Shown: piece by piece, positions 1 to 64,000 of the stretch
How positions within the stretch are numbered: the first letter of the stretch is position 1
Layout: each line of letters begins with the position of its first letter
Source: Spiroplasma endosymbiont of Atherix ibis
GTDB taxonomy: Bacteria; Bacillota_I; Bacilli_A; Mycoplasmatales; Mycoplasmataceae
Assembly (NCBI RefSeq): GCF_964020005.1
Contig: NZ_OZ026474.1
Span: 434,001 to 498,000, forward strand
DNA: 64,000 bases
Reading direction: 5' to 3'
Translations under genes and position numbers: made by a program
The notes under the pieces: model-generated
The model's database searches: none
What the model saw: the letters and a program-made list of their open reading frames with translations, nothing else
Told to the model about the DNA's origin: nothing

Positions 1-471
1 ATAAATTATTTATCAGAAATTAAATTATTTGATACAAATTTACTTAATAATAAAATTTATATTCAAAATAATCTTTCAAATGAAAATTGTTTATCATTAG
101 TATCATGAGAAAAATTTAAAAATGAGAGTTAAAGATATATAGTATCTCCATTAATAAAAACTGGTATTTCTAATTGACCTATGTTTCAAAAATGATTAAC
201 TGTTAAATCAAATGAATTATATATGAAATTAAACTCAGATTTAAAATCAGAAATTAAATCTACAAAACAAAGAGAAGCAATGAGTGAATTAAATCAAATA
301 GCAAATGAATGATTAACAAAATATAGCTTAAAATTAAAATATTTACAACCTTATTTTGATAAAAAATATCCTTTTGTATCAAATTATAAAATTGAACAGT
401 TAGTTTTACTGATTATTCAAACAATTGATAAAATTGATTCAAAACAATGAATAATAAAAAATGATAACTAA
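1..471 (+). pseudogene. Unrecognised gene, 3' part, broken by an in-frame TAA
   Basis: The frame is open from the window edge to TAA at 469-471 except for one TAA at 130-132. TGA codons in it are read as Trp. The readable part after position 132 encodes about 112 residues, hydrophilic and probably helical, with no motif I recognise. The gene meets the next gene tail to tail, and the two stop codons overlap at 469-470. A single substitution and no frameshift separate the halves, the same damage type as in other accessory genes here. The 5' end lies outside the window, so neither function nor full length can be judged. Confidence 0.5.
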
Positions 472-1004
472 TAGTAATCATCATCGTCATTATATTTATT
501 TTTTATTAAATAATTATTTCTTTTTTTAATATAGTCTTTTTCTGGTTTTCCAATTTCATGATATTTATCACGACTTGCTTTAATTCTTAATTTTTTAAGT
601 TCTTCATCACAATAAACTCATGTTAATCACACTATATGAAAGTGTCTTAAATATTTAATTTCTCTTTCATTATACATTTCAAAACTTAATGCTTGTGCTT
701 CTCTTTGAGCATAGTCTATTCATTTTTGAGGATCAATATTTTCATTATATGCTTCTTTTGCCAATGCTTGATAAGATAATGCTTTTTTTACAATTATATC
801 CTCTAAAGACTGAAGTGTATTTGCAATTTCTGTAACAATTGCTTGATCGGATTCATCATAAGATTTAAATTGATGTTTTGATAAATAAAACATTTTGATG
901 CTTAGATTACTTGCAGGATTACCTCAAGTACCTAAGTGTTCTCTTTCTGAAATGATTTTAAATTCTGTTTCAATTTCTTTAAAAAACTCTGATTTAATTT
1001 GCAT
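468..1004 (-). CDS. Conserved-looking hypothetical protein, 178 aa
   Basis: An intact frame with TGA as Trp encodes a soluble protein starting MQIKSEFFKEIETEFK. The start ATG (1004-1002) is preceded by a GGTGAT-like ribosome binding site. No signal peptide or membrane segment is visible; the middle is rich in Glu, Gln and Ala and probably helical, and the C-terminus is a Lys/Asn/Asp tail. I do not recognise the family. The gene is divergent from truB, and the 115-nt gap holds ATTATA/TATAAT-like boxes on both strands. Its stop overlaps that of the convergent broken gene by 2 nt. Confidence 0.7.
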
Positions 1005-1085
1005 TACATCACCGCTCTATCCCAACATTAATTATATTATAACATATTTTTTTAAAAAATTAACAGTCTAGAGTTAAAGCAGTTG

Positions 1086-1091
1086 TATAAT
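1086..1091 (+). promoter_or_regulatory. -10 box before truB
   Basis: TATAAT lies 28 nt upstream of the truB start and is followed by a strong GGAGGTGG ribosome binding site at 1109-1116. No convincing -35 box is visible at the usual distance. Confidence 0.4.
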
Positions 1092-1118
1092 AATATATGT
1101 AATAATTTGGAGGTGGCT

Positions 1119-2042
1119 ATGATGGCTAATAAGTCAGGAATTTTTTTAATAAATAAACCACAAAATATAACATCAAATGATTTAATTCAAAAAATTAAAA
1201 AAAAATTAAGTATAAATAAAATAGGTCATGCAGGAACATTAGATCCATTAGCAACAGGTCTAATGGTTATTTTAATAAATCAAGCCACTAAGATTTCTAA
1301 TTTTCTTTTAAGTAGTGATAAAAGTTATATTGTTACAATGAAATTATTTGTTCAAACAGATTCACAAGATATTACTGGAAATATTGTTGAAGAAGAACCT
1401 TTTAAAAAAATTTCAAAATCCTTAGTTAAAAAGATTATAAAAAAATATAATGGTTATATATATGATCAATATCCACCAGTATATTCAGCTGTTAAAGTAG
1501 ATGGAAAAAAGTTATATGAATATGCAATAAAAAATCAAGAAGTTGTTATAAAACCAAGAAAAGTTACAATAAAAGAATGTGAGTTAATAGAGTTCAATCA
1601 AAAACTTGGAACAATTAAATTAAAAGTTAGATCAAGCAAAGGAACTTATATTAGAAGTTTGGTTTCTGATATTGCAAAAGATTTAGAAACTATTGCAACT
1701 GTTTCACAACTTGAAAGAATTAGTTCTGGAGGTTTTTTACTTAAAAATGCAAAAGGAATTGATGAAATTAAATTTTCAGATTTAATTAGTATGTACGATT
1801 CTTTAATGATTAATCAACATCCTATTGTAGAATATCATAGAGTAAAAGATATTAAACAAGGAAAAACTATTACATTGACTGGAATTAATTACCCTATAGT
1901 TTTTATCATAAATGATAAAAAAACTGTTATTGCAATTTATAAACATATTGCACATGATTTATATAAGTGTCAAAGAGGACTGTGAGATGAAACTCCTTTA
2001 GAAGAATTAACAGAGGCTGAAAGGAATGGCTATTATGATTAA
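1119..2042 (+). CDS. truB: tRNA pseudouridine(55) synthase TruB
   Basis: Makes pseudouridine 55 in the T-loop of most tRNAs. The protein (307 aa from the first ATG) has the TruB signature GHAGTLDPLATG near residues 38-49, whose Asp is the catalytic residue, then the SDKSYIVTMKL strand, YDQYPPVYSAVKVDGKKLYEYA and KGTYIRSL. Two ATG codons are adjacent (1119 and 1122); the second is better spaced from GGAGGTGG. TGA near 1983 is Trp, and the true stop is TAA at 2040. The C-terminus overlaps ribF by 8 nt, so the two are translationally coupled. truB-ribF-rpsO is a common order in Firmicutes and Mollicutes. Confidence 0.95.
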
Positions 2043-2772
2043 AGTTGAAACATTTCTAAATAAAGAAGAAATGTTTAATTTTAATATTGTCAATAATATA
2101 ATATGTATTGGATTTTTTGATTGAATACATAAAATGCATAAAAAAATTATTTTAAAGACTAAAAGTATCTCAAAAATAGAAAAAACAACTTGATCAATAA
2201 TTACTTTTTCAGAGAAAATTTCAGATTTCATTAATAAAAAATCAAATTGTTTTCAATCAAAAGAGCAAAAATATAATCTAATCAAAAAAAAATATAATCC
2301 AGATTTTTTGTTTGAAATACAAGTTAATAATGAAACTATTAAAAAATCACCTAAGGAGTTTTGTGATTTCATAAAAACTAAATTAAATGTAAAAAAAATT
2401 GTTGTTGGCAGTGATTTTAGATTTGGTTTTAAAAATCAAGGAGATATAGAATTTCTTCAAAACTATTTTGGAAAATCAAATATTATAATATTTGAAAGAG
2501 TTAAAGGAATTTCATCAACATTAATTAAAGAAAATATATCTTTAGGAAACATTAATAAAATAAAGCAAATTTTAGGTAAAAATTTAGTTGTTAGTTTAAA
2601 AAAAGTTCAAAAAAATAAGTATTTAATTCAAGATTTTAATATAATTTTGTCAAAAGGAAATTATTTGATTAAAATTCAAAAAAATATTCAAAAAGTAGAA
2701 ATAATAGATAATATAGTTTATCTTAATAACTCAGATAATATTTTAGAAATAGAAATTTTGGAAAAGTTATAG
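2035..2772 (+). CDS. ribF: RibF-like FAD synthetase with altered nucleotide-binding motif, kinase domain missing
   Basis: In other bacteria RibF phosphorylates riboflavin and adenylylates FMN. This 245-residue protein has the N-terminal nucleotidyltransferase layout: the GFFD strand near residue 24, an ITFSEKISDFI stretch, VVGSDFRFGF near residue 120 and ISSTLIKENI near residue 160. It is shorter than usual (about 310), and the C-terminal riboflavin kinase barrel is short or absent. The usual G-x-FDG-x-H-x-GH motif reads GFFDWIHKMHK: both glycines are replaced, by Trp (a TGA codon) and Met. Position after truB and before rpsO supports the assignment. It may be a weak, repurposed or dying FAD synthetase. 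Confidence 0.75.
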
Positions 2773-2791
2773 TAAAAATCTTTTTTTTTGC

Positions 2792-2797
2792 TATAAT
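2792..2797 (+). promoter_or_regulatory. -10 box before rpsO
   Basis: TATAAT follows a T-run directly after ribF. The roughly 90-nt leader down to rpsO would be long enough for S15 autoregulation, though I could not define a specific fold. Confidence 0.4.
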
Positions 2798-2892
2798 TTT
2801 TTTGTATTGATGTTTTTACGTTGAAATGATTTTACCCTAAATTATTTCTTTGTTAAAACAAATTCAATCAAGATTAAAAGGGGGATTTAGAC

Positions 2893-3159
2893 ATGGTTTC
2901 TAAAGCACAAATTGAAAATATAGTAAAAGAATATGGTTCAAATCAAAATGATACTGGTAAAGCAGAAGTTCAAATTGCAATTTTAACTCAAGATATTCAA
3001 AATTTAAATGAACACTTAAACATACATAAAAAAGATATTACTTCAAGAAGAAGTTTATTAAAAAAAGTGGCTCAAAGAAGACATTTATTGAGTTTTTTAT
3101 TTAAAAAAGATTTTGAAAGATACAAAACAATTATTGAAAAATTAAAAATTAGAAAATAA
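2893..3159 (+). CDS. rpsO: 30S ribosomal protein S15
   Basis: An 88-residue protein, the family's usual length. S15 binds the central domain of 16S rRNA and nucleates platform assembly. The typical pieces are in order: [42 protein letters not shown] and a basic C-terminus ending KLKIRK. A strong GGGGG-type ribosome binding site (about 2880-2884) precedes ATG. It follows ribF with its own promoter-like TATAAT. Confidence 0.97.
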
Positions 3160-3212
3160 GTATATTTATTTAAGTTACATAAATATAAGTAGATAAGTTT
3201 GAAAAAATAATG

Positions 3213-3218
3213 TATAAT
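3213..3218 (+). promoter_or_regulatory. -10 box before the basic HNH-like gene
   Basis: TATAAT lies 75 nt upstream of the start at 3294, in an otherwise featureless AT-rich gap. Confidence 0.35.
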
Positions 3219-3293
3219 TAAATCATATTTTGATATAAAAAATAAATTTTTATCAAAATTTAATATTTTTTATTAGAAAGACGGTGTTATTAC

Positions 3294-3878
3294 ATGGCAA
3301 CTGCAATGAAAAAACCAGCAGCTAAAAAGACTACTACTAAAAAACCAGATAAAGCTGCTGTTAAGAAAGCTGCTTCAAATAAAAGTAGAGCAGTACATAT
3401 TCAAACTAGAAAGAAACCTAGTGATCCAAAACCAGAAAGAATTATTAATAAAACTATTAAATTAACTGATGGTCAAGAAAAATTCATATGAGAAAAAGCA
3501 GATCCAGTTTCAGCAACAAATGCTTCTATTTATAGACAAGATGTAGCTGGAGCTATTATGAGAGTTAGTGAGCATTGACAAGCTTCAGAATTTGGTTGAG
3601 TTTATAGTTTAATTGATCCAGAAGGAGAAACAGATGATGTAAATAACGTTGTTGCTATGCATTGAATGAATGCAAAAGTTAAACGTAAAGCATTAGAAGC
3701 TTGAACAGCTGTAGTTACAGGTGGAAGAGATATAACAGGTTTATTTAATCAGAAAAAAGAAGTTAAAATTCCTGGTATTCAATTAACAAAATCAAGAAAA
3801 ACAGTTTTATTCCAATCATCAAGAGTAGAACCTAGAAAAGTTAATATTCAAATTAGAACAGTAACTGGCAAAAAATAA
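3294..3878 (+). CDS. HNH-like fold protein with histone-like Lys/Ala tail, catalytic His apparently lost
   Basis: The 194-residue protein starts with about 45 residues of Lys, Ala, Thr and Pro resembling a histone H1 tail (KKPAAKKTTTKKP), then a globular part. The segment IYRQDVAGAIMRVSEH...FGWVYSLIDPEGETDDVNNVVAMHW matches the layout of small HNH-type proteins, which usually read D-x-x-G-x-x-I...yGWeiDHI.P.s.GG.dd..NLq.lHw.N. Here the DH pair is SL, while the later N and HW remain. Inference: a nucleic-acid-binding protein derived from an HNH nuclease, perhaps a nucleoid protein. TGA codons are Trp. It is monocistronic, with its own -10 box and a terminator. Function is not established. Confidence 0.55.
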
Positions 3879-3888
3879 TAAAAAAATT

Positions 3889-3910
3889 CTACTTTAGGTA
3901 GAGTTTTTTT
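3889..3910 (+). terminator. Rho-independent terminator after the HNH-like gene
   Basis: The stem TCTAC/GTAGA with a short loop is followed by a run of seven T, directly after the stop codon. Confidence 0.7.
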
Positions 3911-3914
3911 ATTA

Positions 3915-3920
3915 TATAAT
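3915..3920 (+). promoter_or_regulatory. -10 box before the structured RNA
   Basis: TATAAT six nucleotides upstream of the first hairpin would start a transcript near 3926, at the foot of the UUCG hairpin. Confidence 0.4.
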
Positions 3921-3924
3921 AAGT

Positions 3925-4047
3925 TTGTCCTTCGGGACACCAAGAATATTTGTTATTCTTTAAGTTTGCGTGAGATTTTAAAAACCGCTCAATAAATAAG
4001 TATTTCCTTTCTCATGCAATTTATAGCGGGTGGGAATATTTTTTTTG
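3925..4047 (+). ncRNA. Candidate structured RNA or leader upstream of miaA
   Basis: This 120-nt stretch is markedly GC-richer and more structured than neighbouring gaps. In order: a perfect TGTCC-TTCG-GGACA hairpin (3926-3939), a 7-bp AAGAATA/TATTCTT hairpin (3942-3960), then two crossing helices, GCGTGAGA (3968-3975) with TCTCATGC (4010-4017) and CCGCT (3985-3989) with AGCGG (4025-4029), an H-type pseudoknot. TATTTCC/GGGAATA (4001-4007/4032-4038) followed by eight T looks like a terminator. miaA starts 35 nt later. It does not match RNase P, tmRNA, SRP RNA, T-box or the common riboswitches I know. It could be a cis-regulator of miaA or an independent small RNA. Confidence 0.45.
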
Positions 4048-4081
4048 TTTATTTGTTTTTTTAGAAAGGTTATAACAAATT

Positions 4082-5005
4082 GTGAATAAAATAATAGTAA
4101 TAGTTGGACCAACCGCTAGTGGTAAAACCGATTTATCAATTAAAATAGCAAAAAAATTTAATGGTGAATGTATTAACTCAGATTCAACACAAATTTTTAA
4201 GGGAACAGATATAGCAACAAATAAAATAACTAAAGAAGAAATGCAAGGAATAAAACATCATTTAATTTCAATAAGAGAGGTTAATGAGAAATATTCTGTA
4301 GCAGATTTTCAAAAAGATGCTAGAAAAAAAATTGATGACATATTGAAAAAAGGTAAAACCCCAATAATTGTTGGAGGTACTGGATTGTATGTTAATGCTG
4401 TTTTAATGAATTACAATTTTGTAAATAAAGATCATATAAAAAATTTTGAACAAAAATATAATCATATTTCAAATGAAGAAATTTGACATATTTTAAATTT
4501 AAAAGATAAAGAAGAGGCAAAAAAAATTTATTTTAATAATAGAAAAAGAGTTATTAGAGCATTAGAAATAATTGAAATTAATAAAGGTATTGAAAAAACA
4601 AAAATTATTAAAAATAATAAAAAATATTTTTATAATAATTTACTAATTATTGGATTATTTCCACAAAGAGAGAAATTATATAGTAGAATAGATAATAGGG
4701 TATTTATTTTGACGGAACAAGGTTTTTTTAAAGAAATTGAAAATGCTTACAAAGCAAATAATTTTAATAAAAAGGCTCAAGCTCTTAAATGCATAGGCGG
4801 ACCAGAAATTATAAGATATCTTGAAAAAGAAATTACTTATGATGAATGTATAAAATTAATGCAAAAAAATAATAGGCATTATGCAAGAAGGCAATTAACT
4901 TGATTTAAAAATCAGTTAGAAAATATTAAATGATTTGAACATAGTTATGAAAATTATGATCAAATTACAGATGAAATAGTTGATTATATCAAACTAAATA
5001 TTTAG
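4082..5005 (+). CDS. miaA: tRNA dimethylallyltransferase MiaA
   Basis: Transfers dimethylallyl from DMAPP to A37 of tRNAs that read UNN codons. 307 residues, normal length. The P-loop GPTASGKT is at residues 9-16, NSDSTQIFKGTDIATNK holds the catalytic Asp, and GTGLYVNAVL, KRVIRALEI and the C-terminal IGGPEIIRYLE, RHYARRQLTWF segments are present. The start is GTG behind AGAAAGG; no upstream ATG is in frame. TGA codons are Trp. It lies directly downstream of the structured RNA candidate. Confidence 0.95.
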
Positions 5006-5040
5006 TTTTTAAAATTAAATACAAGTTAGGAGACTTATTT

Positions 5041-5793
5041 ATGTTATCTGTATACGAGCGTGTAGAGAACTTAATTAAGGACAATAAAAATACTACTTTT
5101 AAATTAATAGGAAAGCAAATTCTTGCTGACTGATCAGTTGGAATTTTTAAAACTCAAAATGAGATTAGTGAATCTTGTTTTGTTTCTTTAGCAACAGTCA
5201 CACAATTTGCAAAAGCATGTTTGTGTGAAGGTTATAAAGAACTTTCTATTAGATTAAAAGTTGAGTATGAAAATGTTATGCAAAATCAGGCAAAAAGTGT
5301 TATTGGAAATGAAATAGAGCAAGTTGGAATGAGAGCGGTCATATGCCAATGAGCAAATGAAAATGATGATTTTTTAATTGATTTAGCTAATAAAATTAAT
5401 GAAAAAAGAAAAGTTTGAATCTGTCCATCATATCAATCAATGTATCCAGCTAAATTTTTAGAAGATGTGTTGATAAATATTGGAATTCAAACAAAAATAA
5501 TTGATATGTCTTTTAATTTAGAAATAGGAAAACATTTGGAGTTTAATAATGAATTAATAGTTATTTTACTAACAGGAAGAGATACTGAAACAGTAGTAAT
5601 TGCTTTAGAATATCTTCTAAAAGGTAATAACGATCTTTACATTATAACTACTCCAAGTAATATATCAGAATTTCCTCAAATAAGAGAATTAAAACATATG
5701 CTTATAAATTTTCAAGATAATAATTTTTTTTATAAGTATAGATGTTATGCATTAATTACATTGTTCTTTGCATTAAGTGAAAAAATAAATTAA
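5041..5793 (+). CDS. MurR/RpiR-family transcriptional regulator
   Basis: The 250-residue protein has the RpiR layout: an N-terminal helix-turn-helix of about 75 residues (SVYERVENLIKDN...QNEISESCFVSLATVTQFAKACLCEGYKELS), then a SIS-type sugar-phosphate-binding domain with strands such as VWICPSYQSM and LIVILLTGRDTETVVIALEYL. These proteins usually control sugar-phosphate or amino-sugar genes. GGAG precedes ATG at 5041. It stands alone between miaA and tRNA-Gly, so no target is implied by position. Confidence 0.8.
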
Positions 5794-5834
5794 AAATATA
5801 TAAATCTAAAAAACAAAAAAATGTTGTAAAAGTA

Positions 5835-5863
5835 TTGACATCTGCAAATCAATTATATATATT
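5835..5863 (+). promoter_or_regulatory. Promoter of tRNA-Gly
   Basis: TTGACA (5835-5840) and TATATT (5858-5863) are separated by 17 nt, placing the start about 12-15 nt before the mature tRNA. Confidence 0.7.
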
Positions 5864-5881
5864 CATTAATGTAATTAATTT

Positions 5882-5955
5882 GCGGGTGTAGTTTAATGGT
5901 AGAACTTCAGCCTTCCAAGCTGACTGTGAGGGTTCGATTCCCTTCACCCGCTCCA
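5882..5955 (+). tRNA. tRNA-Gly (anticodon TCC), CCA encoded
   Basis: A 74-nt cloverleaf: acceptor GCGGGTG/CACCCGC, D-arm with TAGTTTAATGGTAGAA, anticodon loop CTTCCAA, T-arm GAGGGTTCGATTCCCTT, discriminator T and encoded CCA. TCC can read all four Gly codons by wobble, as usual in Mollicutes. Confidence 0.97.
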
Positions 5956-5967
5956 TTAAGAAATTTC

Positions 5968-5990
5968 AAATCCCTTATGGGATTTTTTTA
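5968..5990 (+). terminator. Terminator after tRNA-Gly
   Basis: The stem AAATCCC/GGGATTT with loop TTAT is followed by a T-run. Confidence 0.85.
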
Positions 5991-6026
5991 TTTATAATTA
6001 TAAATAGAATTTAAATAGGTGAGAAA

Positions 6027-6731
6027 ATGAAAACTAATATTTTTAAAGATTTTAATGAATTAAGAACTCCTTTTTTTAGAAGTTTTCTTTTTTTACTAAT
6101 TGAATCAATATTGCCAGGTCTAATTATCTGATTAACTGTTGGATTTGATTTTAATTTTACACTAAATAATAAATTACCATATCCAAAAGTAGGTTATGTT
6201 GCATTAATTTGTATTGTTTATTTTATATATACTTTTTTATTGACTTATATATTTTATAAACTTAAATGACATGAAGTAGATCATTTTACTTTTGCATTTT
6301 TAATAACTTTGATTTTAATATGTATTATCATGTTTGGCAGTTTTATGAGTAATCATAATTTATGAATATTAATAAAATTTATTTCAATATCTTTAATAGT
6401 TGTCTTATTAACTCCTTTAATTGTTTTTATAACAGCTCTTATTAGAAATAATAATTTAAAAAAACAAGAAGAATTTGAAAAAATATATGAAGCATATAAA
6501 AATGGTGAAATAATACCATCTAACAAACTTTTGAAAGCTCAAAGATATCAAAAATACTTAATTAAAAAAGAAACTAAAAAAGCGGAACTTGAAATATTTA
6601 AAAAGAAACTTGATCAAAAATTTAAGTTGGAACTTGAAAATCAAGAGCAAAAACAAGATTTGAAAAAGCAAAAAATAATTAGTAAACTTGATAAAAAAGA
6701 ACAAAAACAAAGAGAAAAACAGAAAGATTAA
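6027..6731 (+). CDS. Hypothetical membrane protein with charged coiled-coil tail
   Basis: 234 residues. The N-terminal 140 residues carry about four hydrophobic segments (SFLFLLIESILPGLIIWLTV; VGYVALICIVYFIYTFLLTYIF; FAFLITLILICIIMFGSF; ISISLIVVLLTPLIVFITALI), followed by about 90 residues of Lys/Glu/Gln-rich predicted coiled coil that should lie in the cytoplasm. I recognise no family. ATG follows AGGTGAG. It is convergent with the next gene: the coding ends overlap by 2 nt and share a two-way terminator. Confidence 0.7.
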
Positions 6732-6749
6732 TAATGCTTTCTGTTTTTT
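6715..6749. terminator. Bidirectional terminator inside overlapping gene ends
   Basis: A perfect inverted repeat AAAAACAGAAAG / CTTTCTGTTTTT with a 10-nt loop spans the last codons of both convergent genes. A-runs on one side and T-runs on the other would let it stop transcription from either direction. Confidence 0.75.
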
Positions 6750-7519
6750 AATCTATTTAGTTTATTTTTATATATTATTTTAAATTCTTCATTATTTTGT
6801 TTTTCAAACATAAAGTAAGCTCAAAAAGTTCATAATAAATCTTGATATTTAATTATTTTATTTAATGTATCTAATTCAGTTATTGAAATTATTTTTCTTT
6901 CAATACATTTATTTATAAAATAATTTATTAATTTTTCATCATCATTTAAAGTTTCAGTTATAAAACTAGCAAGATCAAAAAATTTATTATTTAACATTAC
7001 ATAATCATAGTCTATAAAAATTAATTTATCTTTTTTAATTAAAATGTTACCTGGAACTAAATCATTATGACTTAAAACTAAATCTAGTTTATTAAATATT
7101 GATTCATAATTTTTAATTTCATCAATATAGTAATCATAAATTTCTAATTTATTTATAGTATTATCATGAAATTTATTTAAAAAATTTACATATTCAAACT
7201 TTTTTATTTTAGCTGAATTTATATTTAAATTATGCATTTTAATAATATTTTCAATAACCATATCTACTATTTTTTCTGTTAAATTAATTTTTTCAAGAGA
7301 ATGATAATTTTTTAAAAATTTGTATTGTGAAATTAGTTCTTCTTTCTCTCAATAAAAATTAATAGGGTTTAACAAGCAGTCTTGTTTTAACTTAATTAAT
7401 TGTTCCAAAAAATTATATTCGTTTTGCTTATCTAAATAAATATTATGAAAAAAAAGAGATTTTTTTATCACGATTTCATTTTCAACAATAATTTCATTTG
7501 TATATCCTTTAAATTTCAT
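6728..7519 (-). CDS. Choline kinase/aminoglycoside phosphotransferase-like protein (LicA-type)
   Basis: 263 residues with the APH/choline kinase signature: the Brenner-type motif LVLSHNDLVPGNILIKKDKLIFIDYDY (catalytic Asp in HND, metal-binding Asp in IDYDY), then KFFDLASFI. N-terminal strands carry VIKKSLFF, probably the ATP-binding Lys. ATG at 7519 follows GAGGT. Such proteins phosphorylate choline, ethanolamine or thiamine in lipid or cofactor salvage; I cannot choose the substrate. TGA codons at the C-terminus are Trp. Confidence 0.75.
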
Positions 7520-7578
7520 TTTTTTTACCTCATAATATTATAATATTATAATATTATTTAGAAAAAGGAGTTAATTAG

Positions 7579-8184
7579 ATGAATGTAATATGATTTGCCT
7601 CACAAAATGAAAGCAAAATAAAAGAATTAAAAGAACTTATACCTGAAATGGAAATTAAATCTCTAAGTGATTTAAAAAGTAATCTTGATATTCCTGAGAA
7701 TGAACCAACTTTTGAACAGAATGCTTTATTTAAAGCAAAAGTTTTATCAGAATTAGTAAAAGGAATTATAATAGCAGATGATTCAGGATTAAGCATTCCT
7801 GAATTAAACAACTTTCCTGGTATTTATTCAGCACGTTGAGCTAATCCTGAAAAAGATTGAAATAATATAAATAATATGCTTTTAGAAAAGTTACTACAAA
7901 ATGGATTATTAAATGACCAACAAAGAAGAGCTTTTTTTACATCATCTATAGCTTTTATTGATAATAATAAGAATATAGAAAAAATATTTACAGGAGTTAT
8001 AAATGGTGTAATTGTATCTAAACAAATTGGTGAAAATGGTTTTGCTTATGATAAAATTTTTAAACCTGATGACTGTAATAAAACTTTTGCAGAAATGTCA
8101 AAAGAGGAAAAAAATCTAATATCACATAGAAATATTTCTATTGGAAAATTAAGAAAATACTTAAAAGATAATAATTATTTTTAA
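7579..8184 (+). CDS. rdgB: XTP/dITP diphosphatase (RdgB/HAM1 family)
   Basis: Removes deaminated purine nucleoside triphosphates (dITP, XTP) from the pool. 201 residues, usual length. N-terminal WFASQNESKIKELKE binds phosphates. ADDSGLSIPELNNFPGIYSARW is the family core, with the catalytic Asp in ADDSG; GENGFAYDKIF and the C-terminal SHRNISI follow. ATG at 7579 follows AAAGGAG; a later in-frame ATG would remove the phosphate-binding segment. trmL follows after 12 nt, so the two are probably cotranscribed. Confidence 0.93.
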
Positions 8185-8196
8185 AAGGAGTTAGTT

Positions 8197-8715
8197 ATGA
8201 GAAAAATTAATATAGTTTTGTTTGAACCAGAAATAGCAGATAATGTAGGAGCTATTATGAGAACATGTGCATTAACAAATGCCAAGCTTCATTTAATTGA
8301 ACCTTTTGGTTTTATTTTTGATAAAAGAAACTTTGCTAGAAGTAGTGCAAATAATTTTGAAGGTTGTGAATATTTAAGATATGATGATTGAAATCATTTT
8401 AATGATGTAAATCAAAATCCTAATTTATTTTGTATGACAAGATATGGTAAAAAACCAATAAGTGATTTTGATTTTTCACAGATAGATAATGAAATATTTA
8501 TAATGTTTGGAAAAGAATCAACAGGAATTCCAAAAAGTATATTAAAAAATAATATTGATAAGTGTTTTAGAATACCAATGATTGCTAGTGGAAGAAGTTT
8601 AAATATTGCAAATTCAATGGGAATTGTAACATATGAAGTTTTAAGGCAATGAAATTACTTAGACTTGTCAAAAGTTGAAGTAGAAAAGGGAGAAGACTAT
8701 CTTGAAAGAGATTAA
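8197..8715 (+). CDS. trmL: tRNA (cytidine/uridine-34-2'-O)-methyltransferase TrmL
   Basis: A SPOUT methyltransferase that methylates the ribose of the wobble nucleotide in tRNA-Leu isoacceptors. 172 residues. The family blocks are present: LFEPEIADNVGAIMRTC at the N-terminus, LIEPFGF, FIMFGKESTGIPKSIL (SAM-binding knot) and RIPMIASGRSLNIANSMGIVTYEVLRQW. AAAAGGAG precedes ATG at 8197. It is part of the rdgB-trmL-helicase cluster. Confidence 0.92.
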
Positions 8716-8755
8716 TAAGTTATAATAAAATTTGTATGTAAATAGGAGGTACAAT

Positions 8756-10123
8756 ATGAAATTTTCAGATTTTGGATTTAAAAAATTTTTAAATGATGCA
8801 TTAGAAGAAATAAATTTTATTTATCCAACAAAAATTCAAGAAAAGGTTATTCCTCTTATAAAGAAGCATAAGTCAGTAATAGCACAATCACATACAGGAA
8901 CAGGAAAGACTCACTCTTTTTTATTGCCTATATTAAATAATATTGACTATAATGAAACAAATAAAATACAATGTTTAATTGTTACTCCAACAAGAGAACT
9001 AGCTAGACAAATTTTTAAAAATACTAAAGAACTTTTAAAATTTAATGATAAAGCAAAAGTTGCTTTATTTGTAGGTGGAGATGATATTGAAAAATCAGTT
9101 CAAAATGTTAAAACAAAACAACCAACAATAGTTATTGGAACTCCTACAAGATTAAAAAAAATGTATGAAGAAGGTAATTTATTTATAACTACTGCAAAGT
9201 ATGTTGTTATTGATGAATGTGATATGATTTTTAATCTTGGTTTTATTGATGAAGTAGATTTAATGCTTTCAAAAATGAACAAAAATGTTAATATATCTTT
9301 GTTTTCTGCAACAATTGATAATAGTTTAAAACCATTTTTAAAAAAATATTTTTTAAATTCAATTTTTATTGAAACTATGGATTCAAATCCTACAAACAAA
9401 AATATAAAACATATTATTATTTGAACAAAAAATAAAGAAAATAAAGATATTTTAAGAATAATAGTAAATTCAATAAATCCATATATTTGTATGATTTTTT
9501 TAAATAAGAAAGATCAAATAAAGCCAATAATAAATTTATTAAATCAGTTTGGAATTAAAAATGTTGCAGAAATTCATGGAGATTTGGATTCTAGACAAAG
9601 AATAAATATGCAAAAAAGAATTCAAAATGGAGAATTTAAATGAATTGTGGCATCAGATGTTGCAGCAAGAGGAATTGATATTGATGGTGTAAGTCATATA
9701 ATTTCAATAGATTTACCAAAGGATCTTAATTATTATATTCATAGAAGTGGTAGAACAGGGAGAAACCAATATTCTGGTGAGAGCTATGTTTTATTTAATT
9801 CAACAAATCAGTATAAAATTGATGAACTTAAATCAAAAGGCATTCAATTTGAAAATTTTAAACTTGTAAATAATCAATTACAATTAGTAAATGTAATTAA
9901 AAAGAAAAAAGAATTTAATGTAGATTTACCAATAAATATTGAAACAAAAAAAATTATAGATAAGTATAAGAATAAAAAAGTAAAACCAGGATATAAAAAA
10001 CGTAGAAAAGCTGAAGTTGATCAAGTAAAAAAAGAAATTAGAAGAAAACATATTAAAGAGTCAATTGCAAAAATTAAAAAAGATAAGTATAAAAAACGTA
10101 GAGAAGAATTATTTGATAATTAA
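8756..10123 (+). CDS. DEAD-box-type ATP-dependent RNA helicase with a DECD motif
   Basis: 455 residues. Q motif [10 protein letters not shown]...[11 protein letters not shown]; motif [11 protein letters not shown] near residue 53; TPTRELARQ; motif II reads DECD instead of DEAD; motif III SAT in LFSATIDN; motifs [16 protein letters not shown] and HRSGRTGR. A Lys/Arg-rich tail of about 90 residues may bind RNA. Probable roles are ribosome assembly or mRNA decay (CshA/CshB-like). AGGAGG precedes ATG at 8756; several TGA codons are Trp. Confidence 0.9.
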
Positions 10124-10137
10124 AAAAAATATTAAGT

Positions 10138-10275
10138 TTCTATAATATTGATAACTTTGCAAAAATTATAGGTAATGGAGAATTAATTTTTTAAGATTTA
10201 AAAGAAGAACTTAATATTTTTTCTAAATATAAAATAAAAAGTTTGAAATTATTTTACAAAATAATTTTAACATAA
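10138..10275 (+). pseudogene. Short decayed coding remnant
   Basis: One frame reads FYNIDNFAKIIGNGELIF-stop-DLKEELNIFSKYKIKSLKLF before a second TAA. It looks like a worn-out gene end with TAA replacing a Lys or Gln codon, but it is too short to identify. Confidence 0.25.
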
Positions 10276-10362
10276 TCTTTAAATCTAATATCAAAAAAAT
10301 AAAAAAAATAATCTTTTCATTCTTTTTTTTATTTTTATTTAAACAATAACTAGTTCTTGTTT

Positions 10363-10368
10363 TATAAT
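10363..10368 (+). promoter_or_regulatory. -10 box of the ravA-viaA operon
   Basis: TATAAT lies 22 nt before the ravA start. A weak TAAACA (10340-10345) could be the -35 box. The rest of 10276-10362 is plain AT-rich spacer. Confidence 0.45.
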
Positions 10369-10389
10369 TATATGTAAATGAGGTACATT

Positions 10390-11928
10390 ATGGATATCAC
10401 ACAGAGAATCAAAAAATTAATATCAGAAATTTCATATCAGGTTTATGAAAAAGAAACAATTTTTAGACTTGCAATGCTTGCTTTGCTTGGAGAAGAATCT
10501 ATATTTTTATTAGGTAAACCAGGAATTGCAAAATCATTGATTTCACGTCGATTAAAGTTTGCAATTAAAGATGGAACAAATTTTGAATATTTAATGAGTA
10601 AATTTTCAACACCAGAAGAAATTTATGGTCCAATAGATTTAAGATTACTTAAAGAAGGAAAATATGTTAGAGTTGTTGATTGTTATTTGCCTTCATCAAA
10701 TGTAGGATTTTTAGATGAAATTTGAAAAGCAGGTCCAAGTATTCAAAATACTTTACTTACAATTATTAATGAGAAAATATTTAGAAATGGTGGATCTGAT
10801 ATAAAAGTGCCATTAAAACTTTTAATTTCAGCATCTAATGAATTACCTGCAGAAGGTGAAGGATTGGAAGCTTTATTTGATCGTTTCATTATTAGATATA
10901 TTGCTAAAGGATTAAAAAAACAAGAAAACTTTGAACAATTACTTGATGGAGAATCTTCACTTGATGTTGATGTTGATCCTAAGTTACAAATTTCTATTGA
11001 AGAATTAGAAATTTGAAAAAAACAATCTAAACAAATAAAAATTAGTAGAAAATCGTTAGATTTTATTCATTACTTTAGAAAAAAACTACTAAAAGATACT
11101 AATGGACAAGCATATATTTCAGATAGACGTTGAAAAAAAATATCTGGTTTAATAAAAACTAGTGCATTTTATAATGGACGATCAGAAACAGATATAGCAG
11201 ATTTATTTGTTATACCTTATTGCATTTGAGATAATGAAGAACAAGAAAAACAATATTTTAAGATTTTCTTTCAAGCATTTTTAGAACAATTTGGATTAGA
11301 ATGAAGAAATGAAAAGAAAAATTTAATGAATCAAATTGATTCTATTAACTCTCAAGTTGGACAAATTGAAGCACAATATTTAAGACTTACACCATATACA
11401 GATATATTTAAAGGAGCACTTAGTGGTACTTATTATTTCATTAACTTTACTGATGGGGGAGATACTTACAAGTATTGCTTTATTTCAGCAGGAGATTGAA
11501 ATAAAATTAGAAATTTACCAAATGAAGAGTTTGAAGTTGATTTACACTTTGGAGCAAATTTAAATAAATATGCAGGAAGTCAAAAAACTTTAGTTAAAGC
11601 TTATAAATCAGATCAAATTTTATTTGTTAGAGAAAACAAAAAATATTTATTACAAAATGATAATCCATCAGAGTTTAATGCAAAAATGACTAGCTTAGCA
11701 GATCAAATTATAGGTTTGGAAAAACAATATAAAGAAATTTCTGCAAAAATGTTTAAAGAGTATAAAAAGTATATGAATATGAATTGTATATTTTTTGAAG
11801 ATATTTATAATGAAAAAATAGCAGAATCTTTTGATACAAAAACTAAAAAACAATTGGAAAAAGAAAAAGAAAAAGCTGATGAATTAATAAGTGATATTGA
11901 TAATTTAGAATTTGATATGGAAATGTAA
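10390..11928 (+). CDS. ravA: MoxR-family AAA+ ATPase, RavA-like
   Basis: 512 residues. The N-terminal MoxR/RavA AAA+ module has Walker A GKPGIAKS at residues 42-49, Walker B VGFLDEI near 110, SASNE as sensor 1 and ALFDRFIIRY as the arginine-finger region. The middle and C-terminal parts match the RavA extension (NGRSETDIADLFVIPYCIWD) and end in a Glu/Lys coiled coil. RavA works with the VWA protein ViaA, encoded immediately downstream, as a chaperone-like complex on membrane or respiratory proteins in E. coli; the target here is unknown. Start ATG at 10390 after GAGGT. Confidence 0.88.
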
Positions 11929-11951
11929 TTAATTAAAAGAAGGTGACTATT

Positions 11952-13619
11952 ATGCATTTTGATCTAGAAAACCCAATAAGTGAAATCAAGCAAGAAATTG
12001 AGAAACTTAGAAGAAAAGATCTTAATAATAGTGAATTTCTATCTTTTAAAAAACAACATGAATATGCAGCAGAACAATTAGATGATAAAATTAATAATTT
12101 TTATTCTGCTTCTAATTTATCAACAATTAAACAAATTAAATTACCTGAACCTATAAGAAAAGAAATTATTTATTACAATTATATTTCTGAAAAATTTGAT
12201 GAAGTTAGTTTTTCACAAAATTTAAATTTAATTCAAAATAAACTTGAAGAATTTGATTCACCATTTTCAACTTATATTGATACAATGAGATGAAAAATTG
12301 AAAATGGTTATTTAGAGTTGAAAGATAGAGATTGATTAACAGAGTTTTTTAAGACTTGAACTTTTATGTTAACTAAAAGAATTGTTGATTATAGAATGAA
12401 AGCTGTTGAAGATTTAAGATACAATTATTTAGTTGAGATTTATTCAATTATTAAAAATTATGGTAAATATGCAAAAATTTATAATACTATGTATGATGTT
12501 TTTGGAAAATTTGCAAATATTGAAGATGAACTTAGAAACCAAAATATTGAATCAATTGCTAGATTTGCAGAATCTCTATATAAAGATCCTTCTATATTAA
12601 TAATTGCAGAAATGTTAGGTAGATTAAATGGTGAAGATGATTTAATGGAAATTAATATTATTGAGCAAGTTGTTACTTATCCTACACAAGCTAAATTACC
12701 TTATAATCCAGAAGAAATTGTTGGTTTAACTGTTTCAAAAGATTTAGAACGACTATTGCCAATGGAATTTGCAAATCTTTTTGATGAAGAATTAGAAATA
12801 ATTTTTTATAAAAAATTTGTTGAAGGTCAATTACAAACGTTTTTATTTGAATCTAATGAAAATATTATTGATCATGAAATTGAAGAAGTTGAATATGAAG
12901 CACCTATTCCATTAGAACAAGGTAAATTTATTATTTGTATAGATACATCAAGTTCTATGGAAGGAGCTGGAGAGTATATTGCAAAAGCACTTTCAATTGC
13001 TGTTGCAAAAGTTGCCTTAAAAGAATATAGGGATTTGATTTTTGTTAACTTTGCAAATCAACATGTTGAAGAATTTACAATAAAAGGAAGAAATGTAAAT
13101 ATTCAAAAAATGTTAGAGTTTTTGTCTAAGTCATTTTATGGTAAAACAAATGCTAAACCAGCATTTGAAAAAGTTATTGAAAAAATGCATTCAGAAGACT
13201 TTAAAAGAGCTGATTTATTATTTATCTCAGATTTTATGATGAATTCACTTCCAAATTCAACAAGAGTTAAAATTGCAAATTTAAAGGATAATTATAATAG
13301 ATTTCATTCTCTTGTAGTTGGAACGATGCCAAATATTGAAACTCAAGAAGTATTTGATAACATAATGTATTATGATCCAAATGATCCATTTGCAACAAAT
13401 CAAATTGTTAAATCATTAAATGAAACTTTAAGAGATTTAAGAGAACTTAAAGAAGAAGAAGTTGCTTATCGTGATGAACAAATTAATAAATTAAATACAA
13501 TTAGAGATAAAAAACGTTTTAGAGAAATACATTTGGATGTTCCTAAATCAAAAAAATTAGAAAAACAAAAACAAAAACTAAAAGAACTTGAGCAAAAAAA
13601 GCATCAAGCAAAAGTATAG
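11952..13619 (+). CDS. viaA: VWA-domain protein, ViaA-like partner of RavA
   Basis: 555 residues. The N-terminal half is helical. The C-terminal half is a von Willebrand A domain with a complete MIDAS motif: DTSSSM starting at residue 331, a Thr in the KTNAK stretch and the Asp in FISDFM. It ends in a Lys/Gln-rich coiled coil. It starts 23 nt after ravA, with AAGGTGA before ATG at 11952, so it is in the same operon. The metal site suggests it grips a partner or substrate for RavA. Confidence 0.88.
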
Positions 13620-13628
13620 GAGATAAAA

Positions 13629-13991
13629 ATGATAGTAAGAGAAAAATCTAATTTACTTGTAGTTTATTTAGAACAAGGTGAAGAAATAGAAGCTCAAATT
13701 AAAAATATAATAAGAGAGTATAAGTTAATTGATGCAAAAATATCTGGATATGGTTATTTAGAAAGAGTTGAATATGGAGTTCTTTCACAATCAGATCCAT
13801 TCTTCTTATCAAAAATTTTAAAAGAGGGATTGATAACTGTTACAAATATAAATGGAATGATTGATAATCGTGAACCTTCTATAATGATAACTTCAGTTGA
13901 TGATAAATTTGAACGTCATCAAGGAAGGTTAATTAAAGGAAATGTTATAAATTTTTTCAATATAATTTTAGAAATATATAAAACTGAATAA
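13629..13991 (+). CDS. PPC/DUF296-like domain protein
   Basis: 120 residues. ISGYGYLERVEYGVLSQSDPFFLSKILKEGLITVTNINGMI resembles the PPC (DUF296) fold, and HQGRLIKGNV corresponds to its GGHL..G.V motif. The family's metal-binding H-x-H is not evident (MIT in the matching strand), so metal binding may be lost. It starts 9 nt after viaA with AGGAG, making it the third gene of the ravA operon. Function unknown; PPC proteins in other bacteria are trimeric and sometimes DNA-associated. Confidence 0.6.
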   Translation: MIVREKSNLLVVYLEQGEEIEAQIKNIIREYKLIDAKISGYGYLERVEYGVLSQSDPFFLSKILKEGLITVTNINGMIDNREPSIMITSVDDKFERHQGRLIKGNVINFFNIILEIYKTE

Positions 13992-14048
13992 AAGTCAAAA
14001 ATTAATCAATATTTTAATATTGATTTTTATAGGACTTTTATTTTTTTT
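13992..14048 (+). terminator. Terminator of the ravA-viaA operon
   Basis: Nested stems, AAAAGTC/GACTTTT outside and a perfect AATCAATATT/AATATTGATT inside, followed by a T-run. Confidence 0.8.
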
Positions 14049-14075
14049 ATTAATATTAATAAAAACTTTAAATAA

Positions 14076-14246
14076 ATGAATAAAGTCATTTATTTGCTAG
14101 TAACTATTTTTTATATTGTAACTATTAGTTCAATACTAGTATTTATGACTTAGAAATTTTTAAAAAATAAAAAGATTCTTTTAAAAATTGGAGTTGATAT
14201 TGATAAATATTTGTATGAAGTTAATTTTGAAAATAAAAAATATTAA
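14076..14246 (+). pseudogene. Remnant of a small membrane protein
   Basis: ATG opens MNKVIYLLVTIFYIVTISSI, one hydrophobic helix, then TAG at 14151, and 30 more codons in the same frame to TAA. There is no strong ribosome binding site. It is probably a decayed single-pass membrane protein. Confidence 0.3.
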
Positions 14247-14376
14247 ATTAATTTAAAAGTAACTAATAAAATAAGTTACAAATAAAGTTTTTTATTATAT
14301 TTTATATTAAAAAACTAAATTTAAACTAAATTTTTATTTTTTCCATAAAAATATAGTGTTTTTCCAGAGATTTTAG

Positions 14377-14382
14377 TATAAT
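14377..14382 (+). promoter_or_regulatory. -10 box of fib
   Basis: TATAAT 76 nt upstream of the fib start. A transcript starting near 14389 would carry the palindrome at 14398-14417 just inside its 5' end. Confidence 0.5.
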
Positions 14383-14397
14383 TAATTTAATCTTTAT

Positions 14398-14417
14398 ATT
14401 TGCACTATATTGCAAAT
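14398..14417. promoter_or_regulatory. Palindrome in the fib leader, possible operator
   Basis: Two perfect 7-nt arms, ATTTGCA and TGCAAAT, are separated by CTATAT. The position about 15 nt downstream of the -10 box suits a repressor site, or a small hairpin in the mRNA leader. Confidence 0.4.
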
Positions 14418-14457
14418 AATAGAGGTAATAGAGAAAAAAATAAGAGGTGACTAAGAA

Positions 14458-15993
14458 ATGATAGGTATTATTTCAACAGCATACTTTACAGTTAAAGATC
14501 GTCCAGGAATCAAAAATGTAAAAAAATATTGGTGAAGAAATATGGTTATTCAACATGTTAAATATAGAGGAAAATCTTTCATAATTGCTACAATCGGTTA
14601 TGGAAAAGCAAATGCCGCTATGGCAATTACTTATTTAATGGAAGAATATTCAAATTTAGAGACAGTAATAAACGTTGACTTAGCTTTATCAACAAATGAT
14701 AAGTTCGATACAACAGATACAGTTATGTCTACAAAATTCATCTATAGAGATGCAGATTTGACAGTATTTAAAGATATTAAATATGGACAAATAGTTCATG
14801 AACCAGAAGCTTATGCTTTTAATACTGAATTTGCAAGTCAAGTTAAAAACTTTAAATTAGGTGTATCAGATGGTATTGTAGGTACTGCTGATATGTTAGT
14901 TTATAACTCAAAACAATTCAAAGAAATGGTTGACAAATATGGTCAAACAATTGACGTAATTGATACAGAAGCAGGAGCATTAGTTCAAATTGCTAAAAAA
15001 TCAAGTCTTAATTTTATGACAATGAAAATTATGTATAACAATGCATTATCACCATGAGATAATGATCCATTACATAAATTTAAAATCTATGAAACAACTA
15101 ATACTTTAAAGTATTTATTGGCAAGATTATTTAACTTATTATCATCAAAATATGTATTAGATTTCACAAAATTATCAAATGATGAATTAGAAGTTATTCA
15201 CGAATTATTTGAAATGGAACACGATGCATGAGCAACACGTTTCAAATCAAATGTAGCATCATTAATTTCAGGTTTAGGACCATCATTAATGTTAGTTGAT
15301 AAAAAAGGAATTACTCCTGAAGCAATTGATATTGTTGAAGTTATGAAAACTAAAATTGAAGATGAAGGACCAAGTAAAGTAATTTTAGGAGAAGATGAAT
15401 GAAAAAATGCTCCTAAAAAATGATTACGTAAAATGATGTTTTTAACAAATATTAGTGTAAACGATGATGAATTATTATGAAATAAATCAGCTAAATATGA
15501 TGTTAAAGCAGCAAAAATTTACACAATTGAAGATGTATGTAAAGCAGTTTCAAAAGTTATTGCTGATCTTTCACAAGATAAATCATCATATACTTATGAT
15601 GGAGCAACAGTACTTAAAAAACACTTGTTAGTTACTGTTGATGCAGCAATTTCATTCTATATTACACATAATGTAACACATGAATTTGTAGAAAATCCAC
15701 ATCATGGTTCAAAATTAGTAGCAAATGAATTTGTAAAATATTTAAATACACAATTAGCAGAGGTTGAATCACCTTACGAAAAAGTTGTTGTTTATTTCAA
15801 AATACCAACAGTAAGTTCTTCAAAATTACCAATTTTTGTTCAAACAAAAACAAAAGCAAATCAACCAATTGTATTTGCAGGTTACTCAGCAAAAGATCAA
15901 AAAACTTATACAGTTGTAGACATTATTAGAAATGACTATGATCCATTAAAAGTAGGATCATTTAAAGTTACAGTTCGTTTAAAAAACTTATAG
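14458..15993 (+). CDS. fib: Fibril cytoskeletal protein Fib
   Basis: 511 residues, matching Spiroplasma Fib (about 512). Fib forms the flat cytoskeletal ribbon along the inner helical line of the cell and supports shape and motility. The N-terminal 200 residues resemble 5'-methylthioadenosine/SAH nucleosidase (GIISTAYFTVKD, ATIGYGKANAAMAITYL, NVDLALSTNDKFDTTDT, DVIDTEAGALVQIA). The rest is the Fib-specific part (SPWDNDPLHKFK, GPSKVILGEDEWKNAPKKW, QDKSSYTYDGATV, VVDIIRNDYDPLKVGSFKVTVRL). AGAGGTGA precedes ATG. Codons are less AT-extreme than in neighbours, which suits a highly expressed gene. This is the strongest evidence for the genus. Confidence 0.97.
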
Positions 15994-16001
15994 AAACTAT
16001 T

Positions 16002-16030
16002 AAAAATCACTATTGTAGTGATTTTTTTTA
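16002..16030 (+). terminator. Terminator of fib
   Basis: The stem AAATCACTA/TAGTGATTT with loop TTG runs into eight T. Confidence 0.85.
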
Positions 16031-16071
16031 TTTTTTAGTATATAGTTATTGTTATAAAAAGAGGAAATTTT

Positions 16072-16494
16072 ATGGCTAATAAAAAAACTAAAAATATATC
16101 TAATAATCAAATAGATGATACTGTTAGTCTTGCTATGGAAGAATTGCTTGAATTAGCTATACTAGAATTTAAAAATAATGAAAATTTAGAAAATAATAAA
16201 AATAACTCTAATAATTTAGATTTAAAAATAGAATATAATGATGATGAAAAGGATTTTAATCCAACAGATTTAAGTTCAATTATAATACATGCTAAAAAAG
16301 TTGAACAGAAAAATAATCAATTAAAATTAGTTGATCCATATAAAAAAGTTGAAAATGATATAATTTCAAAAGCTAAAAATGAAGGAAAATCAATTTATGA
16401 TGCTGATGTTTTAAGAGAATTACTTTTGCAAAGACAAAAGAAAAAATATGAAACTGAAGGATTATCAAGTATAATTAACAAAATAAAAAAATAG
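16072..16494 (+). CDS. Hypothetical soluble protein downstream of fib
   Basis: 140 residues: a low-complexity Asn/Glu-rich N-terminal half (NNENLENNKNNSNNLDLKIE) and a helical C-terminus (KSIYDADVLRELLLQRQKKKYETEGLSSIINKIKK). No signal peptide or membrane helix. AGAGG precedes ATG. Position between fib and a YitT-type membrane protein may be conserved in the genus, but I assign no function. Confidence 0.65.
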   Translation: MANKKTKNISNNQIDDTVSLAMEELLELAILEFKNNENLENNKNNSNNLDLKIEYNDDEKDFNPTDLSSIIIHAKKVEQKNNQLKLVDPYKKVENDIISKAKNEGKSIYDADVLRELLLQRQKKKYETEGLSSIINKIKK

Positions 16495-16562
16495 TTTTAT
16501 AAAATTATTTATTAAACCAGTATAAGATTAACTGACTTTGAAGTAGTAAAGGAACAAAAAAA

Positions 16563-18224
16563 ATGGATAAAAATAAAGTAGATATGAATGAGTTAAGCAA
16601 TGAAATATCAGATTCAGTTGATGAAATGCTAAAAGATCAAAAAGTAGAATTTCAATCAACACAAGAAAAAAGAACAATTAATAAATTAGCTAAAGAACTT
16701 AATAAAGGTAATACAATTGATAGAGATTTATTACTTAATTTTGAAAATAAGGTAATGTCTCAAAGAGAACAACAACTTTTAGTTAAGCAATATTTTAGAA
16801 CTAAATTTTTTAAAGATTTTTTTCAAATTTTTCTTGCTGCCTTTCTAACTGCATTAACATTTGACTATTTTATTTCTGTTACAGGAAGAGCAGGACTATT
16901 TCCAGCAGGATTAGGAGCGATTGCTCGTTTTTTTGCTACTTTAACTTTTCCAGGTAGGAACCAAGTTGATATGCAATCATCTTTTTATTTTATTTACTAT
17001 TTAATAATAAATATCCCTTTATTTATTTTTGGTTATATAAAATTAGGTAAAAAATTTACCTTTACAACATTTTTATTTGTAATCTTGCAAATTGGTTTTG
17101 ACCAAATTTTTCAAGCATTACCATATATTAATCCTAAAGAATTTCATTTAATTGTTAATTTTCAATTAATTTCAAGAACACCAGATTCATGAAATACGGG
17201 TATATGATTGTTTATTTTTGGTTCATTAGGTGGTATATTATTAGGTTTTTCATATTCAATTGTTTATAAAATTGGTGGTTCAAGTGGAGGATTAGATTTT
17301 TTAACAGTTTATTTTTCAAATAAAAGTAATAAACCATTAGGATCATTAAATAGAAAAGTAAATTTATTTATTTTGGCATGTGTTATTGTTTTAAATACAC
17401 TTATTATTCCTTTAGAATTAATTAATTCAGATATTAAAATTGATATTCTACAAAATGGAAATTATATTAATAATCAAAAATTAATAGAATCAATGTGAAA
17501 CTATGCAATGAAAAATGGAGATATTATAGGAGATGGAATTACTACAAATCACCCTGTTTTTGCAGCTTGATTTCCTACTGGATTGCCTTCAACTTTTACA
17601 AAAGATCAATATAATTATTTAGTTGAATTTGTATGCAAAAATGGATATGGAACTGATTTGTCAAATATTGATAAAGGTTTAGTTGCAAAAATTAAAATAT
17701 TGTTTGTCTTTGGACCATCATTGTTTGCATCATTTACTCTTGTAATGTGTGCTGGAATGTCAACAAATTACTTTTATCCAAAATATACAGTGAGAACTTA
17801 TATGATTACAACAAATGTACCAAAAGAAATTAATAAAATGTTATTAGATAATGGTTTTCAAAATGATATTTTAACTTGAGATAGTATAAATAGAATTAAT
17901 GGGAACTATCTACATAGAAGTGTGATTATGGTTGCTATGTCCGTGATGGATTGAGAAAAAATTGAAAAAAAAGTCTTTATGGCTGATCCTCATGCTAAAG
18001 TCAATGCAATTAATACAAAAACTATTAAGGGATTATTTAATTACGAAATTAAAAAGAATGATGATAGAGATATTATTAGAACAAAAATTGAAACTGATGA
18101 GCTTGAAAAGGAAAAAATTAGACAAATTGCTATTGTTAGAGCATATAAAGAAAATGAAAAATTAATTAAGAAAAATCAAAAAAGAAAAAATAAATCAAAA
18201 AAATCAGAATTAGAAAAAAAATAA
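16563..18224 (+). CDS. YitT-family membrane protein
   Basis: 553 residues. After a soluble 85-residue head come about six membrane segments (KDFFQIFLAAFLTALTFDYF; FYFIYYLIINIPLFIFGYI; FTFTTFLFVILQIGF; LFIFGSLGGILLGFSYSIVY; LFILACVIVLNTLIIPL; FVFGPSLFASFTLVMCAG). The GGSSGGLDFLTVYFS motif is characteristic of YitT (DUF161). The C-terminal part (NVPKEINKMLLDNGFQND...VIMVAMSVMDWEKIEKKVFMADPHA) matches the ligand-binding DUF2179 domain. A basic tail follows. YitT proteins are thought to be transporters or sensors; the substrate is unknown. No clear ribosome binding site precedes ATG. Confidence 0.8.
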
Positions 18225-18285
18225 ATTTTTATTTATTTTTTTTTAATTATTTAGCAAAATTAGTTAATTTATTATTTTTTTTGTT

Positions 18286-18291
18286 TATAAT
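18286..18291 (+). promoter_or_regulatory. -10 box before the comN-like gene and secDF
   Basis: TATAAT 22 nt before ATG 18313, behind a long T-rich stretch. Confidence 0.4.
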
Positions 18292-18312
18292 TAGGAAAGT
18301 AGTGGTGATTTA

Positions 18313-18588
18313 ATGAACAATATTTATTTAAGAGATATTATTTATAAAATGTTAGATCTAAAACTAACTGAATTAAGGAAAGAATATAAAAAGATTAGTT
18401 TTAATGATTTGTTCTCTTATTTAAAAGAGATAATATTCAAAAATAATAAAATTACTGATTTGAATGATTTATCGTTTTTTATTATGAATATTAAGATTAA
18501 TAAAATATTCGAGTATCTAAATATTAGTGCAATATTAGATAAAAGTAGTTCAATTGAAATTGATTTAAAAAGTATTTTAGAAAGATAG
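18313..18588 (+). CDS. Small regulator-like protein upstream of secDF (ComN/YrzD-like)
   Basis: 91 residues, starting MNNIYLRDIIYKMLDLKLTELRKEYKKISFNDLFSYLKEIIFK. Size, helical pattern and position just before secDF resemble the post-transcriptional regulator family of Bacillus ComN, also found near secDF. Sequence similarity alone is thin, so this is mostly inference from context. GGTGAT precedes ATG. The TAG stop overlaps the GTG of secDF by one base, so the two are coupled. Confidence 0.45.
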   Translation: MNNIYLRDIIYKMLDLKLTELRKEYKKISFNDLFSYLKEIIFKNNKITDLNDLSFFIMNIKINKIFEYLNISAILDKSSSIEIDLKSILER

Positions 18589-21500
18589 TGATTAATTTGA
18601 ATATCAACGAAAAAAATATAATGAAAAAACAAAAGAAACCTATTCTTAAAAGTTTTGCTATATTATTGATAGTATGTTCATTAATTTTAGGGATAGTATT
18701 CTCTACTTGAAAATTTTCAGAAAATATTAGGTTGGGTTCAGACTTCAAGGGTTATTATTCAGCACTTGTTTCAGTTGACAATTTAAATGAAAAAAATAAA
18801 AATAATGGTCAACCAAATGGAGATGCATCAGAAGGTGCAAAAGCTTTAAATCAACGTTTAAATCCTATGGGAAATAATCAAATAATAATAGAAAAAGCTG
18901 GTAATAACTTTTTAAAAGTTTTATCACCAGTTGATGCATATCAAAACGAAACAGTATTTAGAAACCAAATTCAAAAAAATGGGGGTATTGTTTTACTAGA
19001 TGCTAAGACTTTTTCTGATTTACAAATTACAACTAAAGATGACAAAATTGAAAGAAAAGGTATTAATGAATTCTTTACAGGAGCAAAAGCAACTTCTGTT
19101 ACAACTTCAAATCAAAAACAACCAGCAATATCATATAAATTAAATGGAGATACTTTTAAAAGTTTATTACCTAGTAGTTCAAATCAAAAACAAGGAACTT
19201 ATGCAGATGATAATAAAGCTTTAAGTTTATTTATTCTGTTAGACGCAGATGGTTTCTACAATGATATTAGAAACTATTATAATCTAATTAAAGGAACAAC
19301 AAAAGAAAGAATTGAAGAGTTCTTTAAAGTAGTAGTTCAACCTTTTAGAGAAATTTATAATAACAGTAGTACAAATTCAGAAGTTAAACAAATACTTTTC
19401 GACTTATTTTATGGTAATTGAGATGTTAAAACTTCATCAGGAGTTTCATATAAGCGTTCGGCATCGCTTATTGAAACTAAAGAAGCAAGTTTAGCAACAG
19501 CAACTGGATTTACTGAAATAGTAAAATCTTTTAAATATTTATCTGAAACTTCAAAATATGTATATGACTCAAATTCTGTTACAAAAGATTTTGAAAATGA
19601 AGGAAGATATTCAAATAATGTAAAACTTTGAAGTCAAAGTGGTGTTTTAACAGATAGTGACATGAAAGTTAATCAAATATTTGCAAAAATAAATCCAGTT
19701 TTAATTCAATATGTTGGATCAAATGGACAATCATTTAATGAAGTGTATTGAAATAACTTAAGAACAAACTATTTTTTATTCACTGGTCAAGTAACTGAAA
19801 CTAAATCAACTACAGCAGCTGGTGGTGTGGGATATATAGATGGCAATAACTTAATTACAACTGTTGACAGTTATGCAAAATCTGAAATTGGAGCATCATT
19901 ATTTAATGCAGCTGGAAAGGGATTTGTATTTACAGTTAACTCTATTGCTACATTAAGTGGAACAGTTACAAATATAATGCTTTGAGCAGGTTTAACTTTC
20001 TTATTGATAATTGCATTATGTTTAATTATTTATATGGGATTTTTCTATAGACTTTTAGGACTATTTTCAATGATAATTACATTGGCAATAATAGGAATGA
20101 CATTGTTATCATTAAGCTGATTTAACTTAACTGTTGGACCTGAAACAATTATCTCTTCATTTATTCTTATTGCTTTAAACATTGAAATATTTTCTACATT
20201 ATTTGAGAATATGAAAGAAAGTTATTATTTAAAACAAAGAGGTTTAAAAACAAGTTTTAATATTTCTATTAAAGAAAATGTTGGTTTAGCAGCTGACTTA
20301 GTTATTGCATTGTTAATTCCTTCTATGTGTATGTTTTGAATTACTTCAAATGCAATAAGATCAATGGCTATAATGCTTGCTATGGGTTCTTTATTCACTG
20401 TTGTATTTACTATTTTGATTAGTGTAATTTTATTTAAAATAGTTTTAAATTCTTCATGATTTACAAATAAATCTAATTTATTTGCTTTAAACACAGATTT
20501 TGCAACTCAAGGTAAATTTCTTCTTAATTACAAAATAAGAAGAACTGAAAATAAAATTAGCAAATTAGAATCAAAAGAAAAACAAAATGGAACTTTAATT
20601 AATTCTTTAAAAGATAAATTAAAAATATTGAATGAAAAATTAACTTTATTTAAAGAAAAAGAAAATTCAAAAGCAGATAAGAGACAATTATTAGCAAAAG
20701 AAAAATTAAATAAAAAAATTGAGAAATTAAAGTCTAAGATAGCATCTTTAGATGAAAACAAAAAAGCTAAAAAAATTCAAAAATTGAACTTTAAAATTAA
20801 TGAATTGATTTTTATTAGAGATGATAAAACTCAAAGCATAATTGAAGAAGAAGGTCAAATTATAACAAGTGCAAATGAAAAATTAAAAATTAAAACTATT
20901 GAAATAAATATTAAAAATGGAGCAAAAATGATTTTACTATTTGGAATTATTATACTTGCTCTTTCAATAGGATTTGGTTTCTTATTTGGTTTACGTTTTG
21001 ATCATACATTTGGTGGAAGAACTGACTATACATTATGAGGAGATAATATTCAAACTTCTTATAATGGAATGGTTGAAGAAACTTTTGAAGATCAAGATCC
21101 TAAAACAAAAGCACTTGAAGAAAAAATAAATCAGCTTAAAGAAGAATTTGAAGAGTTTGAAAAGAATCATCAAGATAATGATGATTTACCAGCAGTTCAT
21201 TTTAAAAAAGCTGAAGTTGTATCAGAATATTTAAATTTTGTATATTCACAAAGTTATTATGTTAATTATCTTTCAAATAGTTTAAATTCATCTAAACTTT
21301 ATAAAAATAATAATTATTCAGTTTCTTTTGGACGTCAATTTGTATATAATGGATCTTCAAATAATCAAAATTGAATCACTTTAACTGTTTATACACAAAA
21401 TATAAAACAATCTTCAGTTATTAAAAAAATGTTTAATAATTGAGGTGTTGATAAACAACAAAATATAACTGAAACTAATGGATTTATTACAAAAGCAATT

Positions 21501-22346
21501 AATCCAGCTACAATGTTATGAACATTGCAACAAATTGCTATAACAGTTGCTGCAATAATTCTAGCTTTAATAATTTATATTTTGATTAGATTTAAATGAA
21601 CATACTATATTGCAATGATTGTGGCAATAATAGTTGCTCCAGTTATTTCTGTTGCTCTGATAACTGCTTTACAAATTCCATTAGGAAATGCTTCAATTAT
21701 TGCAATTGTAAGTAGTTTATTATTTACAGTCATATCATTGTTTATGATTTTTGGAAAATCAAGATCATTAATTTCATCTAAAAATGAAAAATCATTAGTA
21801 AATTTCTTTAATAAAGAAATAGAAATTGTTTATGATACAAAAACATTTAAAAGAAAAATAAATGATGAATTATTCAATCTTAAAAATGAAATGAGATTAA
21901 ATATAAAAGTAAATAGTTTATCTAAAGAAGAGAAGAAAAAAATAAAATTAGAATTTAAAGAAATAAAACACAATAAAAAAATAGAATTTAAGAAAATTAA
22001 AAAAGAAAATAAAATCAAAATAAATAGAGTTGGTAAGCAAAATAATTACTTATCTGAAGTATTAGTAAAATCATTTAAATTTGGACTTGTTAGATGTTCA
22101 CTATTAATTACTCTTTATTCATTGGTTGGAATTGTAATATTAACTACTATGCCATCAATATTATCATTTGGTTTAGCAATTATTATTGGAACAATTGTTA
22201 CAAGTTTAGTTGTATTATTTATATCACTTCCACTTTGAGTAATCTTTGAACAAATAAGAATAAGAAATAAACTTGCAAGAAAACGTTTTATTAATGGATT
22301 GTATGTTTCAAATGAAGAACAAATTATAGAAGGAATAAATGATTAG
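18588..22346 (+). CDS. secDF: Protein translocase SecDF fusion with long coiled-coil insert
   Basis: 1252 residues as one polypeptide across several TGA(Trp) codons. SecD half: first TM LLIVCSLILGIVFSTW, then LGSDFKGYY, a large extracellular domain, and five TMs (MLWAGLTFLLIIALCLIIYMGF onward). SecF half: TM MILLFGIIILALSIGFGFLFG, LRFDHTFGGRTDYTL, extracellular region and further TMs. Between the halves lies about 120 residues of Lys/Glu coiled coil. A second charged insert splits the last TMs. Bacillus SecDF is about 740 residues. GTG 18588 is chosen because it overlaps the previous stop; ATG 18621 is the alternative. SecDF uses the proton gradient to pull exported proteins through SecYEG. 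Confidence 0.92.
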
Positions 22347-22363
22347 TAAGAGGACAACAAAAT

Positions 22364-22876
22364 ATGGATTTAAAAAAATATATTTGAGATGTTGAGGACT
22401 TTCCAATTAAAGGAGTTACTTTTAAAGATATAACTCCATTATTAAATGACAAAGATGCTTTTAAATATGCAATTGATAAAATGGTTGAATATGTAAAAGA
22501 AAAAAAAGCTGATGTTATTGTTGCTCCAGAAGCAAGGGGTTTCTTATTTGCCTCTGCAGTTGCTTATGCTGCAAATTGTAGATTTGTATTAGTGAGAAAA
22601 CCTGGTAAACTTCCAAGAAAAGTTAAAGATATTGAATATGAATTAGAATATGGAAAAGAACATATTCAAATGCATTTTGGTGATTTAAAAGCAACTGATA
22701 GTGTAGTTATTGTTGATGATGTTTTAGCAACAGGGGGAACAATGAAAGCCATTGTAGATCTTATAGAACAAGAAAAAGTAAAAATTAATGGAATTGTTTT
22801 TTTAGCAGATTTATCATTTTTACACGAATCTAATCTTTTTGCTAATTTTGATTCAAAAAGTCTAATTACTTATTAA
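22364..22876 (+). CDS. apt: Adenine phosphoribosyltransferase
   Basis: Makes AMP from adenine and PRPP, a key salvage step in an organism without purine synthesis. 170 residues. FPIKGVTFKDITPLL near the N-terminus, PEARGFLFA in the hood, RKPGKLPR, and the PRPP-binding loop VVIVDDVLATGGTM are all present. It starts 17 nt after secDF behind AAGAGGA and precedes the rel gene, the order secDF-apt-rel seen in many Firmicutes. Confidence 0.95.
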
Positions 22877-22900
22877 AAAAACTTTATATAATAATTAAAT

Positions 22901-22931
22901 AAAATTTCCTAAATAAAATTAGGAAATTTTT
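22901..22931 (+). terminator. Terminator after apt
   Basis: AAAATTTCCTAA/TTAGGAAATTTT with a 6-nt loop, then T-rich sequence. Confidence 0.85.
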
Positions 22932-22994
22932 ATTTTATAGAGTTTAATTTATATATAATATTAATATTGTTAGTAAAAAAAAGGGGTGTACATT

Positions 22995-25304
22995 ATGCAT
23001 GCACAAGAACAAGAATTTAACTATGTAGAATGTATTGAAGTTGATATGCTTATTGCAGAAATGAAAAAGTATATTAAAAATAATAAATTAATTGAAGAAG
23101 TTAAAAAAGCATATTATTATGCAGAAGAAAAACACAAAGGTCAAAAAAGAAAAAATGGTAATCCATTTATAATTCATCCACTTTCAACAGCTTATTATTT
23201 GGCACAGTGAAGAATGGGTCCAAAAACAATTATTGCTGGACTTTTACATGATGTTATTGAAGATACACCTGTAACATTTTCAGAAATAGAAGATATTTAT
23301 GGTATAGAAGTTGCAGATATAGTTGAAGCTGTAACTAAAGTAAGTTATTTTACAAAAGAAAATCGTGAGCAAATGAAAGCAAATTATTTAAGAAAGCTTT
23401 TTTTATCAATGATTAAAGATATTAGAGTTATTATTGTTAAAATAGCTGATCGTATGCATAACCTTTTGACTTTACAATATATGAAACCTGAAAAACAAAA
23501 AATAATTGCAAAAGAAACTTTAGAAGTTTATTCAACAATTGCTCATAGAATTGGGATGAAAACTGCTAAAAATATTTTAGAAGATTACTCTTTTCAATAT
23601 TTAAATCTTAAAGAGTATAAAAAAATTAAAAATCTTTTAGAAGAAGATAAAAATTCTAGAAAAGAACTAATAGAAGAAATAATAGTTGAAATTAACAAAA
23701 AATTTAAATCAGAGGGAATTAAAAATGCTCAAGTTTTTGGTAGATCAAAAACAATCTATTCAATTTATAGAAAATTAAATTTTTTTGGTAAGTCATTTAG
23801 TGATATAAATGATATTTTAGCTATAAGAATTATTACTGAAAAACAAGATAATTGTTATAGAATTTTAGGGATATTACATCAATTATATACACCTTTATCT
23901 GGTAGATTTAAAGATTATATTGCAACTCCAAAAAATAATTTATATCAATCATTGCATTCAACATTGTCAAGTAAAGATGGTATTATTTTTGAATGCCAAA
24001 TTAGAACTAAAGAAATGGATGAAATAGCAGAAAATGGAGCTGCAGCTCATTGAAAATATAAAGAAGGAGAAAAAACAATCGATATTGCAGAAAAGCAAAA
24101 AGAAATTGATCAAAAAGTTGATATGTTTACAAGATTAATAAATCTTGAAAAATTAGCAAGTGAAAATTTAGAAATAGATTATAATGAACAATCAGAAAAA
24201 ATTGATTTAAGTGGAGAAGTTATTGAAGAAACATTTAAATCTGATTACTTAGCTCCTATGATTTACATTTTAACTCCAGATGGAAGTGTTGTTAATTTAC
24301 CCTTTGGTTCAACAGTTTTGGACTTTGCATACAAAATTCATACAGAAGTTGGTAATAAAACTGTAGGAGCTAAAATTAATGGTGTGTTTTCTCCTTACAA
24401 TACAATATTAAACTCTGGAGAAATGGTTGAAATTCAAACTTCAAAAGATACATATCCTAATGAAAAATGATTACGTTTTGCTCGTACTTCAACAGCTCGA
24501 AGAGCAATTGAAGATTTTTTAAATAAAAAAAAAGTAAGAGAAGCAGAAAAAGAAAAAATAACAAATCAAAAGATAGTTAGAAATACTAAAAGAGAAATTG
24601 ACAGATATATCATTGCAAATAATTTAAAATGAAATGTTAATTCTATTGAAGAAATTCAAAAAAAACTTAGTGTTCTAGATTATAAAAATATAGATGAATT
24701 TTTACTTTCTGTAGGTAATGGTGATTTTTCAATTCCAGAAGCAGTTGAAATAGTTTATGTATCAAAACAAGATTTAAAAGATATTAAATTAATTAATGAT
24801 ATGAAAACTAGAAAATATAAATCTACAAGAGGAAGAGAAGATTTAAAAATAAATGGTATTGAAAAAGTTAGTTGTTCGCTTGCTCGATGTTGTTATCCAA
24901 TTCCAGTTGAACCAGTAACAAGTTTTATGTCAAAAACTAAAGGTATTCAAGTACATAGAAGTGAATGTTTAAATATTACAAATATTCAAAAACTTAAAAA
25001 TTTACTTAAAACTGAATGAATTCCAAGTAAAACTGAAAATAAGCAATATAGTACAAAAATTAGAATAACTGTATATGATAGACCTGGAATATTACTTGAT
25101 GTAGTTTCTGTTTTTGCAAATCAAAGAGCTAATTTAGCTGAAATAAAGATTCTTACTCAAGAAGATAATTACACTGGTAAGGGAACTATTATTGTTACTG
25201 TCAATGATTTAGAACAGTTAAATATTATTTTAAAAGATCTTTCTGAAATTCCTGGAATGATTGAAGTTACAAGAGCAACCTCTTCAGAAAATCGAATATC
25301 ATAA
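22995..25304 (+). CDS. rel: Bifunctional (p)ppGpp synthetase/hydrolase (Rel/RSH)
   Basis: 769 residues with full RSH layout: HD hydrolase (HPLSTAYYL, LLHDVIEDT, KIADRMHNL; residues 55-160), synthetase (GRSKTIYSIYRKL, INDILAIRII, KDYIATPKNNLYQSLHSTL, FECQIRTKEMDE; 240-350), TGS (MIYILTPDGSVVNLPFGSTVLDFAY; from about 415), the Cys motif CSLARCCYPIP and a C-terminal ACT domain (STKIRITVYDRPGILLDVV). The catalytic hydrolase HD and synthetase residues look intact, so it should both make and destroy the alarmone. GGGGTG precedes ATG 22995; the in-frame start 9 nt upstream is less likely. Confidence 0.95.
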
Positions 25305-25327
25305 AAAGTATATTTAATACACTTTTT
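25303..25327 (+). terminator. Weak terminator after rel
   Basis: AAAAAGT and ACTTTTT arms around an AT loop, immediately after the stop. The 100 nt that follow hold a TATAAT-like box near 25376 and otherwise only AT-rich spacer up to the IS. Confidence 0.4.
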
Positions 25328-25534
25328 TAAATATTTAATTGAATATGGTTTAATTTTGCTTAATTGAAATTAATTGATATAATGATTTGCTCTTTTTAAT
25401 ATTTTTTTTACAATCAAAAGTCAAAAAAATAAAGTGAGTTGAAGTGAGTAGGCATATTTATGCCTATTTTTTTTATTTATATAGTTATTGTGCCATAAAA
25501 GACATCTTTATTTTTTCATTCTATATTTAAAAAA

Positions 25535-26380
25535 CTATTTTGAGATTTTTTTTGAGTTATATCATTTATCTCATTCAATAACATCAGTTATATAATGTTC
25601 AAGTGATTCATATTTGTTATTATGAATTGTTCCTTTTTTAAGTAAAGAGTGATAACTTTCAATAACAATGTTATCTGCACATGTTTTTTTCGCTCCCATT
25701 GATATAATTAAATTGTTCGAATCACAAACAGTTTTTCACGTTTTGCTTGTGTATTGAACTCCGTGATCTGAGTGAATAATTATTCCACTCGGATCTTTTA
25801 TTTTTTTAATAACATTAATTGCTCTTTTTAAAGTAGCAATTACAAATTTTGCAGACATTTTATAAGAAATATCTGATGAAATAACTTCTTTTGTGAATCC
25901 ATCGATTATTGTTGATTTATAAGCTTTCTTTCCTTTTCAAATTAAATAAGTAATATCTGTATATAAAATTTTGTATTTTTCTTTGACAGCACTATATTTT
26001 CTTTGAACAAGATCTGGATATTCTACATTTGAATTTTGTAGTTTTCTTTTATTTGCTTTTTTTAATTGATTTTTAGCAAATCTAGCTATAATTTTATTTT
26101 CTCGCATTACTTTTCGAATTATATATGTTGAATATTTATGAGATAGTTCTTTTGAAACTTGCCTATATCCAAATTGCTTTCTATTATCATTAAATACTTT
26201 TAAAATATCGTATTTTATATAATCAAATTTATTTTTTTTATCTATGAAACAATGATTTTTATATTTATCTCAATAGGATTTTTTTAAATTTAGTAACTCG
26301 AGTAGTTCCTTAATTGTTGTTTTATAATCTCTTGATTTAATAAAATTTATTTTTTCCTCTTTAGACATGTAGTTTCTCAT
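25535..26380 (-). CDS. IS3-family transposase OrfB (DDE integrase), C-terminally shortened
   Basis: 281 residues. The rve/DDE core is complete: Asp in ILYTDITYLIW, Asp in IIHSDHGVQYTSKTW and Glu in CADNIVIESYHSLLK. An HTH_21-like region lies upstream (FGYRQVSKELSHKYS). Compared with copy 2, an A-run near 25544-25551 has eight rather than seven bases, shifting frame after NSKK and replacing the last 20 or so residues with ISK. TGA codons are Trp. Made normally by -1 frameshift from OrfA. Activity may be reduced. Confidence 0.85.
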
Positions 26381-26631
26381 GAGGTTAAAGACTTTTTTAA
26401 GGATTCATATTTCTCCTTCAAATTTTCTAATTCTGATTTATCTTCTTTAGATTTTGTATTAATGCATAAATTATTATCTGTTATATAGATTGATTGTCAG
26501 GTTCCAATTGTTCCCATTGGCACTTTATATTTTTTATAAGCTTTTGTTACACCGTTTTCATTTGCATAAAGTATTACATTTACTTTAAATTCTTCACTAT
26601 ATTTACTAAATTTTTGACCAAGTTTTGCCAT
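26347..26631 (-). CDS. IS3-family OrfA (helix-turn-helix)
   Basis: 94 residues, intact in this copy: MAKLGQKFSKYSEEFKVNVILYANENGVTKAYKKYKVPMGTIGTWQ is the HTH that recognises the IS ends, followed by a leucine-zipper-like helix. A TTAAAAAAG slippery sequence about 50 nt before its stop would give the OrfAB fusion. AAGGAAG precedes ATG. Confidence 0.85.
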
Positions 26632-26711
26632 ATTTTTTTCTTCCTTTTAAATATTTTAAATAAATTTTAATGCCTACTTTTTTCAACTCAGTCTAAAATA
26701 AAAAAAAATCA

Positions 26712-26737
26712 TTGACATTTTTTTTTTTTTTTATAAT
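26712..26737 (+). promoter_or_regulatory. Promoter with a pure T-tract spacer
   Basis: TTGACA (26712-26717) and TATAAT (26732-26737) are separated by 14 T and nothing else. The leader then reads CACCAATAACAATTTTAGTTG, shared in outline with the lipoprotein leader at 52428. See findings for possible slippage control. Confidence 0.6.
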
Positions 26738-26797
26738 CACCAATAACAATTTTAGTTGTTTATTTGTTTTATAGGGTACTTTAAAAAGGAGAAAAAA

Positions 26798-27462
26798 ATG
26801 AAAAAATTATTAAGTTTATTAGCAACTACAAGTCTAATTGCAACAACATCTTCAACTGTTGTTTCATGTGGAGAAAAAAATGTAGATTTGAATAAACAAC
26901 TAATTGAGGTTACTCAAGGATAAATTGGTGAAATTAACATTGTATCAACAAATGATCTAACAGGGGTTAAAATTACAGGTCAAGTTGAAAATCAAGTAAC
27001 AGCAACAGTTCAAGATAAAAAAATAATAGTTACAGTTTCTGAAACTGCTGCAATAAAAGATTATACTTTAAAAATTAGTGGAGATAAAATAGATAATAAA
27101 TATTTTTTAGTTAAGGTTAAAGAAAAACCAAATTTAGAATTAATGGTTAAAGAAAAATCTAAATTAAGCTCTAGACTTCTAAAAATAGATTAATGTGATT
27201 TTAAATGCTGAATTAGTTGAAGTTACTTAAGCAGAGGAAATAATGGAATTAGCATTACATCAATAAATGATTTAGTAAATGTTAAAATTAAAAATTAAAT
27301 TAATAATAAAGTAATAGTAGCAATTAAAGATAAAAAATAGCAATTATAGTTTCTGAAACAACATAAGTAAAAGATTATATTTTAACAATTAGTGGAGATA
27401 ACATAAGTAATAAAATTTTTAAAGTTGAAGTTAAAGCAAAAAATAAATATTATTTTATTTAA
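26798..27462 (+). pseudogene. Decayed lipoprotein with two Ig-like repeats
   Basis: Starts MKKLLSLLATTSLIATTSSTVVSC, a lipoprotein signal ending at the lipobox Cys. Two successive copies of an 80-residue beta-rich domain follow (EINIVSTNDLTGVKITGQVENQV...), the same as the single domain of the intact lipoprotein at 52489. A TAA replaces the Lys codon of the EQGKTGEI motif in repeat 1. Repeat 2 has several stops and at least one frameshift. Ribosome binding site AGGAG and the T-tract promoter are still present. Confidence 0.75.
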
Positions 27463-27605
27463 TAGAAATTAATCTATATTAATTTATAAATAACTATTCA
27501 TATAATAGTAAAAAATCTATAATAAAAATAAACGTATTTTAAATTGGGAAAAAAAATTCTACACAAATTAAAATGAATTTGTCAATAAAAGTAGACACAA
27601 ATTTA
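27463..27605. other. AT-rich spacer, nothing recognised
   Basis: No open frame, hairpin or repeat of note between the lipoprotein relic and the IS scraps. Confidence 0.5.
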
Positions 27606-27728
27606 ATACATTTTACACTGAACAATTTTGTTCGGTGTTTTTATTTAAAAATTCAATAGGTATTAATCCATTAAACTTTAAAACTGGTCTCATTACATTA
27701 TAAAAATTTATATAATCAACAACAGATT
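27606..27728 (-). mobile_element. IS3-family OrfB C-terminal scrap
   Basis: On the minus strand a frame reads VVDYINFYNVMRPVLKFNGLIPIEFLNK, the typical C-terminus of IS3 transposases (YN..RPh..L.g.tP..y). It ends near an ACACTGAACAA/TTGTTCGGTGT hairpin that may be the terminator or IS end. Only this piece is left. Confidence 0.6.
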
Positions 27729-27769
27729 AAATTAATAGATAATCCAACAAAATAAAAATGATTGAATCA

Positions 27770-28170
27770 TGAGAATTATCAAAAAAATAATGATACAACT
27801 TTAGTTTTAAAAATAATTAAAAATTTAAAAGATCTAATTTTATACTACATTTAGATTATGGTTCTCAATACTTATCAAATAGTGTTTTAAAGTCATTAAA
27901 TGTCTTAAATGTTTTAAATTCAATGAGTAAAATTGGCAATTTTTTGGAAAATAGAAAAATTGAATATTTTTTTAGATGTTTAAAAGGAGAATATTTAAAT
28001 CATATAAATATTTTATCTATGAAATATAATAATATATATTCACATATTAAATGTTATGTAAATTGATATAATAGTAAAAGAATACAAAAAAATTAAATTG
28101 AAAAACATCAGTTTATGCTAGTATTTGTAATAATATTTAAAATGCAGAATTTATTTTTCCCAGTTTACTA
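27770..28170 (+). mobile_element. Second, different IS3-family transposase relic
   Basis: A plus-strand frame reads HLDYGSQYLSNSVLKSL...SKIGNFLENRKIEYFFRCLKGEYLNH...CYVNWYNSKRIQKN. It is the C-terminal half of a DDE transposase (compare HSDHGSQY, S.R.GN..DN). TAA and missing upstream parts make it dead. Opposite orientation and different sequence from the scrap at 27606 show two separate insertions. Confidence 0.65.
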
Positions 28171-28283
28171 AACTAATTTAATTAAAAGAAATTTATAATA
28201 AAAAAGTGTATACTTAAAAAAATGAGCTAAAATTAAGTTATAGGGAGGGATTTAAAATATGGGAGGGAAGAAAGGAATTATAT

Positions 28284-28682
28284 ATGAAAAAAATATTATC
28301 TACATTATCAATTTTGGCAATTAGTGTTTCTGCTAGTAGTTCAGCAATGGCATTTACAAAAAAAGTAGAAAAAAAATATGAATATAAAAATATTGAAGAA
28401 CTAGTAAATAAATACAAAGAAACAGAGCAAAAAGAAAATGAAGCAAGAAAAAATAATAAATTAGGAGATGCTTTAATTGCAGGTGTTGATCTTATTAAAA
28501 TATCTTATTAGATTTGAAAAATTGATACAAATCACAAATTATCAGCTTCAAAGAAGGATTGTTTAATTATATTGAAAAGTTTAGAATCAGCAGTAATAGA
28601 AAAATAGGATTTTGTTTCAATTTATGGATATAAAGCATTAAATTATTTAACTCAAACAATTATAGAATTTGGTATTAATTAA
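28284..28682 (+). pseudogene. Secreted-protein relic
   Basis: ATG opens a Sec signal peptide MKKILSTLSILAISVSASSS ending AMA-F, not a lipobox, then a Lys/Glu-rich helical region. TAG at 28509 and TAG at 28605 interrupt an otherwise continuous frame of about 130 codons. Two GGGAGGG stretches lie upstream. No family recognised. Confidence 0.55.
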
Positions 28683-28708
28683 AATTTATTATATAGTTTA
28701 TTTAAGAC

Positions 28709-28746
28709 AATTAGAGTGCTAGTTAAACTAGCACTCTAATTTTTTA
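28709..28746 (+). terminator. Strong terminator
   Basis: ATTAGAGTGCTAGT/ACTAGCACTCTAAT with a 3-nt loop, then T-run. The best stem in the accessory region, with no mismatches. Confidence 0.9.
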
Positions 28747-29340
28747 TTTATCTAGTTTAAATAATTTTTCTGGAAAAAACTAGAAAAGTAATATATACAA
28801 AAATTAAAAGTAAATATTTATGTAAAAATTAAAAATGCAAAATTAAATTTAACAAATAAAATGATTTAGAAAAATTTAAAAAATATTTTTTCATTAGATC
28901 ATAATGAAAAAATGAAAAACTTTTTTAATCAAATAATTGATAATTTAAACAAATTAGAAGCTAGTCTTAATGAAAGATATTAATTAATGTTAATTTAAAA
29001 ATGAATTGAATAAATCATCTCCTTAATATTTTTTACAACCAATTTTGTAGTAATTGTTAAGAATATAATAAAATATAAAAAAGGTTATGTTTAATCTCAA
29101 TCAGACATAAAATTATTAAAAATTCAAAATTAATTTTATAAATTTGAAATTAAAACTTAAAATTTATTAATAAATTTATGTAAAAAACATTATAAAAATA
29201 TTAACTTTTAATTTAATAGTTTTCCTAGAAATATATATAAAAATTACTAAAAAATAAAATTATTAATAATAAAAACTATATGTTAATTAGTAATTATAAA
29301 ACAAATAAAATGTTTAGTTTTATTATAAACTTTATTAATT
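28747..29340. other. Non-coding, decayed stretch
   Basis: No intact gene. A frame at 28869-28983 still reads FSLDHNEKMKNFFNQIIDNL and NKLEASLNERY before TAA, the worn C-terminus of some helical protein. The rest is AT-rich with dense stops in all frames. Confidence 0.5.
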
Positions 29341-29727
29341 TTAATTTGGATTAAACTCATTTTTTATTTTTCATGTTTCATTAAAAATGCAATTTCAAAT
29401 AATTGTTAAAAATCAAGGTCATATTTTTATAACTTTTTCTAATCTATCTAATTGATTATTTAAAGTATCATGATACTTTAAATTTTTTAATATTATTCCA
29501 TTTTTATTAAAATACACATTATTTTTAATATAAGAAACATCTTGAATAAAACTAGATTTATAAATAAAATTTTTTATATTATTATTTTCACAAGATTCTT
29601 CAAAAATAATATAAGTTGTATGATTATGTTGGGTATTTGTCAATAATGGAAATGGGTAATATAATTTTCCTCCAAAGTAATTATATTTGAAGGTTCCCCC
29701 TATAGAGGGAACGTTTTTTTTTTTTTT

Positions 29728-30582
29728 TTATCATTTTTTATTTATTCTAATTCTATCGTTATTATAAAAATCTAATCATGCTCATGCTATTTTTAAGCAT
29801 TGATTAATGTTTTCAATATGACATGTTCTTATAGTTTCATCTTTTAAACGACTATGAAAACTTTCATGCTTGCCATTATGATGAGGTGTTCCTGGTTTTG
29901 AATAACTTCTAATGATTTGCAAATCATTACATAAATTTATGTAGTTTTCAGAAGTATATTGATTTCCATTATCTGAATGTAATAATATTAGACCTAAATA
30001 TTTTTTATTTTTATATGCCATTTTTAAAGCTTCAAGCATAAAATTTGTTTTTTGATTATCTATTCTTTTAGATTTTCCTATTATTTCTCCAGTTAAATTA
30101 TCTTGAACTGTGCAAATATAACCTTTTTTTGTTTTAACTGAAAATTGATTTATGTCACTAGTTCAAATGTTTTCAAATCCCATTTCTTTTGCTTCTTTAA
30201 GATAATTTTTTCTAATAGTTTCTTTATATTTTTTAATTTCATGTTTAGTTTGTTTCTTAATATAATATGCAATATGATTAAATTTTTTAAATATACGTTC
30301 TAATTTTTTGTGATTTATCCTAAAAGGGTCAATATAATTCAATTTAAAATATAAAGATCATCTTTTAGCACTATAAGCACTAAGAAAATTATTTTTTTCA
30401 ATTTCTGAAATCACTAAATTCATAATTCTTGTATCATTGAGGAAATTCATTAAAGTTTTATTTTCTTTATATGTTGATGTTCTATTGATATTTAAAATTT
30501 TGCAAATTATTGTTCGATTATATTTCGTATTTATTAATAATTCCTGAATTATTTATTTTTGGTTTCGCCCTTGGAGGCTCAT
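29728..30582 (-). pseudogene. IS3-family transposase OrfB with early TAA
   Basis: A 285-codon frame from ATG 30582. The DDE core is intact: Asp in IWTSDINQFSV, Asp in LLHSDNGNQYTS, Glu in PHHNGKHESFHSRLKDE. A TAA at 30555-30553 interrupts codon 10, just after the point where the OrfAB frameshift joins, so full transposase cannot be made without read-through or restart. No other damage is visible. TGA codons are Trp. Confidence 0.75.
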
Positions 30583-30878
30583 TGCTTTTTTAAAATATTA
30601 TTCTCCTTAATTAATTCTTTATTATAGTCGAATAGAACTCCTATAAACAAATCATTTGCCTTTTGAGATATGCTGTAATCTATTTTATAAGGCAAGCGAG
30701 GTTTTGCTTCACTTATCTTTGCATTTTTATATTTGTTAATTATTGTTCCAATTGATCCAGTAGTTGAGTTAAATTTTAATGCTATTTCTTTTAGAGAATA
30801 GCAATTCAAACTTAATTCAATAATTTTTTCTTTTTCTTCTTTAGTTCATTTTCTAAACTTTTGTCCTTTTTTAGCCAT
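30549..30878 (-). CDS. IS3-family OrfA of the second IS type
   Basis: 109 residues. MAKKGQKFRKWTKEEKEKIIELSLNCYSLKEIALKFNSTTGSIGTIINKY is an HTH. It ends KKQWASKGETKNK after the AAAAAAG slippery site. AAAGGAAA precedes ATG. Confidence 0.8.
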
Positions 30879-31391
30879 ATATTTTTCCTTTCTATTATTA
30901 TATAAAAGTGTCTCCTAAAATGGGGTAACCTTCTTTTTCTAAAGGATTTGAAAAAGCTTTTATTCTTTTTTTTCTAGCTTCACTATTTGGGGGTACTTCA
31001 TCATATTTCATTTTTTTTCATGGGCGTATTATTGGTATTAAATTTGAAATTTTTGAATAGGTTTTTATTTCTAATACTTTTGAATTCCAAAAATTTTCTT
31101 TTCAAAGACTAAAAAAATTAGTAAATTCATCTTCTAAAGATAGTAAAAATTTTTTATAACTATTTGATTTTCCATAATCATCAGAAAGTCTTATTTCTTC
31201 AGTAGTTTCTAAAATTATTTGTTTGGTTATTTCTTGAATTGAATAAAACTTAAAAAATCAAGAATTAATAGTTATCTCATAATTAATGTCTGATTTTGAA
31301 TTACTATTTATTACTTTTTTATTTTTTTTAAACATTTTTATTTCCTTTCATTGATTTAATTATACTAGCTTTATAGAAAGAAGTTGATTTA

Positions 31392-31940
31392 ATGACTAAA
31401 CTAATTATATTAGAATCACTAGATAAAATTAAAAAAGTAAGTTAATTTTTAAAAAAATTGACAAAATTAACAATTTAATTGTTAAAGCTTCAATTGTCTA
31501 TTTTAAAGAATTTTCAAGTAAAAATAACTTTAATATAGCAATTAATTTAAAACAAATGAATCTAATTTATAAAGTTTCAAATCAAAAAACAAGTTGTAAG
31601 TAAATTAATTAAACAAGCTAAAATGTAGAAGAAATAATTATCATAACAGTTCTAGATAAAGAAGGATAAAAAATTGCTTTTCACTTATTTGAAATATTAA
31701 AAAATTATAATAATAATTTTAAAATAATGAGATTAAATCCTATTACTTAGATAAAATAAATCAAAATTATGTAAACAGTGTTCTTACAAGACAAATACTT
31801 GATAGAATGATTGACTTTAAAATTTTACTAATTTTACAAAAAAATCATTAGAACTGTAAGTGCAAGAAAAGCACAAAGTTTAGTGCTAAAAAATGTGTAA
31901 TAGACAAAAAAATTGAAATTTTTGATAAAAAACAATACTA
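31392..31940 (+). pseudogene. topA: Decayed fragment of DNA topoisomerase I
   Basis: The start MTKLIILESLDKIKKVS and pieces EEIIIITVLDKEG, KIAFHLFEILK, YVNSVLTRQILDRMIDFKI and TVSARKAQSLVLK follow the order of the Toprim domain and the early part of the TopA core (ILATDPDREGEAIAFHL, LTRQLLDRIIGFKIS, SAGRVQS). Frames change several times and many TAA codons intervene, so it is long dead. The catalytic Tyr region is absent. A functional topA must exist elsewhere. Confidence 0.7.
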
Positions 31941-32171
31941 CTAATAGTTTATTTAAAGTCAACTTTTACAAAAAATCATGAATAAATTTCAAAAATGTGT
32001 GGAGATATAACTATAAAATTATCTAACAGTATTCCAAATATACATAGTAAAACTGGTAAAAAGAAGTTTATATATTATTTACAACAAATCTCTAATTGAA
32101 CCTAGTAATATTAAATTAATATTTCCCACAACTTTAAACTTTTAAGTATTGCTCTTAATGATAAAATATGC
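31941..32171. other. Decayed sequence between topA relic and next gene
   Basis: No frame longer than about 40 codons. Possibly more of the topA relic (pieces such as NFKNVWRYNYKII), not assignable. Confidence 0.4.
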
Positions 32172-32182
32172 TATACTATAAT
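32172..32182 (+). promoter_or_regulatory. -10 boxes before the 32215 gene
   Basis: TATACT and TATAAT overlap (32172-32177, 32177-32182), about 35 nt before ATG, with GGGAGG between. Confidence 0.45.
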
Positions 32183-32214
32183 TAATATTTATTTTTAATG
32201 CGGGAGGCATATTA

Positions 32215-33024
32215 ATGAAAAAAGAGATGATTAATTTATCAATTACTGAATTTGTTCAAGCTAACCTCGATTTTAGTATTGCTTCAAACAGAAAAGAGTC
32301 TGAATTTGATTTTAACTTCACTAGATGAAAGACAATGATATTTTCAAGTCAAAAATTAAAATTTATTCTAAAATATACTCAATCTGTTTTACAATGAGTT
32401 AGCAAAGTTCTTGATGTTAAAAATTTTAGCGTTTCAATTGATACAACAACAGTTGATAGATTTAATTTATCTATTTATGAATTTGACAATCACATATTTA
32501 ACTGTTCAATGTTTACAAATTTCTATTTAATTCCAGAAGGTGATTGATCAAGTAAAGTATTTGAAATGCACTTTTCAAAATTTGATTTAAAAAATGGTGA
32601 ATTAGAACAAGAAGATGAAACTAATTTCTGAAAAGGTGAAGAAGGTTTTGAAAAGTTTGTAAATATTATTTATGCAATAATTAAAGAACCTTATAAATTT
32701 GAAAAGACATTTCCAATTCAATGACAAATTGATTTTAAAGATAAAAAATTATCAAGTTCTCAAATAAGAATGCAAATTACATCTTTAGTTCAAAAAGGAG
32801 TAAGACCTGAAGATCCATATTTAACAATAGAACAAGCTATGAAAATTGAAAATGGAGCAAATCCAGATGTAGTTGCAAAAGAAGCTAAAAAAGAAAGTGA
32901 ATCTAAAAAAGTTATTAATCCCATTTGAGAAGAAGCTATTCAACAAGAATCAAAGTATAAAGATTTAAATTATGCAATGTCTAAAATAAGAGGAATTAAT
33001 ACTGATAAAAAAAGAAGAAAATAA
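32215..33024 (+). CDS. Hypothetical protein, 269 aa
   Basis: A complete frame with five or more TGA(Trp) codons and no other stop. It starts MKKEMINLSITEFVQANLDF after GGGAGG. The middle alternates beta-like and aromatic segments (FSVSIDTTTVDRFNLSIYEFDNHIFNCSMF), then a helical Lys/Glu C-terminus ending DKKRRK. No signal peptide, no family recognised. Its clean frame amid decayed neighbours suggests it is still under selection. It lies just upstream of the fructose operon but has its own promoter. Confidence 0.7.
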
Positions 33025-33059
33025 TAATTATTAATCTAATTAAAGTAATAAGAAAAACA

Positions 33060-33075
33060 TTTTTTTTTTTTTTTT
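33060..33075. repeat. Poly-T tract (16 nt) upstream of the fructose operon
   Basis: A pure T-run between the 32215 gene and fruR. It lies upstream of the likely promoter rather than between its boxes. It may act as an UP-like element or be the tail of a weak terminator. Confidence 0.6.
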
Positions 33076-33081
33076 GAAATA

Positions 33082-33101
33082 TTTGGTTGTTTTTGGTTGT
33101 T
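33082..33101 (+). promoter_or_regulatory. Tandem 10-bp repeat, possible FruR operator
   Basis: TTTGGTTGTT occurs twice in a row about 40 nt before the fruR start. DeoR-type regulators often bind direct repeats, so this is a fair candidate. A TATTAT/TATATT -10-like region follows at about 33119-33127. Confidence 0.4.
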
Positions 33102-33141
33102 TTCCATCATTTTTGGAATATTATATTAAAGAGGTAAAAGA

Positions 33142-33846
33142 GTAATTAGAGAAGAAAGATTGCAACTAATTTTAGATTATGTTAATGAACAAGATTATTG
33201 TACTAATGAACAAATATCAAAGCATTTAAACATTCCATTCACCACTCTAAGAAGAGATCTTACTGATCTGCATAATGAATCTAAATTAAAAAGAGTTCAT
33301 GAAGGAGCAAAGACTATTAGAGAAAAATCAATATTAGAAGCTGTTTTGGATTAAAAGTTGCTAACTAATGTTGAAGCCAAAAAAATTATAGCTAAAAAAG
33401 CATCAGCTTGTATTAAACCATTTGAAACCATATTTTTAGATGCGGGTTCAACAACGTTTTTCTTAGCAGAAAAAATAAAGCCAGAATTTAATAATAAAAT
33501 TTATACAAATTCAATTATTAATGCTCAAATTTTAGCAAAAAATGGTGTTAAGTATATAAAATTATTACCAGGAAAATTAAAAATATCTACAGTTGCTATT
33601 TGCGGAGTTGAAAAAATTACAGCTCTATCAAAATATAATTTTGATTTAGCATTTTTAGGTATTAATGCAGTAGATAAAGAATTTAATTTCTTCACAACAG
33701 ATGAAGATGAAGCAGAAGTTAAGAGAATTGCGATTAAAAATTCTCAATTTGCATTTGTTTTAGCAGATATTTCAAAAAATAACTCTAAATCACTTGTTAA
33801 ATTTAGTGATAAATCACAAATAGCACTTATCAATGAAGAGGTATAA
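33142..33846 (+). pseudogene. fruR: DeoR-family fructose operon repressor, broken
   Basis: The frame reads IREERLQLILDYVNEQDYCTNEQISKHLNIPFTTLRRDLTDL, a DeoR HTH, then the sugar-phosphate sensor domain (FLDAGSTTFFLAEKI, LLPGKLKISTVAICG, LAFLGINAVDKEFNFFTTDEDEAEVKR). Two faults: where the start should be, 7 nt after AGAGG, the codons are GTA-ATT, so no ATG, GTG or TTG is available before residue 7; and TAA at 33352 separates the HTH domain from the sensor. No frameshift. Restart at TTG 33160 would give only the HTH piece. Intact family length is about 235. Confidence 0.75.
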
Positions 33847-33853
33847 AGAAATT

Positions 33854-34792
33854 ATGATATATACATTGACATTAAACCCAGCAATAGATCATATTGTATT
33901 GGCCAACAAAAAAGTAGAACTTGGTGTAACAAATTATTATAGTGATGAATATAAAGTTGTTGGTGGAAAAGGCATTAATGCAGGAATTATTTTAAAAAAT
34001 TTATCTACATATGTTCAAGCAATTGGTATTATGGGTGAAGAAAATAAGGAAATATTTTTAAATAAATTTAAAGAAATAAATTTAAATAATAAATTTTTTC
34101 TAAATTCAGGATCAACAAGAGTTAATTACAAAATTAAACATTTAGAATCAAAACAAGAAACAGAATTGAATGGAATGGGATTTAATACTAAAAAAGAAGT
34201 ATTGAATCAATTAATTCAGTATTTAGAAGATAGTTTGAAACAAAATGATATTGTAATGTTAACTGGAAGTGTTGCTATGGGGATTGAAAAAGACATTTAT
34301 GAACAAATTGGAAAACTTGTAAATAAAAAACAAGCTATATTAATTTGTGATGCAACAAATGAATTATTAAAAAATGTTTTAAAAGAAAAACCATTTTTAA
34401 TAAAACCAAATTTAGAAGAAATTTGCTCGACACTAGATTTAAAATTTGATGAAAATATAAGCTTTGAAGAAACAAAAGAGTTAATTCAAAAATTAAAGAA
34501 TTTAGGAGCACAAAATGTTTTATTAAGTATGGGATCAAAAGGAAGTTTATATTTTGATTCAAACAATAATATTTATAAAGTGGGAATTGCAAAAGGAAAA
34601 CTAATTAATTCAGTTGGAGCTGGAGATAGTATGTTAGCTGGATTTGTATATGGTAAATATAAAAATTTAAGTATAGAAAATACGCTTCAATATGCTGCAG
34701 CAAGTGGAGCTGCTACAGCATTTAATGAGTGACTTGCTTCAAAAGAAGAAATTGAAAACTTAGTTTCACAAATTAAAGTAGAAAAATTATAA
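33854..34792 (+). CDS. fruK: 1-phosphofructokinase
   Basis: Phosphorylates fructose-1-phosphate to fructose-1,6-bisphosphate. 312 residues of the PfkB family: MIYTLTLNPAIDHI at the N-terminus, VVGGKGINAGIILKNL, and the C-terminal GAGDSMLAGF with the catalytic Asp. It starts 7 nt after fruR and ends 12 nt before fruA, so all three are one operon. GAGG precedes ATG 33854. Confidence 0.94.
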
Positions 34793-34804
34793 TAGGAGGT
34801 TCAC

Positions 34805-37078
34805 ATGGAACTAAAAGATTTATTTAGTAAACAAATAAGCTTTTTTAATGTAGATTTAAATTCAAAAGATGAAGTAATTGAATTTTTATCTAATAAACTT
34901 CAAGAAGAAAAATATATAAAATCTGTTGAAGAGTTTAAAACAGCTGTTTACAAAAGAGAATCTGAAGGATCAACAGGTGTGGGAGATGGTATTGCTATTC
35001 CTCACGTTTTAAATCCTACAGTTCAAAAATCAGCAATTGCATTTGCTAAATTAAAAAATAAAGTTGATTGACAATCACTAGATGATCAACCAGCTGATTT
35101 AGTATTTATGATTATGACAAATGGAAAAGATGGAAATGAGCACTTAACAGCTCTTGCTGATTTATCTGGTTTCTTAATGAAAGCAGATGTTCAAGAAAAA
35201 TTGAGAAGTGCAAAATCTATTAAAGATGTACAAAGTGCATTAACAAAAGAAGAGAAAAAAGTTGAAAAAGTAGCAAAACCAGGAAGTTATGATGTAATTG
35301 GAATTACAGCTTGTCCAACAGGGATAGCTCATACTTATATGGCTCAAGAAAAACTTGAAGAATATGCAAAAGCAAAAGGTTTAACAGTTAAAATTGAAAC
35401 TCAAGGACGTAGAGGAATTGAAAACAAATTAACTCAAGAAGACATTGACAATGCAAAAGTTATTATTTTGGCTCATGATAAAGCTCTTGAAGGACTTTCA
35501 AGATTGAATGGAAAAAAAGTAATTGATACACATACAAAAGATGCAATTTTTAAAGGTGATCAATTAATTGAAAAATATCAAAAAGGTGAAGGATTAACTG
35601 AAGTTAAAGCTGCATCTGATTCATCAGAAGTTAGTGAATTTACAATGAGAAAATTCTTAGATGTAAAAGGTAATTTACTTGGAGGAATTTCAAGAATGTT
35701 ACCATTTGTTGTTGCAGGGGGAATTATTTTAGGAATAGCTTTCTTAATTGATTTTGCAGCAGGTAATGGTGAAGCTGGTGGAAATTTTGGTACTATAAAT
35801 AAAGCAGCAGGATGATTTGCAGCTATTGGTAAAACATCAATGTCAATGATGGTTCCAATTTTAGGAGCATTTATTGCATTTTCAATAGTAGGTTCACAAG
35901 GATTAATGCCAGGAATGATAGCAGGACTATTTTCATCTAATATAATGGGATTTGCCTATTCTGGAGATGAAACTGGATGAAATGGTTTATGAGGAAGACT
36001 TCTTCCTTCTAGTTTAAAAGGAACTGAATCAGGATTTATTGGTGCTATTGTTGGAGGATATCTTGCAGCATTATTGGTTGTAGGATGATCAAAAGCAATG
36101 GCTAAATTTCCTAAAGGATTGCAAGGAGCAAGAGACATTGTCTTTATTCCTGTAATATCATTGTTATCAATTGCATTAACAATGTTTGTTATTAACATTC
36201 CATTAGGTTTTGTTATGGGAGGAATTAGTTTAGGAATTCAAAAATTAGCTGAACTAAATTTATTATGATTAGTATCAATTTTAATTGGATTTATGATGTG
36301 TGTTGATATGGGTGGACCAATTAACAAAATAGCTTATTCATTAGGAAACCTAGCAGTTGGAGGTAAATTAGTTACTGATATATCTTCACAAGGATACAGT
36401 GATCAAACAATTATTATGGCATCAGCTATGTTAGCAGGTATGTTACCTCCAATTATGATAGCAATGTCAACAGTTATTTTCCCAAAAGCTTGAACAGCAA
36501 AAGATAGAGATACTGCAAAAGCTAACTGATTGATGGGAGCATGTTTCGTATCAGAAGGTGCTATTCCATTTATGGTTAAAGATCCAAAAAGAGTTGCAAT
36601 AAGTGCAATGCTTGGAGGAGCTTTAATTGGAGGATTAGTTGGGGCAGTAAAAATTAAATTACTTGCATCACATGGTGGAATATTTGTATTTCCATTACTA
36701 AGTTCAAGTTACTTAGAAAATAGTGCAACAATGACTGGTGGTTCAATTGCACTAGGAGATGGGGGAGCAATTCTAATATTGTTAGGAGCAAGTTTCTTAT
36801 CAGCTATGCTTTTAGGAATTTGAAGAACAGCAGATATTAAAAATGGTAAATTAACTCTTGATTCAACAAATGGAGTTAAAGAAGCAATTTTAGCAAAAAT
36901 TGATGCTCTAAAAGCTAATAAAAAAATTCAAAATAAAGATGTAAAATTAAATTTATTAAATTCTAAATTAAATAAATACAGTGATTTTGAAGTTGAATTA
37001 GCTACAAAACAAAAAGCTTATCAAGCACTTGTTGATGAAAAACAAAAACAAAAACAAGCTAGAAAAGCTAATAAATAA
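34805..37078 (+). CDS. fruA: PTS fructose transporter EIIABC
   Basis: 757 residues, domains A-B-C. EIIA: GVGDGIAIPH with the phospho-accepting His at residue 67. EIIB: GITACPTGIAHTYMAQ with Cys at residue 170. EIIC from about 280 with around ten membrane segments and the MGGPINKIAY motif. It ends in a charged cytoplasmic tail. Imports fructose as fructose-1-phosphate for FruK. TGA codons are Trp. AGGAGG precedes ATG. With fruR broken, the operon is probably constitutive unless another regulator acts. Confidence 0.95.
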
Positions 37079-37085
37079 TCTTTTA

Positions 37086-37118
37086 GAAAAACATTATATT
37101 TTAATGTTTTTTTTTTTA
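37086..37118 (+). terminator. Terminator of the fructose operon
   Basis: AAAAACATTA/TAATGTTTTT with a 5-nt loop and a long T-run. Confidence 0.8.
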
Positions 37119-37501
37119 AATTTATTTTTTTAATCAAATTTCTTATATTAAAAAAATAATATTTACTTAATAAGATGTAAAATAAAATTTTTATTATTTA
37201 ACTTAATTTAATAAAAAAAAGCTGATATATTTTGTATTAGAAGAATATAAATTTTTTAATTAATATGTAAATTAACTTTTATTTATTTTATTTTTAATTG
37301 CTATAAGAATATTTATTTGATTTATATATTTCTATTAGATTATTTATAAAAAAATTAAAAACTAATAAAAAAACACTTATTTATTTGATAGAACAATTTT
37401 TGGTAGGGCTAAAAAAAATAATAAAAAAGGACGAAATTTTAAACAGGTTTTAAAATAGAACCGCTTATTAAAAATAAATAATTTAAGATTAGGTGAAAAA
37501 A
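37119..37501. other. Gap before the surface-protein operon
   Basis: AT-rich without an intact gene. Near 37390-37457 a short frame reads GRAKKNNKKGRNFKQVLK before TAG, perhaps the end of a lost gene. No clear promoter boxes; the last 10 nt hold AGGTGA, the ribosome binding site of the next gene. Confidence 0.4.
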
Positions 37502-39400
37502 GTGCAAATTAGTTTAGATTTTGTAAAAGATAATATTAAGAATTTAAAATCATGAATATTAATATTGATTTTAACTTTGATTTATTTTTTAATTTTTAAT
37601 ATAGCTTTTTTTACATATAAGGCAAGTTTATCTTTTAGTTCTAATGAAACACAAGCTAATAGTAAATTAATTTTGATTAATGTTTTGCTTAATTATGTTG
37701 ATTGATTTATATATTTTTGCATAATTCCTTTTTTATCATTTTATTTAGTTAATTATTTAAAAAAAATAAAAATAATTAATTATTTTTTTGAAAGAGAAGC
37801 ATATAAAAATTTATATCTTATAAAATACATTGCTTTGTGATTTTTGAGTTATGTTATTATTTTATTAATAATAAAAACTTCTATGCAACTATTATTTGAT
37901 TTTTTTCACTTTTGAATAATTGGTTTAAAAAATATTGGTTTTATATTTAAAATATTTATTATAAAAGAATTAATAATAATTTTATATATACCAATTTGTT
38001 TTTTTATGATTTCTTCTATTAGTATAATATTTAATAAAATTATTATTATATTTTATAGTCTAACTTCTTTAGTTTTGTCTATAATGAGCATTCTTCATTT
38101 ATCTTTAATTCAAAATACTATTTCAAATAAAAAAATAAATTATCAATTGTTAGATGATTATTCAAAAACTAAACAAAATATTAATTTTACTTTTAATGAA
38201 GTCAATTTAATATCATCAATTACTAATAATTTGATCCATCAAAATAATTTTTCAAATATAAAAATAATTAATTCTAAAAATGAATTACTTTTAGATGATT
38301 ATTATAAATATCTTTTAAATTATTGTGATGGATCAAATACAGAAATTTTATATGTGAATCAAAAAATATATCCAGTTTGTAACGTTTTTGATTACAAAAT
38401 TAATGACGAATATAATAAGAAAAATGGAATTAATTTAATTTGAAAAAATTTAATGAGATCTGATTACTTTGAAAGTATAATGGGACAGATAACATTATGA
38501 TTTCAAAATCAAAATAATTTTTATAAAGGATTAGAAAAAATAAATAAAACTTTAAAAAGTAATTATCAATGAGATAAAAATAAAATTGAAGAATTAAAAT
38601 TTTTAGTTAGAGAATTAAATTTTAAAAATGGTAAATTAATTTTAAAAATTAATAATTCAAGTGATTTTCAAATAACTCTTATAAATAATTTTTTTAAAGA
38701 TATTTTTTATTTCTATCTTATAAGTTATATTAATAATCCTTTAGAGTTTGATGAAATAACTGAAAAAAGTTATATAGAAACTTTTCATAGTTTTTTATAT
38801 TTTAAATAATATGAAACTGATCATTGAATAAATATCTTTAATATTTTTTTATGAAAAAATATTAAAGATATAAATATAAATCAAGAAGAATTAAAATATT
38901 TATATAGTGATTTTAATAATTATGGTTTTGATTATTTTTTTAAAACTAATTTAGAACATTCAATATATTTTAATCTTTTTAATACAGCTGGAATAGATCA
39001 AGAAACTGCTTATGATTATAATTTGAGTTTTAAAAAAATTAAAACTTATCAATTATTAGACGCTTCAACTTATTATGAATTAATTTTTAATAGCATAATA
39101 AATGTTAATAAATATCAAAAATCATTATTAACAAGTTTAAACAGTAATGAATTAATGATAAAGCAATTGAGCAATTATAACGATATAAAATTTAGAATTA
39201 GTAGTAATAAAATTACTATTAATCAAGTTAAAAACAGTGATTCTGTAAATATTATTATTTTAATATTATTAGTATTTTTATTAACAATTTTATTGATATT
39301 CTTTATAGAATTTTTATCCTATTTAAAATATAGGATTCTAAATAATAATTTTGTAGTTAAAAATTTTGTAAAAGATATATTTAAATATCTTAAAAAATAA
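37502..39400 (+). pseudogene. Multi-pass membrane protein, first gene of the surface operon, one in-frame TAA
   Basis: A 633-codon frame from GTG, broken only by TAA at 38807. The N-terminal 200 residues contain about five membrane helices (SWILILILTLIYFLIFNIAFF; YFCIIPFLSFYLVNYL; LWFLSYVIILLIIK and others); a long hydrophilic part follows, then a last helix near residue 585 (VNIIILILLVFLLTILLIFFIEFL) and a basic tail. The layout resembles an ABC-type permease or anchoring protein but no motif settles it. The lipoprotein gene follows after 21 nt. If the TAA is real, the product stops at residue 435 and loses the last helix. Confidence 0.55.
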
Positions 39401-39421
39401 AAAATAGAGAGGGTGGTAAAT

Positions 39422-41929
39422 ATTAAAAAAATATTATCCGCATTAGGAATTTTAGCAATATCAGCAAGTTCAACTTCAATGGTAGTAGCTTGCACTAATA
39501 ATATTAATAATGAAAGTGATTGAAAAAATCCATTAAATAATTTATATTATGAATTATTTAATAATAAATTTGATTCAAAGCAAGATGCAATAAATTATTT
39601 TTTATATAATAAAGAAAGTGGAGTTAAATCTCAAAAGTATCAAGATATTTATAATCAACTTTTAATAGGAGAAAATAATTTCAATAATTTTCAAGAAACC
39701 TTTGATTACATTAATAAATCTTTTGAAATAAAAGAAATAGTGACTAACAAAAATGTAGATAAGTATTTAATGGATTCATTAGTTAAACTTTATCCTGAAG
39801 TTTTAAGAGATCAAAATTATGAGAAAAAAGTTTATAGAGATGCAAATGGTATTGCTATTTCTGAAAGTAATGATGAATTAGCAACAACAGCTGTTGAAAA
39901 AAGTTATACAGATAAAATAGAGAAAGTTTATTACTCAAATGGTAAAAAATTTGAAAATAAATTCGATTTGGAAGAGTATTATTATTCAAATTTTCTAAAT
40001 AATAATACTCTTCCATCCAAAGAATTGTATAAGTATGGTAATTTAGCTTATACAAAAGAAGGTTTAGAATAACAAATAGAAAATTCATTACAAGTATAAT
40101 ATACAACAAAAAGTGGAGACAAATTTCTTTATAGTCAAATTAATGACTTATCAGTTATAAAACCAACAGAAAGTGATCTATCAAAAATAAATAAAGTTTA
40201 TAGTTCACCAGGTCTTTATCATCTTTAACAATTGGATGAAAATGATGGTTTATATACAGGTGATTCAATTATTGAATCAAGTGCAAATATTGAAGAACTT
40301 ATTTTAAATAAAAATAATTGAGAATTAAAAAGTTCAAAAACTACTAGTTCAAAAGATGCATTATTTGGTTTAATTAGTTCATTAATTGCTTGTATAGTAG
40401 AACAGTTAATATTTATATTAACTATGGATATTAATTTACCTAGAGATTTAATTAAGTTAGAATATAGATTTAAAGAACGAGAATCTCTTACAATTAAAAA
40501 TATTTTTGGAGGATTTGGTTTAGAAAAAGAAATGTATAATTTTAAAAATCTAATAAATAAGTATGGTTTAATTGCAAATTCAAATACTGCTATTAATAGT
40601 TTAAAAAATATAAATACTTTGAATTATTATGAATTATGTTCAATTTACTTATATCAAATGAGAGAAGCTTTTAGATTTTCAAATATCACTAGAGAATATA
40701 ATCAAAAAGTTAATGAAATTTATTATAATTTCTTTTTAAAATTTAATTCTAATAAAGAATTAACATATTTTGTTGAAAAAATAGGTAAAGATGATGCAAC
40801 ATACATAACAGATTTTTTAGTTAATAGAAGTCAATTCAATAAGTTTATCACTTCAAGAAAAGATTCATTTGAAATTAGATATGTAATTAAAGTATTAGCA
40901 GATGAAGGTATGAATTTTGCACAAAAGGAACTTAATCAATTAGTTAAAGATATTGTTAAAAAAGTTCAAAAAAATAAGGGTGCATTTAAAGAATATGTAA
41001 CAGATATACTTAATTTATCTGCTAAAGCTCAAAAAGCTTTAATAATAACTTCAGTTGTTATTGAAATTCTTTCTTTAATTCCCGTATCTAGTACAAAAAC
41101 TTATCAATTCCAAATACCAGATACTCATCAAAAATTGGAATATCAAATGACTAATTTTATTCTTTCTTCTAAAAAATTTGATCCATCTGAAATTTTTAGA
41201 GTAACTCAATTAAAAAAACCTATTAAAAATGACATGTATTTATATGAGGGAAGATATTTTCCAACATATGATAATGCAGTTTTACAATTAAAAAGAAATA
41301 TAATTGAAGATACTTTAAAAACTGGAAAAAAGATATATTTTTAATCTCAAGATGTTAATTACAGAAATGAAAATAAAGATATTCTTGTAAATCAATTATT
41401 AGAATATTATTTAAATAATTCAAAAATTAAAGAAAAATATACAGATTTTTTTGGAGGAAAATTTGATAATGAACAACAAGCTCTTAATAGCATGTTAAAT
41501 AAAATGGAAAAAGAAGAATATCAAATATTTTATAGATATTTATTTAGTAACAATGAATATAGATATTTTAATTCTTATCAAGAAGCACAAAATTATGTAA
41601 TTTCAACAATTGACTATAGTAATAAAAAAGTATCATTTTCTGAACTTATTGAAGGTAAAAATAAATATGATGAATTATATAATCTTGATTTTAAACAAAC
41701 TAAAATTTATTACTTTGATTTTTATGGAATAAAATATTATTTTAAAGATAAAACTAATTTAATGTACTATATTATGAAATTGCTAAACTTCAAAAATAAT
41801 TTAATTGAAATAGAAGTTGAACAATTTTGATTAAATAATAAATTTTTATCAAATAAAACAGATTATATTGAATATTTATATTCAAATTTAAAAGAAATTG
41901 ACAATTCTAATGCAGGGAGGTTAAATTAA
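39422..41929 (+). pseudogene. Large repeat lipoprotein, ATT start and four in-frame TAA
   Basis: After GAGGGTGG the frame opens with ATT instead of ATG: (I)KKILSALGILAISASSTSMVVAC, a clear lipoprotein signal with lipobox Cys. The frame runs 836 codons with TAA at 40070, 40097, 40226 and 41342 and no frameshift. Aromatic repeats of about 25 residues recur, for example YYSNGKKFENKFDLEEYYYSNF, LYEGRYFPTYDNAVLQL and YRYFNSYQEAQNYVIST. The last codons contain the GGGAGG that serves the next gene, and TAA overlaps its ATA. Probably a surface adhesin-like lipoprotein now silenced. Confidence 0.6.
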
Positions 41930-44271
41930 TAAAAACAAAATTTTTATTATCTTTTATAGCATTTTTTTCTACAAGTGCTGGAGTAATATCAACTACTTTA
42001 GGACAAAATGCAAAAAAAACTTATAATGAAAAAGCTGAATTTCAAATTAATGAAATTGAAAAAGATTTAAAATTAAATTCTAAAACTACTGGCTCAGAAT
42101 TTATTTATAACTATCAAGGTAAGCAATATAGAGATAAAAATTCAATACTTTCACAAGAATTTTTAAAAAATCCAATTTTACAAGAAACAACCTCTTCTAA
42201 TCCAAATAAAATTATTAAAAACTATTCAACAAATGAACTTGATCCTAATAAAATATATGGAACTAGTTGAAATGATTTTGTAAAAGTTTATAAAAATGCA
42301 TTAGGTAAAGCTGTTTTACCTTCATGTTTACTTGGTCAAAGTACAGGATGTTATAAAGACCCTATTAATGAAGAAACAAAATCTGTTCAAGATAGAGCAT
42401 TAGACAGTTATATAAATAAAGAGTTAATAAGACCAAAATACTCTTATGACTCAATTGATTGATTTGATTCAGAGTTTGAAGCAAAAAATGCTTTTCAAAA
42501 AAATAATTTTACAATTAAACAATCTTTATTTTATTATTACAATGGATTTTATTATAATGCATTTAATAAAAATGATATGAAAGATCTTCAAACAAAATTG
42601 CATAAAGGATATTATTATGATGCATTTAAAACAAAATATGACAAAGATGGTTTAATGTATGAAGTTAATCAAGGACCTTTAAAAAATACAATGAAACAAA
42701 ATCCTTTAGAAAATTCATTTAGATTTAAAAAGGATTATTTTAATGACTACTTTTATGATAATTTTTGATCTTATTTTTTAAATCAAACAAATGAGATTAT
42801 AGATATTACTTTTAATTATTCAATTACACTAGATGCTCCTAGTGGACATTGATTTGAAATAATGGAAAATAGTTTTGAGGGAGTTAACTTAACTTTACTA
42901 AATAACAAAAAACAATTAAAAATCTCTGTTTCTGATTTTGCAAGAGAGCAAATTGAACTTCAAGATTTTATAAATAACTTAAAAACTAGAGGAAGATGAA
43001 CTAGTCATTTAGTAAGTAATTGATGTGTACTTTGAAATGATAGAAGACAATGACATGACTTTGAGTTTTATAGATCAGGAAAGGAAAAAGGAAGGGAAAG
43101 GGAAAAAATTAAAATAGCATTAGAAACAAACGATGATAAATGTGGAGCTGGAGGATATAATGATACAAATCCTGAAAATATTAAAATTGATGAGAGTGAA
43201 ATAAATGAAGATAATTACAAACTTAAATTTGAAAATAATGTTTTTATAAATAAATTAGATGTACTTTTTAAAATAAATGAATTAGAAAGTACTGATTTTA
43301 AAGGAAAAAATATTTTTAATAAGCAATTAGGAAAAGATATACAGGGTACTCTAAAAGAATTATCAAGTTTAAAAAATTCTCAAAACTATAAAGAATACTA
43401 TAAAAAAGTATTATTTAGTATTCTTTTTGATAAATTAAAACAAAATTTATATAATACTGATATATCTAATTCGCCAATATTTGATGATTTAATGTATGGT
43501 TCTACATTAGATAATAAAGAAACTAAATATCAGTATTCATTTCATGAAAGTCAATTAAAATTTCAAAGTCAGATATTAAAACCAATAGAAAACAAAAATG
43601 AAAACTTAACTTTAAATATTGGAGATGTAGAATTTACTACAACTTTTAAAAATTGAAAAGAAAATTTTTATTTTTTAGAAAATGATAAAAATAATAATGG
43701 AATAAGAATTCAAAGAATGTACTATGTTGATAATAATAAAAGTAAAGATTTTAGTAAGTATTCAGATCAGTTAAAAGAAAATATGGCTTCAAATCCTAAT
43801 GCAGCAAAAGAAATAATGTTTCAAAATTATTTACAAATTTTAAGAAAAGGTTATGAAATTTATGATATAAATGGAAAAATGTTTTTTTCAAGAAAAAATG
43901 AAAGTGAAGTTATTACTGAGTTAAAAAAACAAATAGAGCTAAGTTATAAATATATTCATAAAAATGAATCTATAAATTTAAAAGATCAAGAAAAGGATTG
44001 AGAAAATCTAATTAGTGATGGAAGATATACTATATTTAAATTTAAATTAAATACTGGTAAATGAGTATATTATAAAGATTACCAAAGTGCTTTAGAAATT
44101 TATAAAAATCAATCTTCTTTAATAAATTCAATTTCAGAAGAGTTCATTATTTATAAAATATATTCAACAATGATAAATAATAAATTAGTTAATTATGAGT
44201 GAAGTTCTAAAATAAATACTAGAATTTTGGCGGAAAAAATCTATAATGATAGTATAGTAGGGAGAAAATAA
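41929..44271 (+). CDS. Secreted repeat protein with apparent ATA start
   Basis: 780 codons without any stop except TGA(Trp). It opens ATA-AAA-ACA-AAA eight nt after GGGAGG; the next in-frame ATG is far downstream. The N-terminus (I)KTKFLLSFIAFFSTSAGVISTT is a signal peptide without lipobox Cys. The same aromatic repeats as in the preceding lipoprotein occur (FIYNYQGKQYRDKNSILS; FYYYNGFYYNAFNKNDMKDL; YDINGKMFFSRKNESEV; KWVYYKDYQSALEIYKN). A Cys/Trp cluster lies near residue 350-390. Overlaps the previous stop by one base and precedes the next lipoprotein by 2 nt. Its 3' third is duplicated at 45861. It is either translated from ATA or a very recent start-loss pseudogene. Confidence 0.55.
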
Positions 44272-44273
44272 AA

Positions 44274-45366
44274 ATGAAAAAATTATTATCAATACTTGGA
44301 GTTGTAAGCTTGGTAGGTTCAACTTCAGCTACAGTTGTATCTTGTCAAGAACAAGTTACGACAAAGCCACCTAAAATTAAAACAAAATGATCTGATGAAG
44401 ATATTCTTCAAAGACTGGGAAATTTAGAATTTGAAGAAATGGATAATGGAGATATAAAAATGATTTCAAAAGAAAATCATTTTAAAATATGATCTGGTAC
44501 AGAGAATGGAAATAAATATGAAAGAGTTATTTCAAAAGACAACGTAGAAAATAGTAAAATAAATTATTTTTATAATAGTTTATTGCCAACTGATGTAAGT
44601 TATGAAAAACCTTTTGGAATTGAATTAATGTCTGGATTTTATATTGGAAAAACTAAATAAGAAGTAAAAAAAATCTCGTTCTAAGGATATCTATAATGAA
44701 GTATCTGTTTTTGGCTCAGAAATGACAAATGAAATGCAATCAAAATGAAGAGGTAAAAATGATTTTTCAATATATTTTGGACTTTCAATACCATCATCAG
44801 CAGCTAAAAAAGTATTTGAATGTTCAGAATTTTGATCAAGTAATGTAGTGCAAGTTAAAACAAATAGTGGAAAAAAAATATATTTAGGTTTATCTTCATA
44901 TTATGTTGATTATTTTATAGGATATGTAACAACTAATTTAAGTAACTTAATAAAAGAGTTTTTTGAAGAAAATAAAGAACAATTAAATTCTCCAGATTTA
45001 AAAGTAGAAGAAATTTTTAATGAGAAAAACTCTATTATTAGAGATGAAAATAATCAACATTTAAATTTAAAAATTTTAAATGCTAAATTTAATTTTAAAG
45101 ATTTTATGAAAGATGAAACTGGTGAAGAATATTCGATTGATACAATGATGAGATCATTTTACTCAAAGAAAGTTCAAAAACATTATTCACATTATAAAGA
45201 AATTCAAAATTCAGCTTTTAAAAATTATAGATTTGGCAGTGATTGAGATGATAATGATAATAAAGATAAAGAAAAGCATTATAATGGTGGTTATAGAATA
45301 TTTGGTCCAAATAATGAAAAATGAGAGGGTAATGATAAAATTTATATAAAAATAGATATTGTTTAA
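44274..45366 (+). pseudogene. Lipoprotein, duplication copy A, broken
   Basis: MKKLLSILGVVSLVGSTSATVVSC is a lipoprotein signal. Reads SDEDILQRLGNLEFEEMDNG and on to YIGKTK, then TAA at 44658 where copy B has GAA, and an A-run one base longer than copy B shifts the frame. The remainder (from about 44680) is open to TAA at 45364. About 360 codons in all. Family unknown. ATG intact, unlike copy B. Confidence 0.75.
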
Positions 45367-45381
45367 TATAATTTATTCTTT

Positions 45382-45422
45382 AAAAGGTAGAAACTATTTT
45401 AAGTTAGTTTCTACCTTTTTTA
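45382..45422 (+). terminator. Terminator, copy A
   Basis: AAAAGGTAGAAACTA/TAGTTTCTACCTTTT, loop of 8 nt, T-run. Copy B at 48960 carries a paired A-T to T-A change in the stem. Confidence 0.9.
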
Positions 45423-45506
45423 ATAGTTTATTTATTACAAAAAGTAATCTTGGGCTTTTATTTATTCCAATTGAAAAAAGTGTAAAATATTATGGTTAGA
45501 GGTAAA

Positions 45507-45860
45507 AAAAGATATAAAAACCAAGAGGAACAGAGGAATTAGTTGACTTAAAAGTAAGAGAACACTTTGCTTTAGAAGTAATAATTAGACAAATAGTTGA
45601 TTAATTTAACTTTAATGAAATTAAAACATCTATTTTTGAAAGTTTATAATTTTTTAAAAGAGGAGTTGAACAAGAAACATATATTGTTTCTAAAGAAATG
45701 TATATTTTTAAAGATAGAAAAGATAGGGAATTAGCTTTAAGAGCTGAAGGAACTGTTTTAACAATTAGAACTATCTTAGAAAATAAAATGTATATTAATA
45801 AAAACTTACTTTTGAAATTATTTTATTTTGGTTCAATGTTCAAATATGAAAGACCTCAAG
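45507..45860 (+). pseudogene. hisS: 5' fragment of hisS from the duplication
   Basis: Matches hisS 49092-49443 but the ATG region has lost a base, and TAA codons and many other substitutions have accumulated (for example TTAGAACTT to TTATAATTT). It ends at ERPQ, where unit B begins. Too short to encode any functional domain. Confidence 0.9.
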
Positions 45861-46344
45861 TCAATTATTTTTTCAAAGTCAGATATTAAAACCAATAGAA
45901 AACAAAAATGAAAACTTAACTTTAAATATTGGAGATGTAGAATTTACTATAAGTTTTAAAAAATGAAAAGAAAATTTTTATTTTTTAGAAAATGATAAAA
46001 ATAATAATGGAATAAGAATTCAAAGAATGTACTATGTTGATAATAATAAAAGTAAAAATTTTAGTAAGTATTCAGATCAGTTAAAAGAAAATATGGCTTC
46101 AAATCCTAATGCAGCAAAAGAAATAATGTTTCAAAATTCTTTACAAATTTTAAGAAAAGGTTATGAAATTTATAATATAAATGGAAAAATGTTTTTTTTC
46201 AATAAAAAATGAAAATGAAGTTATTGTTGAGTTAAAAAAACAAATAGAGCTAAGTTATAAATATATTCATAAAAATGAATCTATAAATTTAAAAGATTAA
46301 AGTGAGTTGAAGTGAGTAGGCATATTTATGCCTATTTTTTTTAT

Positions 46345-47247
46345 TTATATAGTTATTGTGCCATAAAAGACATCTTTATTTTTTCATTCTATATTTAAAA
46401 AACTATTTTGAGATTTTTTTGAGTTATATCATTTATCTCATTCAATAACATCAGTTATATAATGTTCAAGTGATTCATATTTGTTATTATGAATTGTTCC
46501 TTTTTTAAGTAAAGAGTGATAACTTTCAATAACAATGTTATCTGCACATGTTTTTTTCGCTCCTATTGATATAATTAAATTGTTCGAATCACAAACAGTT
46601 TTTCACGTTTTGCTTGTGTATTGAACTCCGTGATCTGAGTGAATAATTATTCCACTCGGATCTTTTATTTTTTTAATAACATTAATTGCTCTTTTTAAAG
46701 TAGCAATTACAAATTTTGCAGACATTTTATAAGAAATATCTGATGAAATAACTTCTTTTGTGAATCCATCGATTATTGTTGATTTATAAGCTTTCTTTCC
46801 TTTTCAAATTAAATAAGTAATATCTGTATATAAAATTTTGTATTTTTCTTTGACAGCACTATATTTTCTTTGAACAAGATCTGGATATTCTACATTTGAA
46901 TTTTGTAGTTTTCTTTTATTTGCTTTTTTTAATTGATTTTTAGCAAATCTAGCTATAATTTTATTTTCTCGCATTACTTTTCGAATTATATATGTTGAAT
47001 ATTTATGAGATAGTTCTTTTGAAACTTGCCTATATCCAAATTGCTTTCTATTATCATTAAATACTTTTAAAATATCGTATTTTATATAATCAAATTTATT
47101 TTTTTTATCTATGAAACAATGATTTTTATATTTATCTCAATAGGATTTTTTTAAATTTAGTAACTCGAGTAGTTCCTTAATTGTTGTTTTATAATCTCTT
47201 GATTTAATAAAATTTATTTTTTCCTCTTTAGACATGTAGTTTCTCAT
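46345..47247 (-). CDS. IS3-family transposase OrfB, full-length C-terminus
   Basis: 300 residues, same DDE core as copy 1. With seven A in the run the C-terminus continues YNSKKSQNSFLNIEWKNKDVFYG, the normal IS3 ending, which marks copy 1 as the shortened one. It is normally made as OrfAB; since OrfA here is broken the fusion cannot form, though OrfB alone could be. Confidence 0.82.
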
Positions 47248-47498
47248 GAGGTTAAAGACTTTTTTAAGGATTCATATTTCTCCTTCAAATTTTCTAATTC
47301 TGATTTATCTTCTTTAGATTTTGTATTAATGCATAAATTATTATCTGTTCTATAGATTGATTGTCAGGTTCCAATTGTTCCCATTGGCACTTTATATTTT
47401 TTATAAGCTTTTGTTACAACGTTTTCATTTGCATAAAGTATTACATCTACTTTAAATTATTCACTATATTTACTAAATTTTTGACCAAGTTTTGCCAT
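47214..47498 (-). pseudogene. IS3-family OrfA with early TAA
   Basis: GAA at codon 14 of copy 1 is TAA here (47459-47457), inside the HTH. The rest of the 95-codon frame and the slippery site are intact. Confidence 0.85.
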
Positions 47499-47852
47499 AT
47501 TTTTTTCTTCCTTTTAAATATTTTACATAAATTTTAATGCCTACTTTTTTCAACTCAGTCTAGATCAAGAAAAAGATTGAGAAAATTTAATAAGTGATGG
47601 AAGATATATTATATTTAAATTTAAATTAAATACTGGTAAATGAGTATATTATAAAGATTACCAAAGTGCTTTAGAAATTTATAAAAATCAATCTTATTTA
47701 ATAAATTCAATTTCAGAAGAGTTCATTATTTATAAAATATATTCAACAATGATAAATAATAAATCAGCTAATTATGAGTGAAGTTCTAAAATAAATACTA
47801 GAATTTTGGCAGAAAAAATCTATAATGATAGTATAGTAGGGAGAAAATAAAG

Positions 47853-48944
47853 ATTAAAAAATTACTAGCAGTACTTGGAGTTGTAAGTTTAATAGGTTCA
47901 ACTTCAGCTACAGTTGTATCTTGTCAAGATCCAGTTACAACGACACCATCAAAAGAAAATAAAACAAAATGATCTGATGAAGATATTATTCAAAGATTAG
48001 GAAATTTATAATTTGAAGAAATGGATAATGTAGATATAAAAATTATTTCAAAAGAAAATCATTTTAAAATATGATCTGGTACAGAAAATGGAAATAACTA
48101 TGAAAGAGTTATTTCAAAAGATAATGTAGAAAATAGTAAAATAAATTATTTTTATAATAGTTTATTACCAACTGATGTAAGTTATGAAAAACCATTTGGA
48201 ATTGAATTAATGTCTGGATTTTACATTGGAAAAACTAAAGAAGAAGTAAAAAAATCTCGTTCTAAGGATAGGAATAATTTATTATCTGTTTATGGTTCAG
48301 AAATGACAAATGAAATGCAACCAAAATGAAGAGGTAAAAATGCTTTTTCAATATATTTTGGAATTTTATCACCAACAGCAAAACAAGTATTTAAATGTTC
48401 AAAATATTGATCAAGTAATGTAGTTAAAGTTAAAACAAATAGTGGAAAAGAAATGTATTTAGGTTTAACTTTATTTTATGTTGATTATTTTATTGGATAT
48501 GTAACAACTAATTTAAGTAAGTGAATAAAAGAATTTTTTGAAGAAAATAAAGAACAATTAAATTCTCCAGATTTAAAAGTAGAAGAAATTTTTAATGAAA
48601 AAAACTCTATTATTAATAATGAAAATGATCAACATTTAAATTTAAGAATTTTAAATGCCAACTTTAAGTTTTCAGATTTTATTGAAAATAAAAATGGTAA
48701 AAAAAGACAAATTGGTATATAAATGTCTTCATTTTATGATAAGAAAGTTGAAAAACATTATCTAGATTATAAAGAAATTCAAAACTAAGCTTTTAAAAAT
48801 TATAGTTTTGGTCCTAAGTTTGATAATAATGATAATAATAAAGATGAAGAAAAACATTATAGTGATGGTTATAGAATATTAGGTCCAAATAATTAAAAAT
48901 GAGAACGTAATGATAGAATTTATATAAAAGTAGATATTGTTTAA
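47853..48944 (+). pseudogene. Lipoprotein, duplication copy B, ATT start and four in-frame TAA
   Basis: Codon 1 is ATT where copy A has ATG, at the same distance from GGGAGAAAATAA. Then KKLLAVLGVVSLIGSTSATV ending in VSC (lipobox) and 364 codons with TAA at 48009, 48720, 48786 and 48894. Three of these are sense codons in copy A (GAA, TCA, GAA). No frameshift. It ends YRILGPNN...VDIV. Confidence 0.8.
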
Positions 48945-48959
48945 TACATTTTATTCTTT

Positions 48960-49000
48960 AAAAGGTTGAAACTATTTTAATTTAGTTTCAACCTTTTTTA
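48960..49000 (+). terminator. Terminator, copy B, before hisS
   Basis: AAAAGGTTGAAACTA/TAGTTTCAACCTTTT with T-run. Stem intact despite sequence change relative to copy A. Confidence 0.9.
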
Positions 49001-49091
49001 ATATTTTATTTATTACAAAAAAAGTAATCTTGGGCTTTTATTTATTCCAATTGAAAAAAAGTGTAAAATATTATGGTTAGAGGTGAAAAAA

Positions 49092-50327
49092 ATGATACAA
49101 AAACCAAGAGGAACAGAGGATTTAGTTGACTTAAAAGTAAAAGAATACTTTGCTTTAGAAGTAATAATTAGACAAATAGTTGATTCATTTAACTATAATG
49201 AAATTAAAACACCTATTTTTGAAAGTTTAGAACTTTTTAAAAGAGGAGTTGGACAAGAAACAGATATTGTTTCTAAAGAAATGTATACTTTTAAAGATAG
49301 AAAAGATAGGGAATTAGCTTTAAGAGCTGAAGGAACTGCTCCAACAGTTAGAGCTATCTTAGAAAATAAAATGTATATTAATGAAAACTTACCTTTGAAA
49401 TTATTTTATTTTGGTTCTATGTTCAGATATGAAAGACCTCAAGCTGGAAGAAACAGACAATTTAATCAATTTGGAGTTGAAGTTTTTGGTCCAAAAACAG
49501 CTGAAATTGATAGTGAAATTATTTGTTTATCATCTACTATTCTAAATACAATAGGATTAGACAATCACACAATACACTTAAATTATTTAGTTAATGGTGA
49601 ACAAAGAAAAAAATATATTGAAGATTTAAAAAAATACTTAAAACCAAAAAAACTTTGTGATGATTGTAAAAAAAGAATTGAAACAAACCCTTTAAGAGTT
49701 TTGGATTGCAAAATTGATTCAAAACAATTTAGTGATGTTATTGATATGAAAGATTATTTATCAGATCAAGATAAAAAATACTTTGAAAATCTAATATTAA
49801 ATTTAAAAAATATAGGAATAAAACCAGTTATAGATAAATTACTTGTTAGAGGTTTAGATTACTATAATAGTTTTGTTTATGAAGTAAAAGACAAAAATGG
49901 ATCAACATTACTTGGTGGCGGAAGATATGATGAACTTGTAAATCAACTTGGAAATGTTGATTTACCTGCAACTGGTTTTGCTCTTGGAATGGAGCGAATT
50001 TTAATAGCACTTCAAGAAGAAGAAATCTATATTTCTCAACCAGCTAGTTTAGATGCATATATTATTGGATTAAGTGAAAAAGCAAAACAATTTTCAAATA
50101 TTTTACTTTTAATGTTAAGAAAGTCAGGATTAAAAGTAGATTTTGATTTTATGAACAGAAGTATGAAATCAGCTTTTAAACAATCTGAAAAACTAAATGC
50201 AAAAAATATTATTATTATTGGAGATAATGAATTAAAAGAAAATGTTGTTATTGTAAAAAAACAAATAACAAAAGAAGAGAAAAAAGTAACTTTTGAAAAA
50301 ATAGTAGATTTAATAATGGGAGAATAG
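49092..50327 (+). CDS. hisS: Histidyl-tRNA synthetase
   Basis: 411 residues, class II. Motif 1 region ending TPIFES, motif 2 FRYERPQAGRNRQFNQFGVEVFG, the HisA box LVRGLDYY, GGGRYDELV and motif 3 ALGMERI, then the C-terminal anticodon-binding domain. GAGGTG precedes ATG 49092. aspS follows after 3 nt. This is the working copy; a decayed 5' piece lies at 45507. Confidence 0.96.
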   Translation: MIQKPRGTEDLVDLKVKEYFALEVIIRQIVDSFNYNEIKTPIFESLELFKRGVGQETDIVSKEMYTFKDRKDRELALRAEGTAPTVRAILENKMYINENLPLKLFYFGSMFRYERPQAGRNRQFNQFGVEVFGPKTAEIDSEIICLSSTILNTIGLDNHTIHLNYLVNGEQRKKYIEDLKKYLKPKKLCDDCKKRIETNPLRVLDCKIDSKQFSDVIDMKDYLSDQDKKYFENLILNLKNIGIKPVIDKLLVRGLDYYNSFVYEVKDKNGSTLLGGGRYDELVNQLGNVDLPATGFALGMERILIALQEEEIYISQPASLDAYIIGLSEKAKQFSNILLLMLRKSGLKVDFDFMNRSMKSAFKQSEKLNAKNIIIIGDNELKENVVIVKKQITKEEKKVTFEKIVDLIMGE

Positions 50328-50330
50328 AAA

Positions 50331-52049
50331 ATGAAACGTACACATACATGTGGTCAACTTACTTTAAAAAATGTAAATGAAAATGTAATTTTGCAAGGAT
50401 GACTTGCAAAAATTAGAAAAATGGGAGCAATGAATTTTATTGATTTAAGAGATAGATATGGAATAACTCAATTAGTAATTGATGAATCAATTAGTTTAGA
50501 AAATGTTAAATCAGAATATGTTTTAGAAGTTGAAGGAAAAGTTATTGAAAGAAAATCAAAAAACTTAGATCTTAAAACAGGAGAAATTGAAATTAAAGTA
50601 AGTAAAATAACTTTAATTAATAAATCTGAATTAACTCCTTTTGAAATTAAAGATGGAATTGAATCTCAAGAAGATACAAGATTAACTTATAGATATTTAG
50701 ACTTAAGAAGAGCTGAAATGCAAAGTAATTTAATTATAAGAAGTAAAATGAATCATGTAATTAGAAACTTCTTTATTGAAAAAGACTTTATTGAAATAGA
50801 AACTCCAATTTTTGGTAAATCAACTCCAGAAGGAGCAAGAGACTTTTTAGTTCCTTCTAGATTAAACCAAGGAAAATTTTATGCTTTGCCTCAATCACCT
50901 CAACTATATAAACAATTGTTTATGATATCTGGTTTAGATAGATATTTTCAAATTGTTAAATGTTTTAGAGATGAAGATTTAAGAATTGACAGACAACCAG
51001 AATTTACACAATTGGATATGGAAATGTCATTTTCAGATGCAAATGATGTTATGCAAACAATTGAAGCTTTAATTAAAAAAGTAATATTAGAAATTAAAGG
51101 AATTAATATTAAAGAACCAGTTCAAAAAATTACTTGACATGATTCAATGGACAAATATGGAAATGATAAGCCTGATTTAAGATTTGGTTTTGAAATTCAT
51201 ACATTAAATGATATTTTTAAATCTACACAAATACCATTATTTTCTAATTTAGAAAATAAATCAATTAGAGCAATTTGTATTGATTATTTATTAAATAAAA
51301 AAGATTTAGAAGATTTAACTGAAGTTGCAAAACAAAATAGTGTCAATATTTTAGCTTTTGCAAAATATGATTCTAATGAATGAACTGGTTCAATTGGTTC
51401 AAAATTATCAGATCAAGAAAAAGCAAGTTTAATCAAAGAATTTAATATTAAAACTTCTTCAACAATTTTATTTGTTGTTGAAGAATATTATAAAGCAAGT
51501 CAAGCAATGGGTTCAATTAGAAATAGAGTTGCAAAAATTTTAAATCTATTAAATTGAGAAGATATGAAATTAGCTTGAATAGTTGATTTTCCATTATTTG
51601 AATTTTCACAAGAAGAAAATAGATATGTTGCAGCTCATCATCCCTTTACAATGCCTGCAGATGATTCATTAGAAACTTTTGATTCTAATAAACAAGATGC
51701 TCTTGCAAAAGCATATGATATTGTTTTAAATGGTTTTGAAATTGGAGGGGGAAGTCAAAGAATTACAGACCCTTCACTACAACAAAGAATGTTTGATGCA
51801 GTTGGTTTATCAAAAGAAGAAATTGAGACAAATTTTGGATGATTTGTTAATGCTTATAAATATGGTGCACCTTATCATGCAGGTTGTGCTCTTGGTTTAG
51901 ATAGAATCTGTATGTTATTAACTGGATCAGAAAATATTAGAGAAGTTATTGCATTTCCAAAAAATTCATCAGGAGTTGATCCAATGACAAATGCTCCAGA
52001 TATAGTTGCAAATCAACAATTAGAAGAATTAAATATTAAAATAAAGTAA
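50331..52049 (+). CDS. aspS: Aspartyl-tRNA synthetase, bacterial type
   Basis: 572 residues. N-terminal OB-fold ([31 protein letters not shown]), TYRYLDLRR, motif 2 [23 protein letters not shown], the bacterial GAD insertion and motif 3 [11 protein letters not shown]. Ends [17 protein letters not shown]. Several TGA codons are Trp. hisS-aspS order is common in Firmicutes. GGGAG precedes ATG. Confidence 0.96.
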
Positions 52050-52119
52050 CTTTTAACCTATTTTATAAGATTATTTCTTAAATGATCTAAAAATATAATA
52101 TTATAAGTTGATTTTAATG

Positions 52120-52155
52120 ATCTTAGTGACTTATTATTTCACTAAGATTTTTTTA
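52120..52155 (+). terminator. Terminator of hisS-aspS
   Basis: ATCTTAGTGA/TCACTAAGAT with a 9-nt loop and T7. Confidence 0.88.
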
Positions 52156-52400
52156 TTTTGCTTATATTTTTTTTCCTTAATTATATTGTTCTGTTTTATT
52201 GTTTAATTTTGAACATTATATTTTAGTGAAGTAGCAATGAGTTCATAAGATTTTGCATATTTAGTTATTTCATTTTTTGTTTATTTGTATATAAATTAAA
52301 CTTTTGGTCTTTAATTTTGATACTTATATTGTTATTATCTGATATTTACAATTTAAAATATTTATTAAAATTAATCAAGTAAAAAAGTATTACTAAAAAC
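52156..52400. other. Gap, possible worn IS scrap
   Basis: No intact frame. The minus strand of 52205-52300 has short Trp/Lys-rich stretches reminiscent of IS3 OrfB ends, but I cannot align it convincingly. Confidence 0.3.
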
Positions 52401-52402
52401 CA

Positions 52403-52427
52403 TTGATTTTTTTTTTTTTTTTATCAT
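52403..52427 (+). promoter_or_regulatory. Promoter with T-tract spacer before the small lipoprotein
   Basis: TTGATT (52403-52408), 13 T, TATCAT (52422-52427). The leader AACTAATAACAACTTGAATTG resembles that at 26738. Confidence 0.5.
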
Positions 52428-52488
52428 AACTAATAACAACTTGAATTGTCTTTAAAAAAAATTTAAATTATGTTTATGAGGAGAAAAA

Positions 52489-52845
52489 ATGAAAAAATTA
52501 TTAAGTTTATTAGCAACTACAGGTTTAGTTGCAACTACAAGTGCAACAGCTGTTTCATGTAAATTATTTGAAGATCTTAAATCAAAAGGAGTGACTTTAA
52601 ATAAAGAAGAAATTGAAGTTGAACAAGGAAAAACTGGTGAAATTAATATTACATCAGTAAGTGATTTAGAAGGTATTAAAATTACAGGTGAAATTGAAAA
52701 TAAAGTAACAACAAAAGTTCGAGATAAAAAAATAACAATTACTGTTTCTAAAACATCTGAAGTAAAAGATTACATTTTAACAATTACTGGAAATAAAATA
52801 AATAATAAATCTTTTACAGTTAAATTTAAAGCAAGTAATGATTAA
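52489..52845 (+). CDS. Small lipoprotein with one Ig-like domain
   Basis: 118 residues. Lipoprotein signal MKKLLSLLATTGLVATTSAT ending in VSC (Cys 24), then a single domain of about 80 residues (LNKEEIEVEQGKTGEINITS...VKDYILTITGNKINNKSFTVKFKAS) with the alternating pattern of a bacterial Ig-like fold. The same domain occurs twice in the dead gene at 26798. Surface exposed; adhesion is a guess. AGGAG precedes ATG. Confidence 0.8.
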   Translation: MKKLLSLLATTGLVATTSATAVSCKLFEDLKSKGVTLNKEEIEVEQGKTGEINITSVSDLEGIKITGEIENKVTTKVRDKKITITVSKTSEVKDYILTITGNKINNKSFTVKFKASND

Positions 52846-52904
52846 AAAAGTTATTATTAATTTTTTAAATCAGATGTGATCATTTTACTAAAATTATTCA
52901 AAAT

Positions 52905-52940
52905 AGAGCTTAGATAAAATTTCTGAGCTTTTTTAATTAT
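52905..52940 (+). terminator. Terminator after the small lipoprotein
   Basis: AGAGCTTAGA/TTCTGAGCT with G-T pairs, then T-run. Confidence 0.6.
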
Positions 52941-53029
52941 ATTAAGATACAAAATTGGCTAAATCGTTTAATAGATAATCTAGATATATATAATTTTTAT
53001 TATAAATTGTATATTCTTTAATTTAAAAT

Positions 53030-53190
53030 AATATTTTTAATAATTATATTATCTGTGTAACAATATATTAATCTCATTAATATAACCATATTGTCGAATT
53101 GTCAAAATTTACTTGTAAATTGAATTTTATGTTCTAAGTGAATTATTATCTTTATTTTTCTTAAATGTTAAAAAAGTACAATAAAAGTAT
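53030..53190 (-). mobile_element. Decayed scrap of the 25430-type IS
   Basis: Blocks such as TTATCTG, TTGTCGAATTG, CTTGTAAATTGAA and AAGTGAATTATTAT follow, in order, those of orfB in the two full copies (TTATCTGCAC, TTGTTCGAATC, CTTGTGTATTGAA, GAGTGAATAATTAT). Heavily mutated, ends not found. Confidence 0.5.
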
Positions 53191-53349
53191 AATTATATAA
53201 AAAATGTATTTTCTATTTTTTATTCTTAAGTTATGCAACTTATATTTGATTTAATATATCACTTTTATGTTTTTTATATATAATTATTAAGGACAACTTA
53301 ATTTACATTACTTATTTGCTTTAATTTTTTATTTATAGAGGAGAAAAAT

Positions 53350-53901
53350 ATGAAAAAATTATTAAGTATTTTTGCTACAACTAGTTTTGTTGCAACAGCA
53401 TCAATAACAGTTATATCATGTAATTCTAAAGACAAGATTAAAGATTTAACATTAGCATCTGATAAAACAAATAAAATGGTAGTTCAAGATTTATTAGAAA
53501 ATGCATTTTTAGAAGATAAAACACCAATATCAGTTGATGAAAATAATAAATTAAAAAATGACTATAAAGATTCTTTAGAAACCTCTGCAGATCCAGAAAA
53601 ATATCCAGATTATAAAATATCAGCATTTAAAGGTACTTTTTTAGAATTTAAAAAAGAATCTAAATTAAAAGATTTATTTAATGAAACTTCAAAAATTTTT
53701 GATAATTTAACAGAGGAATCATTAATAACTTACGCTTTTTCATTTAGTGATAAAAAAGGTGATACATTTGGTGTATTATATTTAATAAAATTAGATAATT
53801 CTAATCTAAAATGAGATGAAAATAAAAGTAGACCAATTAGTGGACTAGTTAAGGCAACTCAACAGTATAAATATAAAGTTAATTTTTTAGATGATAAATA
53901 A
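53350..53901 (+). CDS. Lipoprotein, 183 aa
   Basis: MKKLLSIFATTSFVATASIT ending VISC is a lipoprotein signal. The mature part is hydrophilic and mixed (DKIKDLTLASDKTNKMVVQDLLENAFLEDKTPISVDENN...), ending in QYKYKVNFLDDK; the VQDLLENAFLEDKTP stretch recalls repeat units of other Spiroplasma lipoproteins but I cannot name a family. No stops or frameshifts, so still under selection. GAGGAG precedes ATG. Confidence 0.75.
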
Positions 53902-53919
53902 TTAAAAAATTTTTATTAG

Positions 53920-53953
53920 TACTAATATTTTTAAAAATATTAGTATTTTTTTT
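53920..53953 (+). terminator. Terminator after the 183-aa lipoprotein
   Basis: Perfect 13-bp palindrome TACTAATATTTTT/AAAAATATTAGTA, then T-run. Confidence 0.85.
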
Positions 53954-54129
53954 ATTTTAGTTTTTTTATTATAATAAAAATTTTTTAATTTGTATTAAAA
54001 TTTTCTAATTATTTTTATAAAATAATAAATATATATTTACTAAGTTATTTTGGAATAATACTCCATATTTAATTATTTTTTAAATATATATAATTAATTT
54101 AGTTAAAATAAAGATATAAGGAGATATTT

Positions 54130-55068
54130 ATTAGTCGAATAAGGATAGGAGTAGATATTGGTGGCACACATATTAAATATGCATTTATAAAAGATAGTGA
54201 ATTTATTTATAAAAATAAGTTGGATACACCAAAAAAAGATATTATCGAGTTTATTTTTAAACAAATCAATATAAGTTTAGAAAAAGAAAACATAAATTAT
54301 GATGATATTTTATCAGTTTCTTTGACAATACCTGGAATAATTTTTAAAACAGGAAATGCAACATCTATTAATTTAGGATGAGAAAATTATCCTGTATTAC
54401 AAGAAGCTAAAAAAATATTTAAAAATAAGAAAATTGCAATTTTAAATGATGCTAAAGCAGCAGTATATGGGGAATATGTACATGGTTTAAAAATGGAAAA
54501 ACCAAATGTTTTAATGTATACAATTGGTACTGGAATTGGTTCAGGAACAATTATAAATAAAAAATTATATTTGGGCAATAACACTGTAATTGTTGGAGAA
54601 GTTCATGGTGGAGGGTTTCAAAATATAAGAGATTGTAAATGTGGTCTTGGAGGATGTGTTGAAGCTGTATCTGGAGCTCAAAATATTGAAAGAATTTTAA
54701 ATGAAAGAAAAAACGATTTAATGTTAAAAGACAAAGAGTTGCTAAAAAAAGATAAAATTTCAATAAAAGATTTAAGAAAAGAAATATTGAGTGGTAATCA
54801 ACAAATTTATAATATTTTTTATGAAAGTTTTTTACCTTTAACAGATCATATGGCAGTAATGATACATATGTTTGATTTTGATGTAATAGTAATTGGTGGG
54901 GGAGTTTCAAAACTTGGAGATTATATTTTAAAAATAATAGAAAAACAAATTAAAAATAAAATTTTAAAACCTTATTGTGATTTATTAGATTTAAGACTTG
55001 CAAAATTACAAAATGATGCAGGAATAATTGGAGTTGTTGAATATTCAAAAAATAACTTAGAAAGTTAG
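54130..55068 (+). CDS. ROK-family sugar kinase with apparent ATT start
   Basis: 312 residues. IRIGVDIGGTHIKYAFIKD (ATP-binding DIGGT), ILNDAKAAVYGEY (catalytic Asp in LNDA), YTIGTGIGSGTIIN, then the ROK zinc motif CKCGLGGCVEAVSG and VIVIGGGVS. It probably phosphorylates glucose or an amino sugar. The frame is free of stops, yet the first codon, 6 nt after AAGGAG, is ATT; the next in-frame ATG is residue 122, past the ATP site. A broken GH1 gene follows 16 nt later, suggesting a glycoside-use operon. Confidence 0.75.
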
Positions 55069-55084
55069 TAAATGGGACAAGTAT

Positions 55085-56455
55085 ATGATTAAGTTTGATA
55101 AAAAATTTGAAATTGGAGTTTCTCTTTCAGGTCCTCAAACAGAAGGAAATAAGAATAAAGTTCATAAAAATATAATGGATTATTGATTTAAAAATAATCC
55201 AAAAGATTTTTTTAATCAACAAGGTCCAGATTTAACTTGTGAATTTTATGATACTTATAAAGAGAAGTTAAAGTGATTATAACAAATAGGTTTAGAAACA
55301 TATAGAATTTCTATTCAATGATCAAGATTAATTTATAATTTTGAAAAATGTAGTGTAAACAAAGATGCATATGAATTTTATTTAAATTATTTTAAAGAAA
55401 TTAAGAAAAGAAAAATTAAGTTAATTGTCAATCTTCATCATTTTGATACACCTTATGAAATTTTCAAAAATGGGGGATGGGAAAACAAAAATACAATAGA
55501 ACTTTATTTAAAATATGCTAAAAAGTGTTTTGGATTGTTTGGAGATATTGTTGATGAATGAGCAACATTTAATGAACCTTCAGCAAATGTTGAATGTCAG
55601 TATTTATATGGATTTCATTTCCCAAAAGTACAAGATTTTAAAAGATCTATTCAAGTTTATTTTAATTTAATGGTAGCTCACTCTAAAACTGTTAATTACT
55701 TTAAAACAATTTATCCTAATAAAAAAATTACAATTATTGTAAGTATTAATCCTGCATATCCAAGATCACAAAATAAAGCAGATTTACAAGCAGCTGAATT
55801 TAGAAATATGATATTTGTTTATTTTCAATTAAATTTAATTTTAAAGGGAACTTTAACTAAGCAATTAGAAAATTTCTTAAAACAATATGATTTAATTCCA
55901 CAATATTTTTTAGAAGAGTTTGAAGAAATAAAAAAAGCAAAGATTGACTATATTGCTTTGAATTATTATCAACCTTCAAGAGTTAAAGCTAAAGAAACTA
56001 AAAAAATAGAAGAAAAAATTATGCCTTTATCATTTTATGATTATTATGAATGACCAAAAAGAAGAATTAATCCTCATCGAGGATGAGAAATATATCCTCA
56101 GGGACTTTATGATTTGGCAATGTTAATTAAAAATGAGTATGACAATTTTGCTTGAATGATAAGTGAAAATGGTATGGGTGTAGAAAATGAAGAGAAATTT
56201 AAAATTGAAGTAATCATAAATGATGATTATAGAATTGAATTTATTGAAGAACATTTACAATTTTTAAAAATAGCTATTGACCAAGGTTCAAATTGTTTTG
56301 GCTATTCATTGTGAACTTTTATAGATTGTTGAAGTTGAGCAAATGCTTTTAAAAATAGATATGGTATTGTAGAATATGATTTAGAAAATAAAAAAACATT
56401 TATTAAAAAATCTGGAATATATATTTCTGAGCTTATTAAATTAAAATCTCAATAA
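55085..56455 (+). pseudogene. GH1 glycosidase (6-phospho-beta-glucosidase type), one in-frame TAA
   Basis: A 456-codon frame. GH1 blocks: SGPQTEG near the N-terminus, LETYRISIQWSRL, NLHHFDTPYEI, acid/base Glu in TFNEPSA, LNYYQPSRV, nucleophile Glu in MISENGMG, and the C-terminal GYSLWTFIDCWSWANAFKNRYGIVEYD. TAA at 55280 (codon 66) is the only fault. Phospho-glucosidases usually hydrolyse PTS-imported disaccharide phosphates; the ROK kinase upstream would phosphorylate released sugar. Confidence 0.8.
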
Positions 56456-56516
56456 TTAAATTTCAAACTCTTATTAATAAAAATATCAATAATATAGATT
56501 TTTTATATAAAATATA

Positions 56517-56550
56517 AAAAATCTTTTTATTAAAATAAAAGGATTTTTGT
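56517..56550 (+). terminator. Terminator after the GH1 gene
   Basis: AAAAATC/GGATTTTT arms around TTTTATTAAAATAAAA, T-rich tail. Confidence 0.65.
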
Positions 56551-56600
56551 AGATAAAATATTTTTATATCTATATGATAATGAAATAAAGGAGTGAAAAA

Positions 56601-57362
56601 ATGAAATCTTTCAACTTTCAATTGACATATAAATACTTTTTTGGGTTATTATCATTTTTTACTATTTTTTCTTACTATATTTGAAATATAGTAACAGCAA
56701 AAGAAATTAACAGTACATATAGTGGAAATTATGAAATATATACAATAGATTATTTTACAACTTTTACTTTATTATCAAATGTTTTTGTTCAAGCTTGATT
56801 TTTATATGCTGCAATTAATCACAAAAATGAAGGAAAAACTAAATTACTAAGTTATACAACAGCAAATTCAATTTCAACTATGATTACTGTTACTTTAATT
56901 GTTTATAATGCTATTTTAATTCCAGTTCAGGGTTTTCCAACTCATCCATTTTCAATTTTTGTTACTTTAATTGATCATGCAATAGTTCCAATTGCCTTTA
57001 TTTTATATGTAAATTTATTTATGAGAAATAAAGAACAAGTTAATTTAAAACAATTTTTTATAAAAAAATTCTGAATACAATTTATGATGGTTTTAATTTA
57101 TTGTATTTTTGCCATGATTAGAGGAGAGTTAAGATATAATACTTCTTCTGATTTATATTATAAAGAGGTAGTAAGAAATTTACTTTATCCTTATTTCTTC
57201 TTAGATGTTCATCACACAGGACCAGGGGGAATTCCTGGATATGGATGATTCTTTATTGCTTTTTTTGCAATAACAGGATTACTTGTAGGATTTAGTTTTT
57301 TATATAACTTTATAAATAATAAAGTTATTACTAAAAATTTTTATCAAAAAATAAATAAATAA
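56601..57362 (+). CDS. Pr6Pr-like membrane protein
   Basis: 253 residues with six predicted membrane segments (YFFGLLSFFTIFSYYIW; FTTFTLLSNVFVQAWFLYAAI; MITVTLIVYNAILIPV; FVTLIDHAIVPIAFILYVNLF; FMMVLIYCIFAMIRGE; GWFFIAFFAITGLLVGFSFLY). VYNAIL, LIDHAIVPIAFIL and the DVHHTGPGG..GYGW loop fit the Pr6Pr/FAR-17a-like family. Role unknown. AAGGAGTG precedes ATG. Confidence 0.55.
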
Positions 57363-57473
57363 GTAATTTTAAACTTAATTATTACTATATAATATAAGGG
57401 TGTTAGACACATCTTTTGATAGCGTATAATTTATTGCCTTTAAAAGACTTAAATAGAAAGGCAGTAAAAACAT

Positions 57474-57722
57474 ATGGAATTTGATAACAAAGAAAACTTT
57501 AGACGTTCAAGAAGTGAAAATGGATCAAGAGATGGTGGAAGATCTGGTGGATCTAATCATAGTGGAGATCGCGGCTCAAGATTTGGTGGTCGTGGTAGAG
57601 ACAATGGTGGAAGATCTGGTAGACAAGGTGTAAATTCAGGAAGAATTGATAACTTTGAAAAACCATTATTAGAAATTTTAAAAGAAATTAATGAAAAATT
57701 AGATCTTTTAATTAAAAAATAA
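57474..57722 (+). CDS. Arg-Gly-rich (RGG-like) small protein
   Basis: 82 residues: MEFDNKENFRRSRSENGSRD, then about 35 residues of Gly, Arg, Ser and Asp (GGRSGG, GDRGSRFGGRGRDNGG, RSGRQG), and a C-terminal helix LLEILKEINEKLDLLIKK. The repeats resemble eukaryotic RGG boxes and the Gly/Arg tails of some RNA helicases. Codon choice is GC-richer (CGC, CGT, GGT) than neighbours. GAAAGG precedes ATG. It stands alone between a promoter-like TATAAT (57442) and a terminator. Probably binds RNA or DNA; function unknown. Confidence 0.65.
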   Translation: MEFDNKENFRRSRSENGSRDGGRSGGSNHSGDRGSRFGGRGRDNGGRSGRQGVNSGRIDNFEKPLLEILKEINEKLDLLIKK

Positions 57723-57732
57723 TTAGTAATTT

Positions 57733-57770
57733 AAAACTTTTAAATAATTTTATTTGAAAGTTTTTTTTAT
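57733..57770 (+). terminator. Terminator after the RGG-like gene
   Basis: AAAACTTTTAAATAA/TTATTTGAAAGTTTT, short loop, T8. Confidence 0.85.
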
Positions 57771-57851
57771 TTTTTAAATAAAAATTGAATTTATCGTTAT
57801 TTTTGCTATTATAGAAAATGTAGATTTAAAAATTTAAAGTTTTAATAAAAC

Positions 57852-57878
57852 AATTATTATTATTATTATTATTATTTT
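57852..57878 (+). repeat. ATT trinucleotide tract in a 5' leader
   Basis: About eight ATT units in a row lie 40 nt before the 57915 start codon, flanked by TTTAATAAAAC and TTTTATTAAAAC. Trinucleotide tracts upstream of genes are known slippage switches in other mollicutes. Confidence 0.75.
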
Positions 57879-57914
57879 ATTAAAACAAATAAGATATGAA
57901 AGAAGTTAAAATAT

Positions 57915-58445
57915 ATGAGAATAATACCTTATGAACTTTATGAATATGCTCCAGATTTATCTTTAACTACTTTAAGAAAAGAATTTGGAATGCATGATTA
58001 CTGCTTAAATTTAGATTTAAAAAATAAGGCTATGCAACCTTTTTTAGATATGAGAAGAAATTATTTTAATTTAATTGTATTTAAATGAAATGAAGAAATG
58101 AAAAAAAGAGATCATTATGTAAATACTTTTCATTCAAATTATGCATTAAATAGTACTTTTATAGAGCAAAAAACTGATTATTTTTTAATTCTTGAATGTA
58201 TTGTTCAATGAGATTTAAAAGAATTTGAACCTTATAATACAAAATTAAAATGGTTTAATATAGCTGTAAAATATCATGAAAATAGTAGTTTAAAAGATAT
58301 AAAATTTAATTTAAATAAATATAATAGTTTATTACAATGATATAAAGAAAAATTTATGTGTTTAAATGATTCAAATAAATTAAAACCTAAAAATTTAGAT
58401 ATTAGTATAGTACTAGATTATTTTAAAATAGTTTTTAGTATATAA
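57915..58445 (+). CDS. Hypothetical protein, 176 aa
   Basis: Frame free of stops, with TGA as Trp. Starts MRIIPYELYEYAPDLSLTTLRKEFGMHDYC and ends LDISIVLDYFKIVFSI. Soluble, aromatic-rich, no motif I can name. A GAAAGAAG ribosome binding site lies 11-18 nt upstream and an ATT-repeat leader precedes it. Confidence 0.6.
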
Positions 58446-58492
58446 TATTTTTTCTTTTTAATGGAAATATTTTCTAAAAATTTTGAAATTCA

Positions 58493-58518
58493 TAGACTTT
58501 TTTTTTTTTTTTTATAAT
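58493..58518 (+). promoter_or_regulatory. Promoter with T-tract spacer before ilvA
   Basis: TAGACT (58493-58498), then 14 T, then TATAAT (58513-58518): the same layout and spacer length as at 26712. Confidence 0.55.
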
Positions 58519-58572
58519 ACAATAATAGTTAAATATATAATTTTATATTTCTAAAAGAAAGGAATGTTATAA

Positions 58573-59814
58573 ATGGAAAAATATAATTTACCAAAAGAGA
58601 AAATTGAAGAAAGATATGAAAAAATTAAAAATCACATAAATATAACCCCTATGATATATGCAAATAAATTAAGTATACTTAGCGGTAATCAAGTATATGT
58701 AAAATTAGAAAATTTACAAAAAGCAGGTTCTTTTAAAATAAGAGGAGCTTTATCAAAAATGATGTCTATAAGTAAAGAAGAATTAAATAAAGGAGTTGTT
58801 GCTGCAAGTGCAGGAAATCATTCACAAGGAGTTGCTTATGCATCAAACTTATTGAATTGTCCTGCAACAATTGTTATGCCAGAAACAGCACCACTTGCAA
58901 AAATTAATGCAACAAAAAATTATGGAGTAAATGTAATCTTACATGGTAACTTTTTTGATGATGCTCAAGCAAAAGCAACAGAGATTGTAAAAGAAACCAA
59001 AAAAACCTTAGTTCATGCCTTTAATGATTTAGATGTTATTATGGGGCAAGGATCATTAGGAATTGAAATTTTAGATCAAGTAAAAGATGTTGATTATGTT
59101 CTTGTTCCAGTTGGAGGAGGAGGAATTCTTTCTGGAATATCAGCATATATTAAACAAGTTAATCCAAAAGTTAAATTAATTGGAGTAGAATCTGAAAATG
59201 TACCTTCGTATTTTCAAGCAAGAAAAACAGGAAAACCTCATACTGTAGCAAGTAAGCTATCTATTGCTGATGGAATTGCAGTAAAAGAAACAGGAGATAT
59301 CACTTTTAATTTATTCAATAAATATGTAGATGATGTTGTACTAGTTTCTGAGCAAGAAGTTGCTGAAACCATTTTATTTTTATTTGAAAATTGTAAAATT
59401 GTTGCTGAGGGTGCAGGAGCAGTTACATGTGCAGCTATATTATTTAATAAGTTAAATATTACAAATAAAAAAGTGGTTTGTTTATTAACTGGTGGAAATA
59501 TTGATGTTACATCATTTATAAATATTGCAAATAGAGCTTTAATTGCTCAACACAGAAGAGTTATTTTAAAAATAAATGCACCGATTTCAAAAGATCATTT
59601 ATTAAAAATCACAAGTATTTTTTCAAAAAGATATGTACAAATTCATAGAATAAGTGATTCACAAAATGATAATAAACTAGAAATTAATAGAGAAATTATA
59701 AAAGTTGTTTGTGACATTAATACAAAAGAGGAATTAAAATTAATAGTTAATGATTTAGAAGAAATTGGCTATGAAGTGATGGGAAAAGAATTTATTAAGG
59801 AGATAATTAAATAA
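58573..59814 (+). CDS. ilvA: Threonine dehydratase (threonine ammonia-lyase) with ACT domain
   Basis: Converts threonine to 2-oxobutanoate and ammonia. 413 residues. The PLP-binding Lys is K55 in [19 protein letters not shown] and the glycine loop [10 protein letters not shown] are present; an ACT-like tail from about residue 330 ([19 protein letters not shown]) suggests allosteric control. AAAGGAA precedes ATG. It is followed by ridA with one base between stop and start. Catabolic use is likely because isoleucine synthesis is absent in Spiroplasma. Confidence 0.92.
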
Positions 59815-59815
59815 A

Positions 59816-60190
59816 ATGAAATACATAAAAACTGAAAAAGCTCCTAGAGCAATCGGACCTTATTCACAAGCTGTTCTTTTAGAAAACAGAACCTTGTTTA
59901 TTTCAGGTCAGTTAGGACTAGATCCAAAAACTATGCAATTAAAAGAAAATATTCATGATCAAACTGTACAGTCACTTAAGAATATAAAAAGTATTTTAAG
60001 TGAAGCAGGATATAAAAAAAATAATGTAGCAAAAGTTACTATTTTATTAAAAGATATTAATGACTTTAGTGTTGTTAATGAAATATATAGTTCATTTTTT
60101 GAAGAACATAAACCAGCAAGGAGTACTTTTGCAGTTAAAGAACTTCCTAAAAATGGTTTAGTAGAAATAGAAGCAATTGCTTTTAAATAA
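59816..60190 (+). CDS. ridA: Enamine/imine deaminase RidA
   Basis: 124 residues, full family length. [29 protein letters not shown] at the N-terminus and the active-site Arg in [25 protein letters not shown]. RidA hydrolyses 2-iminobutanoate and 2-aminoacrylate released by PLP dehydratases, which explains its coupling to ilvA (1 nt apart). Confidence 0.95.
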
Positions 60191-60194
60191 ATAA

Positions 60195-61853
60195 TTGAAA
60201 CAAAAAGAAGCCTTAAGCTTTGTTCAAGAAAATGAATTATATTTAAGTAAAAATACAGATCTTTTGTATAAATATAGTGAAATTAAAAATAATATTAATC
60301 ATTTCTATAAAAGTGAACTGAAATTTTTAAGAGAAAGATATATGAAAAAATTAATTTCTAAAGAAGAATATTTAAAAATAAAAAGCAAATTAAAAGAAAT
60401 AGTAAAAAAATATAATACTAAAGTTAATACAATTTTAGATTATGCTTATTCACTATCTCTTGATGCTTATAATAAAGGAAATGAATTAAGAGATAAAATT
60501 AATTATACAGAGTTAAAAAAAGAGTATAAAGATGAAATCGAAAAAATAAAAACTGAAGCAATATCAGATTCTGAAAAAAAACAAAAAATTAAATTAGTTA
60601 AAAATAATTATGCTATTTATAAAAAAAGTATATCTTCAAAAGTAATTAAATTAATAGGAATAATTATGATACCTTTATTTCTTTTTTCAGCTTTATTACT
60701 AAATTATTTATATTACTTTAAAAAAGCCAACAATGGTAAGGAATTTGATTTAAAAGACTTAGATCATATGATTGCTTTCATAACAGTAATAATTGGTTGT
60801 ATTTTAATATTAGGTTTTCTTGCCTTTATGTCAATATTTACAATCAAAAGACTATTCTTAGATAAACAAGAAAATCTATTTGTAGTTTCAGCAATTGGTG
60901 GAGTTGGAAGTTTTACAGATACTATTGGTGTTGGAAGTTTTGCAGTAACAGTTGCACTTTTAAACGCTACTGATTCTGTTAAAAATATAAAAAAACTACC
61001 AGGTACTTTAAATATAGGATTGGTTATTCCAAATTTATTTGCAGGAAGTTTATTTGTAAGCGCAATTGAAGTTGAATTAGCTACTTTAATATCTCTAATT
61101 GGTGCAGCAATGCTTGGAGCGTTTGTAGGAGCCAAACTTGTTAATAAAGTAAATAAAGCTTTTGTTGCAATTCTTGTATCATTTTGTCTTGCAATAGCAG
61201 GGATATTAATGATGTTAGCTCAATTTAAAGTTATTGGAAATGTTGAAAATTCAAAAGATTTACCAAGTGGATTACATGGTTGAAAAATTTATGTAGGAGC
61301 TATTAGTTTCTTTGTAATTGGAGGACTTCAAAGTTTTGGTATTGGTCTTTATGCACCAGCTTTGGCAGTAATTTCTTTGTTAGGAATGAATGTTGTTGCT
61401 GCTTTTCCAATTATGACTTGTGCTGCAGGTTTCTCAATGCCAACAACTGCTTGAACTTTTCATAAAAATAATGATTATTGTCCAAAAGTAAGTTATGGAT
61501 TAATGATAGGTGGAGTTATTGGTACACTTATAGCATTTTGTACAGTATTTGTTGGTATACAAGGTGGAGCAGGTATTGAAATGTCAACATTTACTTGATA
61601 TTTAAAATGATTTGCTATTATTGTTATGTTTTATGCTTCAACAATGTTAATGCTAAAATTTATAAAATTAATTAAAGAAAATGATAAAGAAAAACCAGTA
61701 GAAAAAACTTATAAGAATTTTTTTGAAGAACAAGATTCTATGAAAAAAATTGAAGATGAGTTAAAAGATATTTCTATGATTAAAGATATAAACTTAGAAA
61801 GTATTGAAAAATCTTTACAATCAAATCAAATAAAACTTCATAAATGAAACTAA
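60195..61853 (+). CDS. TSUP (TauE/SafE) family membrane transporter with long cytoplasmic N-terminus
   Basis: 552 residues. The first 150 residues are charged and coiled-coil-like; about ten membrane segments follow, with the paired TSUP repeats AIGGVGSFTDTIGVGSFAVTVALL and VGAISFFVIGGLQSFGIGLYAPALAV, and a charged C-terminus. TSUP proteins export organic anions or sulfonates; here the partner genes suggest an organic acid such as 2-oxobutanoate, a guess. Start TTG at 60195 follows an in-frame TAA directly and 4 nt after ridA, so it relies on coupling. Ends after TGA(Trp) with TAA 61851. Confidence 0.82.
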
Positions 61854-61861
61854 GTTTTTAT

Positions 61862-61896
61862 AAAAACTCCATTTAAAATAATGTGAGTTTTTTTAT
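61862..61896 (+). terminator. Terminator of the ilvA-ridA-TSUP operon
   Basis: AAAACTC/GAGTTTT arms, AT loop, T7. Confidence 0.75.
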
Positions 61897-62004
61897 TTTA
61901 TTTAATCTAAAAATCAATTTTCTTAAAAATAATTTTTATTAAGTTAGTTTTAAAAACCTTTTTTCATAATAAAATATGTTATTATAAAAAAAGAGGTAAA
62001 ACAA

Positions 62005-63309
62005 ATGAAAAAACTTTTAAGTTTAATATCTACAATAATATTAGAAATTACAACTTCAAATGTTGTAATTTCTTGTAAAATTACTGAAAATAATTAAAGT
62101 AAAACAAATTTATCAAATGTTATTTTAGATAAACAGTTGAGAGAAATTCAAAATAATTCTGAAAGTACTATTTTAAAAGCAGTTAAATTAAAAAATAATA
62201 ATTTAAAAACAGAGTATGTTCAAGTAACTAATATAACAAAAATAAGTGCTGTTATTACAAGCAAAAATGATAATTATTATATTGGTAGTGTTACAGTTAA
62301 TTTTGCTATAAGTGATAAAAAAAATACAGAACAAATAGATAAAGTTTTAGTAGGATATTATTATGATTGAGGGGGAGCAGGACAAGTAAAACCTAGTTTT
62401 GATCAACTTGCAAATACAAATTATAATGTAATTGATGTTTCTTTCTTATATTCAAAATCAGCATATGTTATGCCAGTTTATGAACCTGTTAATGCAAATG
62501 AAGTAAAACAAGGAATTAAACTATTACATTAAAAAGGAAAAAAAGTTCTTATTTCAATGGGTGGTGCTACTGGAAGTGAAATGAGATTTAGAATTGATCA
62601 GAAAGATGAATTAAAAAGAACTATTATTTCAGTTATTAATGAATATGGTTTTGATGGACTTGATATTGATTGAGAAGGTAGTTGTTTGTCTGACAGAATC
62701 AGTCAACAAGTAACAATTGATGCTTTAAAAGAAATTAAAGATGCTAATTCTAACTTTATTATAACTATGGCTCCAGAAATGCCATATTTAAAAAATAGCA
62801 CAGAAGCAAGTGGAGGAAGCTATATTCCATTTTTAAAGCAATTAGATAAATATTATAATTAAATTAATCCTCAATTTTATAATGGTTGAGGTTTTGGGCC
62901 TTATGTTGAACAAAAAGAAGCTAAAAAATTGAATTTACCATATCTAAGTACTATAATAAATGATGATCAAGAACATAGAGCAGAATTTTATTATTTGATG
63001 ACAAAATATATGACAACAACTTATAGTAAAAGCAATGATTTTTATTTAATAAATCCTGATAGATTTGTTTTAGGAGATTCAACAAATGAATTAGCAGGTA
63101 GAGGTGCTGCAACTGAACAGTCAATTAAAAAATCATATCAGTGATTAGCTTAAGATGGAATTTATACAAAAGGTCTTATGACGTGAGCTGTAAATTTTGA
63201 TGCTTATGAAGGAACTTTAACAATAAATAATCAAGTAGTTAATTGAAAAAAATGATCTTATGAATCATGATTTAATGAAACTCATGGAAAAGAAAATAAA
63301 AGTAAATAG
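62005..63309 (+). pseudogene. GH18 chitinase-like lipoprotein, four in-frame TAA
   Basis: A 435-codon frame starting MKKLLSLISTIILEITTSNVVISC, a lipoprotein signal. GH18 features: KVLVGYYYDWGGAG, NVIDVSFLYS, KVLISMGGATGSEM and the catalytic motif FDGLDIDWE at residues 216-224, then MAPEMPYL, QFYNGWG and LMTWAVNFD. All catalytic acids are present. TAA at 62095, 62530, 62860 and 63151 interrupt it, with no frameshift. If once active, it could have cut host chitin or N-glycans. GAGG precedes ATG. Confidence 0.8.
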
Positions 63310-63349
63310 TTCTTATTATTTAGTATATAAATTATGTTAGGTGATATAA

Positions 63350-64000
63350 GTGAAAAGAAAAGAAGCTGAAAGTAAATATAAGTGAAATTTAATTGAGCTT
63401 TACAAAACCGATGAGGAATTTTTTAATGAACTTTAATTATATATTGAAAAAAATAAACAACTATTGAAATATAAAAATAGTTTAAATACAAAAGCAGGCT
63501 TTATTGGTTTATTAAAAGATTCGATAATAGTTGACAGTTACATTTAAAAAATAAATCATTTTTTAAAACTTTTATATGTTGAACAAAAGAATAAAAGATT
63601 AATTAATCTAGAATCAATTTATAATAAAAAAATACAACAATTTGATGGTCAGTTTTCATGAATAAGTGAGGAAATTAAAAATATTGGTGAAAAACAAGTA
63701 ATAGAGTGATTACAAAGTGATGACAAATTAAAATATTATTCAAAAAGTTATAAAGATTTTTTTAAACATATAAAGTATTTACTTCCTCAAAAACAAAGAG
63801 AATTAATTTCTAAAGTATCTAATTCAAGTTCAATAATTTATGAAATGTATGAAATAATGAAATTTAAAGATAATGAAGAAAAAGTACTAAAATATAAAGG
63901 TCAAAAATATATAGTAAATCAAAAATGACTTTCAGATTTATTTTCTCACTCTGATCCAATAAAAGATCAAGAATTAAGAGCTTTATGTAGTTTAAAATAT
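63350..64000 (+). pseudogene. pepF: Oligoendopeptidase F, N-terminal part, two in-frame TAA
   Basis: Opens GTG after AGGTGA: KRKEAESKYKWNLIELYKTDEEFFNEL, the standard PepF N-terminus (R.ea..kYkWdL..lY.sdeef). TAA at 63434 and 63545 interrupt it; the frame then stays open to the window end through QQFDGQFSWISEEI and RELISKVSNSSSIIYEMYEIM. The zinc HEXXH site would lie beyond the window. No frameshift in the visible part. Confidence 0.7.

Follow-up and report, generated by a model that had tools for sequence, protein, structure and literature searches.

A structured RNA with a predicted triple-crossing fold upstream of miaA in Spiroplasma

To our knowledge, few structured regulatory RNAs have been catalogued in Mollicutes. 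In a 64-kb stretch of the genome of the Spiroplasma endosymbiont of Atherix ibis (64,000 nt in all, hereafter the window), an initial annotation described a promoter box, hairpins and crossing helices ahead of the tRNA-modification gene miaA, and proposed either a small RNA or a switch controlling that gene. The locus raises two questions: whether the structured RNA of ~120 nt (window 3927-4046) is real, and whether it acts on miaA.

Three crossing helices ahead of miaA

The TATAAT box, UUCG-capped hairpin, 7-bp hairpin and run of eight T residues that had been described are all found in the sequence (Table 1). The two crossing helices reported alongside them are borne out by covariation in relatives, the first (3968-3975/4010-4017) being the inner 8 bp of helix A (3966-3975/4010-4019). 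The terminator-like stem with its T-run is present as well; it is not, however, a separate hairpin but a third helix, C, whose 5' strand falls within the loops of both A and B and whose 3' strand is downstream of the two, such that C crosses A and B. The strands follow the order A B C A' B' C' ("pseudotrefoil", ABCABC), comprise 22 bp in total, and can be seen as an A-C pseudoknot whose two loops are joined by helix B.

Table 1. Positions of the RNA, its promoter box and miaA in the window.
Feature	Position	Strand	Remarks
-10 promoter box of the RNA, TATAAT	3915..3920	+	TATAAT/TAAAAT-like box in homologues
Hairpin 1, 5' cap GTCC-TTCG-GGAC (cUUCGg)	3927..3938	+	In all homologues
Hairpin 2, 7 bp, AAGAATA/TATTCTT	3942..3960 (3942-3948/3954-3960)	+	Kept with other sequence in g6 and g8
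Helix A, 5' strand	3966..3975	+	Pairs with 4010-4019; 9-10 bp; compensatory changes
Helix A, 3' strand	4010..4019	+	Pairs with 3966-3975
Helix B, 5' strand CCGCT	3985..3989	+	Pairs with 4025-4029
Helix B, 3' strand AGCGG	4025..4029	+	Pairs with 3985-3989
Unpaired linker from B to C, consensus NWAYAARNNA	3990..3999	+	Conserved length and positions
Helix C, 5' strand GTATTTCC	4000..4007	+	Pairs with 4032-4039; 100% paired
Helix C, 3' strand GGGAATAT	4032..4039	+	Pairs with 4000-4007
T8 run directly 3' of helix C; putative RNA 3' end/terminator	4039..4046	+	T-rich tract in five genera
miaA (tRNA A37 dimethylallyltransferase), GTG start, genetic code 4	4082..5005	+	TIGR00174, PF01715

Among homologues, the promoter-like box lies ~6-7 nt before hairpin 1 at near-constant spacing, and sequence further upstream varies. 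The hairpin 1 tetraloop switches between UUCG, UUAG, UUUG and GNRA types (GUAA, GCAA, GAAA, GAGA), while hairpin 2 is maintained with other sequence (e.g., ACGTT/AACGT) in g6 and g8, the latter a genus that includes S. poulsonii and S. phoeniceum. The linker between helices B and C is 10 nt long in all species but one (14 nt), and its positions 3, 5, and 6 are invariant A's.

Whether such pairing could arise by chance was addressed by scanning the 64-kb window for 22 bp arranged as three mutually crossing helices with loops as long as those of the family. One site was found (two overlapping registers, 3 G-U pairs), compared with 0.03 occurrences per 64-kb strand in 60 dinucleotide shuffles, both cases having 6-7 G-U pairs. 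By extrapolation, ~1 chance site is expected per genome of such composition, so the single sequence, in which the initial annotation already judged so many pairings unlikely by chance, would alone be only suggestive. The nested fold was only modestly better than shuffles (z = -2.1). Comparative evidence upholds that earlier judgment and confirms, at the level of sequence, that the RNA is real. The expected chance site per genome lends something to a reading in which AT-rich intergenic DNA pairs fortuitously next to a commonplace terminator, but the RNA is conserved in six genera and each of its three crossing helices shows compensatory change; this reading is refuted by covariation and we regard it as hardly credible.

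In a MAFFT-based alignment of 20 sequences, pairs with changes on both sides were counted against slid registers, giving 11 compensated pairs versus 1-6. A hand-made block alignment across genera (18 distinct sequences and 22 pairs, or 396 cells) had 388 of 396 cells paired and compensatory change at 13 of the 22 pairs (A, 6/9; B, 1/5; C, 6/8). When the 3' strands of this alignment were permuted among species, none of 5,000 permutations was as good for the whole structure and 19 of 5,000 were as good for helix B alone, the weaker result for B arising because this helix hardly varies. Since the blocks were placed with the helices in mind, independent support is provided by the MAFFT-based count. 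Across all column pairs of the block alignment, C ranked first and A second, each with eight consecutive pairs, 100% paired, and with six and five compensated pairs, respectively. Helix B was 99% paired, being fully paired in all genomes but G212, and had one compensation (C-G to T-A in G025). In g8, helices A (GTGTTTGGG/CCCAAGCAC versus TTGCGTGAG/CTCATGCAA) and C (GTAACTCT/AGAGTTAT versus GTATTTCC/GGGAATAT) are nearly wholly different, and both still fully pair. Covariation supports helices A and C firmly and helix B well; the ABCABC pseudotrefoil is the predicted fold, with compensatory change backing each of the three helices on its own.

An extra pairing between the hairpin 2 loop (3949-3953, TTTGT) and the linker (3992-3996, ATAAA) came third in the helix scan, with double compensation in G011 and consistent single changes in G014 and G027 (by eye). 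It was rejected, being broken in G006, G024, G025, and G030.

Distribution and linkage to miaA

Sixty genomes of the family were searched, by DNA search and then with a covariance model. The DNA search gave matches in all 20 genomes of g1, the genus of the window, and in several other genera; the covariance model placed the RNA in 40 of the 60 genomes (g1, 20; g8, 14; g12, 3; g6, g7, and g9, 1 each). Copy number is nearly always one per genome, with two in G204 (L064, G204:C1:648000-666000), where a duplication has left two RNA-miaA pairs ~11 kb from each other; in one of them stops and a frame shift disrupt miaA, and the RNA before it is largely intact. Outside the family, searches of 320 genomes of the order, 395 of the class, and 392 of the phylum (overlapping samples) gave no match that rose above chance. 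Weak model matches in six genomes lacking miaA (G032, G217, G201, G031, G219, and G220) proved on individual reading to be devoid of the motif and look like chance. Short-pattern matches in other bacteria and viral contigs were likewise discarded as chance, only Spiroplasma records scoring with the model.

All 39 family genomes with miaA above cut-off also have the RNA. Among the 21 without miaA, the RNA occurs in a single draft (G025) and 20 have neither; the family's other genera without miaA are also without the RNA. The gene ispH makes DMAPP, the substrate of MiaA, and its distribution is the same as that of the RNA and miaA except in G212; searches of G212 and of draft G025 returned no ispH. 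G212 retains miaA without a detected ispH, which may mean that the i6A pathway there is in decay or receives an external supply. MiaA has been lost repeatedly in Mollicutes (PMC4014445). The joint absence of RNA and miaA may stem from only a few loss events.

The link to miaA drawn in the initial annotation extends well beyond the window. A leader should keep its place immediately 5' of one gene, in the same orientation, as the surroundings change, and in 38 of the 40 RNA-bearing genomes (all but G212 and G025) miaA is indeed the next gene 3' of the RNA on the same strand, while the genes upstream of the RNA differ among g1, g6, g8, g9, and g12. In many g1 species just 17-40 nt separate the end of the model from the miaA start (17 in G006, 23 in G016); this leaves no room for a separate promoter, and miaA must be transcribed through the RNA there. 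In species with longer gaps, pairing is possible between the U-rich sequence 3' of the knot and A-rich sequence immediately upstream of the miaA ribosome site (loci L034, L041, L042, L044, L048, L049, L075, L076, and L080; e.g., TTTTTTGTTTTTTTAA/TTAAAAAAACAAAAAA in L048), a candidate extra hairpin with a possible effect on miaA translation.

In the window, the miaA product scored 257.6 bits against TIGR00174 (cut-off 148.65) and also matched PF01715. Upstream of the RNA is an ORF (3294-3878) encoding a conserved 194-aa protein with a Lys/Ala-rich N-terminus, for which no Pfam or NCBIfam match was found. The gene after miaA (5041-5793) has a sub-threshold match to the RpiR-type helix-turn-helix (22.9 bits; cut-off 28.3).

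Leader of miaA or self-standing RNA

With the fold established by covariation, a single copy in nearly every genome, a fixed place before miaA and, in many species, no room for another promoter, the reading we favor, held with about even confidence, is that the RNA is a promoter-proximal 5' leader controlling miaA, probably by termination at the U-run. Transcription would start at the TATAAT promoter of the RNA itself, helix C forming beside the U-run would end most transcripts, and read-through, modulated by whatever stabilizes or prevents the knot, would yield miaA mRNA. That the U-run terminates transcription and that this termination is regulated is what we infer; MiaA protein, DMAPP, or tRNA are our guesses at the signal. 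A leader is the best reading because it explains the adjacency to miaA despite changing upstream genes, the co-occurrence, and the short gaps in g1; covariation, the drift of the G212 copy (see below), and the distribution of ispH were also counted for it. Features of an expression platform are mixed: a T-rich tract follows helix C in five genera (g1, g6, g7, g9, and g12) and is missing in g8, and no conserved competing (antiterminator) helix emerged from the scan of all column pairs in the block alignment. Counted against a leader were the absent antiterminator helix, the loss of the U-run in g8 together with the separate signals found there, the RNA of G025, and the few loss events that may underlie the co-occurrence.

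The g8 and G025 cases bear on a rival reading, that of a self-standing small RNA that has a promoter and terminator to itself and acts in trans, its target being a protein or mRNAs and miaA a mere neighbor or pathway partner, which we rate a serious contender that falls short of probable. A -10 box and a putative 3' terminator of its own accompany the RNA in all lineages, and both its stable tetraloop cap and its compactness are features commonly seen in stable RNAs. Several g8 species have a distinct terminator hairpin and a promoter-like TTGAAA-N16-TAAAAT in the interval from the RNA to miaA, so that the g8 RNA looks like its own transcription unit. The RNA is also retained without any detectable miaA in draft G025 (85% complete), in which the stretch from the RNA to tRNA-Gly lacks both miaA and the RpiR-like gene, miaA was found nowhere in the draft, and helices A, B, and C, which carry compensatory changes, are unbroken. 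This favors a trans role, or a recent loss of miaA, or its relocation to an unassembled part.

The RNA of G212, whose retention without an adjacent miaA likewise counts for a self-standing RNA, also lends itself to the opposite argument. There the two were parted by an IS-associated rearrangement; a thyA-like gene now follows the RNA (153.7 kb) and a transposase-like gene lies upstream of miaA (200.6 kb). The divergence of the G212 RNA from its relatives is roughly double that of pairs with comparable MiaA distance (0.06-0.08 versus 0.02-0.04), and its helix B has an A-A mismatch. Such drift is as expected if the function of the RNA depended on a neighboring miaA, and the greater change after parting favors a cis role. 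This apparently relaxed constraint speaks against a self-standing small RNA, as do an adjacency to miaA that outlasts many rearrangements on the other side, an otherwise perfect co-occurrence, and the many g1 species in which miaA is transcribable only through the RNA. At the level of sequence, evidence is present for both a small RNA and a switch, the two options offered by the initial annotation.

Should the RNA be a leader, a special case would be a riboswitch that responds to a small molecule, either an isoprenoid precursor (DMAPP/IPP) or a metabolite related to it, and acts on miaA. A compact fold with several pseudoknots, an A-rich strand that is unpaired and invariant, and a distribution that tracks ispH and miaA would fit, but the RNA occurs as a single copy per genome before miaA and not before genes of DMAPP synthesis, G212 has the RNA and miaA with no ispH, and the ligand is purely hypothetical; we consider this very unlikely. 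Unlikely, too, is a previously undescribed type of RNA switch, built on a pseudotrefoil core, that would sense the i6A pathway and set MiaA levels. In one version, by autoregulation, MiaA would bind the knot, with helix B (5 bp) and the linker NWAYAAR imitating an anticodon stem with its A36-A37-A38 loop; in another, the knot would sense DMAPP directly. Anticodon mimicry remains speculation because the equivalents of U33 and A38 are not invariant.

The RNA represents an uncatalogued family with an uncommon, all-crossing three-helix fold and strong covariation. It is linked to just one tRNA-modification enzyme, and the pathway that supplies the substrate of this enzyme has a patchy pattern of loss in the group. 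Control of miaA by the RNA, if real, would link tRNA modification to an RNA sensor; whether leader or small RNA, it offers a small natural benchmark for the prediction of RNA folds with multiple crossings.

Comparison with known RNAs and miaA control

The initial annotation recognized no known RNA family, and a search of Rfam 15 with the window and eight homologous loci, divergent homologues included, agrees: no family reached its gathering threshold for the RNA, and only tRNA reached threshold. Matches at relaxed E-values were all far below thresholds and represent weak AT-rich chance matches, mostly over the upstream terminator region. Known riboswitches were set aside for want of an Rfam match, as was a T-box leader, whose partial GGGTGG (4028-4033) is not kept in g8. 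Codon-based attenuation by a leader peptide was rejected as well, there being no shared frame and, in the three g8 members checked, none of at least 12 codons. Our literature search found no publication describing either small RNAs of Spiroplasma or a switch in the leader of miaA.

Like terminating riboswitches and attenuators (preQ1, SAM-II, and T-box leaders), the RNA is structured and pseudoknotted, and its promoter-proximal U-run stands right ahead of a single enzyme gene. Unlike them, it has no Rfam match, contains three mutually crossing helices, has only a hypothetical ligand, and lacks the U-run in g8. Another Mollicute stable RNA, MCS4 of Mycoplasma capricolum (~125 nt), is said to resemble U6 snRNA and is a possible lead. 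It is of similar length; no homologue of the RNA described here turned up in genomes of the genera lacking miaA, among which the M. mycoides group presumably falls.

The A B C A' B' C' order of strands is shared with the pseudotrefoil class of an earlier survey, in which 51 RNAs had the ABCABC pattern compared with 1688 with simple ABAB knots (PMC3390330); ABCABC is an already known but uncommon topological class. Control of miaA through its 5' region also has a precedent. In Escherichia coli, miaA is subject to post-transcriptional control via a long 5' UTR by CsrA/CsrB (PMC12249760). That control is protein and sRNA based, and no such knot is described in the part of that report considered here (PMC12249760), unlike in Spiroplasma; common to both is a control point at the miaA 5' leader, in Spiroplasma a predicted one.
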